Origin: Endomicrobiia bacterium | GTDB taxonomy: Bacteria; Elusimicrobiota; Endomicrobiia; DTEH01 | Length of the DNA: 64,000 nucleotides | Direction: 5' to 3' | Assembly: GCA_025059805.1 (NCBI GenBank) | Contig: JANXDG010000035.1 | Location: 1-64,000, forward strand | Part shown: positions 1 through 64,000 of the stretch, piece after piece | How positions within the stretch are numbered: position 1 is the first letter of the stretch | Layout: each line of letters opens with the position of its first letter | Notes under the pieces: generated by a model | The model's database searches: none | Told to the model about the DNA's origin: nothing | The model's input: the letters and a program-made list of their open reading frames with translations, nothing else | Made by a program: the position numbers and the translations under genes

Positions 1-449
1 TCCAACAACTCCTTGTCATCCATCAAATCTACCTTGTTTAAATATACAACCATCGCAGGTACCTCTACCTGACGAGCTAACAATATATGCTCCCTCGTCT
101 GCGGCATCGGTCCATCAGGCGCAGATACAACCAATATCGCACCATCCATCTGCGCCGCCCCAGTTATCATATTCTTTATGTAATCAGCATGACCTGGACA
201 ATCTATATGAGCATAATGCCGCTTGTCTGTCTCATACTCAACATGCGCTATAGATACTGTCAATATCTTGTCCTTGTCCCTAACAACTCCACCCTTCGCT
301 ATCTCAGCATAATCCATCTCTCTACTCCTACCCTGCTTTGCCAATACATGCGTTATCGCAGATGTCAACATCGTCTTACCATGATCTATATGCCCAATAG
401 TCCCTACATTTACATGAGGCTTAGTACGTTCAAACTTAGGCTTGCTCAT
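1..449 (-). CDS. tuf: Elongation factor Tu, N-terminal part (runs off left edge)
   Basis: Minus-strand translation [37 protein letters not shown]...[46 protein letters not shown]...NKVD; strong RBS AAGGAGG upstream. Not listed in the minus-strand ORF track because it is truncated. Confidence 0.97.
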
Positions 450-574
450 AAATTATTACCTCCTTTCTTCCCCGATTTAGCCGACGCGGGGTCGGTTTCT
501 GCTTGATAAATTAAAGAAAAATCTCTCACAGCATAACAAAACTAAATACTTAGTTTTCTCGCATTCACACAAAC

Positions 575-730
575 CTATGCTTTAACAAGTTTGTGTAGAG
601 TATGTTTCTTACATTTTTTACAATATTTGTTTAACTCAAGTTTAACTTCTTTTTTTCTGTTTGACGAAAAATAATAATTTCTTTCTTTACACACTGTACA
701 TTGAAAATAGGTGATAAAACGTTCTGCCAT
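575..730 (-). CDS. rpmG: 50S ribosomal protein L33
   Basis: 51 codons: [51 protein letters not shown], with paired CxxC motifs; RBS AGAAAGGAAG upstream. Below the ORF-track size cutoff. Confidence 0.92.
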
Positions 731-804
731 AAGTGTTTCTTCCTTTCTCTAAATCTTATTCTTTATCCCTATATTTTTCTAAACCTTAGCTCAGTCAAAA
801 ATAA

Positions 805-2877
805 TTATTTCAAAAACGGCAGTATGCTGATTAACCACTCGTTAATTTTTATAAACAACCCACCAAAGACTAGTGATACTACTGACATAAGTTTAAGTAA
901 TATATTTAATGACGGTCCGGAAGTATCCTTAAACGGGTCGCCAACAGTATCGCCTACAACTGACGCTTTATGTGGTTCAGACCCTTTCCCGCCAAAGTTT
1001 CCTTCTTCAATATGTTTTTTAGCGTTATCCCAGGCACCGCCTGAATTCGCAAGATATATCGCTAACGGTACACCTGTAAGCAACGCACCTGCAAGAAATC
1101 CACCCAAGGATTCTTTGCCCAAAACAATACCTACTATTGCAGGAACTACTACTGCAGACAAACCTGGCAGTATCATTTTTTTCAATGCCGCCTGTGTTGT
1201 TATATCTACACATCGTGCAGAATCTGGCAACGCAGTGCCTTCAAGTAAACCAGGTATTTCTCTGAACTGTCTCCTAACTTCTTCTACTATAGAATATGCG
1301 GCACGTCCCACTGCCTGTAATGTTTTTGATATCAAAAAGAATGGTATCACACAACCAATAAACATCCCTGCGATAACTTTTGCATCAAGTATGTTTAACC
1401 CTTGCGCACCAAGACCTACAGTTTCAGCATATGCTGAGAACAAAGCTAATGCAGTGAGCGCAGCTGAACCTATAGCGAAACCTTTCCCTACGGCAGCTGT
1501 AGTGTTACCTACAGCATCAAGTCGTTCCGCCCTACGACGTACTTCTGCACCCATATGTGCCATTTCTGCAATACCGGCAGCGTTGTCAGCTATGGGACCG
1601 TAAGCGTCAATAGCAACTGTTGTACCGGTAAGAGCAAGCATACCAATAGCTGAAAGTGCTATACCAAACACACCTTGAAGTTTATACGCTATAACCGTAG
1701 CAATAGCTATCGCTACTAAAGGAACTACAGTTGACAACATTCCCACAGCTGTACCTTCAATGATAACAGTTGCGGGGCCTGTCCTTGCTTGCTCTGCAAC
1801 ACCGACTACAGTTTTACCCGAAGTATAATATTGTGCTGTGAAACCCACAAGCATACCAGCAGCAAGGCCTGACATCACTGCCCAGAATGCACCTATATCT
1901 TTGTATTTAGTAATTACTATTACTAACGATAAAACTGTAAAAATTACTAAACTTGCGATAAGTCCTTTATTAAGCACGACTTGTGGATCTTCATCTTTTT
2001 TTGTCCTGACAAAAAACACAGAGATTGCCGAGGATATAAGTCCTGCTACTGCTAAAAGTAAACACAACATCGCAGAATCTATACGTCTTAAGTTGAATAC
2101 CGCTATAATTAATCCTGAAACTATTGCACCAACATAAGATTCGTAAAGGTCAGCACCCATACCTGCAACATCGCCAACGTTGTCACCAACATTGTCCGCA
2201 ATAACAGCAGGATTTCTTGGGTCATCCTCAGGTATGCCTTTTTCAACTTTACCTACGAGGTCAGCACCAACATCTGCTGCTTTCGTATAAATTCCTCCGC
2301 CAACACGTGCAAATAACGCTATTGAACTTGCACCCATTGAGAAACCTACTATCATAGCGGTTGCTTCAGATACTGCTTGGGTTAAATCAGAACCTGTTGT
2401 TAGTAAGTACCAAATAAATGCTATGTATACTAATGACAAACCTAACAATCCTAACCCTACCACTGAAAGACCCATCACCGCACCACCTGGAAATGCAATA
2501 CCTAACGCATCGTTAAACGATAACTCACATTTTTTTGCAGTACGTGAAGAAGATAATGTTGAAATATTCATTCCAATGACACCGGCAAGCATTGAACATA
2601 TCGCACCGATAATAAACGCTATTGCAGTTTTCTTTGCTATACCAAAGAAGATAATAATGAACAGTGCTACTAAGAAATAAGAAACAGTTTTATATTCTCT
2701 TGACAGGAACGCAATCGCACCTTTACGGACAAGACCAGCGATGGTTTGCATTCGTTCAGTTCCCGGATCAGCAGATAAAACCCTGCGAGACAAGTACCAC
2801 ACGAATAACATTCCTGCTATCCCACTTAGTAGCGTCACCGGCAGTGTTGTTAGTTGTTGTATTATTGTTTGTATCAT
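805..2877 (-). CDS. hppA: Membrane-bound ion-pumping pyrophosphatase, K+-dependent type
   Basis: PPase motifs (DVGADLVGKVE, DNVGDNVGDVAGMGADLYESY, GNTTAAVGKGFAIGSAAL, GDTVGDPFKDTSGPSLNILLKL). Start set at MIQTIIQQL, preceded by AAGGAGG, rather than the longer ORF start at 2967. Confidence 0.95.
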   Translation of the reverse strand: MIQTIIQQLTTLPVTLLSGIAGMLFVWYLSRRVLSADPGTERMQTIAGLVRKGAIAFLSREYKTVSYFLVALFIIIFFGIAKKTAIAFIIGAICSMLAGVIGMNISTLSSSRTAKKCELSFNDALGIAFPGGAVMGLSVVGLGLLGLSLVYIAFIWYLLTTGSDLTQAVSEATAMIVGFSMGASSIALFARVGGGIYTKAADVGADLVGKVEKGIPEDDPRNPAVIADNVGDNVGDVAGMGADLYESYVGAIVSGLIIAVFNLRRIDSAMLCLLLAVAGLISSAISVFFVRTKKDEDPQVVLNKGLIASLVIFTVLSLVIVITKYKDIGAFWAVMSGLAAGMLVGFTAQYYTSGKTVVGVAEQARTGPATVIIEGTAVGMLSTVVPLVAIAIATVIAYKLQGVFGIALSAIGMLALTGTTVAIDAYGPIADNAAGIAEMAHMGAEVRRRAERLDAVGNTTAAVGKGFAIGSAALTALALFSAYAETVGLGAQGLNILDAKVIAGMFIGCVIPFFLISKTLQAVGRAAYSIVEEVRRQFREIPGLLEGTALPDSARCVDITTQAALKKMILPGLSAVVVPAIVGIVLGKESLGGFLAGALLTGVPLAIYLANSGGAWDNAKKHIEEGNFGGKGSEPHKASVVGDTVGDPFKDTSGPSLNILLKLMSVVSLVFGGLFIKINEWLISILPFLK

Positions 2878-2980
2878 TTTTACCTCCTTCTTAATGAATA
2901 AATTTTTCTTGATCTGACTCTGTTTATCACCTGAAGAACAAGTTTTTTTAGTGTGTCTGTAAAACAAAAATTACAGCTTC

Positions 2981-3050
2981 GGGGGCAGAAGGATTTGAAC
3001 CCTCAAGACCGGTTTTGGAGACCGGCAGTTTACCGTTAGCTTATGCCCCC
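2981..3050 (-). tRNA. tRNA-Trp (CCA anticodon)
   Basis: Minus strand GGGGGCA...CCGGT-CTCCAAA-ACCGG...GGTTCAAATCC...TGCCCCC; 7-bp acceptor, anticodon loop CTCCAAA, T-arm TTCAAAT. Confidence 0.9.
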
Positions 3051-3066
3051 GTAAGAAAGTTTTCAA

Positions 3067-3519
3067 TTATTCCTCTTTGTTTTTTTGTCCCAACAAAGAA
3101 CTAACATCAAGACCAAGCTGTTTTGCTAACGCATAAAGTATTTGCTCGGGTTTACAATAGCCAAATTTAACAAGTATTTCACCAAGTTTTTCTTTATATC
3201 TGTTTTGTATTTCAACAGCTTCTTTAAGTTGTTCTTCAGTGATAATTTTTTCTTCAACAAGGATTGAACCTAAAAGTTTCTGTTGTGTAAGTTGCGATAA
3301 TATTTCTTTGCCAACAAACCTTTGTTGTGACGAAAACTCAACAAAGTTTAGTTTTGTCCTGTATAATATACCATTTGTGTCAATCCCGGAAAGTTCAAAC
3401 GACAACGGGATACGATTATGTTTTCTCTCACGCGCAACAATACTTAACATTTGCTCAATATTATTACATTCAACTGTTTTACCATCAGCGAACATAACTT
3501 TGCATTCAAGTAATTTCAT
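3067..3519 (-). CDS. Stand-alone GspE/PilB N-terminal (MshEN-like) domain protein
   Basis: C-terminal half LLGSILVEEKIITEEQLKEAVEIQ...KLGEILVKFGYCKPEQILYALAKQLGLD resembles the duplicated T2SSE_N/MshEN motif; no ATPase domain. Confidence 0.7.
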   Translation of the reverse strand: MKLLECKVMFADGKTVECNNIEQMLSIVARERKHNRIPLSFELSGIDTNGILYRTKLNFVEFSSQQRFVGKEILSQLTQQKLLGSILVEEKIITEEQLKEAVEIQNRYKEKLGEILVKFGYCKPEQILYALAKQLGLDVSSLLGQKNKEE

Positions 3520-3544
3520 AAATTAAGATGGATTCTTTCTCACA

Positions 3545-3847
3545 TTATTTCACAATGCATTTTACAACTTCTGATTTTTTCAAAGTACGGTTTTTCTCAG
3601 GGTCAACAAGTCGTGCAACAAGAGTGTGTTTACCTGTTTGCATATTATGCCAATCATACCACCAGTATCCTACTGAATGCCGGCACTTAACGAAAGGTGC
3701 GCCGTCTATTGAAAGTTCTACTAAACCTTTATTTGGTGTGCCGATACGAACAGCGTAGTGTGCTTTGTATGTTATAACTTCACCATCCTTGGGATGGTCA
3801 ATAACTATTTCGTATTTTGGTTTCCTACCAGAAGTTTTCTTTTTCAT
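3545..3847 (-). CDS. Small Ig-like/beta-sandwich protein of unknown function
   Basis: 100 aa: YEIVIDHPKDGEVITYKAHYAVRIGTPNKGLVELSIDGAPFVKCRHSVGYWWYDWHNMQTGKHTLVARLVD, resembling bacterial Ig-like folds; tightly spaced operon position. Confidence 0.55.
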   Translation of the reverse strand: MKKKTSGRKPKYEIVIDHPKDGEVITYKAHYAVRIGTPNKGLVELSIDGAPFVKCRHSVGYWWYDWHNMQTGKHTLVARLVDPEKNRTLKKSEVVKCIVK

Positions 3848-3872
3848 AATTTCTTTCTCCTATCACAGAGTG

Positions 3873-4439
3873 TTATTTTTCTCTCACTACATATAATTTT
3901 TCTTCAGGAATTTTTTTATCAATATGTTCAAGCATTATACGTATTGCACGAAATTCTTCAACCATGGTTCTGTCAATACGGTCCAAAATTTCTGCTTGCC
4001 GTGCTAAAGTTTGGTCCATTTTGTTTAACATCTCCGCCTGTCTGTCTAACATTTCTATTTGACGATTTTGAGTATCATTTATTTTGTTTAACATTTCTGT
4101 TTGACGGTTTTGAGTATCATCGATTTTTTTCAAAACTTCAGTTTGTTTGTTTAGAAGTTCTATTTGACGATTTTGAGTATCGTCTATTTTGCTTAATATC
4201 TCGCTTTGTTTGTTTAACATTTCACCTTGCTTGTTTAACATTTCAGTTAGTTTATTCAAAGTTTCATTTTGCTTGTTTAACGTTTCAGTTTGTTTATCAA
4301 CAACAGTTGCAATATATTTAGTTATCTGTGATGTCTCATAAATTATCTTTTTTGTGCCGTTAAACACAACGATTGCAACACCTGAGATACTTGCAACCGT
4401 ACCAACTATGGTTATAACGACACCTAGTATAGGATCCAT
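3873..4439 (-). CDS. Membrane-anchored heptad-repeat coiled-coil protein
   Basis: N-terminal TM (ILGVVITIVGTVASISGVAIVVFNGT), then tandem repeats LNKQxExLNKxxEMLNKIDDTQNRQ. Confidence 0.7.
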   Translation of the reverse strand: MDPILGVVITIVGTVASISGVAIVVFNGTKKIIYETSQITKYIATVVDKQTETLNKQNETLNKLTEMLNKQGEMLNKQSEILSKIDDTQNRQIELLNKQTEVLKKIDDTQNRQTEMLNKINDTQNRQIEMLDRQAEMLNKMDQTLARQAEILDRIDRTMVEEFRAIRIMLEHIDKKIPEEKLYVVREK

Positions 4440-4453
4440 TACTTTGTCAACCC

Positions 4454-5026
4454 TTAGGGTTCAGTTAGTTTGATACGAATTCTATTTATGTAACTCTCAA
4501 TTTCTGTTTTGTGTTTAACAAGATCTTTTTTATTTTCTATTCTTCTTAAATAAAGATTGTCATCAACGAAAAAGTTAAAATTAAAAATATCAAAAAAATA
4601 TTTCATTGTCAAGTTTATACCAGTAAAAAGCTTTTCACCTTTCGTCGCACCGATGCATATTACTGAACCAAACCTATTTGGCAGGGTTAAATTTTTAAGC
4701 ACATACTTTCGTACCCAGTATGGTTGACATCTGTCTATCATAACTTTTGCGTAACCCGGTATGTGGTAAAAATATACAGGAGTTACAAAAATTAAACCGT
4801 CACAATGTTCAAATTCGTTATACAAAATTTGCATATCATCATACAGTTTGCATTTACCATATTTGTAACAGTAATTATAACAGCCAGCACAAGGTGAAAT
4901 TTTAAATTTGTGAAGATTAACAACCTGTAGGTTTATCTTTTTGTGAAGACAATTGTAAATTTTTTTAGTAAGTTCACTGCTACTACCCTGTCTATTTGGG
5001 CTAACATTTAATAGTAGAAGATTCAT
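4454..5026 (-). CDS. Flavodoxin-fold NAD(P)H-dependent FMN reductase-like protein
   Basis: MNLLLLNVSPNRQGSSSELTKKI...CAGCYNYCYKYGKCKLYDDMQILYNEFEHCDGLIFVTPVYFYHIPGYAKVMIDRC. Confidence 0.85.
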   Translation of the reverse strand: MNLLLLNVSPNRQGSSSELTKKIYNCLHKKINLQVVNLHKFKISPCAGCYNYCYKYGKCKLYDDMQILYNEFEHCDGLIFVTPVYFYHIPGYAKVMIDRCQPYWVRKYVLKNLTLPNRFGSVICIGATKGEKLFTGINLTMKYFFDIFNFNFFVDDNLYLRRIENKKDLVKHKTEIESYINRIRIKLTEP

Positions 5027-5040
5027 TTGAGGTAAGAAAT

Positions 5041-6270
5041 TTATGCTCCGTATTTGTCAAGTTTACCTGCATACGCCATTGCTAATGGTAAAATTTTTGT
5101 CATATGAACTATACCTAGCATACCACGGGAAAATTCTTGTTCAGTAAACATTTTGACGTTATTTCTTGGCGTTGGTGGATTTTTTGACCAGAGCGCTACA
5201 GGTACTGGATGCCAAGAATGTCCTTTGTTAACCGCAGGTGTTGAGTGGTCACCTGTTACTACTAAAACATCAGGTTGTAATGACAAAATTTCAGGTATAA
5301 TTTTATCAATTTCTTCAATTTTTTTAACTTTACCGTCAAAATTGCCATCTTCGCCAAGTTTGTCTGTATCTTTGATGTGTAGATAATAGAAATCATATGG
5401 CTGTGTAAATAATTCTTTTAGTTTGTTAACTTCATCCTGTATAGTTTCACAACCATGTATAACTTGCATACCAACAACCTGTGCTAAACCTTTATACATA
5501 GGATAAACAGCAATTGCTGCAGGTGTCAACTTATACACTTCTTGCATCTTTGGCATATTAGGAAATTTTGCAAAACCTCGTAGAAGTACATAGTTTGCTT
5601 TAGGTTCATCTTTCAATAATCGTGCAACTTCTTCTATAAATTTGTTGACAACTTCAGTTGTGAATTTTGCCTGAACAGTATCTACTGTTGGCTGTATCTT
5701 ATGTGGCTTATTACCTTCTTTATGCGGATCGTTCTCTGTAATATTTTCTACAAGGTCAGGATGACGAAATACACCTGCAAACCTATGCTCTTTACCAGGT
5801 TTAAGCAGTATTTCAACATTATCAATCCGAGATATATTTTTTTGAATTTTTCCTACAAGACGGACAGTTTCTTCTGTTGGTATTCTTCCTGCACGACGAT
5901 CTGTTATTATTCCGTTACTATCAATCGTAGCAAAATTACCACGGAACGCAAGGTCGTTCTCAGTAAGTTCCATACCTAAACCTAAAACTTCAAGTACACC
6001 ACGACCTATTAAGTATTTTACAGGATCGTAACCAAACAACGATAGATGTCCAGGACCGCTACCAGGTGTGATACCAAAATCTACAGGTACTGCAAGACCA
6101 CATAGAGACTCACTTGCAAGTTTGTCAAGGTTAGGATGTACTGCAACTTCAAGTTCTGTTTTACCAGTAGATGGTTCAGTTGCACCACCTAACCCGTCAA
6201 TAACTAAAAAAATTATTTTTTTCTCATTTTTTAAAGTTAATGTCTTAAGTAGCTCCAGATTATCCTCCAT
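5041..6270 (-). CDS. apgM: 2,3-bisphosphoglycerate-independent phosphoglycerate mutase, archaeal type
   Basis: KIIFLVIDGLGGATEP...GITPGSGPGHLSLFGYDP...RGNFATID...DRRAGRI...DHSTPAVNKGHSWHPVPVALWS: ApgM family motifs. Confidence 0.93.
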   Translation of the reverse strand: MEDNLELLKTLTLKNEKKIIFLVIDGLGGATEPSTGKTELEVAVHPNLDKLASESLCGLAVPVDFGITPGSGPGHLSLFGYDPVKYLIGRGVLEVLGLGMELTENDLAFRGNFATIDSNGIITDRRAGRIPTEETVRLVGKIQKNISRIDNVEILLKPGKEHRFAGVFRHPDLVENITENDPHKEGNKPHKIQPTVDTVQAKFTTEVVNKFIEEVARLLKDEPKANYVLLRGFAKFPNMPKMQEVYKLTPAAIAVYPMYKGLAQVVGMQVIHGCETIQDEVNKLKELFTQPYDFYYLHIKDTDKLGEDGNFDGKVKKIEEIDKIIPEILSLQPDVLVVTGDHSTPAVNKGHSWHPVPVALWSKNPPTPRNNVKMFTEQEFSRGMLGIVHMTKILPLAMAYAGKLDKYGA

Positions 6271-6340
6271 TATTGTACTCCTTTCTCAAAACAAATTTTT
6301 TTCAGAAAAAATTGTGTCCATCAAGTTATAATTTTCTTTG

Positions 6341-7540
6341 TTACCACTGAATAGTTATTGCCCTTGTAGGACAGATTGATACACATAACCCACAAGCTTG
6401 ACATTTGTTTTTATCTATAAAACATACTTCATAGAACTCATCTTTCTTCTTAAATGATATCGCACCGTACACACAAGATGGTTCACAGGAATGACATCCT
6501 TTACAAAGTTTTTCGTCAACTTTTGAATAACCACCTTTTGTACGTACTTTTTGTCCTTTACCGATTTTCTTGATATACAACCTATGAACCTCTTTCAGTG
6601 AATAAATCTTATGTTCTTTCATCCAATCAACTAATTCGTTTAAGATACGAGTGTAAACTTTTGGTCCTTCAAGTATAGCAGCGGTACAAATCTGTACTGC
6701 AGTTGCACCTGCCATTATATGTTCAATAACATCTTTCCCCGAAAATATACCACCTACACCTATCACTGGTATTTTAACATTACGTGCAATATCAAACACA
6801 CAACGTACCGCCAAGGGTTTTATTGGCACACCTGAGATCCATCCGTAGCCAAATTTAGAACCAAGCAACGGTTTGCAGGTTTCAATATCAAAATGTAATG
6901 TTGGACCGAAAGAGTTAATAGCAACGATACCGTCACAACCTGCAGATTCTGCTTCTTTCGCCTGCTGAATTAAAGTTTCAGGATTATGAGGTGAAAGTTT
7001 TGCAAAAACCAACCCTTTGAAAAATTTTTTTATAGTTTTTGTAATATCACGGATGAGACCCGGCTGGATGTAATGTGTTGAAAATTCAATACCGTCAATA
7101 AAACCTAAAGCTGCAATTTTTGGTATTATGATTTTCATATCCTGAGGTGTATATCCAACAGATGCTATTATAGGCAAAGAAGCTTTACGTGCAATATGAT
7201 ATTCTTTTTCAAGCCATTCTTCTAATGTTTTCTCTGTCCACAATTCTGTATTAAGCATACCTGATTTTGTTTGTAATTCTGATTTTGTTATCTTGTAAGT
7301 ATTACCATTAATAGAGATATATTGATAAGTTGTAAGCATTGCACGGTCAACTACCATCATATTTGGTCGTGGTACAGGCGCTGGTTTCACAGATACTGTT
7401 TTACATACGATACAACCAACGCCTGCATCTGCTGCTTTTAGTAAAGTTTCGCCGTCACGAGATGAGGGTCCCGCAGCTGGCATAAGCGGATTTTTAAGTT
7501 TTAACCCTGCAAGGTTTACTGATAAGTCAATTTGTTTCAT
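6341..7540 (-). CDS. Dihydroorotate dehydrogenase/dihydropyrimidine dehydrogenase PreA-like flavoprotein with C-terminal 2x[4Fe-4S]
   Basis: DLSVNLAGLKLKNPLMPAAGPSS...; C-terminal CKGCHSCEPSC and CQACGLCVSICP. Confidence 0.85.
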   Translation of the reverse strand: MKQIDLSVNLAGLKLKNPLMPAAGPSSRDGETLLKAADAGVGCIVCKTVSVKPAPVPRPNMMVVDRAMLTTYQYISINGNTYKITKSELQTKSGMLNTELWTEKTLEEWLEKEYHIARKASLPIIASVGYTPQDMKIIIPKIAALGFIDGIEFSTHYIQPGLIRDITKTIKKFFKGLVFAKLSPHNPETLIQQAKEAESAGCDGIVAINSFGPTLHFDIETCKPLLGSKFGYGWISGVPIKPLAVRCVFDIARNVKIPVIGVGGIFSGKDVIEHIMAGATAVQICTAAILEGPKVYTRILNELVDWMKEHKIYSLKEVHRLYIKKIGKGQKVRTKGGYSKVDEKLCKGCHSCEPSCVYGAISFKKKDEFYEVCFIDKNKCQACGLCVSICPTRAITIQW

Positions 7541-7562
7541 ACAAAATCATCTCCTTCTTCTC

Positions 7563-8510
7563 TTAAATTTTAATTGTCGCATAACAAACAAAACAGTCTT
7601 GCTGAGCTATTTTAATTTGCTCTTTAATCTTATCTGTTATTCCTTTAATCAACTCAATCTCAAATTTTTCATCATCTAATACATTAACAATAGGTGTGTC
7701 AAAACGTCTGCAGGGATAAATTGTACCGTCACAAAGTATCGCGAAACCATCTCTACCAAAAATACATTCTGCAACTAGTACTTCTATTGATTCAAGTTTA
7801 AAGTCATCTTTATAGTTGTTTCTCAGTTTAACTGCTGGATAATATTTCAAAATATCGTAATCAACATCTAAAACTTCAGCAAGTTTTTTATAAAACATAA
7901 GTATTTTTTCATTCGGTAAAAGTTCATGTTTTAATTTTTTTGCCTCACCTACAGGAATAAATCGTTCAAATACAATTTCGTAAATACCTTTGCTGAAAAA
8001 AAAGTTAATGAACTCTTCAAATTGGTCTATTAAACTATGTATATTAGAATTCAACAATGTTGTCATCAATCCAATTTTGTAATTATAAACTAATTGTTCA
8101 AGATTTTTTGTAACTTTTTTAAAAACCGAATTGCCACGTATAAGGTCGTTAATTTCACGTTGATGACTTTCCAACGAAACATACAACATATTCAACTTTG
8201 ATATCGTCTGCAGAATAGAATCTGGAATAATAGTACCATTTGTTATAAAATTTATGGTTTTGACAGCGTCAATATTATCAAGATATAAAGCAAGATCGTA
8301 CACTTCTGGTTTTAAAAACGGTTCACCACCAGTTAATGTTATAATTAAACTACGTCCTGAATTATTAGCAAACTTTATAATTTTGTTTGCTAAAGATATT
8401 AATTCGTCAAACCCCAACTCTTTTCTGTAAGGTTCACGGTAGCAATGTGTACATTTAAGATTACATCGTTCTGTTATGTGCCATTGGATATGGAAAAGTT
8501 TATTGTTCAT
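7563..8510 (-). CDS. Radical SAM/SPASM-like protein, AOR cofactor-modifying (Cmo)-like
   Basis: ITERCNLKCTHCYREPY (CxxxCxxC) with GGEP motif (TLTGGEPFL), C-terminal Cys-rich region CIFGRDGFAILCDGTIYPCRR...CFVC; directly downstream of an AOR gene. Confidence 0.82.
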   Translation of the reverse strand: MNNKLFHIQWHITERCNLKCTHCYREPYRKELGFDELISLANKIIKFANNSGRSLIITLTGGEPFLKPEVYDLALYLDNIDAVKTINFITNGTIIPDSILQTISKLNMLYVSLESHQREINDLIRGNSVFKKVTKNLEQLVYNYKIGLMTTLLNSNIHSLIDQFEEFINFFFSKGIYEIVFERFIPVGEAKKLKHELLPNEKILMFYKKLAEVLDVDYDILKYYPAVKLRNNYKDDFKLESIEVLVAECIFGRDGFAILCDGTIYPCRRFDTPIVNVLDDEKFEIELIKGITDKIKEQIKIAQQDCFVCYATIKI

Positions 8511-8537
8511 AGCTTACCGTTTGGCAAATATAAATTC

Positions 8538-10556
8538 TTACTTTATTCGTTGTGACCAATGTGTCCATTTACGGCCAGTTTTTGGTATTTTAGGATTCTT
8601 TACAACCTTGTTTTTCTTCTTTAACTCTTTTGCAACATCTTGCAACCCTATACGGTTAAGTTCATCCTCTGATGGTAATCCTGTCTCCCAGTCAAACTTG
8701 CGTATTTCATAGTATTCTTTAAGCATTGGTTCTAAATCACAAACTTGACCTTTAGCAGGACCTGTTGGTATAGGTTCCTCTTTAAATCTTGGATGAAGAT
8801 CATCATTTTTCTTTGTCCAGCCGAGCCGTATATTAAACGCGCGGCGTAAATCAACTATTCTTGAAGCAAGTTTTTCAAGTTCTTGTGGGTCCGAATATTC
8901 TTCAAAACCAGTAAATATAGGTATAATTTTTAACAAATCGTCAAAATAGTATAACGGTGGCCACATCGTTCCATACTTACAAAGTAATAAAGAATCAACT
9001 AATGCGTAGAATTCTTCCATTTCTGAAACTAGATAACCTTTATATCGTTCATCCCAGCGGTCAGCAAGAATATCAACAAGTTTCTTATCATACCTGCGTA
9101 CAAGTTCCTCTTTATACCCGAGTTCGTCTAAACTTGATAAGCTTGTTAAGTGGTCAGCACCGCGGACGTTCACTGCGTAGGTTAAACCTAACGATTTATG
9201 CGGTCTTGGATCTTGACCTGAAGCTTCAAGACCGTTAACATGTATTGCATATTTTTCAGCACCACGACCTATTAATTCAGCTGCTTTTTTTGTCCCCAGC
9301 TGTAGTAAACGTGAAAATTCGTCTTTGCCATAAACAATATCTTCAACTAACTGCAGTACTGTTTCCATAACTTTTGTTGAATTTTCAGGTTTGTCAACAA
9401 AACGTAACTCACGACCGTTAGTATCTTTTTTTGTTAAAATACCGTTTTCAAAACATTCAACTGCGAACGAAATTACATGTCCAGTTGTTATAGTATCAAG
9501 ACCGTAAATGTTGCACAGATAATTTGCACGAATTAATGCGTTTGTATCAGTTGACATAAAATTTGAAGTGAACGCTTCAACAGTCTCGTATTCAGGACCT
9601 TCAGATTCCGTACCTTTGTATTTACCTTCACGAATTTCAGAAACATATTTACATTGAATACCACAACAGAAACATGATTTATGTCTTTTATAATGTTTTT
9701 TCCTTAATGGTTGCATACCTATAGTGTTTTCAGCATTCTCAAAATATCCAGTCCAGTGATTACGTGTAGGTAATCTACCTATAGCGTTTTCCCAGTCAGT
9801 AAGTGCGAATGTTCCATAAGTACGCATTGCGGAAACATGTTCCCAATATCTACCCTCTGGAGTATAACGTTTTATCCAGTCATTGAACAGCTTATCAAAC
9901 GCGTCCTTATCAGCTATTGACAACCCTTTTGTACCACGTACAGCTACTGCTTTTAACCTTTTGTAACCCATAACACAACCAAGGCCACATCTACCCACTG
10001 CACGATAATAATCGCTCATTATACATGCATAACGGACAAGATTTTCACCTGCTGGTCCTATACATGCAATTTTCACTTGTTTATCACCAACTTCTTTTTC
10101 TATTATAAGATTTGTCTCTGGAACAGTTTTACCCCAGAGGTGTTCCGCTGAACGTAATTGAATAATATCATTATCAATGTAAAGATATACAGGTTTAGGC
10201 GATTTACCTTCAATTATAACAAAATCATACCCTGCAAATTTTAGTTCAGGACCAAAAAAACCTCCTGCGGACGCGTGCGCCCACCAACCTGTAAGAGGTG
10301 AACGAGATACAACTTCATACCGTGCTGATTGTGGGAAAAGTGTCCCTTGTAATGGTCCTGTCAAAAATATGAGTTTATTCTGTGGTGATAACGGTTCTGT
10401 TTTTTCATCAGTTTCTTCCCACATAATCCGCGCTCCAACACCAACACCGCCAAGGTATTGCCGTAACAATTTCTCAGGTGTAGTTTCAATTATTATTTTA
10501 CCACTTGTAAGATTTACTCTGATAAACTTACCGGCATAAGAATTTTTGTTTTTCAT
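8538..10556 (-). CDS. Aldehyde:ferredoxin oxidoreductase family protein (paralog 1)
   Basis: YAGKFIRVNLTSGK...GPLQGTLFPQSARYEVVSRSPLTGWWAHASAGGFFGPELKFAGYDFVIIEGKS; CFCCGIQC cluster motif; DHLTSL. Confidence 0.93.
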   Translation of the reverse strand: MKNKNSYAGKFIRVNLTSGKIIIETTPEKLLRQYLGGVGVGARIMWEETDEKTEPLSPQNKLIFLTGPLQGTLFPQSARYEVVSRSPLTGWWAHASAGGFFGPELKFAGYDFVIIEGKSPKPVYLYIDNDIIQLRSAEHLWGKTVPETNLIIEKEVGDKQVKIACIGPAGENLVRYACIMSDYYRAVGRCGLGCVMGYKRLKAVAVRGTKGLSIADKDAFDKLFNDWIKRYTPEGRYWEHVSAMRTYGTFALTDWENAIGRLPTRNHWTGYFENAENTIGMQPLRKKHYKRHKSCFCCGIQCKYVSEIREGKYKGTESEGPEYETVEAFTSNFMSTDTNALIRANYLCNIYGLDTITTGHVISFAVECFENGILTKKDTNGRELRFVDKPENSTKVMETVLQLVEDIVYGKDEFSRLLQLGTKKAAELIGRGAEKYAIHVNGLEASGQDPRPHKSLGLTYAVNVRGADHLTSLSSLDELGYKEELVRRYDKKLVDILADRWDERYKGYLVSEMEEFYALVDSLLLCKYGTMWPPLYYFDDLLKIIPIFTGFEEYSDPQELEKLASRIVDLRRAFNIRLGWTKKNDDLHPRFKEEPIPTGPAKGQVCDLEPMLKEYYEIRKFDWETGLPSEDELNRIGLQDVAKELKKKNKVVKNPKIPKTGRKWTHWSQRIK

Positions 10557-11044
10557 GTACTTCTCCTTCCTGACAAAAATTCAGAGAAAAATTTTTCTGC
10601 AACAATATATTTTTTCTTTAAGTTTGCTTTTTCAGGTTCTATATACAACAACGCGCCCATAGGACAATATTGTACACATTGTGGATATCCCTGACAAAGG
10701 TCACATTTTATTGACACGCCTTTGTCAGAATCAAAATTCATTGCTCCAACAGGACATGCGGAAATACACATTTTACAACCAATACATTTTTTTTCATCAA
10801 CAACATATGCGTGATATTCAATATTATAAGATATTGCCTTGGGTTGACAAACTTCTTGACACATTGCTTTATCACATTGTTGGCATATTATTGGAATATC
10901 TATACTTTTCTCACGCATAGTGACAATCTGTATTGCAGCTTTTGCAGGATTAAACTCTTTCTTGTGCCGCCATGAACATACAAGTTCGCACATCCTACAT
11001 CCTGAACATTTCTCATAATCTACAACAAGTATTTTCTTACTCAT
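10553..11044 (-). CDS. HycB-type polyferredoxin (AOR partner)
   Basis: CSGCRMCELVC, CQQCDKAMCQEVC, CIGCKMCISACP, CDLCQGYPQCVQYCP; 4-nt overlap with AOR paralog 1. Confidence 0.9.
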   Translation of the reverse strand: MSKKILVVDYEKCSGCRMCELVCSWRHKKEFNPAKAAIQIVTMREKSIDIPIICQQCDKAMCQEVCQPKAISYNIEYHAYVVDEKKCIGCKMCISACPVGAMNFDSDKGVSIKCDLCQGYPQCVQYCPMGALLYIEPEKANLKKKYIVAEKFFSEFLSGRRST

Positions 11045-11071
11045 ATGGTAACCCCCTTATAAAGATTATCT

Positions 11072-11572
11072 CTAATGTTTAAGTTTTTTATCTTCTTCAG
11101 TTTCTGCTACTTCCAAAAGCTGTCTTAAAAGTTTGTCCTTTTGTTCCTTCATAAACTCTTCTTTATCAACAGCAGCGGTTAGCATGACTTCATCTGACAC
11201 ATAGATTGGCGCATCTGCACGTATTGCAAGCGCAACTGCGTCAGAAGGACGACTATCAATTATAATTTTTTCACTGCCACGTAAGATGTGAATCTCCGCA
11301 TAAAATGTGTTGTCCTGTATTTTAGTAATTATTACCTTTTCTATTTTGCCAGATAATTGTTCTATACAATTTTTTAACAAATCATGTGTCAAAGGTCGTG
11401 GAAAAACTAAATTTTGTAATTTAAACATAATTGACTGTGCTTCAAATATCCCTATCCATATTGGCAAAACTTTAACCTGCTGTGGTTCAGTTATTGTTTC
11501 TTCTTCAAACAACATAATACCCATCTGTGTTATCTCGTCAAAAATTAAATCTACAAGTTTAAGTTTTTTCAT
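11072..11572 (-). CDS. Bifunctional nuclease (DUF151/BFN) family protein
   Basis: VLPIWIGIFEAQSIMFKLQNLVFPRPLTHDLLKNCIEQL...IIDSRPSDAVALAIRADAPIYVSDEVM: DUF151 signature. Confidence 0.92.
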   Translation of the reverse strand: MKKLKLVDLIFDEITQMGIMLFEEETITEPQQVKVLPIWIGIFEAQSIMFKLQNLVFPRPLTHDLLKNCIEQLSGKIEKVIITKIQDNTFYAEIHILRGSEKIIIDSRPSDAVALAIRADAPIYVSDEVMLTAAVDKEEFMKEQKDKLLRQLLEVAETEEDKKLKH

Positions 11573-11578
11573 TAATAT

Positions 11579-12064
11579 TTACTCCTGGTGTAAAGTTTCG
11601 GCTAGCACCGAAATTAAAATATTTTCAGATACAATCCTCTTTTTTTCTATAGAAATTTTTTCAGGTTCTTCATATTTAAGTGCGCCAGTAGGACAAAACT
11701 TAACACATATAGGATCTCCTGAACAAAGGTCACATTTTATAATTTTAGATTTCTCTACTGAGTATGTTACTGCACCAAATGGACATGATATTGTACATAA
11801 TCTACATCCGATACATTTTTCATAATCAACAATTACTGCGTCGTTTTCATCACGATGTAACGCTTCAGTCGGGCAAGATTTTATACAAGGTGCATCTTCG
11901 CAATGGTAACACATAACCGGTACTGAAATTCCTTCATCCCAGTTGTAAAACACGGTAACTCTTGCTAACGATGGTTGTATAGTTTTTTCTTTATTAAATA
12001 CACAGGCAAGCTCACAATATCTACATCCACTACATTTTTTTGCATCTATAGTTATTTTTTTCAT
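11579..12064 (-). CDS. HycB-type polyferredoxin
   Basis: CSGCRYCELAC, CYHCEDAPCIKSCP, CIGCRLCTISCP, CDLCSGDPICVKFCP. Confidence 0.9.
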   Translation of the reverse strand: MKKITIDAKKCSGCRYCELACVFNKEKTIQPSLARVTVFYNWDEGISVPVMCYHCEDAPCIKSCPTEALHRDENDAVIVDYEKCIGCRLCTISCPFGAVTYSVEKSKIIKCDLCSGDPICVKFCPTGALKYEEPEKISIEKKRIVSENILISVLAETLHQE

Positions 12065-12082
12065 AATTTATCTCCTTGTTAG

Positions 12083-12487
12083 TCACCAATTACATATTTG
12101 TTTACCTTCGTGATCTTTGTGTGTACATGCTATAGAAATTATCCCTGTTGCTGGATTGTAACACCATTTGCCAAGGTCATATAACATACTATGCGGCTCA
12201 GTACTCACTACAACTTCATCTGACGGCGTATGATACTTAATATTAAGCAATGGTACCCTGTTTATATACCCTTTGGTGACAAGTTTATCTAAAGTTTCTG
12301 GATAATTACCTTCAGCTGTACGATACAACCAAATCTGTCTTTGTAAAATTGCAAGGTTTGATTTCGCAGTTGAAAAAATTGCACGGTCTGTTATTCCCCT
12401 CTGTGTCACCATAGCTACTATGGTAATAATGCTAAGGATTAGCACAATTATAAGTACTTCAATTAAAGTAAAGCCTAATTTTTTCAT
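12083..12487 (-). CDS. Type II/IV pseudopilin (prepilin with N-methylation motif)
   Basis: MKKLGFTLIEVLIIVLILSIITIVAMV at N-terminus. Confidence 0.88.
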   Translation of the reverse strand: MKKLGFTLIEVLIIVLILSIITIVAMVTQRGITDRAIFSTAKSNLAILQRQIWLYRTAEGNYPETLDKLVTKGYINRVPLLNIKYHTPSDEVVVSTEPHSMLYDLGKWCYNPATGIISIACTHKDHEGKQICNW

Positions 12488-12490
12488 TCG

Positions 12491-13753
12491 TTAAAATAAC
12501 TCTAATTGTTTGCCAACTTTATAACTTTCGTACGATGAACCTGTTGACGTCCAACGAATATTAATCTTACCATATTCACCATCGTAACCGGGGAAAATGT
12601 CAACTTCGTCTTTACGCACCTTGATTACACCTTCAGCAATACGGGGATTTATTTTACGTCTGAGTTCTTCTTCAGATAGGTCAAGCAAAATTTCAAATTC
12701 AGGAGCAACTTGAGTAACAATATATAAATATTCATTCAAAGTTTTCTGCGTACCCTTGCCGGAACCAAGCGCATCCGCTATAATTTCCATTAATGGTATA
12801 ACATTTCTATATTGAATCACACTATCAGGTACAATGTTTTCATCACGGTCCGCAAGTTGGTCAACACGGTTTAACACTCCTATTGTAACTTTCTTACCAC
12901 AGATTGGGCATATACCTTTATTTTGTTTTGTTTCTTTTGGTGACCAACAAACCTTACAATTTCTGTGCCCGTCATAATGGTATTTACCTTCCTCAGGATA
13001 AAATTCTATTGTGTACAGAAATTTTCGTACATCTTTAGTTTTGATTATTTCCATTACTTCTGTGTACATATCCTGACAATTATCACTTATCTCAAACACG
13101 TTAGCTTCACGACCTAAATTCTGTGGTGAATGAGCATCTGAATTAGAAACTAAAGTAATATTGTCAAGTTTTGACAGTCGCCAGTTCATCTTAGGATCTG
13201 AAGATAAACCTGTCTCTATACTTTTTATTAAATTTGTATATTTACCAAAACATTCTTCTATAGAATCAAACCCGCTTAGTGAACCAAAAATAGAAAAGTG
13301 TGGTGTCCACGCATGTGCTGGTATTATCAAAGCTTTATCAGTAACAGAGTAAACAATTTCTACTAAAGAGATACAATCTAAAGACAGTAACGGTCTACCA
13401 TCAGAGACAAGTTCGCCATAGTTTTGTAACTTCTTATTCAGTTGTTCAACACTATCAAAACTTGGCATAAAAATTATGTTGTGTACACGGTAATTTTTAC
13501 CATTGCGGTAAAAAATGTTACTAACTTCGCCAGTAAGGATAAACCTTACACCGTCATATTCATATGTATATTCTGAAACCTGCTTAAGATACGTTTTAAG
13601 TTCTTGTATCCATCCTGGATGAGTAAAATCGCCACTGCCAAGTAAACTTATCCCTTTAAACTTTGCCCAGCGTGCAAGTTCCGGTATATTCATATCTTTT
13701 GAAGTAGCACGGGAATACCGCGAATGTATGTGAAAGTCAGAAATAATTTTCAT
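12491..13753 (-). CDS. Endonuclease Q-like PHP-domain protein
   Basis: DFHIHSRYSRATSKDMNIPELARWAKFKGISLLGSGDFTHPGW...TLVSNSDAHSPQNLGREANVFEI; zinc-finger-like HRNCKVC...CPICGKK, then GVLNRVDQLADR. Confidence 0.85.
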   Translation of the reverse strand: MKIISDFHIHSRYSRATSKDMNIPELARWAKFKGISLLGSGDFTHPGWIQELKTYLKQVSEYTYEYDGVRFILTGEVSNIFYRNGKNYRVHNIIFMPSFDSVEQLNKKLQNYGELVSDGRPLLSLDCISLVEIVYSVTDKALIIPAHAWTPHFSIFGSLSGFDSIEECFGKYTNLIKSIETGLSSDPKMNWRLSKLDNITLVSNSDAHSPQNLGREANVFEISDNCQDMYTEVMEIIKTKDVRKFLYTIEFYPEEGKYHYDGHRNCKVCWSPKETKQNKGICPICGKKVTIGVLNRVDQLADRDENIVPDSVIQYRNVIPLMEIIADALGSGKGTQKTLNEYLYIVTQVAPEFEILLDLSEEELRRKINPRIAEGVIKVRKDEVDIFPGYDGEYGKINIRWTSTGSSYESYKVGKQLELF

Positions 13754-15216
13754 AAATACCTATCGGATGAAATTTTATATTTATTTAATATTCTATTTTT
13801 TGCATCTTTACATTTTTGTGCATTTACAACGATACGTTCACCATTTTCTAATTTAAATTCTATATACTCCACATTACTTTTTTCACATAATTCAACAAGG
13901 TGATTAAGCGATTTGACAGGTTCATTGTTTACACTCTTTAATATTACATGTTGATACTCTTGATATCCAATATTTACTTCGTCACTTAGGACTCTTAGAA
14001 GTACCACTATTTCTTTCCTTTCTTCGGTAGGATCGCTGTAATGGTAATGATAATAAAACGATACCGGCGCACTGTCAGAACCCCACTCGTTAATTAAGTT
14101 ATAAGTTAGCGGTACGAAAATGAATCCACCAAAGATATAATATCTTGGATATTTATCATATTCAGGATTAGGAACTAACCTCCAAGTATTAACTCCAACA
14201 TCCAATGTAAACTCAACTGTATTAATTTTACCATTACGTAGTATATCAAATTTTACCTTTTCACCTAAAAGTTTATTTTGAATAACATATAAAAGAGAAG
14301 TTCGTTCTCCTTTACGAAACTCGATAGTACCATCGTTAAAAATTTTAACATTGTCAACGGATAGAATTATATCATCTGGCTGTAAAACTTTACATATGTT
14401 TGATACGGAATAAACTTTCTCTACTATTACACCTGTATCTTTATCTTTAAGACCATATTTCTGTCGTAAGTCAGGACTTTCAAGTTTATTCCACCAAATG
14501 CAAAGATCCGGGATACCATCGTATTTGTTATCCTCTATATCTTTAAGAAAACGGTTTATTAAAACTACAGGTATCATATAGCTAACATTTTCGCCTCTGC
14601 CGGCTTGGAATGACACACCTATGATCTTACCATCTTTTATCACCGGTCCACCGCTACTGCCAGGATTAATTGCTGCATCCATTTGACACGCAAGTAAATA
14701 AGCATTACTGTGTGCATAATTTCTGTGTTCAACACGAGAAATAACACCTTCGGTGATACACAGCTCTTCACCACCTTCAGGGAAACCATAAACTGCAACT
14801 TTATCCCGCAATCTTGGCAATTCACCAAATTCTAAAGATATACTACCATTAAAAAATGTCTCATCTTCTACTTTTAAAATTGCAAGGTCGCAATCATGTG
14901 CTATAAACTCAACTTTTGCTATATATTTGTTCACTCTATCAGCACGTTTTACCTGTATAAACGACGCATTGCTTACAACATGAGCATTTGTTAGTATTCG
15001 TTTTCCGTTTATTATTGACCCTGAACCAACAATTTCATAGGGTCCTCTTACCTGCCAAGGACGATAATAATTAGGCGATGTATATGTTGTATATATTTTA
15101 ACAATAGAACTCCTGAAATCGTAGCGAACCTTTGTCTCTGCGATAGGTAAAAAAATAGTTATCAAAAAAATAATCCGTACTACTAATATATTGCTATTTT
15201 TCATTTTCACTTCCAA
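13750..15216 (-). CDS. Secreted trypsin-like (HtrA/DegP-like) serine protease with C-terminal PDZ-like regions
   Basis: GSGSIINGKRILTNAHVV (His), HDCDLAILKV (Asp), AAINPGSSGGPVI (Ser); N-terminal hydrophobic segment. Confidence 0.88.
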   Translation of the reverse strand: MEVKMKNSNILVVRIIFLITIFLPIAETKVRYDFRSSIVKIYTTYTSPNYYRPWQVRGPYEIVGSGSIINGKRILTNAHVVSNASFIQVKRADRVNKYIAKVEFIAHDCDLAILKVEDETFFNGSISLEFGELPRLRDKVAVYGFPEGGEELCITEGVISRVEHRNYAHSNAYLLACQMDAAINPGSSGGPVIKDGKIIGVSFQAGRGENVSYMIPVVLINRFLKDIEDNKYDGIPDLCIWWNKLESPDLRQKYGLKDKDTGVIVEKVYSVSNICKVLQPDDIILSVDNVKIFNDGTIEFRKGERTSLLYVIQNKLLGEKVKFDILRNGKINTVEFTLDVGVNTWRLVPNPEYDKYPRYYIFGGFIFVPLTYNLINEWGSDSAPVSFYYHYHYSDPTEERKEIVVLLRVLSDEVNIGYQEYQHVILKSVNNEPVKSLNHLVELCEKSNVEYIEFKLENGERIVVNAQKCKDAKNRILNKYKISSDRYL

Positions 15217-15560
15217 AATATCATTCGTAATGCAACAATAATAAGGAAGATACCAAAAATTTTTCTTAATATACTTTCTGGAATTTTATGAGCAATCTCA
15301 GCACCAATAAATCCTCCAAATAGAAAACCCAACGCTATCAGTAATCCGGGTTTCAAAAGTAAATTTCCGTGCCTATAATAATTAATTGCTGCTAATAGTC
15401 CTACAGGTAAAGCTATAAGTACCAAACTCACTCCCTGTGCTTGATGTTGAGTAAAACCAAATAGGTACACAAGCGCAGGAATAATTATTGTTCCTCCACC
15501 TATACCTAAAATTCCGCCGAATATACCAGCGATAATACCAAGAATTAAAAAGTTGAACAT
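15207..15560 (-). CDS. Half-size TauE/SafE-family membrane protein
   Basis: 117 aa: GILGIGGGTIIIPALVYLFGFTQHQAQGVSLVLIALPVGLLAAINYYRHGN; a single TauE-like repeat. Confidence 0.8.
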   Translation of the reverse strand: MFNFLILGIIAGIFGGILGIGGGTIIIPALVYLFGFTQHQAQGVSLVLIALPVGLLAAINYYRHGNLLLKPGLLIALGFLFGGFIGAEIAHKIPESILRKIFGIFLIIVALRMIFWK

Positions 15561-15583
15561 AAATTCTTTAAAGTACGAGAATA

Positions 15584-17461
15584 TTAGACTTTTAACTTAT
15601 CTAATCCCAGCTGTTTTAATTTTTCCTTCTTTGGTTTACCAGTACGTATATCCCAACCTCTATATTTATAATATTCCTTAAGCATTGTATCAAGTTTTAC
15701 AACTTGACCTTTCGGTACACCTTCAGGTGCAGGTTCTTTCAATAAACGTTCAGGTAAGGTATCATCTTTCACCGTTAATCCTTCACGCAAGTTGAACAAT
15801 CTGTTAGTATTTACAATACGTTCACCAATAAGTTTAAGTTCTTTTTCTGTAATTTCCCAGCCAATTGTAACATCCATTGCTTTAATGATATCTTCGTAAT
15901 ACAACGCAGGGGGTACCATTGTACCATACTTGCAAACACCAAGCGATTCTATAACCACAGAATAATTTTCATTATGGAACACCATATAACCCTTATTTTT
16001 TTCTGATAACCTTATACCTATTTCAGGCAGAAATTTTTCTCCATACCATTGACGAATTTCTTTATCAAACACAGAACCTTCGTCAAGAACTGGGAACGCA
16101 TATAAATGGTCAGCACCACGTGCTGCTACTGCTGAAGCAAGTCCCATAGATTTTTGTGCTCTTGGTTCTTGCGATGCAATCTCTTGACCTTTAACATGTA
16201 TTACATATTTTTCAGTACCACGGCCAATTTTTTTAGCAGCACGGTACGATCCCTCTGCAAGAATATCGCCAAAACCTTGCCTGTAAGCTATCATTTTGGT
16301 TAACTGTACCATTGTGTCAACATTGCCCCAGGAAAGGTCAATACCGCCAGTGTCTTTTTTAGTAATTAACCCTTTTTCGTAACATTCCATTGCCCAGGAT
16401 ATCGTCCCGCCAGTTTCTATAGTGTCCATGCCAAGTTCGTCACATAAGTGATGTAAATACATAATACTTTCAATGTTAGAATTGCCACATCTTGGACCTA
16501 ACGCGTCAAGACATTCATACTCAGGACCTTTCCCTTTTGTCTTAAACGGACCCGAAGGTACACAGACAAACCTGCCACAACGTTGAATACAAGCAAAATC
16601 TGCCCTTGCAGCAACAAGATATTTCTTGCGGTAAACCTCACAAGAAATTTTGTCAGTTTCTTCAAACACACCTTTCTGGAAATTATATGCAGGTAGCCGA
16701 CCTATAGCATTCATCATATCAACGAGTTCTGAAGTGCCATATTTTATTCTTCCTTCAGTATAAGGATGTGCAAGAACTTTGTCATACCATATTTTAACTG
16801 CTTGCAGATACTCGTCTGGTTTCGCAACATCAATTTTTTTTGTCCCTCTTACAGCAATAAGTTTCAAATTTTTAGAACCCATTACTGCGCCCATCGCTGA
16901 CCTTGCAGCTACACGAGCATTCCGTGTTAGTATTGCTGCCTGCCGACATAAGTTTTCTCCAGCAGGTCCTATCGCTATAAACTCAGCAAAGTCGTCAGTT
17001 TCTTTCCTTGCTAACTCCATAGATTCAAAAGTTGTTTTTCCCCAGAGATGTTTTGCACTACGTAATTCGACATCATCATTATAAATCCAAAGGTACACTG
17101 GATGTTTCGCTTTACCGAAAAATACAATTGCGTCATAACCAGCAAATTTTAATTCAGGACCAAAAAATCCAGCTGCGTGCGCCTCACCCCAACCGTTTGT
17201 TAACGGATTTTTTGCTGCAACGAGGAATCTTGACGCTTGTGGAAACATTGTACCAGTTAATGGTCCTGTAGCTACCATGAAAACATTCTCAGGCGATAAC
17301 GGATCTATCCTCGGTCTTATTAGTTCATAAAGCAACCTGCTTGCAAGACCTGCACCACCAATGTATTGTTCAATAATATCCCATGGCAAATCTTGTACAT
17401 CTATTTTTTGCTTGGTTAAATCTACATATAAAATTTTCCCTGCGTAGCCACCCTTAAACAT
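15584..17461 (-). CDS. Aldehyde:ferredoxin oxidoreductase family protein (paralog 2)
   Basis: GYAGKILYVDLTKQK...GPLTGTMFPQASRFLVAAKNPLTNGWGEAHAAGFFGPELKFAGYD...; cluster region ADFACIQRCGRFVC; SLGVCKYGTM. Confidence 0.93.
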   Translation of the reverse strand: MFKGGYAGKILYVDLTKQKIDVQDLPWDIIEQYIGGAGLASRLLYELIRPRIDPLSPENVFMVATGPLTGTMFPQASRFLVAAKNPLTNGWGEAHAAGFFGPELKFAGYDAIVFFGKAKHPVYLWIYNDDVELRSAKHLWGKTTFESMELARKETDDFAEFIAIGPAGENLCRQAAILTRNARVAARSAMGAVMGSKNLKLIAVRGTKKIDVAKPDEYLQAVKIWYDKVLAHPYTEGRIKYGTSELVDMMNAIGRLPAYNFQKGVFEETDKISCEVYRKKYLVAARADFACIQRCGRFVCVPSGPFKTKGKGPEYECLDALGPRCGNSNIESIMYLHHLCDELGMDTIETGGTISWAMECYEKGLITKKDTGGIDLSWGNVDTMVQLTKMIAYRQGFGDILAEGSYRAAKKIGRGTEKYVIHVKGQEIASQEPRAQKSMGLASAVAARGADHLYAFPVLDEGSVFDKEIRQWYGEKFLPEIGIRLSEKNKGYMVFHNENYSVVIESLGVCKYGTMVPPALYYEDIIKAMDVTIGWEITEKELKLIGERIVNTNRLFNLREGLTVKDDTLPERLLKEPAPEGVPKGQVVKLDTMLKEYYKYRGWDIRTGKPKKEKLKQLGLDKLKV

Positions 17462-17476
17462 AATTCTTCCTCCTTT

Positions 17477-19417
17477 TTAGCTATTTATGCGTGCTGATAG
17501 ATCCAAAAGATTTAACTCTGCTAATTTTTTCTTAGATGGCCAGCCACTATTAAGATTCCAATCACGAAGTTCATAATATTCTTTTATCATACGTTTAAGG
17601 TTTGCAGTTTGTCCCTTACCTGGGCCTGATGGCATAGGTTCGTCAGTGAAACGTTTTGGCAAAGTATCGTCCGAGGGTTTCAATCCTTCACGTAAATTAA
17701 ATAAACGTTTTAAGTTTTGTATACGTTCACCTATCAGCATAAGTTCATCTACTGAACCAAATTTATCTTCTCCTGTAACCAGAGGCAAAACTTCAGCAAA
17801 ATCTTCAATCCAGAATATTGGTGGCCAACCACAAGTGTACCAACAAACAATTAAAGAATCGCGAATACAAAAAATATCTTCCGTAACTTTCACAGCATAC
17901 GCTTTATAATCTTCAGAATATGGATTACATAAACGGTTTAATATTTCTTCTTGTTGCTTTTTTGTTTTCCCTTCAAATAATTTCCAATAACGTTTCCTTG
18001 CAGCTTCTTTGTATCCTAACTGGTCAACTGTTACTAAACTTCTTAAATGGTCAGCACCACGTGCTCCTACTGCATGTGTTAACCCTACAGACCTATGAGT
18101 TCTACCGTCTTGTCCTGAAATTTCTTGACCTTTCACATGTAGTGCAAACGGTTCTGTATCCTTACCAAGTTTCTCAGAAGCAATCTTTACACCTTCTGCA
18201 AGAAGGTTGCCAATACCTTTCCTAAACGCAATTTTATGCATAAGTTCAATCACAGGTTCTTTGTTACCCCAGCGAAGGTCTAAATTGTCAACTTGAGATT
18301 TTTTCACAACACCTTTCTCTACACATTCTATTATAAAACTAATCACTGCACCAACTGAAATCTGGTCGTACCCATAACGGTTACAAAGGTCTGAAACATA
18401 TAATATAAAATCATAATCATCCACACCTATATTTGAACCAAAAAATGCCGTACCTTCGTATTCAGGTCCTTCAACAGTGAAGTTTGGCATCCAGGGGTTG
18501 TTCTGTGAGGTAGTATATACTTCCTTACACGCGTTGGTACAACCAAAACATGCTCTTGGCCTACCTTGGAAATGCTCCGCTAAATATTCAGCTGCGAGTT
18601 TATCCGCTCCTTCAAATATACCGTCAGAATGGTTCCTGGTGATAAGTTCACCGATTGCTTGTTTTGCAGAAACAAGTAAATTTGTACCGTAACGGAACAT
18701 CTGTTTCGCACGAGGATCTTCAATAACTTTACGATGAGCATTTTTTGCAAGTTCATAAAATTTATCAGGTTGTGCAACAGAAATTTTTTTGTTACCCTTA
18801 CATACGATTGCTTTAAGTTTTTTACTACCCCATACTGCACCCATACCACTTCTGCCAAATGCACGATATAGGTTACTCATCACACAAGCATACCTTACTA
18901 AATTTTCGCCTGCCTGTCCTATGCAAAGAACCTGTGAATCTGGATATTGACGGTAAAGTTCAAGTGTAACTTCCCTTGCATCCTTACCCCAGAGATGTTG
19001 TGCTGGAATAATTTTAACTTCAGTATCAGAAATTGTGATATAAACAGGTTTCTTAGACATACCTTCTATTATAACTAAATCATATCCCGCAGATTTTAAT
19101 TCTCTAGCGAAGAAACCACCACAGTTTGATTCACCCCAGAAACCTGTAAGTGGCGATTTTGCACCCATAACAAACCTTCCTGACGACGGCCAAAGTGTCC
19201 CAGTAACAGGTCCTACTGCAATTAAGATTTTGTTATTTTCTGATAATGGATTACATTTCGCTGGTATCTCATTAAACATATAATACGCAAGGAAACCGTC
19301 ACCACCAAGATAAGAACGTATAACTTCGTCTGGGATAGTTTCTGAAGTAACTTTGTTTGTGGTAAGATTTATTCGGAGAAGTTTTTGATTATATCCTTTA
19401 CCTATAAATATTGCCAT
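17477..19417 (-). CDS. Aldehyde:ferredoxin oxidoreductase family protein (paralog 3)
   Basis: LLRINLTTNK...GPVTGTLWPSSGRFVMGAKSPLTGFWGESNCGGFFARELKSAGYD; CFGCTNAC; LIVCWYTCGWPP. Confidence 0.93.
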   Translation of the reverse strand: MAIFIGKGYNQKLLRINLTTNKVTSETIPDEVIRSYLGGDGFLAYYMFNEIPAKCNPLSENNKILIAVGPVTGTLWPSSGRFVMGAKSPLTGFWGESNCGGFFARELKSAGYDLVIIEGMSKKPVYITISDTEVKIIPAQHLWGKDAREVTLELYRQYPDSQVLCIGQAGENLVRYACVMSNLYRAFGRSGMGAVWGSKKLKAIVCKGNKKISVAQPDKFYELAKNAHRKVIEDPRAKQMFRYGTNLLVSAKQAIGELITRNHSDGIFEGADKLAAEYLAEHFQGRPRACFGCTNACKEVYTTSQNNPWMPNFTVEGPEYEGTAFFGSNIGVDDYDFILYVSDLCNRYGYDQISVGAVISFIIECVEKGVVKKSQVDNLDLRWGNKEPVIELMHKIAFRKGIGNLLAEGVKIASEKLGKDTEPFALHVKGQEISGQDGRTHRSVGLTHAVGARGADHLRSLVTVDQLGYKEAARKRYWKLFEGKTKKQQEEILNRLCNPYSEDYKAYAVKVTEDIFCIRDSLIVCWYTCGWPPIFWIEDFAEVLPLVTGEDKFGSVDELMLIGERIQNLKRLFNLREGLKPSDDTLPKRFTDEPMPSGPGKGQTANLKRMIKEYYELRDWNLNSGWPSKKKLAELNLLDLSARINS

Positions 19418-19471
19418 AATATTTCTCCTAATAGATTTTTGTGCTTAAAAATACAAAGAACAATAAGGTTC

Positions 19472-19765
19472 CTATCCGCCAGCGATTGGCGGAAATATAT
19501 GTATTTCTTGCCCATCTTTAAGTTTTGTTCTTTTAAACTTATTATGGTCAACTGTTTTACCGTCAATTAAAAAAATAAAATAATCTTTTACTTTACCAGA
19601 AGAATCGCATAATGTTGAAACAAACGGTTCTTTAAATTTTTGTTTAAGTATTTCAATTACTTCATACAAATTTTCTGCTTCAACCTCTGTTTTATCAACA
19701 CCAACTTTTTCCCTTAATATTGTATAAAATCGTACAGTAACTTTTTTCTTTCTCTTTGCCTTCAT
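19472..19765 (-). CDS. MoaD/ThiS-like sulfur carrier protein
   Basis: VRFYTILREKVGVDKTEVEAENLYEVIEILKQKF...IHIFPPIAGG with C-terminal GG. Confidence 0.9.
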   Translation of the reverse strand: MKAKRKKKVTVRFYTILREKVGVDKTEVEAENLYEVIEILKQKFKEPFVSTLCDSSGKVKDYFIFLIDGKTVDHNKFKRTKLKDGQEIHIFPPIAGG

Positions 19766-19824
19766 TGAAGTGTATATGAAATTTTTTATGGACTTACCTG
19801 CAAATAAATTAGTAGAAAAATTTT

Positions 19825-20292
19825 CTATTCTTTAGATGACAATTGTTGATCAGCAACTTTATGTCTAATTTCTGTGGTTATAGAATCCACCTCTTTATAT
19901 TCCAAAGCAGATGAAGGACAAAACTGTACACATTGTGGCTCACCTTTGCATAAGTCACATTTTACAGGAACAGCTAATTCTTCGTCAAAACTTATACTAC
20001 CATAGGGACAGGTGTAAACACATAGTTTACAACCAATACATTTTTTGTAATCAATAACCACAGCGTTTGTAGCTAAATCTCTGCATAAAGCACTAACTGC
20101 ACAAACTTTCATACAAGGTGCAGATTCACATTGAGAACATACTGTGGGCACATCACGAGATAATTCATCATATTTTATCACACGTATGGCAGCAAGTGTA
20201 GTCTTATGAGTTTTATAATGATACATACTGCAGGCAAGTTCACAAACTTTACAACCAACACATTTTTTCGGTTGGACAACTAAACTTTTCAT
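19825..20292 (-). CDS. HycB-type polyferredoxin
   Basis: CVGCKVCELAC, CSQCESAPCMKVC, CIGCKLCVYTCP, CDLCKGEPQCVQFCP. Confidence 0.9.
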   Translation of the reverse strand: MKSLVVQPKKCVGCKVCELACSMYHYKTHKTTLAAIRVIKYDELSRDVPTVCSQCESAPCMKVCAVSALCRDLATNAVVIDYKKCIGCKLCVYTCPYGSISFDEELAVPVKCDLCKGEPQCVQFCPSSALEYKEVDSITTEIRHKVADQQLSSKE

Positions 20293-20317
20293 ATTAAATT
20301 TGTTCGGTAGGATTGGT

Positions 20318-21688
20318 TTAATATATTATATTTTTATACTTTTCAAGGTATTCATTAAAAATCTTCTGTTCATCAAAATTAACAAAATGTCCCTCATGAA
20401 CTAAAACCTTACCATTTACTATAACTGTATCTGCTATTTGTGTATCACCACAATAAAGTAACGCTGCTAGTGGGTCGTCCATAGCACCAGTGTACCCTAT
20501 TTTATCTATTCTAAACATTACAATATCAGCAGCATTACCAGGTTTTATACAACCAATATCGTCTCTATTTAACACTTTTGCACCGCCACGTGTCGCAATC
20601 CAAAACACATCTTCTGCTGAGATACTGTCAGGCCCTGTAAAATATTTATGTACAAGTAAACACTGCCTAAGTTCAAGCAACATATTTGAACTATCATTAC
20701 TTGCTGAACCATCCACTGCCAAACTTACATTTACATTATTATCCAACATTGTCCTTAACTTCATAATTCCTGAACCTAATCTTAAGTTTGAAGTTGGACA
20801 ATGTGAAACACCGCTTTTGGCAAGTGCTAATTTTTTAATTTCTTCGTCAGTAAGGTAAATACTGTGAGCAAAAAAACAAAATTGTTCCAACCAACCACAA
20901 GATTCTAAATATTCAAGCGGCCTCATACAATGTTTATCTATACAGAATATTTCTTCATCTTTAGTTTCAGCAAGATGCGTGTGACATAGTAATTTGTTCT
21001 TCTTTGCATAATCTACTGTTTGTTTAAGCAATTCTTCTGTAACAGAAAACGGAGAACAAGGAGCTAAAATTATCTGTGTCATAGAAAACTTGCTGTTATC
21101 GTGATATTTTTTTACTACTCGTTCATAATCTTTCAATATCTCATCTTCCGTTTGTACAACTTCATCAGGTGGTAGACCACCTTTTGACCTGCCACGTGAC
21201 ATCGCACCACGACACGGGAAGAATCTTAATCCAACTTCTTTCGCAGTTTCAATTTCGTAATCCAAAAGGTTAGCAGGTTGGTTTTTAGGAAATACATAAA
21301 ACATATCTACAGAAGAAGTACAACCTGTCAACAATAATTCTAAACAAGCAATTTTTGTTGAAAAAACTACAGTGTCAGGATTCAAAATTTTCGCCCAGAT
21401 GTTATATAAATACAGAAGCCAATCAAATAATTTTTTATCCTGTGTGTTTTTCAAAACACGTGTTAATGTTTGATAAAAATGATGATGTGTATTTATAAAC
21501 CCAGGTAAAACTACACAATTTTTAGCACTGATTATTTCACAATCGTTTATGTTAATATTTTTCGGTAAAGTACTGCCAACATATGAGATTACATTATCTT
21601 CAATCAGAACACATCCATTTGCGTACTTTGTTTTGTTATCATCCATCGTTGCAATAAGAAACGCATCTTTAATCAATAATTTTTTCAT
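20318..21688 (-). CDS. Amidohydrolase, 8-oxoguanine deaminase-like (ATZ/TRZ family)
   Basis: LPGFINTHHHFYQTLTRVLKNTQDKKLFDWLLYLYNIWA...MSRGRSKGGLPPDEVVQTED...LAPCSPFSVT...HTHLAETKDEE...VDGSASNDSSNML. Confidence 0.82.
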   Translation of the reverse strand: MKKLLIKDAFLIATMDDNKTKYANGCVLIEDNVISYVGSTLPKNININDCEIISAKNCVVLPGFINTHHHFYQTLTRVLKNTQDKKLFDWLLYLYNIWAKILNPDTVVFSTKIACLELLLTGCTSSVDMFYVFPKNQPANLLDYEIETAKEVGLRFFPCRGAMSRGRSKGGLPPDEVVQTEDEILKDYERVVKKYHDNSKFSMTQIILAPCSPFSVTEELLKQTVDYAKKNKLLCHTHLAETKDEEIFCIDKHCMRPLEYLESCGWLEQFCFFAHSIYLTDEEIKKLALAKSGVSHCPTSNLRLGSGIMKLRTMLDNNVNVSLAVDGSASNDSSNMLLELRQCLLVHKYFTGPDSISAEDVFWIATRGGAKVLNRDDIGCIKPGNAADIVMFRIDKIGYTGAMDDPLAALLYCGDTQIADTVIVNGKVLVHEGHFVNFDEQKIFNEYLEKYKNIIY

Positions 21689-21707
21689 TATTTTCTAAGG
21701 AAACGTT

Positions 21708-22295
21708 TTATTTATGAACATTTATAAGTTCCTGTACATAATGTTCCAACCTTGAAATGTATCTGTTTACTCTATAGTTAAAATAATGATAAAACGCAAT
21801 TGTTGGTATAGCGACGATAAGTCCAGCTGCTGTTGTTATCAACGCTTCAGCAATACCTTTTGCGACAACCTGTGGTGATGCATATCCAGCAGTAGCTATT
21901 GATTCAAAAGCTTTTATCATACCAAACACAGTACCGGTAAAACCTAAAAGTGTAGAGACAGAAGCTATCGCAGCAAGTAGTGGTAAGAAACGTTCAAGCT
22001 TTGGTATTTGTTGCTCTGCTGTATCCCGCAGGATCTCTTCAAAGTTTATTGAAAAAAATTCGTCTATTCCTCTAATAAATATATCTTTCAAAATAACTGG
22101 CAGTTTTTCTACAATCTTTTTTGCTTTATCCATTTCTTTCTTTGAAATTAACTCTAATGTTTTTTCTACCAATGCGGGGTTGATTTTGACCGTTGAAAAG
22201 AAAATAAGCCTTTCAATAATAATTGTAATAGAAACTACCGAACAAAGTAATATAGGATACATTATAATTCCACCTTTAAGAAAATATTCTATCAT
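21708..22295 (-). CDS. MotA/TolQ/ExbB-family proton channel protein
   Basis: YPILLCSVVSITIIIERLIFF...LPLLAAIASVSTLLGFTGTVFGMIKAFESIATAGYASPQVVAKGIAEALITTAAGLIVAIPTIAFYHYF. Confidence 0.92.
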   Translation of the reverse strand: MIEYFLKGGIIMYPILLCSVVSITIIIERLIFFSTVKINPALVEKTLELISKKEMDKAKKIVEKLPVILKDIFIRGIDEFFSINFEEILRDTAEQQIPKLERFLPLLAAIASVSTLLGFTGTVFGMIKAFESIATAGYASPQVVAKGIAEALITTAAGLIVAIPTIAFYHYFNYRVNRYISRLEHYVQELINVHK

Positions 22296-22307
22296 ATTTC
22301 CTCCCAG

Positions 22308-23780
22308 TTAAATTTTTATTTGCGCTCCAAATCTTATATATTCAGGCATATAAATACCTGGTTGCAAATAATGTTTGTTTGCTAGAGAAACTTGATAAAT
22401 TAGATTTAAAAAAATATTTTTATTAACTTTATAAACTAAACAACTATTAGATACACACCAGGAAGAAATTCCGTCATCAATATTCACTTTTATATCGTCA
22501 TTATAAAGAAACTTTTGTACAAATTCAAAATTTTTATGAAACATTTTACTAAAAACTACTTCTGATGTCAACTTGGGTATAAAATATGTATTTTCTGGAA
22601 TTATTAGATAGCTTAATACAAAAGAATTGTTGAAACCTATATATTTAAAATTAGATGCAATGCTTAACTTACTGACTGTTACGTTGTCTTGAAAATGCGG
22701 TTTAACTAAGTTGCTATCAAAAATATAAGTTGGAAATTTAGTATAATAAGTATTTGTGTACACTCCAGCTATTGAACAGTTATTCTTCCTGTATTCAATT
22801 CCTAAAGTTGTTTCCTTCCTTTCTGAAAAATAAATTTTGTCATTTGTACTAAAAGTTATTTCTGGTAATGATATAAAATAAGTTTCTAAATATTTATAAT
22901 ACAGATCTTTTGTAAACGATAGTTTGATGTTGTAAAACGATAGTTTATATTTTATTTCTGCTAAAGTGTACCAATCACTGTTTTCTTTATCTAAATCTAT
23001 GGATATCCTCATTGACATTCTTTTCAAAAATAAATCATTTGATACGATCTCGCCTGAAATAAAAAAATAATTGGTATCATCTAACTGTAATAACCTTATA
23101 CCTACAGATGAAAGAACTTTGTCAGATACAAATAAATTACCATTTAAGGTGTTAGTTATAAAAGATTTTGAAATAGTACCGTTATTAAGTGTAATATAAT
23201 TAATCTGTGGTGTATATCTAATACTAAAATCACTGGAAAAAATTTTCTCAACCTTCCCTTCAAAATTAAACAAATTTTTAGCAGATAAAAAATTATCATG
23301 CTGAAATTTTGTATCTACAGTAAACACAAATGAATTTAAAACCTGTTGTATTTTCGCATCATAGAAATATTGCGACCAATCCTTAAAATGGTTGGTAATG
23401 TTATTATTTTGACCCAATGAAATACCAAATTTACCCCTATTTGAAAATAAATTTGTTCTTATCAAAACACTTTGCCCTATACCAAAGTTCATCTGCGCTA
23501 TTTTTTCATTATGTGGCACTGCAGGAGATAATACATCTGTCGTCAGAAGCTGCTTACCAAACTCTGGCTGGACAAATTTTTGGTAAGGTAAGGTTATTTC
23601 ATCAAATTCTACTGAAGGTGTTTCGTATAACCTAGGTGTATGATAAAATTTAAACTCAAAAGGAATCAAATCTTCATCATACACCTGACTGTAAGTACTA
23701 ACTTCTACTTCTTGTGCAAAAACGAAATATCTAAAAATTATATAACAACAGAATAAAAATAAATATTTTATATTCTTCAC
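22308..23780 (-). CDS. Putative outer-membrane beta-barrel protein
   Basis: Signal peptide-like N-terminus (YLFLFCCYIIFRYFVFAQEV), then alternating aromatic/polar strands; 490 aa. Confidence 0.55.
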   Translation of the reverse strand: MKNIKYLFLFCCYIIFRYFVFAQEVEVSTYSQVYDEDLIPFEFKFYHTPRLYETPSVEFDEITLPYQKFVQPEFGKQLLTTDVLSPAVPHNEKIAQMNFGIGQSVLIRTNLFSNRGKFGISLGQNNNITNHFKDWSQYFYDAKIQQVLNSFVFTVDTKFQHDNFLSAKNLFNFEGKVEKIFSSDFSIRYTPQINYITLNNGTISKSFITNTLNGNLFVSDKVLSSVGIRLLQLDDTNYFFISGEIVSNDLFLKRMSMRISIDLDKENSDWYTLAEIKYKLSFYNIKLSFTKDLYYKYLETYFISLPEITFSTNDKIYFSERKETTLGIEYRKNNCSIAGVYTNTYYTKFPTYIFDSNLVKPHFQDNVTVSKLSIASNFKYIGFNNSFVLSYLIIPENTYFIPKLTSEVVFSKMFHKNFEFVQKFLYNDDIKVNIDDGISSWCVSNSCLVYKVNKNIFLNLIYQVSLANKHYLQPGIYMPEYIRFGAQIKI

Positions 23781-23799
23781 TCTAAAATTGAAGAAATAG

Positions 23800-26598
23800 T
23801 TATCTAATTTGTTTAAGTTTCAACTCTGCTTCTTGAGCCCACAACGTGCCCGGATATTTAGTTTTAGAATTGATATATGCCTTTTTAGCTTCATCATAAA
23901 GTTTAAGTTTTTCTGCACATAGACCAACCTTATATTGTGCTTCTGCACAAAGCTGATGTTCTTCTGGGAACAAATAAATTATTCTCAAATATTCAATAGT
24001 TGCTTCTTTATAACGAGATAACTCATAATAACAATCAGCTAAAAGTTTTTGTGCATTTGCAGCTATGTTTTTGTTCTTTGAACCAAGGATGGGTGTGAGT
24101 TTATTTATTACTTCTTCATACTGTTGGTTTTTATACATATCAATTGCTTTTTCATAAAAATACTTATGTGTAAGTTCGGAATCTGTAAAGTCAGAAACCA
24201 ATTTTTTTTCATAAAAATCCATAGCAGCAGCATTGTTTTGTTTACCATAATAACTTATCAATGCTAAACATGACATTACTGCATAGGGAGTTTTAGGATA
24301 AGTAGTAAGAATATTCTTATAAATATTTTCTGCAAAGTTCATCCTACCAGTTACTTCGTATATTTGCGCTGTTTTAAACTCTATGTAAGCGTAGGTATCA
24401 TTATCATTAAAAGATTTTTTTAATAAAGATAGTAATTTCATCGCAGACGTATATAGAGATTTGTTATATAGTTCATCTATTACTGTAACTATCAATTCTT
24501 TCTTAATGGTATCTTCTACTATCTCATTAGATACATACGGTATCACTTGTTCTGCTAAGTAATAAGCTACATCTATTTTATATTTACAAGATAACTTTAT
24601 TACATCTTGAATTTCATTCTTGTTAAAAAATCGGAATGCATCATATGAAAAATTCTTAAATTTTTCCAACACTGCGATTAACGAATTCTCATCGTTTATG
24701 CTATGAAAGTATTTTGTTTGAAAATAGTTAAGTATACACATATACGAAGGTTTCTTGTAAAATTTTTGAAGTTCATTAATTTTCTTAATCGTTATGTCAT
24801 AATATTTTTGTGAAAACGCTATACGTAAAGTCTTAAGTTGTAAATTAAACTTCTTTGTTTCATCTTTCTCCAATACAAGTAATTTATTTAATACTTCTAA
24901 TGCTTTTCTAACATCTTGCTTCATAATTGCAGTGTTATAAAGAATAGCTAACAAATTTCTTTTATTCTCTTCAGGTAAGTTTTCTAATTTCAAAATTTCA
25001 GAAATTTCTCTTTCAACAATTTCAAATTCTCCTTTGTTATATTTATTTAAAACATAAAGCATCTTACATTTAAGTTGTAATTCTGAAGGTATACTGTAAT
25101 TACTATATAACTCTTTTATTAAATTCTCTGCTTCATCAAACTTACCAGTTAACATATACATATCTGCTATAGCAAGTTTGGCAGCTACTACAATGGAATC
25201 GGCAGTCGTGTCTACAGTACTAATCACGTGTTCATAATACTGCTTCGCAATTTCGTATTCACCTTGTAGTTTATGGCATTCAGCAAGTTCGTACTTAACT
25301 ATGCGAATCATCCCTTCGTTTAAATTCTGTTGAAGTAATTTGTTAAGAATAAGTTCTGCAAGATCATATTCTTTTAGTTGTTTATAACATCGTGCTAAAT
25401 ATATATTTGCTGAAATATAATATGAACTACCTTTCTTATTTTTTAATAACGAAAATATTTCGATACTACGTTTAAATTGTTTTTGTTTATAGTAACACAT
25501 AGCAAGCCAGTATAAACCGTCATCATACCACTTGCTTTGAACTTCTTCTTTGAACTTTGTAAACACTTTAATAGCTTCATGATAGTCGCCCACGTTATAA
25601 AGTGTTATTCCTGTCAAGTATATAATGTTATGTTTTAAGTTCAAATCTAAATCTACTGGCAAATTAGATAGTAACCTCAACACATTTTCATATTTCTTCA
25701 AACAGAAATAACAGTATGCAAGTTCTAGTTTAATATACATGTTAGCGTTTTTATCATGTTGTCCTTCAAGTAGCTGTTCATACAATCTTGCTGCATAAAC
25801 AAATTTTCTCTGTTTTGCTAATAATCTTGCAGTATTATATTTAACAATAAACTCAATTTCTGGATGTAGATCGTATTTTTTATTGCCAATCTGACTAAGA
25901 ATTTGTGCAGCATGCTCATATTTCTTCTGTTCTTCTAATATGTTAGATAACCTTAGATTTGCATAGATTGCTAGTTCATGTTGATTATAGTTCGCGATAA
26001 ACTTGTTATAATGTTCAACAGCCATTTTGTAATTTCCTTTAGCATACCAACATTCTGATAAGATGAAGTCTACTTGTGCAAGTAATTCATCATATTCGTT
26101 GTTTAGGTTCTTCCCACTGGTATTTGCTTTAAACAAAGAAATATTATTAATTGCAGAATTGTACTCTCCAAGTTTAAAAGAACAAAATGCTTTATTATAA
26201 TAAAAGTGAGGTATAATTTTTTCATTTAAAAAACTAATATCTAAGCTGTTAAGTAGATCCAAAGCCTTCTCATATTGTGATAATAATATTAACGTATCAG
26301 CAAGCATAAATTTTGCAAAATTTTTGAGATATTCATCAGTATTATCGTTATCTTCTAAAAAGGCTAAATAACAACTACTGGCAAGTTCGTATTTTTTATT
26401 GATATAATATGTGTTAGCTAAGTAAAATAGTACATTACGATCCTGTGTATTTAGATATTCCTGTTTAAAGGTTAACTCAGCGGTTTTGTAATCTTTCTGA
26501 ATAAATGATAATATTCCAATATCTGTACCATATGTTATCCCTTGTATTGTATAAAATAAAAAAATTAAACTAAGTCTAACAATTTTTTTCTCATTCAT
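23800..26598 (-). CDS. Large TPR-repeat protein
   Basis: 932 aa with many TPR motifs (e.g. YEKALDLLNSLD, EAIKVFTKFKEEVQSKWYDDGLYWLAMCYYKQKQFKRSIEIF) and a signal-like N-terminus. Confidence 0.85.
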   Translation of the reverse strand: MNEKKIVRLSLIFLFYTIQGITYGTDIGILSFIQKDYKTAELTFKQEYLNTQDRNVLFYLANTYYINKKYELASSCYLAFLEDNDNTDEYLKNFAKFMLADTLILLSQYEKALDLLNSLDISFLNEKIIPHFYYNKAFCSFKLGEYNSAINNISLFKANTSGKNLNNEYDELLAQVDFILSECWYAKGNYKMAVEHYNKFIANYNQHELAIYANLRLSNILEEQKKYEHAAQILSQIGNKKYDLHPEIEFIVKYNTARLLAKQRKFVYAARLYEQLLEGQHDKNANMYIKLELAYCYFCLKKYENVLRLLSNLPVDLDLNLKHNIIYLTGITLYNVGDYHEAIKVFTKFKEEVQSKWYDDGLYWLAMCYYKQKQFKRSIEIFSLLKNKKGSSYYISANIYLARCYKQLKEYDLAELILNKLLQQNLNEGMIRIVKYELAECHKLQGEYEIAKQYYEHVISTVDTTADSIVVAAKLAIADMYMLTGKFDEAENLIKELYSNYSIPSELQLKCKMLYVLNKYNKGEFEIVEREISEILKLENLPEENKRNLLAILYNTAIMKQDVRKALEVLNKLLVLEKDETKKFNLQLKTLRIAFSQKYYDITIKKINELQKFYKKPSYMCILNYFQTKYFHSINDENSLIAVLEKFKNFSYDAFRFFNKNEIQDVIKLSCKYKIDVAYYLAEQVIPYVSNEIVEDTIKKELIVTVIDELYNKSLYTSAMKLLSLLKKSFNDNDTYAYIEFKTAQIYEVTGRMNFAENIYKNILTTYPKTPYAVMSCLALISYYGKQNNAAAMDFYEKKLVSDFTDSELTHKYFYEKAIDMYKNQQYEEVINKLTPILGSKNKNIAANAQKLLADCYYELSRYKEATIEYLRIIYLFPEEHQLCAEAQYKVGLCAEKLKLYDEAKKAYINSKTKYPGTLWAQEAELKLKQIR

Positions 26599-27854
26599 TG
26601 TATTACTTTATTAATTTCAGAAATATTAACCACATTCTGAATATTTTTTTCGAAATTTTTGACAACCACTTGGTTGTATTTAACTTCATCTCCAACTATT
26701 ATTACATATTTGCAATTTTCGTTATTAAAAATACGAAGTTGTGCTTTCAAACTTTTTGATTTTATCGGACCTATAATTACTGCATTTTTTATATTAAGTA
26801 AGTTATCTATAAAACTAAATGCCTTATGGAAATAATTATCATTCACAATAGCAATACCTACTTTTGTGACAGCGTTAATTGGTAAATACTGTACAACTTC
26901 TACTAAACGGTCAATACCAAACGCTGCACCACACGCATATTTTGTTTCTGCATCAACTTGTGAAACCAAACCATCATATCTACCACCAGCACATAATGTA
27001 TTTTGTGCAGCCTGTAATAAATTTGTTTTAAACTCAAATACAAAACCGTTATAATAATCCAACCCACGAACTAAAGTTGGTATCGTTTTATACTCTATAT
27101 TGTTTTCTTTTAGCAACATCAAAGTTTCTTCATATTCTTTATTACAATTTTTACAAAGAAATTTTTGAATATCTAAGTCCATAACATTAATTTCTTTAGA
27201 CAACCATAACATATCTGTTTTGCAATCAAAAATTCTCAATGGATTCTTAGACAATCTTTGCAGACATACATTACATAGTCTATGTTTTAATTTTTCTAAT
27301 TTCGGACCTACAGAATTTATAAAATCCTTTCTACAATTTATACAACCAATAGAATTTATTTCAAGTTCATACTTGATATTTAATCTTTCAAGTATCAGAG
27401 ATGCTAATTTTATTATCACGAAATCACTACCTACAGGTGGTTCAGCAAAAATTTCTATACCAAACTGATAGAATTCTCTGAACCTACCTTTTTGTGGTCG
27501 TTCGTACCTAAACATTGGACCAAAATAAAAAAAACGTCTCATTGAATAAATTGTTTTTAAATTGTTCTCTTTATACATACGTACAATACCTGCTGTACCT
27601 TCGGGTCGCAATACATATAGTTCATCTTTATTGTGTTCCCCACGAGGCATAATACAAAACATTTGTTTCTCTACAATATCTGTTGTCTCACCTAGTGTAT
27701 GTAAATAAAGTTCCAAGTGTTCTAAAACTGGGAGTATCACTTCTCTAAATCCAAAACTTTTTGCAATATCAGTACAAGTATCAACTACTATGTGTATTTT
27801 TTCCGCTTCACTTGGTAAAATATCTCTTACTCCACGAACTCTTTTCAAGAACAT
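26595..27854 (-). CDS. hisS: Histidyl-tRNA synthetase
   Basis: MFLKRVRGVRDILPSEAEKI...RPEGTAGIVRMYKENN...MFRYERPQKGRFREFYQFGIE...GGRYDGLV...AAFGIDRL. Start placed at internal Met rather than 27869. Confidence 0.94.
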   Translation of the reverse strand: MFLKRVRGVRDILPSEAEKIHIVVDTCTDIAKSFGFREVILPVLEHLELYLHTLGETTDIVEKQMFCIMPRGEHNKDELYVLRPEGTAGIVRMYKENNLKTIYSMRRFFYFGPMFRYERPQKGRFREFYQFGIEIFAEPPVGSDFVIIKLASLILERLNIKYELEINSIGCINCRKDFINSVGPKLEKLKHRLCNVCLQRLSKNPLRIFDCKTDMLWLSKEINVMDLDIQKFLCKNCNKEYEETLMLLKENNIEYKTIPTLVRGLDYYNGFVFEFKTNLLQAAQNTLCAGGRYDGLVSQVDAETKYACGAAFGIDRLVEVVQYLPINAVTKVGIAIVNDNYFHKAFSFIDNLLNIKNAVIIGPIKSKSLKAQLRIFNNENCKYVIIVGDEVKYNQVVVKNFEKNIQNVVNISEINKVIQ

Positions 27855-27859
27855 AAAAC

Positions 27860-28738
27860 TTACCACCATTCTTTCTCTAACAATAACATTCTCTTGTATG
27901 CTTCATTAATCGTATCATGTATTGATTTACCTTTAAGGCATGTAAGAATTTCTAAAACTAAAGGTACATTCCTAGAAATTTTTCTAAAACATCCAGTTGT
28001 GAGTTTATACCACTCAATTTTCCCTTCGCCAGGAACAAGATGTGCATCTATAACTCCATCAGTATCTGAAATGTGAGTTGTTATTATCAGTTCTAAATAA
28101 GGTTCTAAATTTTTTATTAGTGTTTCTGTATTATTATCATACGCCATCATTGCGTGACTACTATCAAAACATATACCAAATATGTTGAAATGGTTCAAAA
28201 AGCTAATCAATTCTGCAATTTCGTCAAAATATCCAAACATTATATGCGGCAATTGATTTTCTAAAGCAACCTTTACTTTAATATTATGTTTTGTAATAAA
28301 TTCAGCTAATTCTTCTAAAGAATTTTTCGTTATCTTAAATTTATTTTTATACTCCCGTGTAGTGAGATGTTTCCTACTGGTATTGGGTCGAGAGCCAGGA
28401 TGAACAACCACATAATCTGCTCCGAGTTCAGCTGACACCAAAATAATGTTTTTCGTATCATCCAACACAGTTTTAAGATACGTATTATTATCTGAATTAA
28501 ACTCGTAGTCATATGAAAAAGGTGCATGAATTGATTTTACTGTTATATTGTGTTCAGTAAGTTTCTTCTTAAGATTGCTAATCTCTTTAGAATCTTGCCA
28601 GTCAAAATGTTTAATTTTACCATAAAATACTGTCCACAATTCAATCATTCTAAATGGAGTTAAAGCAACAATATCTATTGCTTCATATGCATCAATTCGT
28701 AAACGGTCTGCAAAACCAGTTGAAATTACAAAGTCCAT
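27860..28738 (-). CDS. Sugar phosphate isomerase/epimerase-like TIM-barrel protein
   Basis: HAPFSYDYEF...VHPGSRP...ENQLPH...FGICFDSSHAMM...HISDTDGVIDAHLVPGEGKIEWYKL. Confidence 0.82.
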   Translation of the reverse strand: MDFVISTGFADRLRIDAYEAIDIVALTPFRMIELWTVFYGKIKHFDWQDSKEISNLKKKLTEHNITVKSIHAPFSYDYEFNSDNNTYLKTVLDDTKNIILVSAELGADYVVVHPGSRPNTSRKHLTTREYKNKFKITKNSLEELAEFITKHNIKVKVALENQLPHIMFGYFDEIAELISFLNHFNIFGICFDSSHAMMAYDNNTETLIKNLEPYLELIITTHISDTDGVIDAHLVPGEGKIEWYKLTTGCFRKISRNVPLVLEILTCLKGKSIHDTINEAYKRMLLLEKEWW

Positions 28739-28824
28739 AAATTTAATTTATACAAAAAAAAACTATTTTTGTCAATTAAATCAGTATATTGAAATGAAAT
28801 TATAAATTTCGTAACATCTTATAA

Positions 28825-28916
28825 GGAGGGGTGCCTGAGCGGTTTATGGGGCTGGTCTTGAAAACCAGTGTACCGTTTTGTCGGTACCGTGGGTTCGAAT
28901 CCCACCCCCTCCGCCA
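28825..28916 (+). tRNA. tRNA-Ser (UGA anticodon), CCA encoded
   Basis: GGAGGGG...CTGGT-CTTGAAA-ACCAG, long variable arm GTACCGTTTTGTCGGTAC, GGTTCGAATCC, CCCCTCC-G-CCA. Confidence 0.95.
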
Positions 28917-28929
28917 ATCAGAAAATGTT

Positions 28930-29875
28930 ATTGCTTAGGCGTAAAATTGAATTTTTTGTCTTCCAAAAATAAAGTTCAAGCCGACATTTTTTAGAAATTT
29001 CCGGATTTGATAATTGTCGTCTTGCGACAAAAGAATTTTTGGCTTGTTTCCCCTCAAAAATCATTTTCTTCATCGGTTCGTGCCAATTATTTCCTGAATG
29101 TTCAAAATCTATGATTTTCTGCTCAATATCCAGTTTTTCGTTAAACAGTTTTTGTTTCTTGGTTTGGTATTCTTCAAGGGTTAAAGCACCGTAGCAATAT
29201 AAAGATCTAATAGTTTTTCAATTTTATGCTCGGCTTTGGCTTTCTCTCTTTGGAAATTTTGAACAATTAGTTCGCTTTCTCTTTTTGTCTACACTTTCTC
29301 TTTGTCCAACTCTGAAAGTATATTTTTCGCCCAATCATAAGGTAAAGAAACTTTTTGAATAAAAGCTCTCATCTGTTCAACAAGATCTTCTTCCCTTAAA
29401 TATTTTTCCTCACATTTTTGTTTTTTCTTGGTGTATCAGTAGTAGTTAAGGCCTTTTTGCTTCTCGGCAGTTATCATACAGCCACAGTTTCCGCAACGCA
29501 TTAAACCGGAAAAAGCAAATTCATGCTTTCTTTTTCTCTTTTTCTTGCCCCGGTTATTCATTACTTGCTGGACAGAATCAAAAAGTTTTTTGGAAATAAT
29601 CAGCTCGTGGCTTCCTTGATAAACTTCTCCGTTAAACTTAAACACTCCGTAGTAAAAATGATTTTTGAGCAGTGACTGAACACAGAAAACAGAAAACGGT
29701 TTGTTGCGATAGTTTTTTATTCCGCTGTCAGCCAAAAACTGCTTTATGACTTTTGGCAAATCCGACCTAACATTTCTCCGAAAACTTTTCGTCCAGGTGC
29801 TTTGGTGGTTTGTACCTCGCACAGCGAGGTGACGATTTCAAGTTTTTCTTTAGCAGCAAATTTCTTAATAGACAC
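28930..29875 (-). pseudogene. Decayed large serine recombinase
   Basis: Minus-strand fragments in different frames: IKKFAAKEKLEIVTSLCEVQTTKAPGRKVFGEMLGRI (resolvase part); NHFYYGVFKFNGEVYQGSHELIISKKLFDSVQQVMNNRG...FAFSGLMRCGNCGCMITAEKQKG (Recombinase plus Zn-ribbon); KYLREEDLVEQM; GALTLEEYQTKKQKLFNEKL. In-frame TGA and TAG plus frameshifts; most of the catalytic domain missing. Confidence 0.85.
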
Positions 29876-29883
29876 GAAAAAAA

Positions 29884-30339
29884 CTACTTAATAAATCGAA
29901 AACTCTTAATTATACTATTCACATCCCCGACCATTTTCTGATAATCATCTGCCTCTTCTCCTACATAGGGATTATCCAGAGACATAACATACACAAAAAC
30001 AAAATCATCTTTTGTGGTAATTTCGGTACCGTGAAAACCTGGTTCGCTCTTTACTTGTTGCCATTCGTCATTGGAATAAGCGATGATTGAAAAAAGATTA
30101 TATTTCGTATCCGAGGTGGAGTTATAGACAAAAGAAGTAATATGATCTTTTTCTTCAACAAAATACTTCCCCTTCCAACTCTCTGGAATATTGACTGAAT
30201 AACCATAAACTGAATTCGTATAAACCTCGCCGCTAACAGATTCTTGCTGAGAAGCGGGCCTTAAAGATTGATAAATAAAATAACTTACCCCAATAACGAT
30301 TACTAAAATGACGATTAGAATTATTAGTTTTTTAGACAT
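29884..30339 (-). CDS. Membrane-anchored PsbP-like/lipoprotein-like hypothetical
   Basis: N-terminal TM (LIILIVILVIVIGVSYFIY), then NSVYGYSVNIPESWKGKYFVEE...SIIKSFRF. Confidence 0.6.
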   Translation of the reverse strand: MSKKLIILIVILVIVIGVSYFIYQSLRPASQQESVSGEVYTNSVYGYSVNIPESWKGKYFVEEKDHITSFVYNSTSDTKYNLFSIIAYSNDEWQQVKSEPGFHGTEITTKDDFVFVYVMSLDNPYVGEEADDYQKMVGDVNSIIKSFRFIK

Positions 30340-30713
30340 ATTCTCACCTTGCTTTCTTTTAATTTAAAAAAATAAATTATCGGCCTTTTATTTTAATAGA
30401 TCCTCTAATGAAATCAGCTCGGATTTTTTCAAATACACATCGACTAACTTATTCACAACTAAAAGTTTCTTAAGAAAGTTTATATCTTACAAATGTTAGG
30501 ATTATAAGATTGATACATTGTAATTCTCAGTAGGTTTCCCATGGTAAAACAAAGAATAGCAAGACAAAAATATACTTTCCTTTTCTTATATTAACTTCTG
30601 AAATTATGTGCTCTTCCTACCAATAAACTGTAAAAGTTCGGAACACAAGTTTATCCTGATTCCACACTACTGACTACTATAACCATAATTTCAACGCAAT
30701 AAAATTCGTTGAC

Positions 30714-30747
30714 TTACTTTTTCTTTTTAAGGGAAAAGAAAAAGTAA
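30714..30747. terminator. Perfect 14-bp inverted repeat, possible bidirectional terminator
   Basis: TTACTTTTTCTTTT-TAAGGG-AAAAGAAAAAGTAA, intergenic, downstream of the SprA-like gene. Confidence 0.45.
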
Positions 30748-30821
30748 ACAAAAAGAAACCTTGTTCTTCTCTTTCCAAGTAAAAGAAAAGAACTAAAAGA
30801 AACCTGTTAAGTTTTTCTTTG

Positions 30822-30857
30822 CTTACTTTCTTTTTATCTTCAGAAAAAGAAAGTAAG
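30822..30857. repeat. Perfect 14-bp inverted repeat related to the one at 30714
   Basis: CTTACTTTCTTTTT-ATCTTCAG-AAAAAGAAAGTAAG. Confidence 0.6.
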
Positions 30858-30971
30858 TGGTTATCAACTAACTGAAGTTCGTTGTCTACCATTTATTTCA
30901 AAAAGAAGGTAGTAATAGACAATGAGTTGTAAATTCGTTGTGAAAACTTACTATTGAACTATTATGTTTCC

Positions 30972-31009
30972 CTATCTACTACCTACTACCTGCTACCTAC
31001 TGACTACTG
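30972..31009. repeat. Short imperfect tandem repeat (CTAC/CTACCTA units)
   Basis: CTATCTACTACCTACTACCTGCTACCTACTGACTACTG. Confidence 0.6.
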
Positions 31010-31054
31010 TTATTTTAAATTCCGACTACGCGTTGGACATAAGGTTAACATTTA

Positions 31055-34000
31055 TTAAAACCTTATGATGACCTGTCCTTGTGCAGAATATGCATAATTT
31101 GTCTCTGTTTTTACCACACGGTTAATATTAACATCTGTCCCTAATCCAAGAGATATATTTATATATTTTGATATGTCGTAATCAGCCTTCGCTAAAAAAT
31201 TAATTTGGTCGGTGTTATTCTTTGCTATATCTATAGGACTTTCTTTACGGACATACGTAAGAGTTGAGTTAATCCTTAATCTATTTTGCAATGGTATTTT
31301 TTTACCAAGAATTTGTAATCCACCTTGTGCCGGTACAATATCAGCATAATAAGTAACACTAAATGTATGAGTTATAATATCCTTAGTAGGTAATTTACGT
31401 GCATCCTCAGCATATTCTTTCTTGTATTCATATCTAGGAGTTAACCTTTGTCCAAAAAACGGCATACCAACTTGCAAACCAATTATGTCTGTATATGACA
31501 TCATTGTTATGATGGAAAGTTTAAAATTATATAGATCAGAATACATTCTTTCATAACTTGACACTATTTGGTAGTTGTCAAACAAATCAAAACTCAGTAC
31601 CTCTCTATGCCTAATACCTTGTTCAAAACTTATAAATCTTATCTCTGTTGTTCTATAGGTATATGTAATGTCCAGTCTTGTATCTCTTACAACTTTTTGT
31701 TGAGATATAACAAACTTTGCTAAATCTTCTAAATTATAAAATGTTGAGGTTAAATCTGGCCAAACTTTAGTGTAAGTAAGTGTTTTTGTTTGCATTTCCT
31801 CTTTTTCTTCTTTGGAATCTGAATATGAGAAGTTAACATCTGTCTTTTTTAAGAACTCAAGATTTCCAGAAAAAGGAACACCTTCAAAAATTTTCCATCC
31901 GCCAGTGAGTTTCTGATCATTTCGTTCAAGCATACGCCTTCTTAATAAAGTTGTAGTTGTAATTTCAGTTTTATACCAAAGTAGATCTAAATTCTTGAAA
32001 TTAAAAAAATCAGGGCTTCTAAAATCCTTTGGCAAACTTTCATATTTATCACCTGCAGTAAGGTTGAAATTATAGTATAATTTCAGCGATTCTATATATT
32101 TAAGTTTTAGTATATCAACTGGTGCTAAATTCACAGAGAAACTCCCTGTCATATTTCGAGTAATATCTTTCTTTGTGGCTATAGGAAAATTAAAATCTTC
32201 AAATAATTCAACTCTATATCCAAGATTCGGTCTAAAAAATCTAACAAAATTCAATGTCGTGTTTGCCTCTGCACCATATTCATTTCTTTTCTCATAGGAA
32301 CTGATAACTATAGAATAAGTTGTATAGTATAACTCATAAGTTTTATATAAATTGTACATAGTGAAAAAAGTAAGTTTCGAATAATAATCTATTATATCAG
32401 AATCTGGTTTTAATCGTGGTATCACGAGTTTTTCATTTATGTCACCGCCTAATTGTCTAAGTTCGGTAAAGGTGTTTTTTACCCCAGCATTCAAACTTAA
32501 AGAAATCTTATCCCAGAAATTGAACGGCAGTCCAAAGTTAACAAATTTAGAATTATCAACAGAAGGATAGTAAGTAGTAGTAACTACGTTCCAAGTATAA
32601 AGCAGAAACTTTTCTTCACCGTATGTAACTGAAAGTTTTTCCACTGGTATATATTTTCGTAACGGATTATTATAGCTTAAATTTGTTCTATAAGTATCCT
32701 TAATATCCAACCGTCGTAATTCAGTCGTTGAAGATACAGATTTTGTATAATTTATATTAATTTGAGGTAAACGGTTAAATAGTAAACTTGTATCAACCTT
32801 ACCTTCAGTATACAACCTTTCTCCTTCTTCAAGTTTAGAAACTAATTCACCTGACTTTATAGCAGAAGGTGTTATTGTTTCTTCTTGTTTCCCATGAAAA
32901 CTTACAGGCATAAATCCTAACCTTGTAAAATTAAAAAATCCGACGTTTGTAATATTATCCTGATTTGTAATAGACATTGTAAAAGTTTCAAAATCACGTT
33001 CTACACTACGTGTCATTCCACCAAAGCTCGCCCAGTTTGGTATTGACATATTAAGTTCTAATTTTCGTGCAATACCTTTCCTTTTCCAACTTTCAGAAAG
33101 ATAAATATCGTTAATATAAATTACTCCCTGTTGCGAAGTAATTCCTGGCGGGTTTTCAACGATTATTTCTATTTTCGTTATTGCATGCAGTTTAGGTGTA
33201 CCTTTGATACTACACACTCCTGCATTATCCCCGATTATTGCATCCCATTTATCCGGAATATTATCATTATTAATGTCTACTTGTTCAACTGAAATTTTTT
33301 TCCATTCATTATATTGTCTTGATATAGGTGTAGCGTATTCAAAATAATTATTTATATCAGTGTATGCACGGAAACGCAAAATTATATCATTCTCTGTTTT
33401 ATTAAACACGAAAAAGTTTAGCTTGTGATGAAATGTAAAATCTAACCCGCGAGTATATGATAAGTTGACTACAGAAGATGAAAACCTATTATCAAAATTG
33501 TACTCTATAGCAAGCGTTTGTTCTATTATTTCTTCTCTTTCACGAGTACCATAGATAGAAGAATACTCTTCCAATTCCGAGAGTTTCTTGTAGAACGGAT
33601 CATTTTCGTTGTTTACTGCAAAAATTCTAGTATTCTGTGGTGTTGCAATTTCAAACTTATTACCGACTACAGAAATTTTACCAATTTTCACTATTCCAGT
33701 TTTACCATGACCTTTTATTCTTATCCTTGCGTCTTTAACAGATGTCCACAACGATTTATTTGCGATATTAATAGGAACTATTGTTGAAATCCATCCAGTA
33801 AAATTTAAATCAGCGACTTTGTACCTATCTGTAATTTTGTCTACACCAAAAAGTAAACCGTCATTATCAATGTCTTCACTGTCAAGTTTTCCGTTAGACA
33901 AACCTATCTTATATTCTCGCTCACGATTATATGAAAATCCGGCATCTTCTTTTTCATCAAGACGGCCATTTGAATTTTTATCTTCCGTATCAAGTATTTT

Positions 34001-36193
34001 ATCTTGGTCAATATCTTCACTTACGTGCCCTAGGTCTAACCAAAATTCGCCGCCACCACCATTGCTATAAAGTTCTATCTCAATATACATTTTCTTAGAG
34101 AAATCTAACCCTGTCCTAGAAAACTGGTAAACCATTGCTACTTCGCTTGAAGAATAAAGGTTATAATTTATTTTTAGTACTTGTCTTTTCCCCTCGCTAT
34201 CTATATTTGGATTGATTTCCTTTGATAACAATTCTTCATTTTCCCAGTTCAATTCTCCACCAATATATTTATCTGAATTAGAATCATAACTACCAGGAAT
34301 ATATACATCTGAACAACTTGAATAATACCAAGTATGCCTGTATGTGGAAACACTATCTTCCAAAGTAATGCCTTCCATATTCTCTAAGACAGCCTTATCC
34401 CAGATGTTAGGATTTTTTATACTCTCTGCATATTCGCCAGAAAAAGAATTTATTCTAAGTGGTAATAATGGAATCTTCACATCTATAATTCTTGCATCTG
34501 TTTCCCAAACTTGTAGAGAACTTGGGGTAGTTCTTACATCTGGAACTGAACTACCCTTTGAAGGTAAATTGCCTATCCAACTACCTCCAACAAAGAGTTT
34601 ATTTGAAAGTGGTACTTCTAACCTACCTCCGGCAATTGTTTCACCAGCTTGTAAACCGAGCATACTATATTCGTATCCAACTTCTATAATTGAAGTTTCA
34701 GTAATTTCTTCTTCATTAAGGAATGTTATAAAACCTGAATCATAATCTATCCAATAATCTACATTGCGTTGTAACGGTCTTCCATTAAGTGTAATTCGTT
34801 CTGAATAAGGAACAATGAAAGGTTTTAAAAAATATGTCTTGGTCCTGTATCTATACTCAACAAGAATGTTATATCTACTCAAGGGTGTCTTATAATAGCA
34901 ATCTTCTGCAAAAGGTTTTTCTATATCAAAATAAATTTCACCGTTTTCAAAATCAACTTTAATATTACCTAAGTTACCGGTTAAATATACAGGGACATCT
35001 TTTCCATCAGGTAAGATTTTGTCAGTTTCCGGATTTAACGGTCGATCAGATTTGTCAGTAATTTTTAAAATAAAGTTACCGGTGCCATCATCACGTATTA
35101 TGTTTGTTCTACCAAGATAATACCTGTTTTTCAGTTCTGTAGTAATTCCTTCGGTTTCGTTCCTATCTTTTATCATAATATAGTTACCGTTACCATACTG
35201 TTGACTTAACCATTGTTCACTATCTTCAATGAAGTAATCCACAGCGATTATATAATTTGATTGTATACTCTTGTTGAATATAATAATACCTTGAACATAA
35301 TCAACAAAATAATCTTTCCCTAATGCTAACTCTTCAAATTTACCTGTATAAGTAGACGATGGAACATTAAAAGCTTGTACCGTCATAACTCGTAATGTTG
35401 TAGGATCACGTTGCGGATCTAAAGTATCAACAACTATTCGTACTGTATCTCTTCTAATTTTATAGTTACCAAAAATAATCTTATAATATTTTCTTCTTAT
35501 GTATGATGTATCATATATAACCTTACGTTCAAACTCTGTTTTTCCAGTGAACCTCTTAGTTTCATAGTTACCTTTTGCCTGCGATGCTATAACATGTAAT
35601 TTTGCATTATTGTATTGTGCGATAACCTTTAGTCCAAAAACTTGACGTGAGTAACCAACAAACTCTGTATTCGGTAAACTTAACTGGATGTCACCAAACG
35701 CAGCTTCTTGTATAAACGTACCCGGTCTTGCTTTGTACCCAACTGCACCTGGTTGCGCTTCCACTCCTTCACCGCGGTATATTATTGAAATATCTCGCTT
35801 GTCAGGTTGTGTATCATCTATGTCTATATTAACATCAACATTTTTGCCAACTTTACCACGGATGTTCACCTGTAGTTCTTGTTTCATATTAATATCTGTT
35901 CTATTATGTTCTGGACGGTGTGGATATTGAACAGTTTTAACTTCCATACCAATAAGTTTTCGTCCTGCTATACTGAGTTGTGTGCCTTCCATAAACTCTA
36001 TAGTTGTAGGGGTTAATATTGGAGGTGCCGCTGTTACTGTAGAACGTTCTTCCTCAAATAATGGTTGGTTATTTTCAATACGAGTTCGTGTCTCGTTCCA
36101 TTTCTTCTGGTCAAATTTAAACAATTCTTCTTGAGCAACCTGGCCAAACAAACTAATCCAAATTGTCGAAAAGAAAATAATAAGTTTTTTCAC
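31055..36193 (-). CDS. Giant outer-membrane protein, SprA/Sov-like (T9SS translocon-like)
   Basis: 1712 aa, signal peptide, LQVNIRGKVGKNVDVNIDIDDTQ...EAAFGDIQLSLPNTEFVGYSRQVFGLKVIAQYNNAKLHVIASQAKGNYETKRF; NVDYWIDYDSGFITFLNEE; many beta-strand-like segments to a C-terminal Phe (VIIRF). Confidence 0.7.
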   Translation of the reverse strand: MKKLIIFFSTIWISLFGQVAQEELFKFDQKKWNETRTRIENNQPLFEEERSTVTAAPPILTPTTIEFMEGTQLSIAGRKLIGMEVKTVQYPHRPEHNRTDINMKQELQVNIRGKVGKNVDVNIDIDDTQPDKRDISIIYRGEGVEAQPGAVGYKARPGTFIQEAAFGDIQLSLPNTEFVGYSRQVFGLKVIAQYNNAKLHVIASQAKGNYETKRFTGKTEFERKVIYDTSYIRRKYYKIIFGNYKIRRDTVRIVVDTLDPQRDPTTLRVMTVQAFNVPSSTYTGKFEELALGKDYFVDYVQGIIIFNKSIQSNYIIAVDYFIEDSEQWLSQQYGNGNYIMIKDRNETEGITTELKNRYYLGRTNIIRDDGTGNFILKITDKSDRPLNPETDKILPDGKDVPVYLTGNLGNIKVDFENGEIYFDIEKPFAEDCYYKTPLSRYNILVEYRYRTKTYFLKPFIVPYSERITLNGRPLQRNVDYWIDYDSGFITFLNEEEITETSIIEVGYEYSMLGLQAGETIAGGRLEVPLSNKLFVGGSWIGNLPSKGSSVPDVRTTPSSLQVWETDARIIDVKIPLLPLRINSFSGEYAESIKNPNIWDKAVLENMEGITLEDSVSTYRHTWYYSSCSDVYIPGSYDSNSDKYIGGELNWENEELLSKEINPNIDSEGKRQVLKINYNLYSSSEVAMVYQFSRTGLDFSKKMYIEIELYSNGGGGEFWLDLGHVSEDIDQDKILDTEDKNSNGRLDEKEDAGFSYNREREYKIGLSNGKLDSEDIDNDGLLFGVDKITDRYKVADLNFTGWISTIVPINIANKSLWTSVKDARIRIKGHGKTGIVKIGKISVVGNKFEIATPQNTRIFAVNNENDPFYKKLSELEEYSSIYGTREREEIIEQTLAIEYNFDNRFSSSVVNLSYTRGLDFTFHHKLNFFVFNKTENDIILRFRAYTDINNYFEYATPISRQYNEWKKISVEQVDINNDNIPDKWDAIIGDNAGVCSIKGTPKLHAITKIEIIVENPPGITSQQGVIYINDIYLSESWKRKGIARKLELNMSIPNWASFGGMTRSVERDFETFTMSITNQDNITNVGFFNFTRLGFMPVSFHGKQEETITPSAIKSGELVSKLEEGERLYTEGKVDTSLLFNRLPQININYTKSVSSTTELRRLDIKDTYRTNLSYNNPLRKYIPVEKLSVTYGEEKFLLYTWNVVTTTYYPSVDNSKFVNFGLPFNFWDKISLSLNAGVKNTFTELRQLGGDINEKLVIPRLKPDSDIIDYYSKLTFFTMYNLYKTYELYYTTYSIVISSYEKRNEYGAEANTTLNFVRFFRPNLGYRVELFEDFNFPIATKKDITRNMTGSFSVNLAPVDILKLKYIESLKLYYNFNLTAGDKYESLPKDFRSPDFFNFKNLDLLWYKTEITTTTLLRRRMLERNDQKLTGGWKIFEGVPFSGNLEFLKKTDVNFSYSDSKEEKEEMQTKTLTYTKVWPDLTSTFYNLEDLAKFVISQQKVVRDTRLDITYTYRTTEIRFISFEQGIRHREVLSFDLFDNYQIVSSYERMYSDLYNFKLSIITMMSYTDIIGLQVGMPFFGQRLTPRYEYKKEYAEDARKLPTKDIITHTFSVTYYADIVPAQGGLQILGKKIPLQNRLRINSTLTYVRKESPIDIAKNNTDQINFLAKADYDISKYINISLGLGTDVNINRVVKTETNYAYSAQGQVIIRF

Positions 36194-36297
36194 TTAGATA
36201 ATAAAAACTATTTTTAAGATAACAACTTATATCGCAATTTAATATGTTTTATACAAAATCTACAAATTAGTTTACATATTTTGTAAAAAATCTTGAA

Positions 36298-37407
36298 ATG
36301 AAAGTAATTGAAAAATATATATTTAAAAATTTTATTGCAAACCTCTTTATTTATCTAAGTATTTTATCTATCTTGTTGTTACTAAACTATGTGTACCAAT
36401 TAATTTATTCAATAGTTGCACATAAAACACCACTGCTTTATTCTATAAAACTATTTACATATTTATTTCCGTCTGTACTTTCACTAACAATTCCAATAAC
36501 CATATTATTATCAATCTTGATTACATTATCAACAATGAACGAGACTAAAGAATTGTTAGTAGTAGAGACACTTGGTATTAATCGCCTATTTTTTTTCCTG
36601 AAATTGTTTCTCTTGATCTTAATTCTGTCCTTAGGTTTGATCTATTTTAACAACAATGTTGTACCTAAAAGTTACAAAGAGTTCAGAACTACTTACTCTG
36701 AACTTGTAACTTCTAGACCATCTGTAAATTTTTCAGATAACCAAACTCTTATTATACAAAATAAAAAAATTATAGTGAAAAAAACACAAGATCTTGGCAA
36801 TAAGATGTTAATTAAAAACATAATGATTTACACACCAGTTGAGGAACATAATTCAATACAAACAATATTTGCTGAAAATGCATATGTATATAACGATAGT
36901 GATGATAACTTAATTTTAGACCTTTATAATGGTACATCTATCACTGCATCAAAATCTGATTATTCTTCAGTAACATTTTTGAAATTCGGGAATTATAAAT
37001 ATATCATATATAACGATTACATGAAAAAACTTATTTCAAAAACATACAGCTTACGCGAATTAACTACCCAACAACTCATATCCGAATTTATAAAAGAAAC
37101 AAACAATAAAAGAAAAACTTACATCTTATCTGAATTCACCTTAAGATATTCTATATCTCTTAGTTTACTAAGTTTTTCACTGCTTGGTACTGTGTTAGGA
37201 TTAAAAATTAAACGTGGTGCAAAACCGCTTAGTTTTGCTTCTACCATTGGAATTGTAACAATTTATTACTTTTTGTTAACAACAAGTATGTCATTTATCG
37301 AAAATTATAGTTTAGTTATTGATTTCAGTATTGCTCACATAATCATGCAATTACCAAATATACTTTTAGTTATGATAGCATTTTTACTCCATTTGTTTTC
37401 CAAATGA
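36298..37407 (+). CDS. LptF/LptG-family (YjgP/YjgQ) permease
   Basis: EKYIFKNFIANLFIYLSILSILLLLNYVYQL...LFTYLFPSVLSLTIPITILLSILITLSTMNETKELLVVETLGI. Confidence 0.87.
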   Translation: MKVIEKYIFKNFIANLFIYLSILSILLLLNYVYQLIYSIVAHKTPLLYSIKLFTYLFPSVLSLTIPITILLSILITLSTMNETKELLVVETLGINRLFFFLKLFLLILILSLGLIYFNNNVVPKSYKEFRTTYSELVTSRPSVNFSDNQTLIIQNKKIIVKKTQDLGNKMLIKNIMIYTPVEEHNSIQTIFAENAYVYNDSDDNLILDLYNGTSITASKSDYSSVTFLKFGNYKYIIYNDYMKKLISKTYSLRELTTQQLISEFIKETNNKRKTYILSEFTLRYSISLSLLSFSLLGTVLGLKIKRGAKPLSFASTIGIVTIYYFLLTTSMSFIENYSLVIDFSIAHIIMQLPNILLVMIAFLLHLFSK

Positions 37408-38504
37408 CAACACTAAAAAAATATTTGATTATAGAATTTTTTAAACATTTTATACCGATAGAATTTTTATTTATAACGATTTTTGCGTTGTCAGAATTTT
37501 TCTGGCAAATAGGTGATTTTATAACTTACAAAACACCATTTTTAAATATAATATATTACTTAACTTTATTAGTCCCACTATGGACAACACAAACTCTACC
37601 TCTATCAATTATGCTTTCAACTTTATTAGTTGTAACTAATTTTGTGTTCACAAGAGAAATAATCTCAATACAAACTCTTGGTGTAAATCTAAGAAGGTTT
37701 TTTTCCATCTTACTTATAGCAGGTATATTTTTGTCAATTAGTTCTTTCGCTTTACATGACAAAGTTGCAACTAAACTTTTTAACAATGCGTATACTTTCT
37801 TCCATGAAAAAATAAAGAATGAACAAGTTGATACTGATGTTTTAAAATCATTATCTTATGTAAGCTACATTAATGGATATTCATATGTCTTCATAGAAAA
37901 ATATGATAGGAAGTTAAAAAAATGTTATTCTTTTCTTCTTGAACAATATGATAGTAGTAACAGGAATATGATTCAACAATTATATTCTCCTGAGGGCGAA
38001 AAAATTAATTCAGCACTAAAACTTAAAAATTGTGTGATAAGACAGTTTTCTGGTCCCACAATTATTAGTGAAAAACTTTATAATGAATACCTTTATAAAC
38101 TACCCATTGATATTGAAGAATTTCGTTATGATTTCTCATCAATGCCATTGGATAAGCTAAACATTGCGGAATTGAAACACGCAATACAAATTCTAACCTA
38201 TAAAGGAGAATCAACTTACAGAATAATAGCTGAGATTAGTTTTAGATATGCTATCTCGTCCTTAAATTTTATTATAATGTTGGTCTCAATCTCGCTTGGT
38301 AAAACTACTTCTTCACAATACGGCAAACTTACAAGTTTTGTATATACAATAATTGCATTAATTGTTTATTGGACTTCTTTATCATTTTGCAGAACATTTG
38401 GTGAGTTAAACATTATCAACCCTATGGTATCCGTCTGGATACCTAATATCGTTTTCTTCATTTTTGGTACTATACTGTATTTTAGGAGATATGTATTAAA
38501 CTAA
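37404..38504 (+). CDS. LptF/LptG-family (YjgP/YjgQ) permease
   Basis: LKKYLIIEFFKHFIPIEFLFITIFALSEFFWQI...LLVPLWTTQTLPLSIMLSTLLVVTNFVFTREIISIQTLGVNLRRFF; 4-nt overlap with preceding gene. Confidence 0.85.
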   Translation: MTTLKKYLIIEFFKHFIPIEFLFITIFALSEFFWQIGDFITYKTPFLNIIYYLTLLVPLWTTQTLPLSIMLSTLLVVTNFVFTREIISIQTLGVNLRRFFSILLIAGIFLSISSFALHDKVATKLFNNAYTFFHEKIKNEQVDTDVLKSLSYVSYINGYSYVFIEKYDRKLKKCYSFLLEQYDSSNRNMIQQLYSPEGEKINSALKLKNCVIRQFSGPTIISEKLYNEYLYKLPIDIEEFRYDFSSMPLDKLNIAELKHAIQILTYKGESTYRIIAEISFRYAISSLNFIIMLVSISLGKTTSSQYGKLTSFVYTIIALIVYWTSLSFCRTFGELNIINPMVSVWIPNIVFFIFGTILYFRRYVLN

Positions 38505-38510
38505 ATCACG

Positions 38511-39407
38511 CTAATGCGTTAATTTTATACTAACCAGTAAACCATGCAAATTACCTAAGTATTTGTGTTGTGTGAATGAATAATCAAAAACGATTCTATT
38601 AATTTTTATCCCGATACCACTGCTATATATTTCTATATAGTTACCTAAACCATATCCCAAATTTAGCACTACACTGTTTTTAAGATCTTTGCTACTGTAA
38701 ACATTTGCTGAAATACCAAATTTTAGATTATCATCTAACTTTTTCTGAATATAGTTTTCATAACCAATAATAAATTTTATCCGTTTTAGCTCAAGACCTA
38801 AAGCTTCACTATGCGTTAAATTACTATTTGTACCAAGGCCTCTTACAACAGCACCAATCTTTAAAGATTTAAATACATCTCCACCAAACCGATATAAATA
38901 TAATAAGCCAATATTACCTCCCCAATATTGTGAATTTGTATTAATACTTTCACGTAAGCCATATCCTGATAATCCTAACCATAAGTGATACTTCTTACCT
39001 GAAGTTAATACTGAAGAAAAACCAAACGCTGCTAAAGTTGTAGAATACTCAGCTTCTTCTCCCGTAAGTTCTCCTTCAATATTTCTTACTTTTATTTTTC
39101 CTGAAGTGAACTTACCTAATACTACTGCAACAGAATTATCAACACCTGCTGTCCTTTCTTTAAATGAAAATCCAAAAATGTCATAACTTGTATCCGCAAA
39201 ATAAAGTATTTTGTTGTATTCAATATTGAATCCTGACTGTACCATAGCTAACATTGATGGGTTCATAACAACACTAAACGCTCCACTGTCAACAAGTGAT
39301 ACCTCGCCAGCTAACGAAAAACTTTTCCCAACAGGAAGATTAAGAATTTCAACTTGTTCTGCAAAACACAGATATACTAAAAGTATAGTGTATAATATTT
39401 TTTTCAT
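38511..39407 (-). CDS. PorV/PorQ/UPF0164-like outer-membrane barrel
   Basis: LPVGKSFSLAGEVSLVDSGAFSVVMNPSMLAMVQSGFNIEYNKILYFADTSYDIFGF. Confidence 0.7.
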   Translation of the reverse strand: MKKILYTILLVYLCFAEQVEILNLPVGKSFSLAGEVSLVDSGAFSVVMNPSMLAMVQSGFNIEYNKILYFADTSYDIFGFSFKERTAGVDNSVAVVLGKFTSGKIKVRNIEGELTGEEAEYSTTLAAFGFSSVLTSGKKYHLWLGLSGYGLRESINTNSQYWGGNIGLLYLYRFGGDVFKSLKIGAVVRGLGTNSNLTHSEALGLELKRIKFIIGYENYIQKKLDDNLKFGISANVYSSKDLKNSVVLNLGYGLGNYIEIYSSGIGIKINRIVFDYSFTQHKYLGNLHGLLVSIKLTH

Positions 39408-41026
39408 TTCTTAATTATAAACTTTTCAACTTTATGTATAGTCTCACCTTTGACAACTACAAAATACAACCCTGGAGAGAGTCTTTCATTATTATCGTCA
39501 ATTGTCCACCATTGAACTGAATTATTCCCAGCAGGATAAAAGTTTTTACCAAAGTTCTTAACAAGTTTACCTGAAATGTTATAAACTAATATCTCAATTT
39601 CATCATCTTGTGGTAGATTAAAACCTATAACCATTATCCTGCCTGGATATGTATAATTATTACCAATCTTAACCTCACCAGAGGCAAGGTTTTTAATCTC
39701 TAACTGATAAAGAATATTAAATTTTGCATATTGATTTTCTATGGCTATATCCATTACAAAAGTAGGTATTGGCTCACCATTATACGCCCAAACATTGTAG
39801 TCCGAAGGGATAAATGACATTCCAGATGTAAACACATCGGTTGGCTCACCCAAATTTTTATTATTAATCTTCGTCATGTCAGCCTCAACTAAATCTACAC
39901 CTAAATGTGGAATACCTGAGTTTATATCATTTCTTTCCAGTCTATTTCTATCCATTGCAATGCGATCATCAATACGCCATATCAAAATACCTTCACCTGG
40001 TAAAGAACTGTCAAAAGCTAATTTCCTCTTATACTCTAGCAAAAAGTATTCCTGCGTGGAGTCATCAGCAGTGATTATTTCTATCTTTACCACTGAAGGT
40101 GATACCTCAACATAAGGAAGTTGGACATTCCTCGTTGTAGTTGACACAACCATCGGTTCTACCCAACCAAGGAATTTTTTACACCAGGCAGATAAATGTG
40201 CAGGTTGTGAACCTGCAGGATTTCCTAACCAACAACCAGCATCCATTAAACACCATATACCAACTATAGAATATTGATTTCCATCTTGTGCTGGATAATA
40301 CAAATCAGGCAAACCAAGCTGGTGTCCAAATTCATGACAGACAACACCTAGTGGAGATGCATTAAGTTCTTTCTCAGGTACTATTGTTCCGTCAAAAAAA
40401 CCATTAACAGCAGGCGCATCTTTTTCCCAATTTACATATACTGACCAAATATTACTTAAATCAGTCGATTCCGCACCATACCCAGCATGAAGAACCATAA
40501 CACAGTGATAATTTTGTTTATTGACGCCAGACTTTATTATAGCATCTTTCACAAGTTGGCTCAAACTTTCTTCCGTATTCTGAGCGTAGTAACTCATATT
40601 TTTTGGCATTGTATATGCGACTTCCTGCCCTGTTAAAATTGCTGTTGTACCACCGTTATAAAAAAATGTAATTTCAAGTTTCAGTTGACCATAAGAAACT
40701 TCATTGTAATAATTTTTAAGCTGTGTAAAAGTTTGATTTGCTGTTGTATACCAACCAGAAGTGAATTTTTTGTCATTAAAATCTACGATTATTACTGCAA
40801 CTTTTTTGGTACCAACAGAACCGATAGTTTTCGCAATATCCTTAGCAGGTGCTCTTTTTTTTATCAGGTGGGATACATCCGGTAATACTTTAACACTATC
40901 TCTTGGTTGACCCTTTAAGTACCTACCAGAAATATGAGGTGCAGATAAGATATGCCCTTGGCAAGAAAAAAAACAAAATATTAAAAGAACGAATAATAAA
41001 ACTTTCTCTTTTCTACCTAGGTACAC
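39404..41026 (-). CDS. M6-family metalloprotease with T9SS/FlgD-like C-terminal domain
   Basis: VVCHEFGHQLGLPDLYYP; C-terminus YPGRIMVIGFNLPQDDEIEILVYNISGKLVKNFGKNFYPAGNNSVQWWTIDDNNERLSPGLYFVVVKGETIHKVEKFIIKK. Confidence 0.9.
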   Translation of the reverse strand: MYLGRKEKVLLFVLLIFCFFSCQGHILSAPHISGRYLKGQPRDSVKVLPDVSHLIKKRAPAKDIAKTIGSVGTKKVAVIIVDFNDKKFTSGWYTTANQTFTQLKNYYNEVSYGQLKLEITFFYNGGTTAILTGQEVAYTMPKNMSYYAQNTEESLSQLVKDAIIKSGVNKQNYHCVMVLHAGYGAESTDLSNIWSVYVNWEKDAPAVNGFFDGTIVPEKELNASPLGVVCHEFGHQLGLPDLYYPAQDGNQYSIVGIWCLMDAGCWLGNPAGSQPAHLSAWCKKFLGWVEPMVVSTTTRNVQLPYVEVSPSVVKIEIITADDSTQEYFLLEYKRKLAFDSSLPGEGILIWRIDDRIAMDRNRLERNDINSGIPHLGVDLVEADMTKINNKNLGEPTDVFTSGMSFIPSDYNVWAYNGEPIPTFVMDIAIENQYAKFNILYQLEIKNLASGEVKIGNNYTYPGRIMVIGFNLPQDDEIEILVYNISGKLVKNFGKNFYPAGNNSVQWWTIDDNNERLSPGLYFVVVKGETIHKVEKFIIKK

Positions 41027-41076
41027 TTTATAACTTTCCTAAGTTCCACAGTTTAATTTCAGGTTCATAAAAGAAA

Positions 41077-42261
41077 TTAATAACTATATGTAAATTTAAT
41101 ACCAAAATAATGCCCAGTATAGTTATATGGATAGTATTTTTCAAACTTCATATTTGATGTTTGATGTTGATATGTATAGAATAGAGATAACTTCCTATGT
41201 TGATCTAAACTTTGTGTTGAATAAATTAAAGATAGTAAAGTCAGTTGGTTTCGTTGTTTTTCATCCATAATAAAATTATTATTTCTATCCCTTGGCTGCC
41301 TCGACAGATACGAAGTAAACTCAGCCTCTGGTGCAAATGTTAAAACTTTTGTTTTTGTAAGATAAAAATTCACAGGTAATGAAATAATAAATTTAGTGTA
41401 ATCATAATAATCATTTATAACTTGCGGTGTTGAAGTTGTGATGTCATATGATGTTAGATATAGAAACGCTTGGTTTGAATCTTTATACTTTACCGAAAAG
41501 TATGGAGAAAAAGAAATAAATTTTGCTAATTTTATAATCTCAGGATAATAGCTAACATTCAAAGAAAAATCTTTTTGTTTCTCGTCAGAATATATGCCTG
41601 TTTCTTTTAAAACATTTTGTTTTACGAAATTTTGTAAAGTCATAGTTATACCGAAATTATGAATCTTATAGTTACCCTTTAAACCTAATATAAACATATG
41701 ATTATCCTGTTTACCAGCAGTTGTTTCTTCTGAACCAGAAATATACTCTTCAATCAAGTTTGTATAGTTAGGAAATTTTATGAAGTTATAACCAAGTTGA
41801 GTCTTTAGTTTAAACTCATTACTAATTTGGTATTCAACTTCTTCTGTAAAACCTATCCGTTCATTATCGTATAAACCAAGACCCCATAATTCGTTTGTCC
41901 CTGTACGCCAAAAATCATATCCGTAATTAAGTCTTGTCTTAAAAATAAACTTGGCATATTGATAACTATATTGCAAAACTAAACTATGTCCCATCATTCT
42001 TTGTTCAAACTGTTCCCCTTCTTGACGTTTAAGACCAGGACCTTCGTATTTTAACTGATAATAAAACATACCCGTATGTTTATCAACTGGTTTTACAATA
42101 AAACCAATATCATTTGATAAAATAGTAGTCCAACCCCATTTGCCAACAGAAGGTAAATATACTCCTTCAGAAAAATTAAATGAATAATAAGGTAACCATT
42201 TCTCTGCAAAAATAAAACTTTTAAGTATTAAAATAGAACTGAGAATTTTTATTTTTTTCAT
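41077..42261 (-). CDS. Putative outer-membrane beta-barrel protein
   Basis: Start taken at MKKIKILSSILILKSFIFAEKW (signal peptide, GGAGAG RBS); aromatic-terminated strands, ends in GIKFTYSY. Confidence 0.6.
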   Translation of the reverse strand: MKKIKILSSILILKSFIFAEKWLPYYSFNFSEGVYLPSVGKWGWTTILSNDIGFIVKPVDKHTGMFYYQLKYEGPGLKRQEGEQFEQRMMGHSLVLQYSYQYAKFIFKTRLNYGYDFWRTGTNELWGLGLYDNERIGFTEEVEYQISNEFKLKTQLGYNFIKFPNYTNLIEEYISGSEETTAGKQDNHMFILGLKGNYKIHNFGITMTLQNFVKQNVLKETGIYSDEKQKDFSLNVSYYPEIIKLAKFISFSPYFSVKYKDSNQAFLYLTSYDITTSTPQVINDYYDYTKFIISLPVNFYLTKTKVLTFAPEAEFTSYLSRQPRDRNNNFIMDEKQRNQLTLLSLIYSTQSLDQHRKLSLFYTYQHQTSNMKFEKYYPYNYTGHYFGIKFTYSY

Positions 42262-42308
42262 TAGGTTTCTCTCCTTATTACATATATGAGACTTAGATTT
42301 ATAACTAA

Positions 42309-43067
42309 TTAAAATTCCCATTTATACGCTATGTATGGATGAAAAACTAATAATCCTTCAGGAAATATATCTAGGCCCAATCGTAAATGACTATATTCAG
42401 CACCGAGCCTTGCGACAATTTTCTTATACTTCAAACCATACCCCATCTGTGCTACGATAAGTTTTTTCTTTTCTGTTGGCAACATTATCCCTGTGAACAA
42501 GAATGTATCGTTAATTCTAAAGTTAAATTCGTTTAATATACTTCCGTAAAATTCAAATTCTTCAGCAAATTTTACTTTTAATAAGAATTCGGAATGTTTA
42601 ACTCCTAAATATAAAACTGTGTTCTCAAAAGTTTTTGATAATACTAAACCATAATAATATACATTATTTTCTGGTTTAGGTATTTCATCTCCGTTTTCAT
42701 TCTTAGATGGTATCAAGTTTAGTGCAAGAATTCTACCAAATCCAAATATTGCACCAATTTGTGGAATGTAATTTCTTTCTTTGTTAAATCTTATTTTAAA
42801 AGAAATATTTCCTAATGTTGTTGGTAACAACGTTGGAAATAAATTAAATCCAAAACCAAAATATTTATTTTTCAATCCCGTAATTTGTCCTGCAGGAAGT
42901 GGTGAACAATCCTCTATATTTTGTTGTAAGTTAAAAAACAAATCCCCAGGGTTTTCTATAAAATTTAAACCTAAGTCAATAATTTCCTGTGGTAATTGAG
43001 TTTCACAAAAACAATTTGTAATCAACGAAAAATAAAAAATAAATAAATATGTGAATATTTTTTTCAT
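42309..43067 (-). CDS. Putative outer-membrane protein
   Basis: Signal peptide MKKIFTYLFIFYFSLITNCFCE; beta-rich, ends in YIAYKWEF. Confidence 0.55.
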   Translation of the reverse strand: MKKIFTYLFIFYFSLITNCFCETQLPQEIIDLGLNFIENPGDLFFNLQQNIEDCSPLPAGQITGLKNKYFGFGFNLFPTLLPTTLGNISFKIRFNKERNYIPQIGAIFGFGRILALNLIPSKNENGDEIPKPENNVYYYGLVLSKTFENTVLYLGVKHSEFLLKVKFAEEFEFYGSILNEFNFRINDTFLFTGIMLPTEKKKLIVAQMGYGLKYKKIVARLGAEYSHLRLGLDIFPEGLLVFHPYIAYKWEF

Positions 43068-43097
43068 AAATTCTCCCTCTTAGTTGGACTTTATTTT

Positions 43098-44714
43098 TTA
43101 ATTTTCAGTTTCAATATCTAAATTACCTAACGATGGTGCTATTTGTTTAACCAGTGCAACAATGATGTCCGGTGTAATAACAAGATCTATGTTTTTGTTA
43201 AAAAAGTTTGCACCTGGACCACTAAATTGACCATCTGGTTTTCTTACGAAAACTATACTTTCAAACGCAATTTCTTTAAGCATAGTGAACGGATCTTTTG
43301 AACCACCAGAAATAAAATATGATGGGCTTAAAATCTCACCATTGTTGTTTATCAAGTAAACTTCACTTTGTAACCATAAAATATCTTTGTTATTAACTAT
43401 ACCATCTCCGTTGATGTCTTTTTTAACCGGTAACGGACCTTCAGCCCAGCCCCAAAGTTTACCATCATCTTCATCCTTACTTTTCCCTTCAGGTAGTTTA
43501 CCTTTCACTTCTTCGTCATAGTCTGTATCTACTTCGTAGGTTTCATTACCGTTAGAAATTTGTATTTTCCCCTCACCGTCAAGTTTCCACTTGCCATTCT
43601 CGTAAATTTTGTTAAATTTTACTTCCTGGAGGAAACTATCGTTTAAATTATTACTGGCTTTATGTGTAAATTCACAATATACTCTTGTAGGATAGAAATC
43701 AAGACTATCATTTTTATTTTTTTCAGCAATAAAACCAGGCCATTCTGAAATTTTTTCTGGCAGTGCTTGGTTAAATTCTATACCAAGTTTTAAAATATCA
43801 ATCCTTGGTTTGTTGGAAGCAACTTCTGAAGCGTAATTAGAGTAATATCCTTTGTATTTGTACATATCACGTTTTGTAATATTTATAAACTCCACAGCAT
43901 TATCTTTATTTCTTGAGATAACTTGTTCTACTCGTGTAAGATTACCGTGTATATCACGTAAAGTTCGTCCTGTCTCAAAATCAGCATCTTTCACTTGTTG
44001 GACTGTCTCTAAAAGATAGTATTTTTCCATTTTAACATCATTAATAAAATCTCGCAATTCATCTTTTAATCTATCAATATTTCTGATGTCCTTCTCTTCA
44101 AAAACCTCTTCTTTATGTTCAAATTCTTTTAACAATTCGTTAAGTTTATCTTTATCTACACCTGACTTTTGGCCAAGTCCAGCATCGGTAACATTACAAC
44201 TTTCGTTTTCATTTACTTCGGTAGTATTACCCAAATTGTCTGAAAACAAAACATTACCTTCTATAACTATTAAATCTGATATTCCATTTTCAAAACTTAA
44301 CATAAACTTAGTACCGCGAACAGATGCTACGGAAACCGGAGTTCTAACTTCAAAATTTTGTCCAGGTTGTCTCGGGGTAACCTCTGCTTTCAACCTACCA
44401 TTCTTTAAATCTAAAGTAGTATCGTTGTTTGTTAATCGTCTTAAACTAATTTCTGAATTAGCACCTAAAACAATATTGCTACCATCCTGGAAAATTAGGA
44501 CAGCCATGCTATCCTTACCTGTTCTTATTATGTAATCCTCCTTGAGTAACATACCTTTTTTTATAGACAGTTTCTTACCTTCAACAAGTATTTCTACTTT
44601 ACCTTTGTAACTAGATAAGACAACGCTTGTAGATTCCCCCTCTGACAAGAAACAATAAGTAGAGAGATACAATAATGTTAAAACTTTTATTGCTACAATT
44701 TTTCCTATTTTCAT
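43098..44714 (-). CDS. FecR-domain protein with dockerin/EF-hand-like motif
   Basis: GKVEILVEGKKLSIKKGMLLKEDYIIRTGKDSMAVLIFQDGSNIVLGANSEISL...EVRTPVSVASVRGTKFML; DINGDGIVNNKDILWLQSEVY. Confidence 0.85.
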   Translation of the reverse strand: MKIGKIVAIKVLTLLYLSTYCFLSEGESTSVVLSSYKGKVEILVEGKKLSIKKGMLLKEDYIIRTGKDSMAVLIFQDGSNIVLGANSEISLRRLTNNDTTLDLKNGRLKAEVTPRQPGQNFEVRTPVSVASVRGTKFMLSFENGISDLIVIEGNVLFSDNLGNTTEVNENESCNVTDAGLGQKSGVDKDKLNELLKEFEHKEEVFEEKDIRNIDRLKDELRDFINDVKMEKYYLLETVQQVKDADFETGRTLRDIHGNLTRVEQVISRNKDNAVEFINITKRDMYKYKGYYSNYASEVASNKPRIDILKLGIEFNQALPEKISEWPGFIAEKNKNDSLDFYPTRVYCEFTHKASNNLNDSFLQEVKFNKIYENGKWKLDGEGKIQISNGNETYEVDTDYDEEVKGKLPEGKSKDEDDGKLWGWAEGPLPVKKDINGDGIVNNKDILWLQSEVYLINNNGEILSPSYFISGGSKDPFTMLKEIAFESIVFVRKPDGQFSGPGANFFNKNIDLVITPDIIVALVKQIAPSLGNLDIETEN

Positions 44715-44822
44715 ATTTGATCTCTACCTCCAATTATGTAATGTAATTTGTTTTTGTTTATTACTATATGTATAAAATGTATAAATTAAAGTCAACAAGT
44801 GTGATAAAAATCACGTTTTAGT

Positions 44823-46445
44823 CTACCATTGAATTTTATATTTTTGTTCTTCTTTCGGAATATACCACTTAATAAAATTCCAGCCAATACCTATTTTGCT
44901 AACCTCAACATTTTTTATCCTCTTATGAACAACAGGCATAGATTCTGGATAGTAAAGAAAAACATATGGTATATCACGATGAATTATTTTATGAATTTTT
45001 TTGTATATTTTTTTTCTATTATCAAAATTATATTCTTTTCTGCCAAGTTCTAAAAGTTTATCAACTTCGGGATTGACATAGTTTACGAAGTTGTATCGCC
45101 CAGGCTCTCTTTGACTAGAATGCCAGATTGAATACTGATCTGGGTCACGAGAAAGAGACCATCCAAGTATCACAGCGTCAAAATTTCGTGGTACAATATA
45201 ATTGTTAATAAATATCGACCATTCAAGAATTTGTATATTAACTTTAATACCTACTTTTTTTAACTGTTGCTGAATAATCTCTGCAACCAATTGTCTTATT
45301 TTATTACCTTGGTTTGTAATCAAAGTAAATTCAAAATTTACATTTTTACTTTTGCCATCAATCAGTACTTCTTGTTGTAAAATATTTTCTTCAATGTTAA
45401 ATTTCCAACCTGCCTGTTTCAACAGTTCCTTAGCTTTCTCAAGATTGTATTCATAATCCTTTACATCCTCATTGTATGCCCAGGATTGTGGTGGAAACGG
45501 TCCTGTTGCTGGTTTACCTTTGCCAAGCAAAACACCTGAAATAATCTCTTGTTTGTTAATTGCATGAGCGATTGCTTGCCGCACTTTTTTGTCTTTAAAT
45601 AACGGATGTTTCAAGTTAAATCCTAAATAAGTGTACGAAAATGATGGATAAGAAAATTTATTGTAATTTTTAAAAAATTCAGGGTATGCATAAAACTGTT
45701 CAGGAGTGAGATTCATTGAATCTATACTTTCATTTAAAAGTTCTAAGAATTGTACACTTTGATCAGGTATTACTCTAAAAACATATTTTTGAATATATGG
45801 ACGACCTTCAAAATAATCTTCATTTGCGATAAGTTCAATCTTTTCATCAGTGACCCATTTTAAGAACTTATAAGGCCCAGTCCCAACAGGTTTTTTATTT
45901 GCTGGATGTGAATTAAAATCATATTTGCTATTATCAAAAATATGTTTTGGTATAATTCCTATCCCCCAAGATTCTAATGCTGGGATATAAGGTTCTTTGT
46001 AGATAAATTTTATTGTGTACTGATCTATAACTATACACTTTGTAATCAATTCAAAATCAGAAGAATACGGAGTTTTTACCTTAGGATCTATAATCTTTTC
46101 ATAGGTAAAATTAACATCGTAAGCTGTAAATTTTTCACCGTCATGCCAACGAACATCTTTTCGTAAGTAAAATACTATCTCTTTCCCGTCTTTGGATATG
46201 CTCCATTTTTCTGCTAAATCACCTATTAAGCTTAAATCCTTATCATATTTAACCAGACCGTTATAAACCAAGGAATTAATAGCAGCTGAAGCAGAATCGC
46301 TGGCAAGTACAGGGTTTAAATATGTTGGCTCTCCAAGCAGTGTGTCTATATATATATCACCATAATCTTCAGTTTTAGAAATTGAAGCCAAAACAGTATA
46401 CAAGAATATAACTAAGGAAAGTTTGTAGACTACTGTACTCTTCAC
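44823..46445 (-). CDS. Extracellular/periplasmic peptide-binding protein (SBP_bac_5 family)
   Basis: EPTYLNPVLASDSASAAINSLVYNGLVKYDKDLSLIGDLAEKWSISKDGKEIVFYLRKDVRWHDGEKFTAYDVNFTYE. Confidence 0.93.
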   Translation of the reverse strand: MKSTVVYKLSLVIFLYTVLASISKTEDYGDIYIDTLLGEPTYLNPVLASDSASAAINSLVYNGLVKYDKDLSLIGDLAEKWSISKDGKEIVFYLRKDVRWHDGEKFTAYDVNFTYEKIIDPKVKTPYSSDFELITKCIVIDQYTIKFIYKEPYIPALESWGIGIIPKHIFDNSKYDFNSHPANKKPVGTGPYKFLKWVTDEKIELIANEDYFEGRPYIQKYVFRVIPDQSVQFLELLNESIDSMNLTPEQFYAYPEFFKNYNKFSYPSFSYTYLGFNLKHPLFKDKKVRQAIAHAINKQEIISGVLLGKGKPATGPFPPQSWAYNEDVKDYEYNLEKAKELLKQAGWKFNIEENILQQEVLIDGKSKNVNFEFTLITNQGNKIRQLVAEIIQQQLKKVGIKVNIQILEWSIFINNYIVPRNFDAVILGWSLSRDPDQYSIWHSSQREPGRYNFVNYVNPEVDKLLELGRKEYNFDNRKKIYKKIHKIIHRDIPYVFLYYPESMPVVHKRIKNVEVSKIGIGWNFIKWYIPKEEQKYKIQW

Positions 46446-46455
46446 AAATTATGTT

Positions 46456-47772
46456 CTATTTCTTCTTTGGTATCAGCTCTACAACCACTGCTTTTTCTTT
46501 AGAAAAAATTTTGTTTACTGTGTTATGTATGTCATCTAAAGTAACAGTTTTTATATCTTCAATATATTTAGCATCGTACTCATAACCTAAACCAACTATC
46601 TCCCAGAAACCTAAATACCAAGCTTGACGTGCATTTGTTTGATGGTCTAATAAATATCTACCACTAAATTTTTTCTTAGTTTCCTCCAAATCTTTTTCAT
46701 CAAATATTTTTCCACCTTTTAATAGATTAATAATCTCTTCTATTTTGTTTTTTGCTAATTCAATCCTAGTGTGGTCTAAACCTAAATAAAATACAAAATG
46801 TGAATCTAATATCCTTGTAGGATAAAAACTATTTGTTTCGTAACAAAGTGAATATTGTTCTCTAAGTATTTCAAATAACTTACCACTCATCCCACCACCT
46901 AAATATAAATTTAGCAGTTTTAGTGATAGAAATTCTCTTATATCTGTTATACCTACCGCTGGTGCTAAAAATCCGTACATCAGATAAGCTTGTTTAAAAT
47001 GTACCTTACGACTAACATATTTTCTCTTTAAACGCAACTTGTAATCTTGTATGAAAGGTAATTGAGTTCTTCTTATACTACTAAAATATTTCATTATTAT
47101 TTCTTTAGCATATAGAAAATCCACATCTCCACTTACAACTATAACAATATTTCGTAAATTGTTGTCAATTCCATAGAATTTTTCCCACCATGAAAGTAAA
47201 TTTTCTCGTTTAATTTTCCTTATTGTCCTTATAATTCTCTCTGGTGGTCTCCCATAAGGATGTTGTTTACCATAAATATTTAATAGCAGTTCGTCAATTG
47301 CAACATTAAAAATTCTATCTTTACGTGCGATAATTCCTGCTATAATATTCATTTTTTCTTTCTCAACTTCTTCTTCAGGGAATATTGGATTAGTAAATAC
47401 ATCATGAAGAATTTCTATTGCTTTCTCATAGTGTATGCTACCAACAGATATTGATAATGTTGAATAATCAGTATCACTATCTGCTGAGATTTCTCCACCT
47501 AATGATTCAATTTCTTCAACAATTTGTTTGGCTGTACGATTTTTCGTACCTTTTGTTATAGTTGCTTGTACTAGTTCTGAAATTCCAGTTAAATGTAGTG
47601 GTTCATATACTGCACCCATTTTGATAAAGATAACCACTGAAACAATAGGTTGTTCCGTGTTATAGTTGTGGATAAATATGACTCCGTTATCTAAAATGTC
47701 TTTTCTAACCTTGCCAATTAATTGCGTGTTCATAATCAAAAAACAAAATAGGAAAAAAAATTTACAATTCAT
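46456..47772 (-). CDS. M16-family peptidase, predicted inactive subunit
   Basis: M16 fold sequence, but the zinc motif position reads GISELVQATITKGT rather than HxxEH. Confidence 0.87.
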   Translation of the reverse strand: MNCKFFFLFCFLIMNTQLIGKVRKDILDNGVIFIHNYNTEQPIVSVVIFIKMGAVYEPLHLTGISELVQATITKGTKNRTAKQIVEEIESLGGEISADSDTDYSTLSISVGSIHYEKAIEILHDVFTNPIFPEEEVEKEKMNIIAGIIARKDRIFNVAIDELLLNIYGKQHPYGRPPERIIRTIRKIKRENLLSWWEKFYGIDNNLRNIVIVVSGDVDFLYAKEIIMKYFSSIRRTQLPFIQDYKLRLKRKYVSRKVHFKQAYLMYGFLAPAVGITDIREFLSLKLLNLYLGGGMSGKLFEILREQYSLCYETNSFYPTRILDSHFVFYLGLDHTRIELAKNKIEEIINLLKGGKIFDEKDLEETKKKFSGRYLLDHQTNARQAWYLGFWEIVGLGYEYDAKYIEDIKTVTLDDIHNTVNKIFSKEKAVVVELIPKKK

Positions 47773-49184
47773 TCTGGCATTAACGCCGAAATTACAAGGT
47801 CTTTTGCATACAGATTTAAAAAATGTTTTATATCATTGTTAGTTATTTTACCTATGTTTTCCAAATATGAATTAAGTTCTTCTAACGACATAAACATCTC
47901 CCACCAAGCTAAGGTAGACGCTTTAGAATGTACAGTTTCATTATTAAAATACCATCTAGTCACAATGATATGTTTTGCTTTCTCTAATTCAGCATTAGTA
48001 ACACCATTATTTTTAACATCATCAAGTATCTTTTTAATTTCTTCTATTGTCTTTTCAAAATTTTTATGTTCACATACACCGGTTATATAAAAAACAGAAG
48101 GGCCAACTTGTGTATAAAATCCGCTACTTATTTCATATACAAGTTGTTTTTTTTCCCTTAAATTTTGATATAACCTTGAAGATAAACCTTCACCTAAAAT
48201 AATTGATAAAACTTCACCTGTATATTGATGTTTATCATCAATTTTTGGACCAAGAAAACCGCAGATGAAATAAGTATGTTGTACCTTATGTTTTTTTATC
48301 TCAGTTGCAGCTGGAATAATTTCTTCATAAAGTGGCGGGTTGCGCACACCTATATCACTATCTGGGCTCACTAAATTATAGTTGAAATATTTGTCAATAA
48401 GTTCCTTGGTCTTATCATATTCTATATCTCCACAAATACTTATAATCATATTCGCTGGTTGATAAAAAGATTTATAGTATTTAATAATTTGCGACTTACT
48501 TAAGTTTCTAATATTTTCTTCTTTCCCTATTACTCGCCATTTATATGCAGATTTTTGAAATAAAAGTTTATTAAAATTTTCATAAAGTATATTCGTCGGA
48601 GTATCCTCATAACGTTTAATTTCTTCAATAACAACATTACGCTCATTTTCCAGTTCATTATCTGGAAAAGTTGCATCAAATACAAGTTCCGAAAGTATTT
48701 TTATCGCTTCCTCTAAGCCTTCTTTAGGTATATCTACAAAATAAACAGTAAATTCCTTTGATGTCCCCGCATTTAACACTGCACCGTAACGTTCTATTTT
48801 TTTACTTATTTCTTTTAAACTATAACTTTTTGTACCTTTAAATACAAGATGTTCAAGGAAATGTGAAACTCCATTGATATCTTCGGTTTCATTAATAGAA
48901 CCAACTTTTACCCAAACTTGAATTGACACTAAAGGTAAAAATGTTGACTTCTTAAGTAAAACCCTAAGGCCATTTCTTAGAAAATACCTTTCATCTTGTT
49001 CTGCTATGAAAAACATTTCTTTCTTATTCATAACTTCGCACCAACTTCTAAGATTTAGCAACATTGTGACAATAAAAATGCTAATTATACACTTAAGCAT
49101 TATCTTGACAAGGTAAGTAATTATTAAAGGAAATTTAAAATGCCTTATTGAAGATAATATATAATAACAAAAACATGAATTCAA
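47769..49184 (-). CDS. M16-family zinc peptidase, predicted active subunit
   Basis: NGVSHFLEHLVFKGTKSYS (HFLEH) with downstream E (NERNVVIEEIKRYEDTP). Confidence 0.92.
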   Translation of the reverse strand: MNSCFCYYILSSIRHFKFPLIITYLVKIMLKCIISIFIVTMLLNLRSWCEVMNKKEMFFIAEQDERYFLRNGLRVLLKKSTFLPLVSIQVWVKVGSINETEDINGVSHFLEHLVFKGTKSYSLKEISKKIERYGAVLNAGTSKEFTVYFVDIPKEGLEEAIKILSELVFDATFPDNELENERNVVIEEIKRYEDTPTNILYENFNKLLFQKSAYKWRVIGKEENIRNLSKSQIIKYYKSFYQPANMIISICGDIEYDKTKELIDKYFNYNLVSPDSDIGVRNPPLYEEIIPAATEIKKHKVQHTYFICGFLGPKIDDKHQYTGEVLSIILGEGLSSRLYQNLREKKQLVYEISSGFYTQVGPSVFYITGVCEHKNFEKTIEEIKKILDDVKNNGVTNAELEKAKHIIVTRWYFNNETVHSKASTLAWWEMFMSLEELNSYLENIGKITNNDIKHFLNLYAKDLVISALMPE

Positions 49185-49197
49185 TCTTTAAAAATTG

Positions 49198-51942
49198 TTA
49201 AATTTTTAAAACAGGTTTAGTCAACCAATCCCATATTTTTGATAAAAACCCTTTTTTCACGGGATATCTCACTACTACGGTTCCGTTTTGCTTTGTAACT
49301 GTTTCTTCTTCTACCACTTTTGTATCTTTGAATTCTACAGTTTTATTTCTAATATCAGATGCTAATGTTAAGGTTTCAATGCGAGTCCTTAATTTTGCAA
49401 TTTCTTCTTCTTTTGAATTAATTATCTTTTCCATCTCGCGATATTCATTTAAGAGTTTTGCGTAAATTTCTTTCCATGCGATGTCTATCTTATCTATAGT
49501 TTCCTCGTGTTGCTTTTCGATCTCGTTTAATTTTTCTGTATAACGCTGAACAATCCTATTTTTTTCAGACTCAAATTTATCTTTTAGTCCCTTAAGCTTA
49601 TCCTCATATTCTTTGATTTTTTGTATTTGCATGTTTTCCTTCTCTGATAAGCTTTTTATTCTTTCTTCTAATTCTATCTTTTCTTTCGTATATAATTCTC
49701 TTTCCTTATTCATAGTTTGTTTTAAATCTTCAATTTTTTCTTTCAACATTGAAATTTCATCTCTCATCTTATCTTTTTCACTCTTTTCCGCTTCGTAATT
49801 TTCTTGTAAAACTTTTATCTTTCGTTCTGCTTCTGACAATTTTGTAAGTAATTCCGCAGTTTCGTTTTCTTTTAATTCAACTGCTCGCTTAGAACTTTCA
49901 AGTTCATTCTGCAGTTTACCTAAATCTATTTTCAAATCTTCGTATTTCTTTATCAAAAGTTGATAATCATTATTAAGATTCTCATATTTTGAACGAACAT
50001 CATTATATGAACTCTCAATATTTTTTAAATCTAATACTTGTTGCATCAGATTGTCTTTATCATTTTTCAAAACTAGTAGCTCGTTTCTTAATTTGTTATT
50101 CTCTTCCACTAACGTTGACTTTTCATCTGACAATTTCTCTAATTTTTCGTTTAATATTTGTAAAGTTTGTTCATAATTCTCTTCCATTTCCTTAATTTTT
50201 ACTAATTCCTGCTGATATTTAGCCACTGCTTCTTCATACTGTTGTTTCAACTCTTTGTACTTAGATAAATGACTGTTTATAATATTTTCTTTTTCTTCAA
50301 TTTCCTCAAATAAATGTTTGTTTGTTGTTTCAAGCTGAGAAATATATTTTTGATATTCTGCTAATTTTGAATTTAAACGGTTATTCACTTCATCTTCAAA
50401 ACTTTTCCTTAGTATTTCATAATCATTAATTATTTTTTGCTTTTCTTCTAATAAATGTCTGTTTAACTGTTCAATCTCTGCAATACGTTGTTCATATTTA
50501 GCAACTTTTTGATTTAATTCCTCATCTAATTTTTTACTATAACTCTCATAATTGTTCCTTAACTCTTCGTACTTCTTTTGATATTGCTGTACTATATTTT
50601 CTTTCTCTTCTCTTAATTTTTCTATTTGTAAAATTAATGCATCATTTTCTTTAACTAATTTTTCTATCATTTCCTTCTGTTCATTACCTTCTTTAATGAA
50701 ATTGCTAATTTGTTTTTCAATTTGGGCAATACGTTCATCTCTTTTAATGATTTCTTCATCTTTTCTTTTAGTCTCTTCTGTTAGATGTCCTAAAAGTTGT
50801 TCCTTCTGAATTATCAAATTTTGTAAAGAATCAATCTTTTCTTGAAGTTGCTTTATTTCTGTTATTCGTTGTTGAGTAGCTTTTTCTAATTCAATCTTAT
50901 GTCTTGCCTGTAAAATACCTATTTGCGTTTTCAGTACAAAATATTCTCTCTCACGTTCTTCCTTCTCTTGTTTTAATACTCGTAACTCTGCTTTCATATT
51001 GTCTATTATTCCTTGCATTTTTAAAATTTGCTCATCACGTTTCTTAATTTCAAATGTTAACTTATCATTATTAACATTAGATTCAGATTGTACCATTGCA
51101 ATCTGTGATTTTAAACTCAAAACTTCTTTCTCTTTTTGTTCTAACATATCTTTTAAATGTTTAATTTCTGTCTCAAAATTTTTATATTGAAATTTATATT
51201 CAGAAATTTGTCTTTCTACATCAGCTTTGAGTTTTTCTTCTAACATTTTGTATTCATTCCTTACACGAGCAATTTCTTCTTCTTTATTTTTTAAAAGTAT
51301 CTGGAATTTACTTTTTTCTTCTTGCCATCGTAATTCTAAATCACGTATCTTATTAAGAAACTGTTGTTCAACACGTTGATGTTCAACATCACGTTGGCCA
51401 AGTTGCGTTTTTAATGTTTCAATCCATGTCTCACGTTCTTTAGCAAGCCGTTCTTCTAATTCCTTTATTCTTCTGTTCAGATTTTCTTTCTCTTCTATAA
51501 GTTCTTTCTCACGTTTTTCTCTCTGTAAACGCTCTTGTATATCACGTATACTTTCTTCTACTTTAGCAGCAAGTGCTTCCTCTTCCTTTGATTTTATTGT
51601 CTGTAACATCAATTTTTCTCGTTCTTCAAGAAGCATCCTTTGTAACTCTTGTAATTGTATTTCCATCTGACGTTTTGCCTGTTCTGCTTCCCACAACCGT
51701 TGTTCCAAAACAGAACTAAACTGTGGCATTACACTGGTCTGTTGCTGAGAGAACAATACACCAGACGTAACATTAGAAGGTTGTTGCACCATCTTTGATG
51801 TTTGCTGAGTTAACTTTGGAGCAGGTGGTATCTTACCTGACGGCTGGCTTAATGGCGACTTAGGTACATTTTCAACCTTCGGCTTGTTTTGTTGTGGCAA
51901 TGGCGGTTTAGGTATTTGTGGTAATTTTTTTTCTTCTGCCAT
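49198..51942 (-). CDS. Large coiled-coil protein with Pro/Gln-rich N-terminus
   Basis: PQIPKPPLPQQNKPKVENVPKSPLSQPSGKIPPAPK, long heptad-rich region, C-terminus KKGFLSKIWDWLTKPVLKI. Confidence 0.85.
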   Translation of the reverse strand: MAEEKKLPQIPKPPLPQQNKPKVENVPKSPLSQPSGKIPPAPKLTQQTSKMVQQPSNVTSGVLFSQQQTSVMPQFSSVLEQRLWEAEQAKRQMEIQLQELQRMLLEEREKLMLQTIKSKEEEALAAKVEESIRDIQERLQREKREKELIEEKENLNRRIKELEERLAKERETWIETLKTQLGQRDVEHQRVEQQFLNKIRDLELRWQEEKSKFQILLKNKEEEIARVRNEYKMLEEKLKADVERQISEYKFQYKNFETEIKHLKDMLEQKEKEVLSLKSQIAMVQSESNVNNDKLTFEIKKRDEQILKMQGIIDNMKAELRVLKQEKEEREREYFVLKTQIGILQARHKIELEKATQQRITEIKQLQEKIDSLQNLIIQKEQLLGHLTEETKRKDEEIIKRDERIAQIEKQISNFIKEGNEQKEMIEKLVKENDALILQIEKLREEKENIVQQYQKKYEELRNNYESYSKKLDEELNQKVAKYEQRIAEIEQLNRHLLEEKQKIINDYEILRKSFEDEVNNRLNSKLAEYQKYISQLETTNKHLFEEIEEKENIINSHLSKYKELKQQYEEAVAKYQQELVKIKEMEENYEQTLQILNEKLEKLSDEKSTLVEENNKLRNELLVLKNDKDNLMQQVLDLKNIESSYNDVRSKYENLNNDYQLLIKKYEDLKIDLGKLQNELESSKRAVELKENETAELLTKLSEAERKIKVLQENYEAEKSEKDKMRDEISMLKEKIEDLKQTMNKERELYTKEKIELEERIKSLSEKENMQIQKIKEYEDKLKGLKDKFESEKNRIVQRYTEKLNEIEKQHEETIDKIDIAWKEIYAKLLNEYREMEKIINSKEEEIAKLRTRIETLTLASDIRNKTVEFKDTKVVEEETVTKQNGTVVVRYPVKKGFLSKIWDWLTKPVLKI

Positions 51943-51975
51943 TGTTATAAGTCCTCCTTATTTAATACTTTAACC

Positions 51976-54900
51976 TTACTTTTTATTAATTTCTTTGAAC
52001 CAGGATTTGACGACAGTATTATCAGGATTTATCTCGAGCACTTTTGCTGCAAATTCATTTGCTTTTTCTAAATTACCAATATTAAAATAACATAAAGCAA
52101 TATACTGGTTTATAACTTCGTTTTTATCATCATATTCTACTAATTTCAAAAATTCTTTTAGCGCAAGATTGTAGTTTTTCATCTCAAACAATTGTATAGC
52201 ACGTGAAAGTTCCTCTTTGTTAATTTCCGTCACATCTTTATTAGTAAAACTTACCTTTGAAAGTTTTTCTTGAACCATATTACTAATTTGTCTTTCTACA
52301 CGTAACTCTTTGTCTTTATCTGTTAACAAATCCTGTTCTAACTTTATTTTCGTATCAAGTTTTTCCAATAATTCACTTATACCATTTTTATAATTATTAA
52401 GCATAACTTTAAGCATTCTTATTTCATCTTCTAATTTTTCTTTCAGTTGTTTTTTACTCATTATGAACCCTTGCTTCTCATTTTCATAAGCTGTTACTAA
52501 ATCATTAATTTCACCTTTAAGATTATTTAAAGTTTGTTCATATGAAGTAATTTTTGGCCTAAATTGTTCAGTTCTTTCATTATATCTATTCTTTAGTGCT
52601 TCTAATTCAATATTCAACCTGGATAACTCTTTTTCAACAAATTCTTGTCTTCGTTTTTTCTCATCCTCTATACTTTGTATTCTGATATTATACCTTACTT
52701 GTAAGGAATTTAGTTCGTTTTCCTTAGTTTTTATGGTTTCCACAAGCATTTCGGTTTCTCTATTGAATTCTTGAATAATTTTATCCCTTTGCTGCTGATA
52801 TTGAAGACTGATTTTTCTTAATTCAAATTCAAATTTTTCTTTTAATGAACGTAATTCAATATCTTTCAGTGCACGTTTTGTTTTTAAATCTTCAATTTCT
52901 CGTTGCAAATCCTGAAGTATCTTATCGTTTTCTTGTTCTACTTGTTTTAATTTCTTTTCCAACATATTTATTTCTGATACCATTTGTATTCTTTTAGTTT
53001 CGAACTCCGTATCAATCTTTTCAATTTCATTAGTCAACATTATTTCTTTATTTTTAAGTTCCTCTTCTATTTTTTGTTGTTGCGATACCAATTGATTTAA
53101 TTGCTCAAGATATGAAACACGTTGTTGTTCCAGCTGTTGTTTTAACAATTCAAGTTCATCTTTTAATTTTTGATTTTCTAATAATAACATCTGTTCTCTT
53201 TTTTCTTGTTCAACTTTAGCATTGATTTCCCAATTTGCAAGTTCTAACTTTAAATTTTTAATTTCTTCTTCTTTCGTCCTTCTTGTTTCTAACAATTGCT
53301 CTTGTTTGAATTTTAATTCTTCTTCTAGTTCAGAAACTTTTGCAGTTAGTTTTTCTATTTTAATAGTAAAATCTTTTTTCTTATTTTCATATTCATTTAA
53401 TAACTGATTATACTTGTTTTCGTATTCTTGTTTAACATTTACTAACATCTGTTTTTTCTCTGCTAACTTCAGTTTATACATATCCTCTTCAGATTTTAAC
53501 TTTGCTTTCACTGATTCTATCTCATGGTTTAGTGACGATTTTAAGTCTTCAAATTCCTGTTGCCTAATTGCCCACTCTTGTTCAAAATTATCTTTTCTTG
53601 TAACAAATTCTGTTTTTAGTTTTAATATCTCAGCATCTAACTTCTCAGTTATTTCTTTTATTTCCTGTTCTACTTTAGCAATATCAGATATTAATTTCTG
53701 CTGTTGTTGCTGTAAACCTTCAATTTTTTTCAAATTGACCTCGGTTAACTGTTGAATATCATTTACTAATTTCTTTTCTCTTTCTTGTAGTTCAGATATC
53801 AATCTATCTATTTCACTTTGCTGTTCAAAAAGTTTAGCTTCATATTCTTTCTCTATAGATTTTAACATTTCAGCATAAGAATTGATTCTTTTTTCAAGAC
53901 GTGTCTGCAGTGTATCGGCCATTTTTTGTATATTTTTAAATTTAAGTTGATATTGAAGTTCTAACTGTTGTAAATTTTTTGTCATTTCATCTCTTTGTCT
54001 CTCTTTTTCAGCAATTATCTTGGGCATATTTTCTTGTAAATCTTTAAGTTGTTTAGTGAGTTCTTCAATCTTATGTTCTAACTCATATTTCTTTAACTCA
54101 AATTCCTCAACTAATTTTGCCTGTTCTGCGTTTAACTGTTCAAACCTAGTAGTGTAATATTCAATTGCTTCGTTCTTTTTTACTTCTAATGCATAAATTT
54201 CTTGTTTATATTTCTGTTCTAAATCTTTAATTTGTCGTTCTTTGTCTTGTATTGTATTAACAAGTGTATTTCTTAACTCTCTTACATATGCAAGTTTTTC
54301 TTCCTCCTGTTTCTTGTAATCTTCAACCAAAGTATTATATTGCTGTTGTTGTTTTGCAATTTCTTCATCGTAATTTATCAATTTTTTGTCGTATTCTTCT
54401 TTTGTCTTTGTCAATTTATCTATTAATTCATCTCTCCTTTGTAGATACGGTACTAGTTTTGATTGACACTCCTCTTCAATTTTGCTTAATTGTTGATTTA
54501 AATCGCTCTTTTTCTGTTCAAGTTCTTTCACCAGGTTCTCAAATTCTTCCTTTTTACTGGTAATAACAGTTTTATATTGCAATTCTTTCTGTAACAAATC
54601 ACTTTCGTACTTACGAATTTTTTCTTCTAACATTTCATGTTCTTGTTTCCATTTAAACTCTATTTCTTGAATAGCTTTTTCCCTGTCCCTAACATATCCA
54701 GAAATTTTTTCATTCCAACTTTCTACTTCCTTTACTTTTTCCTTAAGTGCATTTTCATAATCATCTGTTAATTCTTTAAGTTTTTCTTCAAACTGTCTAA
54801 TATCTACTTCTAACTGTTTTGCAGATTCCTTGTTATTTTGTATAATTTCTTCCTTCTTACGTTCAAATTCAAGACTACATTTCTTTATCTCATCCTGCAG

Positions 54901-56784
54901 AACAGCTATTTCTTTTTCAATTTCCTCTATCCGTCTCTGATACTCCAATTCCATCTCTTTGGACTGTTGTTCAATAGTCTCTATTTTATTCTGTAATTTT
55001 CCTTTTTCTGTTTCAATTTCCTCAATCTTATGTTTATACTTGCTTTCTAAATTTTCTTTTACTAATTCAAATTTTTTAATAATCTGTTGAACTTCTTTTT
55101 CTCGCTCCTTCTCTATGTTTCCGATTTCTTGCTCTCTACGTTTTATTTCTTCAGTTAAGTCTTTTACCTTTTCATAAAGAGGCTCATTTTCTTTAGCAAT
55201 TTCTTTAGCAACTATATCCAATTTAGCTTCTTGCAACTTAAGTTCTTGTTCTAATAAACTCTTTGCTTTTATAAGTTCTGCTTCTTTAGAATTAAGAACA
55301 CGTTCAAGTTCTGCTTTACGTTTTTCAAATTCTTTTTCCTTTGTAACATATAACTTCTCCAACTCTTCCTTAGTTTGCAGACATTCAGATATGAAGTTTT
55401 CCATATGCTGCTTAAGCTCAGCTAATTTTTGTTCATGTTGAAGTTTAACCTGTTGAATGAGATTTTTCCTTTCAGTAACAACTCTTATTTTTGCAGACTT
55501 CAGATTCTCAAGTTCACGAGTTAACTCTACAATAGTTTTTTCAAGTTCCTTTTTCTCTTCATCTAATTTTTTGAGTTTGTTTCTCCATTCTTCTTGTAAT
55601 TGAGCAACACGTTTCTGGTATAAAAGTTGCGTTTGAGTAATCTCCTGTTCTTTACTTTGTATAAGATTATTATAATTTTCATATTCCCTAGCGAACTTTT
55701 GCTCAAGTTCAGCTAATTGATGTCTAATTTTCTGTTCTTCTTCTAACAAAACTTTCTTCTTTTGTTCAATTAACGCATTATATTGTGTCTCTTTAAGCAT
55801 TAGTTCTACTTTATATTGCTTTATTTCTTCATCTTTCTTCTGTAACTCTTTTTCAAATTCTTGTTCGTACTTTCTTAACTCATCCTCAAGTGATTTTATT
55901 TTCTCTTGATAGTTTTCTTTAGTACGTTGTAGGTTCCGCAGAAGTTCTTCTTGTTGTTGTTCCCATTCTGAATACTTTTGTTCTAAAACATATTTAACCG
56001 TCATAAACTCTTCTTCCTTAGATTTCAAAAGTTGCTTATATTGTTCTATTTTTTCATCAAACTTCCGTTGCATTTCTGTAACTTGATGAATACGTTTTTC
56101 ATTTAAATCTTTCGCAGCAAGCAGAAATTTCTCTTCTTCAATTTTTAACTGTTGTTCTTTAAGCTGTACTAAAGATTTTAATTTTAGTATTTCTTCTTCT
56201 TTCTCAGACAACCTCTTTTTGAAGTTTACTTTTTCTTCTTCCAACTGCCTATTCAAAGCATCTATTCTTTCCTGTAGTATGCTTAACTCTTCCTTAAATT
56301 CCTGCTGTTTCCTATCCATAATCATTTTATGTTGCGCTTCTTCAAAAACAGCTTTGTTCCTTAATTGTTCAATCTCACTATTTTTCTCGTCTAATTTTTT
56401 TTGCCATTGCATTATCTCTTGATTGTATTCATCGGAAAATTTTTGTAACTGTTGTGCAATGGAAGATTTAATGCTTTCTAACTCTTTTTCATAATGTGAT
56501 CTATTTGTGTTAATTTTATGCTCAAGCGTACTTAACCTCATTTCAAGCGATACTTTTTCTTCTTCTACAGATTTAATTTTGTTTATTAACTCTTCGCGTT
56601 CCTGTTGTATTTTTTGTTCCAAATATCTTATATTAGCATAAAGATTTTCTCTAACAAGAGCAGGTTCCATATCATCTGTAGTAGAGGTTATCTCGGATTG
56701 ATTCTGAACCTGTTCCTTATTTACATTGTCTAATTGACTTGTTTTCTGTACAATTTTGTTTTTTATCTTATCAAATATATTCAT
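51976..56784 (-). CDS. Giant (1602 aa) coiled-coil protein with C-terminal TPR
   Basis: Nearly continuous charged heptads; C-terminus AIQLFEMKNYNLALKEFLKLVEYDDKNEVINQYIALCYFNIGNLEKANEFAAKVLEINPDN (TPR). Confidence 0.88.
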   Translation of the reverse strand: MNIFDKIKNKIVQKTSQLDNVNKEQVQNQSEITSTTDDMEPALVRENLYANIRYLEQKIQQEREELINKIKSVEEEKVSLEMRLSTLEHKINTNRSHYEKELESIKSSIAQQLQKFSDEYNQEIMQWQKKLDEKNSEIEQLRNKAVFEEAQHKMIMDRKQQEFKEELSILQERIDALNRQLEEEKVNFKKRLSEKEEEILKLKSLVQLKEQQLKIEEEKFLLAAKDLNEKRIHQVTEMQRKFDEKIEQYKQLLKSKEEEFMTVKYVLEQKYSEWEQQQEELLRNLQRTKENYQEKIKSLEDELRKYEQEFEKELQKKDEEIKQYKVELMLKETQYNALIEQKKKVLLEEEQKIRHQLAELEQKFAREYENYNNLIQSKEQEITQTQLLYQKRVAQLQEEWRNKLKKLDEEKKELEKTIVELTRELENLKSAKIRVVTERKNLIQQVKLQHEQKLAELKQHMENFISECLQTKEELEKLYVTKEKEFEKRKAELERVLNSKEAELIKAKSLLEQELKLQEAKLDIVAKEIAKENEPLYEKVKDLTEEIKRREQEIGNIEKEREKEVQQIIKKFELVKENLESKYKHKIEEIETEKGKLQNKIETIEQQSKEMELEYQRRIEEIEKEIAVLQDEIKKCSLEFERKKEEIIQNNKESAKQLEVDIRQFEEKLKELTDDYENALKEKVKEVESWNEKISGYVRDREKAIQEIEFKWKQEHEMLEEKIRKYESDLLQKELQYKTVITSKKEEFENLVKELEQKKSDLNQQLSKIEEECQSKLVPYLQRRDELIDKLTKTKEEYDKKLINYDEEIAKQQQQYNTLVEDYKKQEEEKLAYVRELRNTLVNTIQDKERQIKDLEQKYKQEIYALEVKKNEAIEYYTTRFEQLNAEQAKLVEEFELKKYELEHKIEELTKQLKDLQENMPKIIAEKERQRDEMTKNLQQLELQYQLKFKNIQKMADTLQTRLEKRINSYAEMLKSIEKEYEAKLFEQQSEIDRLISELQEREKKLVNDIQQLTEVNLKKIEGLQQQQQKLISDIAKVEQEIKEITEKLDAEILKLKTEFVTRKDNFEQEWAIRQQEFEDLKSSLNHEIESVKAKLKSEEDMYKLKLAEKKQMLVNVKQEYENKYNQLLNEYENKKKDFTIKIEKLTAKVSELEEELKFKQEQLLETRRTKEEEIKNLKLELANWEINAKVEQEKREQMLLLENQKLKDELELLKQQLEQQRVSYLEQLNQLVSQQQKIEEELKNKEIMLTNEIEKIDTEFETKRIQMVSEINMLEKKLKQVEQENDKILQDLQREIEDLKTKRALKDIELRSLKEKFEFELRKISLQYQQQRDKIIQEFNRETEMLVETIKTKENELNSLQVRYNIRIQSIEDEKKRRQEFVEKELSRLNIELEALKNRYNERTEQFRPKITSYEQTLNNLKGEINDLVTAYENEKQGFIMSKKQLKEKLEDEIRMLKVMLNNYKNGISELLEKLDTKIKLEQDLLTDKDKELRVERQISNMVQEKLSKVSFTNKDVTEINKEELSRAIQLFEMKNYNLALKEFLKLVEYDDKNEVINQYIALCYFNIGNLEKANEFAAKVLEINPDNTVVKSWFKEINKK

Positions 56785-56806
56785 TTTTTAAACTTCCTCC
56801 ATGGAT

Positions 56807-58723
56807 CTAAGCTGAAACACTAATAGATTTTTCAAATTCTTTAACCCATTCTGCAAATTCTTTATCCTGCGGATTTAACTCCACAACCTTCTTATAATAA
56901 TCAAGTGCTTCAGCATACATACCAACTTCGTAATATATGTTGCCTAGATATTGATAAGCTTCATACAGATGTGGGTCAAGCTCTGTTGCATACTGTAAAT
57001 AATTTATTGCATTCTCATAGTCACCCTGCTGATAAAAATCAATACCTGCTATATAATATTCATATCCTGGTGATTCTTCTATCGCACGGGGTCTAGAAAC
57101 CATAACTTCAGATGCATCAATACGAAAAGTTTTTTCCCGTTCTCCAAGATATATTTTCCCTTCCTGTTCCATTTTCTTAATTATTTCAATTATTTTATCT
57201 TGTTCTTCTTCTATTTGCTCCCTTGTCATAGGTCTGCCATAGTCCATCTCTTCTTTTACCAATGCCTGAGCACCTTCGGACATATTTTTGAAAAATTTTT
57301 CAACAAGTTGCTGTGGTGCATTCCTTAAGGCTCGTGCAACGTTTTCAGGTTTTAACTCACGTATTATGGTCTGTAAAGTGATATCAGGTATTTGAAGTAT
57401 GTCTTCAAACAAAAATACCTGAGGTCTAACCTTTTGATAAATTTCTGGTTTTTCGTTTTTTAAATATTCAAGTATATTATCCCTTGTGGTTTTGTCTACC
57501 TTTTGTAATAATTCTACCAAATGATGAATACCACCAACAAGAAAATCAATTCGTTCTTTAACATAGTTGTCCATTCTAATAACCTCTTGCTGTGGTATTT
57601 CTCTTGCCTGAGCTAAAGCAACTGCCACCTGTGCTTGTAGTTGTGGTTTAAAACTTTCAATAATCTGTTTAACATATTCAGGCTTAAGATAGCTAAGAAC
57701 TATTGCTATATCTTCTGGTTTTTCCTTTGCTATTAAATATATTAAACGTTTAATATTATCGTCATCAATATAACTAAAAGGTATATATTTACCTTCTTCC
57801 TCCTTTTGTTTTTCTTTCTCAGATAGTTCAGCCTCGGTCATCCCTGTACCAATACCGACACCTCCAGTACCTCCTCCGGGTCCACCTAGTCCCTCAGGAC
57901 CAGTTTCTCCTTCACGGGCAAGTTTTGAATCAATGGAAATCTCAGTGGGTGCACGCTCTCTCAACATACGTATGTAGTTCCTAAGAAACTCAGCTACTGG
58001 TCCAAATAAGAATAAAATTATTAAAAGTGTTATTATTAATGGTACAAAGTATTTTGGTAAAATTATTGTCTCTAAAAACTTACTCCAAATACCTGTCGTA
58101 AACTTAGCTTTCTTAAATATTATATCGCGTTGAGGATTTCTTATTCCCATAGAAGATGCAATTGCATCTCTAACGAGTTCAACTTTATCATCTTTAATCT
58201 TTTCATCATAAATCACTGTGACAGTCTGTCTTTCAATAACAACCTCTGTCCTTATACCAACAACTTCAGTTCCTGATGCTTCCCCTTTAGCTTCGGTTGG
58301 CACTGCAGATTCTGCAATTGACCCGGGTTTTGGTATACCAGGTAGTAGATATTCAACATCGCCAAGTTTACGTTTAGCATCAACTCGTTTCTCAGTTGCT
58401 TGCTGTTTAGTAGTAGTTGTCCTTAGACCTAGTGTTATATCAACCATAACAGTGGACCTGTTTGGACCAAAAATTTTGTCTAATATGTTTTTCTGGATAT
58501 ACTCAGCTCTTTGCTGTTCAATTTTAGTTTCGTACTCAAGTAAAGATGTAGGTGTAATCTGTTGTTCTGGGTTAGGTTGAGATACGGTTGGTGTCTGACT
58601 GTAAAGTGTAACTATTGTGGTAAGCAGAATTATTAACAACACATATCTGTAATTGTTATAATCCATTTTTTTATTTATACAAAATCTGTAATTTTGTTTC
58701 AAGAATATTTTTATAAATTTCAT
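56807..58723 (-). CDS. FliF C-terminal-like/FliG-like/TPR fusion protein
   Basis: FliF-like: ILDKIFGPNRSTVMVDITLGL...ERQTVTVIYDEKIKDDKVELVRDAIASSMGIRNPQRDIIFKKAKF + TM. FliG-like: LFEDILQIPDITLQTIIRELKPENVARALRNAPQQLVEKFFKNMSEGAQALVKEEMDYGRPMTREQIEEEQDKIIEIIKKMEQEGKIYLG. TPR: YEYYIAGIDFYQQGDYENAINYLQYATELDPHLYEAYQYLG. RBS TTGGAGG. Confidence 0.85.
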   Translation of the reverse strand: MKFIKIFLKQNYRFCINKKMDYNNYRYVLLIILLTTIVTLYSQTPTVSQPNPEQQITPTSLLEYETKIEQQRAEYIQKNILDKIFGPNRSTVMVDITLGLRTTTTKQQATEKRVDAKRKLGDVEYLLPGIPKPGSIAESAVPTEAKGEASGTEVVGIRTEVVIERQTVTVIYDEKIKDDKVELVRDAIASSMGIRNPQRDIIFKKAKFTTGIWSKFLETIILPKYFVPLIITLLIILFLFGPVAEFLRNYIRMLRERAPTEISIDSKLAREGETGPEGLGGPGGGTGGVGIGTGMTEAELSEKEKQKEEEGKYIPFSYIDDDNIKRLIYLIAKEKPEDIAIVLSYLKPEYVKQIIESFKPQLQAQVAVALAQAREIPQQEVIRMDNYVKERIDFLVGGIHHLVELLQKVDKTTRDNILEYLKNEKPEIYQKVRPQVFLFEDILQIPDITLQTIIRELKPENVARALRNAPQQLVEKFFKNMSEGAQALVKEEMDYGRPMTREQIEEEQDKIIEIIKKMEQEGKIYLGEREKTFRIDASEVMVSRPRAIEESPGYEYYIAGIDFYQQGDYENAINYLQYATELDPHLYEAYQYLGNIYYEVGMYAEALDYYKKVVELNPQDKEFAEWVKEFEKSISVSA

Positions 58724-58743
58724 ACTTTTTATCCTCCAATTAT

Positions 58744-60393
58744 TTATTCTAACTCTTGTAGGAATTGTTGTACAACACGATTAGTTGGATCAAGTTCTAA
58801 TACTTTCTTCCATACAGCTTTAGCTTTATCAACTTCGTTCATCATAAAGAATGCCGAACCCATAATTTCAAGCGCTGTAGTATTTTTTGGTTCTAAATTC
58901 AAAACTTCCTGACATTTCCTTATAGCATCGGTGTACCTACCGTTTAGTACATCTTCTCTTGCTTCATATATCTTTTTGTCAATAATGGTCCACCCAGCAA
59001 TTTCTTCCTTATATGCTTCTGTTAAAGGTAAACCTGCAAGTTGTTCCATACGGTTTAGCAACTGGTGTAAAGGTTTATTTGCTGGATTTTTGTAATATGC
59101 ATATCTTAAAGCGTTTACTGTCGTCATAATGTCATCTTCCATTAGTGCTTGAACAGCTTTTCTTATACCTTGATGTTCTTCAGTATCTTCAGTTGCAGAA
59201 GTTATATATGCGGTTATCAATAATAAGTTGTCTAACATCTTTTTCACATCTTTCCTGTTAGGATCAACCTGATATGCTGACTGCAATGTTTTTGTCGCTT
59301 CAAGAAATTGTCCAGCAGTATACCTTGCTATAGCTTCACTGATTAGACGTTTTATTACTTCATCTTTGTCAAACTTAACTGATTTACCCCATTTCATAGA
59401 TGCTGAAACTCTGTGTGAAAATCCTAAATCATGATAAGCGAATGAATAATCTATTCCATAATCTTTATATCTACCACCTAAACCAGCGGTTACTTCTTTA
59501 AGATAACTTAGTCCTTCAAAACCAAGCCGTAAAGCTAGAAAATCAAACAACCAATATTCAGTGCCTAACATCCATTTTAGTTCTGCGTTAACATTTTTTT
59601 CAAAATCTATCCCAACTGTTAATCTATAAAAATATTCTTCCTTCTCATATGCAGTTCTTACTGCTAACAATCTTTTAAAAAATCTGTATGACGCACCCAG
59701 TCTAAAAATAATTGGTAATTTATCCTCAGTGTTATAACTCATTGAAATAAGATTTTTTACACCTACTGCTACATTAAGCAGTGGTAAATACGAATTGAAT
59801 CCTGTAATTAAACAATTAGCATCAATGCCAAGCATCATATCGCTATATACGTCTAACTTACGAGAAACATATTTCGCTGCAAGACCAATATTTATCTGTT
59901 TTGCTACATCTTTTCCATAACCTAAAATTAATGCAATCTGTCTATCATCAAAAGTTCCCAGGTTTTCTATTTTTACAATATCATATGTTTGTGGATCAAA
60001 CTCAATTTTTATCTTTTCAAAACCAGTTGACAATAATTGATTAACTGCTATTGAAAATACGCCGTATTTAATCGTCGGATAAACAAATCCTAAGTAGTCA
60101 TATATTGTCTGAGTATTCGGAAAAAGTTCTGTATGTAAAGCAGATATCTCTTTTCGTGAACATTGAGGTAATCCAGCAGGATTATAATATAAAGCAGTGG
60201 CATCATCAGCAATTGAGAAGAATGCTTTCATTGCCATTGCACGTGCTGAAGCACCAAATTGTAGAAATTCTGCTGGCTGGCCTCCTGTGTATGCTGCTAG
60301 TAATATATTTGTGTTCACTAATAATACCAATACCACCTTAACACAGGTTTCAAACATCATAGCCGAAGTTATCATAATGTGAATCTTTTTCAT
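58744..60393 (-). CDS. PorV/UPF0164-like outer-membrane protein with C-terminal TPRs
   Basis: GGQPAEFLQFGASARAMAMKAFFSIADDATALYYNPAGLPQCSRKEISALHTELFPNTQTIYDYLGFVYP; C-terminal DAIRKCQEVLNLEPKNTTALEIMGSAFFMMNEVDKAKAVWKKVLELDP. Confidence 0.85.
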   Translation of the reverse strand: MKKIHIMITSAMMFETCVKVVLVLLVNTNILLAAYTGGQPAEFLQFGASARAMAMKAFFSIADDATALYYNPAGLPQCSRKEISALHTELFPNTQTIYDYLGFVYPTIKYGVFSIAVNQLLSTGFEKIKIEFDPQTYDIVKIENLGTFDDRQIALILGYGKDVAKQINIGLAAKYVSRKLDVYSDMMLGIDANCLITGFNSYLPLLNVAVGVKNLISMSYNTEDKLPIIFRLGASYRFFKRLLAVRTAYEKEEYFYRLTVGIDFEKNVNAELKWMLGTEYWLFDFLALRLGFEGLSYLKEVTAGLGGRYKDYGIDYSFAYHDLGFSHRVSASMKWGKSVKFDKDEVIKRLISEAIARYTAGQFLEATKTLQSAYQVDPNRKDVKKMLDNLLLITAYITSATEDTEEHQGIRKAVQALMEDDIMTTVNALRYAYYKNPANKPLHQLLNRMEQLAGLPLTEAYKEEIAGWTIIDKKIYEAREDVLNGRYTDAIRKCQEVLNLEPKNTTALEIMGSAFFMMNEVDKAKAVWKKVLELDPTNRVVQQFLQELE

Positions 60394-60842
60394 CTAATAA
60401 ATCCAATTTTACGTATAAGTTTTATATTGTCGTACATAAGCACACAAATATATCCACCTGAGGAAACTTGTTGATGTGCTTCATTTTTGCCATCCCATAT
60501 CACTATGTATTCGTCCCTTCCTAATAATTCATATGTTCTTACTAAGTTGCCAAATGTGTCGTATATTTTAACATTACAATCCGTTATTCGGGGCAACCTA
60601 ATATATATGTAGGTGAGAGTTTTGAATGGATTAGGAAAATTGATAAGTATGGGCATTTGTTCATCTTTAATTGGTAGTTGTAAACTCACATTTTCTTCTA
60701 AACCTTTCAAAAACCCAATGTGTAAATTATTAAAAAATACCTCTGAATTCAATATGTTTTTAGAAACTACAAAAGACACTATTGCAGCGTATGTAAAGGT
60801 TTTGTAAACTTTAAAATTTTGACTTAAAAAAAATATTTTCAT
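60390..60842 (-). CDS. Small secreted protein consisting mainly of a T9SS/FlgD-like C-terminal domain
   Basis: ILINFPNPFKTLTYIYIRLPRITDCNVKIYDTFGNLVRTYELLGRDEYIVIWDGKNEAHQQVSSGGYICVLMYDNIKLIRKIGFIR; 4-nt overlap with the PorV-like gene. Confidence 0.75.
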   Translation of the reverse strand: MKIFFLSQNFKVYKTFTYAAIVSFVVSKNILNSEVFFNNLHIGFLKGLEENVSLQLPIKDEQMPILINFPNPFKTLTYIYIRLPRITDCNVKIYDTFGNLVRTYELLGRDEYIVIWDGKNEAHQQVSSGGYICVLMYDNIKLIRKIGFIR

Positions 60843-61160
60843 TTTTTCTTTACACTATTTTACACGACTTTACGCCTATTTTTAGATAATTAGAAGCATA
60901 TATTTGCCAGAACATATCCTATTTTTATCGGTTGCCCCTTCCAATTATTCTATATATGTAAAAAACTGGTAAATGTCAACTATTATCTAAAAATTCTTTA
61001 CAAACAGTTTAAACTATTAGATTTACCGACGAGTGTTTCTTATTTTATTATTTTACAATAAATTAACTGCATCACCCCTGTGTTGTAAGAACTGCAATTT
61101 TATTTTAGTTATAACACTTCAAATAAGATAAGATATTTTATACTAACTGAATGGAGAAGT

Positions 61161-62261
61161 CTATAAATTATAAGAACCTGATATATATTTTTCAACCCAT
61201 GGTGGCAGGTTTTTCTTTTTGTTGCTAGTAATAAATCTTATTGCTTCGTATATCCTCTGTCTCTGCATTTTTGGAATGTAGAGTGAAACCATTGCATTTT
61301 TGAATGTTGAAGTTGCATTATTCCTTCCTAAAATCGCAACTTTTCCATACGTATTTTCTAACAAATACAAAAGCCTAATAAAGAATCTATCATAATCGTC
61401 TTTTACTTTTTCCAACTCAATTTCTAAACATTTTTTTTCAAAAGTTGAAAACAAACCCCCAAGTTGTTCCCTATATACATTCGCGACTTTATACAGTTTA
61501 AACAGTTTCACCACTGTTTGCAAATTCTCACCCTTCTTAAGTATATGCAAAAACTCGTTTACAAGTCTGTTATCTGAGATTTTCAGTAATACATTATCTT
61601 TCATTGCTTCCTTCAGATATTTTTCAGTTACAGGTTCAATTTTAAATCCGAGTTTTGCTGAGAAACGTATCGCACGGATTATTCGTGTTGGGTCATCATA
61701 AAAACTTTTGTTATGTAGTATTCTGATATACTTCCTCCTTAAGTCATCTATTCCGCCGAAAGGATCGTAAAAGTCATAATTTTTATTAATTATATTATAT
61801 CGCAAAGCAATAGCGTTTATAGTAAAATCTCTTCTAAAGATATCATCATATACACTACCAACACTTACTTCAGGCAAAGCACCGTCATAGGGATATTTTT
61901 CCTTTCTTGGAATAGAAACATCTATTCTTATTGCTGCATCTTTGTTCTCTTCAATAAAAATACTTAAGGTAAAAAATCTATGATGTTTTATTATACGCGA
62001 TGGAGAAGTAAACGTAATATCAGTCATTAACTTCACTATTTTATCATATTCTTTTGCTTCTACAACTAAATCTATATCTTTTACACTTGACGAAGTTTTA
62101 CCTGATGTAACAGAAAGGATTAAATCACGGATAACCCCTCCTACTATGTAATGGTTGTATCCACAGTCAACCATTTTATTAATAATTTTTTTAACATATT
62201 TGTAAATCTCAATTCTTGTAAACACGCTAAGTACTTCTTTTAGTATATTTTCTTTCGTCAT
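61161..62261 (-). CDS. tRNA nucleotidyltransferase/poly(A) polymerase family protein
   Basis: YIVGGVIRDLILS...KDIDLVVEAKEYDKIVKLM...RRDFTINAIALRY...YDPFGGIDDLRRKYIRILHNKSFYDDPTRIIRAIRFSAKLGFKIE. Confidence 0.92.
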   Translation of the reverse strand: MTKENILKEVLSVFTRIEIYKYVKKIINKMVDCGYNHYIVGGVIRDLILSVTSGKTSSSVKDIDLVVEAKEYDKIVKLMTDITFTSPSRIIKHHRFFTLSIFIEENKDAAIRIDVSIPRKEKYPYDGALPEVSVGSVYDDIFRRDFTINAIALRYNIINKNYDFYDPFGGIDDLRRKYIRILHNKSFYDDPTRIIRAIRFSAKLGFKIEPVTEKYLKEAMKDNVLLKISDNRLVNEFLHILKKGENLQTVVKLFKLYKVANVYREQLGGLFSTFEKKCLEIELEKVKDDYDRFFIRLLYLLENTYGKVAILGRNNATSTFKNAMVSLYIPKMQRQRIYEAIRFITSNKKKNLPPWVEKYISGSYNL

Positions 62262-63745
62262 AAAATTATAAATTTAAACTGATATAACTCATCATCTAAC
62301 TTGTTAATTTTTTCCCTTAAAATCCTTACAAGATAGCAATCTTCACAACGACCATGTATAGGTTCACAGAAGTCTCTATAAAGTTGAAGGAAACCTTGCA
62401 CAAACATAGTATGAGATAAAAAATATTTCCTATATTCTGTATAACGTATAATGGACGATACAAATTTTTCTACGATTGTATTTTTCTCTACAAGTTTTAG
62501 TTTTTTATAAATTGAGATTACTTTCTGCTTAAGTGTTTCATTTTTATTTTTTCTAGCATGATAGAAATAATATGGTAAGACCACATTGACAACAATAGCA
62601 GCAACTTTTTCTTCCCCGAACAAAGGATATTCCTTAGGAAACTGTTTACTATCAAAACTACAATGCCGTGCAAAAAATCCGTCAGAAGGTTGATAAAAGA
62701 TATTTACAAGATGTTTGATAATTTCTTCTTCAGTAAAATTGTTTAAGAAATTTTTCAAAATTTTATGTAGTCCAAAATCAACAAAGTTGGATATTGTTCT
62801 ACTGAAAGCAGCTATTCTTCTTTGTGGGAAGTTAACCGGTCTTGTCTTATAGAACCTCCATTGGGATATTGACAGTCTTTTCTTAAACTTATCCTTAACA
62901 ATGTTCCAAATGTTAACTAACCTGTCAGTATAGCAGTTTGCTGGCTGTTTAATTATAGCGTCATCTATAAAACCTGCAACACCAAAATAGATAGATTCAA
63001 TAACTTCTAAAGGTTTAAAACCACTTAAACTTTTTATAACTTGTTTTAATTTCTTAATTGGAACCAATCGTGCTAATTTTACAAAATTATCTTTATTATT
63101 GACATAACCATAAACTTCTGCCATTTCTTCATACAAAGTTTGTTCTTCAGTATAGTCAAAATTTATCCATCTTGAAAACACCTCAGATTTAAGCAATAGC
63201 CTTGCCTCAGCAGCTGCAATAATAAGTTCTTCAAGATAATTATAATCCTTGGGCATCAAGATTTCACCACAAAGTGATCCACTAAATTCTGCATCTAACT
63301 CAGTTAATTTAGCATAAAGCTGTACATCTTCAACAGTAAGTCTTCCTTTTAAACATACCTCAAACTTTACCTCTTTTATTTCTCTTTTAGTATCATAATC
63401 ATAGAACACATGAAGTATAATATTACTATACCTTTCACTGTGTTTATGTTTAAACCAATCAGATCTTTTAAAATGCACTTCAACATCGCCCTCATAATGT
63501 TTACCATCAACAACAATCTTAGCTGAGATAAAGTCAGGTAAAGCTAATGTATGTTTCTCTCCGGGCGATAAAACAACTAATTTTTCTCCACTTGTTGTTA
63601 ATAAGTTTCTACGATCTAACTCTTGTTTATACCACAATTCTTTAAGCACATCCTCGGTAAGACTTTGTTTTACGAAACTTTCCTTAACCTTTGGTTTTAA
63701 CATTAATGCTTTATTTCTTAGTTGAAGATATACATTTAAATCCAT
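62258..63745 (-). CDS. DUF2851-like protein
   Basis: VDGKHYEGDVEVHFKRSDWFKHKHSERYSNIILHVFYDYD; C-terminal CEPIHGRCEDCYLVR. Confidence 0.75.
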   Translation of the reverse strand: MDLNVYLQLRNKALMLKPKVKESFVKQSLTEDVLKELWYKQELDRRNLLTTSGEKLVVLSPGEKHTLALPDFISAKIVVDGKHYEGDVEVHFKRSDWFKHKHSERYSNIILHVFYDYDTKREIKEVKFEVCLKGRLTVEDVQLYAKLTELDAEFSGSLCGEILMPKDYNYLEELIIAAAEARLLLKSEVFSRWINFDYTEEQTLYEEMAEVYGYVNNKDNFVKLARLVPIKKLKQVIKSLSGFKPLEVIESIYFGVAGFIDDAIIKQPANCYTDRLVNIWNIVKDKFKKRLSISQWRFYKTRPVNFPQRRIAAFSRTISNFVDFGLHKILKNFLNNFTEEEIIKHLVNIFYQPSDGFFARHCSFDSKQFPKEYPLFGEEKVAAIVVNVVLPYYFYHARKNKNETLKQKVISIYKKLKLVEKNTIVEKFVSSIIRYTEYRKYFLSHTMFVQGFLQLYRDFCEPIHGRCEDCYLVRILREKINKLDDELYQFKFIIL

Positions 63746-63749
63746 ATTT

Positions 63750-64000
63750 TTATTTTCGTTGTAATTTCTTAATCTCTAAATATCTATTCAATGTGTCTAT
63801 TCTTACATCAACATCTGCATCAGTAGGATTTAAAACTTTAACAATTTTGTATTCATCAATGGCATGTTCTAATTTACCAAGATCAGAATATATTTCTGCA
63901 ACCGTCTTTCTTATCTTGTAATTAAAAGGATTAATCTCCAATATCTGTTTATAAACATCCAGTGCTTTTTCATATTCTCCTTTTTCAAAATAGACATTAA
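63750..64000 (-). CDS. TPR-repeat protein, C-terminal end (runs off right edge)
   Basis: Open frame to window edge: NVYFEKGEYEKALDVYKQILEINPFNYKIRKTVAEIYSDLGKLEHAIDEYKIVKVLNPTD. Confidence 0.75.
   Translation of the reverse strand, partial: NVYFEKGEYEKALDVYKQILEINPFNYKIRKTVAEIYSDLGKLEHAIDEYKIVKVLNPTDADVDVRIDTLNRYLEIKKLQRK

What the first reader, a model, noticed from the sequence alone, without database searches (positions are those of the whole stretch)
56807..58723. Single polypeptide fusing FliF C-terminal domain, FliG middle/C-terminal domains and TPRs, with no flagellar genes in the window
Seen: the ORF reads as signal/TM segment, a FliF/YscJ C-terminal-like periplasmic region, a TM (FVPLIITLLIILFLFGPVAEFL), a Gly-rich linker, a FliG-like region and C-terminal TPRs. 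Known: FliF and FliG are normally separate MS-ring and C-ring proteins. Inference: a repurposed rotor or scaffold ring in which the TPRs recruit a non-flagellar partner, possibly the adjacent giant coiled coils or the PorV-TPR protein.
Basis: partly seen in the sequence, partly recalled or inferred. Interest (0 to 1): 0.92.

Follow-up and report, generated by a model that had tools for sequence, protein, structure and literature searches.

The report
Flagellar-type rotary motor without a flagellum
A group of uncultured bacteria (Elusimicrobiota) carries a one-piece version of the flagellum's rotating ring, together with matching ion-driven stator genes and outer-membrane and surface proteins, but none of the flagellum's export or switch genes tested, which points to an undescribed rotary machine, perhaps for gliding.

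Summary
Window 56807-58723(-) encodes signal peptide/TM, a FliF RBM3/beta-collar domain, a TM, a Gly-rich linker, FliG_M, FliG_C and TPRs, in an Endomicrobia (Elusimicrobiota) genome. Sequence profiles and Foldseek support both halves. FlhA and FliM/FliN were found in none of 18 FliG-bearing genomes (own included), so this is not a flagellar gene. Nor is it a relic: FliG_C occurs in 152 of 342 Elusimicrobiota genomes, mostly in fusion-sized frames. The operon CTD protein, PorV-TPR, FliF-FliG-TPR, coiled coil(s) is conserved across families. In other classes MotA-MotB stator genes sit inside it, often behind a giant exoprotein; the window's genome keeps that MotAB type on another contig. MotB_plug occurs in 18/18 FliG+ but 2/83 FliG- relatives. 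Stator-facing residues (K264, D288/D289; MotA R90/E98; MotB D32) are mostly kept; FliM-facing H126 and R160 are lost. One member has both a canonical flagellar operon and this operon. Best reading: a non-flagellar ion-driven rotor-stator machine, probably moving surface proteins (gliding-like). Rotor-stator identity is strong genomic inference; the output is hypothesis. The known natural precedent, the Chlamydia FliF-FliG_M fusion, lacks FliG_C.

The parts
56807..58723 (-). FliF(RBM3/collar)-TM-FliG_M-FliG_C-TPR fusion, 638 aa (likely true start near 58666)
58595..58666 (-). signal peptide or N-terminal TM (residues ~20-43)
   Evidence: sequence, hydrophobic stretch LLIILLTTIVTLYS; helix in model
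57956..58591 (-). FliF RBM3/beta-collar-like periplasmic region plus TM (residues 45-256)
   Evidence: profile and Foldseek matches to FliF
57980..58045 (-). TM helix (residues 227-248)
   Evidence: sequence; model helix 223-256
57143..57787 (-). FliG_M and FliG_C (residues 313-527)
56813..57064 (-). C-terminal TPRs (residues 554-637)
58744..60393 (-). PorV-family outer-membrane protein with C-terminal TPRs, 549 aa
   Evidence: NF033709 107 bits, over cut-off 90; syntenic in relatives
60390..60842 (-). 150-aa protein with FlgD_ig/T9SS-like C-terminal domain; stands where relatives have a giant CTD exoprotein
   Evidence: FlgD_ig 27.1 bits at cut-off, T9SS type A weak, synteny
51976..56784 (-). 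1602-aa coiled coil with C-terminal TPR-like end
   Evidence: composition, weak TPR, synteny
49198..51942 (-). 914-aa coiled coil with Pro-rich head and C-terminal W-rich motif (KIWDWLTKPVLKI), found across the phylum
31055..36193 (-). SprA/Sov-like outer-membrane translocon homologue (possible accessory, not in the operon)
   Evidence: TIGR04189 E 2e-23, below cut-off

Best explanation
The ORF encodes the subunit of a flagellar-derived rotor ring that works without a flagellum. SHOWN by sequence and structure comparison: one chain combines a FliF RBM3/beta-collar periplasmic part and TM with FliG_M, the FliG_C torque domain and TPRs; FliG_N, whose job in flagella is to bind FliF, is dispensed with. 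Its partners are genetically linked: PorV-TPR, CTD protein, coiled coils and, in other classes, MotA-MotB. INFERRED: many copies form an inner-membrane ring, and ion flow through peptidoglycan-anchored MotA/MotB turns MotA against the FliG_C ring as in flagella; with no FliM/FliN there is no canonical switch, and with no FlhA no type III export and hence no rod, hook or filament. HYPOTHESIS: torque passes through the periplasmic collar to the PorV-TPR/outer-membrane side and moves a CTD-bearing surface protein, giving gliding-like movement; TPRs and long coiled coils form a cytoplasmic platform.
For: FliF and FliG identity. No FlhA, FliM/N or YscJ_FliF over cut-off in 18 fusion-bearing genomes. 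MotB_plug in 18/18 FliG+ versus 2/83 FliG- relatives (Fisher 5e-18). The C77 MotAB type lies in the fusion operon in L085, L090, L092, L093, L095, L149, and its MotA in L147. Stator-facing residues mostly kept and FliM-facing ones lost. Conserved operon with PorV, coiled coil and giant CTD exoproteins. One genome has a canonical flagellar operon and this operon side by side.
Against: No experiment; ring formation, rotation and output are untested. FliG R281 and R297 equivalents are lost. G004 has the fusion without a C77-type MotAB match and G003/G011 the MotAB without FliG. In the window's genome the stator is on another contig and the CTD protein is only 150 aa. The co-occurrence test is not phylogenetically independent. 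Draft MAGs.
Confidence: 0.55

Rival explanations
1. The same rotor-stator motor exists, but its job is to energise T9SS-like protein secretion across the outer membrane (a substitute for GldL/GldM), not movement.
For: PorV family, CTD exoproteins and a SprA-like protein in the same genome; PorV is an attachment-complex or shuttle component in T9SS (PMC8986121); FliG+ genomes carry more FlgD_ig/CTD domains (median 17 versus 1).
Against: The GldM search was uninformative.
Confidence: 0.22
2. A static scaffold: the fusion ring anchors the giant coiled coils and PorV-TPR at a cell site, without rotation; MotAB serve something else.
For: Window operon has no MotAB in it; TPRs and coiled coils are typical scaffolds; R281/R297 lost.
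Against: MotAB lies in the operon in other classes and co-occurs almost perfectly; stator-facing K264, D288/D289 and MotA R90/E98 are mostly kept.
Confidence: 0.13
3. A remnant of a lost flagellum, or a Chlamydia-like FliF-FliG accessory of a type III system.
For: Homology to FliF, FliG and MotAB; a natural FliF-FliG_M fusion in non-flagellated Chlamydiaceae (PMC4768692).
Against: No FlhA or FliM/N in 18 genomes; expanded and phylum-wide; coexists with a canonical flagellar operon in G209; fusions form a clade apart from canonical FliG.
Confidence: 0.03

Closest known systems
Bacterial flagellar motor (FliF MS-ring, FliG, MotAB)
   Same: FliF RBM3/collar and TM, FliG_M and FliG_C, MotA/MotB stator with conserved Asp and FliG-contact residues
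   Different: single-chain rotor, no FliF RBM1/2, no FliG_N, no FliM/FliN, no FlhA; TPRs added; linked to PorV, CTD proteins and coiled coils
Chlamydiaceae FliF-FliG fusion (PMC4768692)
   Same: natural fusion of shortened FliF with a FliG part in bacteria not thought to be flagellated
   Different: Chlamydia keeps two RBMs and only FliG_M, has FlhA and a type III system; here RBM3/collar with FliG_M and FliG_C, TPRs and MotAB, without FlhA
Bacteroidota gliding/T9SS motor (GldLM, SprA, PorV, SprB)
   Same: PorV family protein, CTD-bearing surface proteins, SprA-like protein, ion-driven inner-membrane motor proposed
   Different: FliF-FliG rotor with MotAB instead of GldLM; GldK/N and PorU not tested
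Myxococcus Agl-Glt gliding motor
   Same: MotA homologue with two MotB homologues (AglRQS, PMC9389320), as in the paralogous FliFG-MotA-MotB-MotB operons; coiled-coil and TPR partners and outer-membrane partners (AglZ/Glt details from memory)
   Different: Agl-Glt has no FliF or FliG rotor ring (from memory)

Membership tests
Bacterial flagellum | type III export gate FlhA | tested here: not met
   0 of 18 FliG+ genomes; positive controls ring
Bacterial flagellum | FliM/FliN switch (SpoA domain) | tested here: not met
   0 of 18; positive controls ring
Bacterial flagellum | FliF with YscJ-type RBM1/2 | tested here: not met
   none over cut-off in 18; one 23-bit hit lies in a kinase-like ORF
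Bacterial flagellum | FliG_M and FliG_C | tested here: met
Bacterial flagellum | MotA/MotB stator with ion-binding Asp | tested here: met
Bacterial flagellum | rod, hook and filament | not tested
   not searched directly in this genome; excluded only by inference from absent FlhA
Chlamydiaceae-type FliF-FliG fusion | FliG_M only, two RBMs, type III partner genes | tested here: not met
   has FliG_C, no FlhA, one RBM seen in the model
T9SS / Bacteroidota gliding motor | GldL/GldM motor | tested here: inconclusive
   GldM 0/101 but no control genome rang; GldL not searched
T9SS / Bacteroidota gliding motor | PorV family protein | tested here: met
   NF033709 over cut-off
T9SS / Bacteroidota gliding motor | SprA/Sov translocon | tested here: inconclusive
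   TIGR04189 81.8 bits, cut-off 200
Flagellar-type rotor-stator motor (mechanism) | ring formation and ion-driven rotation | not testable with these tools
   needs cryo-EM and motility assays

The most novel reading that the evidence does not exclude
A further kind of envelope-spanning rotary machine, distinct from flagellum/injectisome and from GldLM or Agl gliding motors: a flagellar FliF-FliG rotor and MotAB stators, freed from type III secretion and from the FliM/FliN switch, drive giant surface proteins through a PorV-family outer-membrane partner. It is widespread in Elusimicrobiota and occurs in several paralogous versions per cell.
Probability: 0.5. Interest if true: 0.96.

Novelty: new variant of a known kind. 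Interest (0 to 1): 0.9.

Why it matters
It would show that the flagellar torque generator can operate, and diversify, outside any flagellum or type III system. It would give a natural minimal rotor (no RBM1/2, FliG_N, FliM or FliN) for studying torque without switching, bear on whether motor and export apparatus are evolutionarily separable modules, and suggest a motility or secretion mechanism for a phylum in which flagellar genes were reported absent (PMC7031533).

Tried and rejected
Single-genome artefact: rejected, FliG_C in 152/342 genomes. Degenerate flagellum: rejected on FlhA and FliM/N absence and on coexistence with a canonical flagellar operon in G209. Missing MS-ring part elsewhere: the only YscJ_FliF hit (C26:111356, 23 bits) lies within a kinase-like ORF and is taken as chance. 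SprA as obligate partner: no correlation, but that profile also misses the window's own copy. GldM search was uninformative, no control rang. Literature: no held paper contains both 'Elusimicrobia' and 'FliG' as whole words; bioRxiv and most subscription papers are not covered. Breadth outside the phylum rests on one genome-contig scan, whose fusion-type hits were Elusimicrobiota plus two records with other or no phylum labels.

Full report
CHECK OF THE OBSERVATION. The ORF is real: 638 codons, minus strand, 58723 to 56807, in a tight same-strand run: CTD-like protein (60390-60842), PorV-TPR (58744-60393), fusion, 1602-aa coiled coil (51976-56784), 914-aa coiled coil (49198-51942), with gaps of 20-33 bp and one 4-bp overlap. 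Pfam gives FliG_C (101 bits) and FliG_M (40 bits), both above cut-off, and TPRs; FliG_N has only a weak hit that overlaps FliG_M. The FliF half is too diverged for Pfam in this protein, but YscJ_FliF_C appears in 17 of 19 paralogues. A profile of the FliF part of 30 members matches solved FliF (9yh6 E 1e-8, an M-ring chain E 5e-5) and SpoIIIAG (E 6e-4). AlphaFold2 gives helix, long strand, low-confidence loop, long strand, helix, strand, TM helix. Foldseek returns FliF as the first 15 matches for that part, FliG for the cytoplasmic part, and the FliG_C of the MotAB-FliG complex 8UCS (TM-score 0.92 by target length). Mean pLDDT is moderate (71-73); no oligomer was modelled.

WHAT GENOME. The closest named records are Endomicrobia bacteria, phylum Elusimicrobiota. 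The draft genome is 1.64 Mb, about 92% complete.

NOT A FLAGELLUM. In the 18 genomes with FliG_C among the 101 searched (own included; 14 at least 90% complete), FlhA and the FliM/FliN SpoA domain are found in none and YscJ_FliF in none above cut-off, with positive controls ringing. A published comparison also notes absent flagellar genes in Elusimicrobia (PMC7031533). Elsewhere in the phylum G209 does carry a canonical operon (FliF with YscJ domain, three-domain FliG, T3SS-type ATPase, FlgE-like protein; L144) and, on another contig, the fusion in a complete operon (L149). The fusion is therefore not simply the MS/C-ring gene of a flagellum.

STATORS. The window's genome has MotA/MotB in two places: next to a second FliF-FliG fusion (C1: fusion, MotA, MotB, MotB), and alone at C77:7798-9324. 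MotB_plug is found in 18/18 FliG-positive and 2/83 FliG-negative relatives (Fisher 5e-18); that p-value overstates independence, since one FliG-negative family dominates. The C77 MotAB type lies in or just behind the fusion operon in L085, L090, L092, L093, L095 and L149, and its MotA in L147, so it is the presumptive stator of the window's fusion. Exceptions: in G004 the only MotB_plug matches belong to the second fusion's locus; G003 and G011 have MotAB but no FliG.

RESIDUES. On alignment with T. maritima FliG (E. coli numbering and roles from established knowledge), type I fusions keep basic K264 (27/28) and acidic D288/D289, which face MotA, and lose H126 (of EHPQ) and R160, which serve FliM; R281 and R297 are also lost. 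The C77-type MotA keeps R90 (or Lys) and E98 equivalents in most members and its MotB the ion-binding Asp. In the paralogous operons MotA usually has Lys90 and often Gln98, and the second MotB has Asn in place of Asp in several clades.

OPERON ANATOMY. Across Elusimicrobiota families the order is: a long exoprotein (about 1,650-2,600 aa, many cut by the locus end; low charge, several with FlgD_ig/T9SS-like C-terminal domain and an end like RKIGVIH) or a short CTD protein; PorV(-TPR); FliF-FliG(-TPR); one or two coiled coils, one with a Pro-rich head and usually a C-terminal W-rich FW-x-WLN-x-P-like motif; then, in other classes, MotA and MotB. The window has the short CTD protein. PorV family membership passes the curated cut-off. 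FliG_C is found in 152 of 342 genomes and 69 of 100 genera, up to eight copies each; some of these are canonical FliGs of flagellated members (L144, L145). In the tree of FliG_MC domains 47 fusions form one clade (SH-aLRT 99) apart from canonical FliG; a divergent fusion type (L059, L060, L066, L067) sits on its own long branch, so a single origin of all fusions is not proven.

HOW IT MOST LIKELY WORKS. Shown: parts list, domain homology, gene linkage, residue pattern. Inferred: ring formation and ion-driven rotation by MotAB. Hypothesis: torque is delivered across the envelope to PorV-TPR and a CTD surface protein, producing gliding-like movement. The main rival output is powering T9SS-like secretion; SprA-like and CTD proteins survive in FliG-negative relatives, which weakly favours movement. 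I put about 0.8 on a non-flagellar rotor-stator machine of some kind (0.55 with the stated output, 0.22 with the secretion output) and 0.13 on a static scaffold.

NOVELTY. Natural FliF-FliG fusion has a precedent in Chlamydiaceae (two RBMs plus FliG_M; PMC4768692), and engineered fusions are functional in Salmonella and form rings when made from Vibrio genes. I found no paper describing a FliF-FliG-MotAB system without a flagellum; the searches covered only the held open PMC text. The motor core is a variant of a known kind; the organelle, if confirmed, would be new.

Noticed in passing
L002:1720-1722 (G000:C1, about 83184-83186): The second FliF-FliG fusion gene of this genome has an in-frame TAA inside FliG_C where relatives have Gln; MotA and both MotB genes behind it are open. 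Decay of that second motor, or an assembly error.
   Followed up: partly
L003:14874-15584; also L053, L058, L062, L070-L072: The second MotB of the FliFG-MotA-MotB-MotB operons has Asn instead of the ion-binding Asp in several clades, while the first MotB keeps Asp in nearly all; possible MotB heterodimers.
   Followed up: partly
window:31055-36193: 1712-aa SprA/Sov-like protein (TIGR04189 E 2e-23, below cut-off) in a phylum outside Bacteroidota; SprA_N matches occur in 27 of 101 relatives, with or without FliG.
   Followed up: partly
window:39404-41026: M6-family metalloprotease with a T9SS type A sorting domain (TIGR03296, TIGR04183 over cut-off), next to a PorV-like protein (38511-39407).
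   Followed up: no
window:8538-19417: Three large proteins that read like aldehyde ferredoxin oxidoreductases (672, 625, 646 aa) with small ferredoxin-like partners, by eye only.
   Followed up: no
L144 (G209), L145 (G266): Some Elusimicrobiota carry canonical flagellar genes with diverged FliG (L144 checked with Pfam; L145 by similarity only), contrary to the general statement that the phylum lacks them.
   Followed up: partly
G021:C22 around 72011-72193: A FlgD_ig match lies in an open frame of 24,396 aa in a FliG-negative relative, a very large putative surface protein.
   Followed up: no
L094, L095: Fusion operons in records titled 'Clostridia bacterium CSMAG_1339' and 'bacterium CS1-C068'; they group with each other inside the Elusimicrobiota fusion clade, so the Clostridia label may be wrong.
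   Followed up: no
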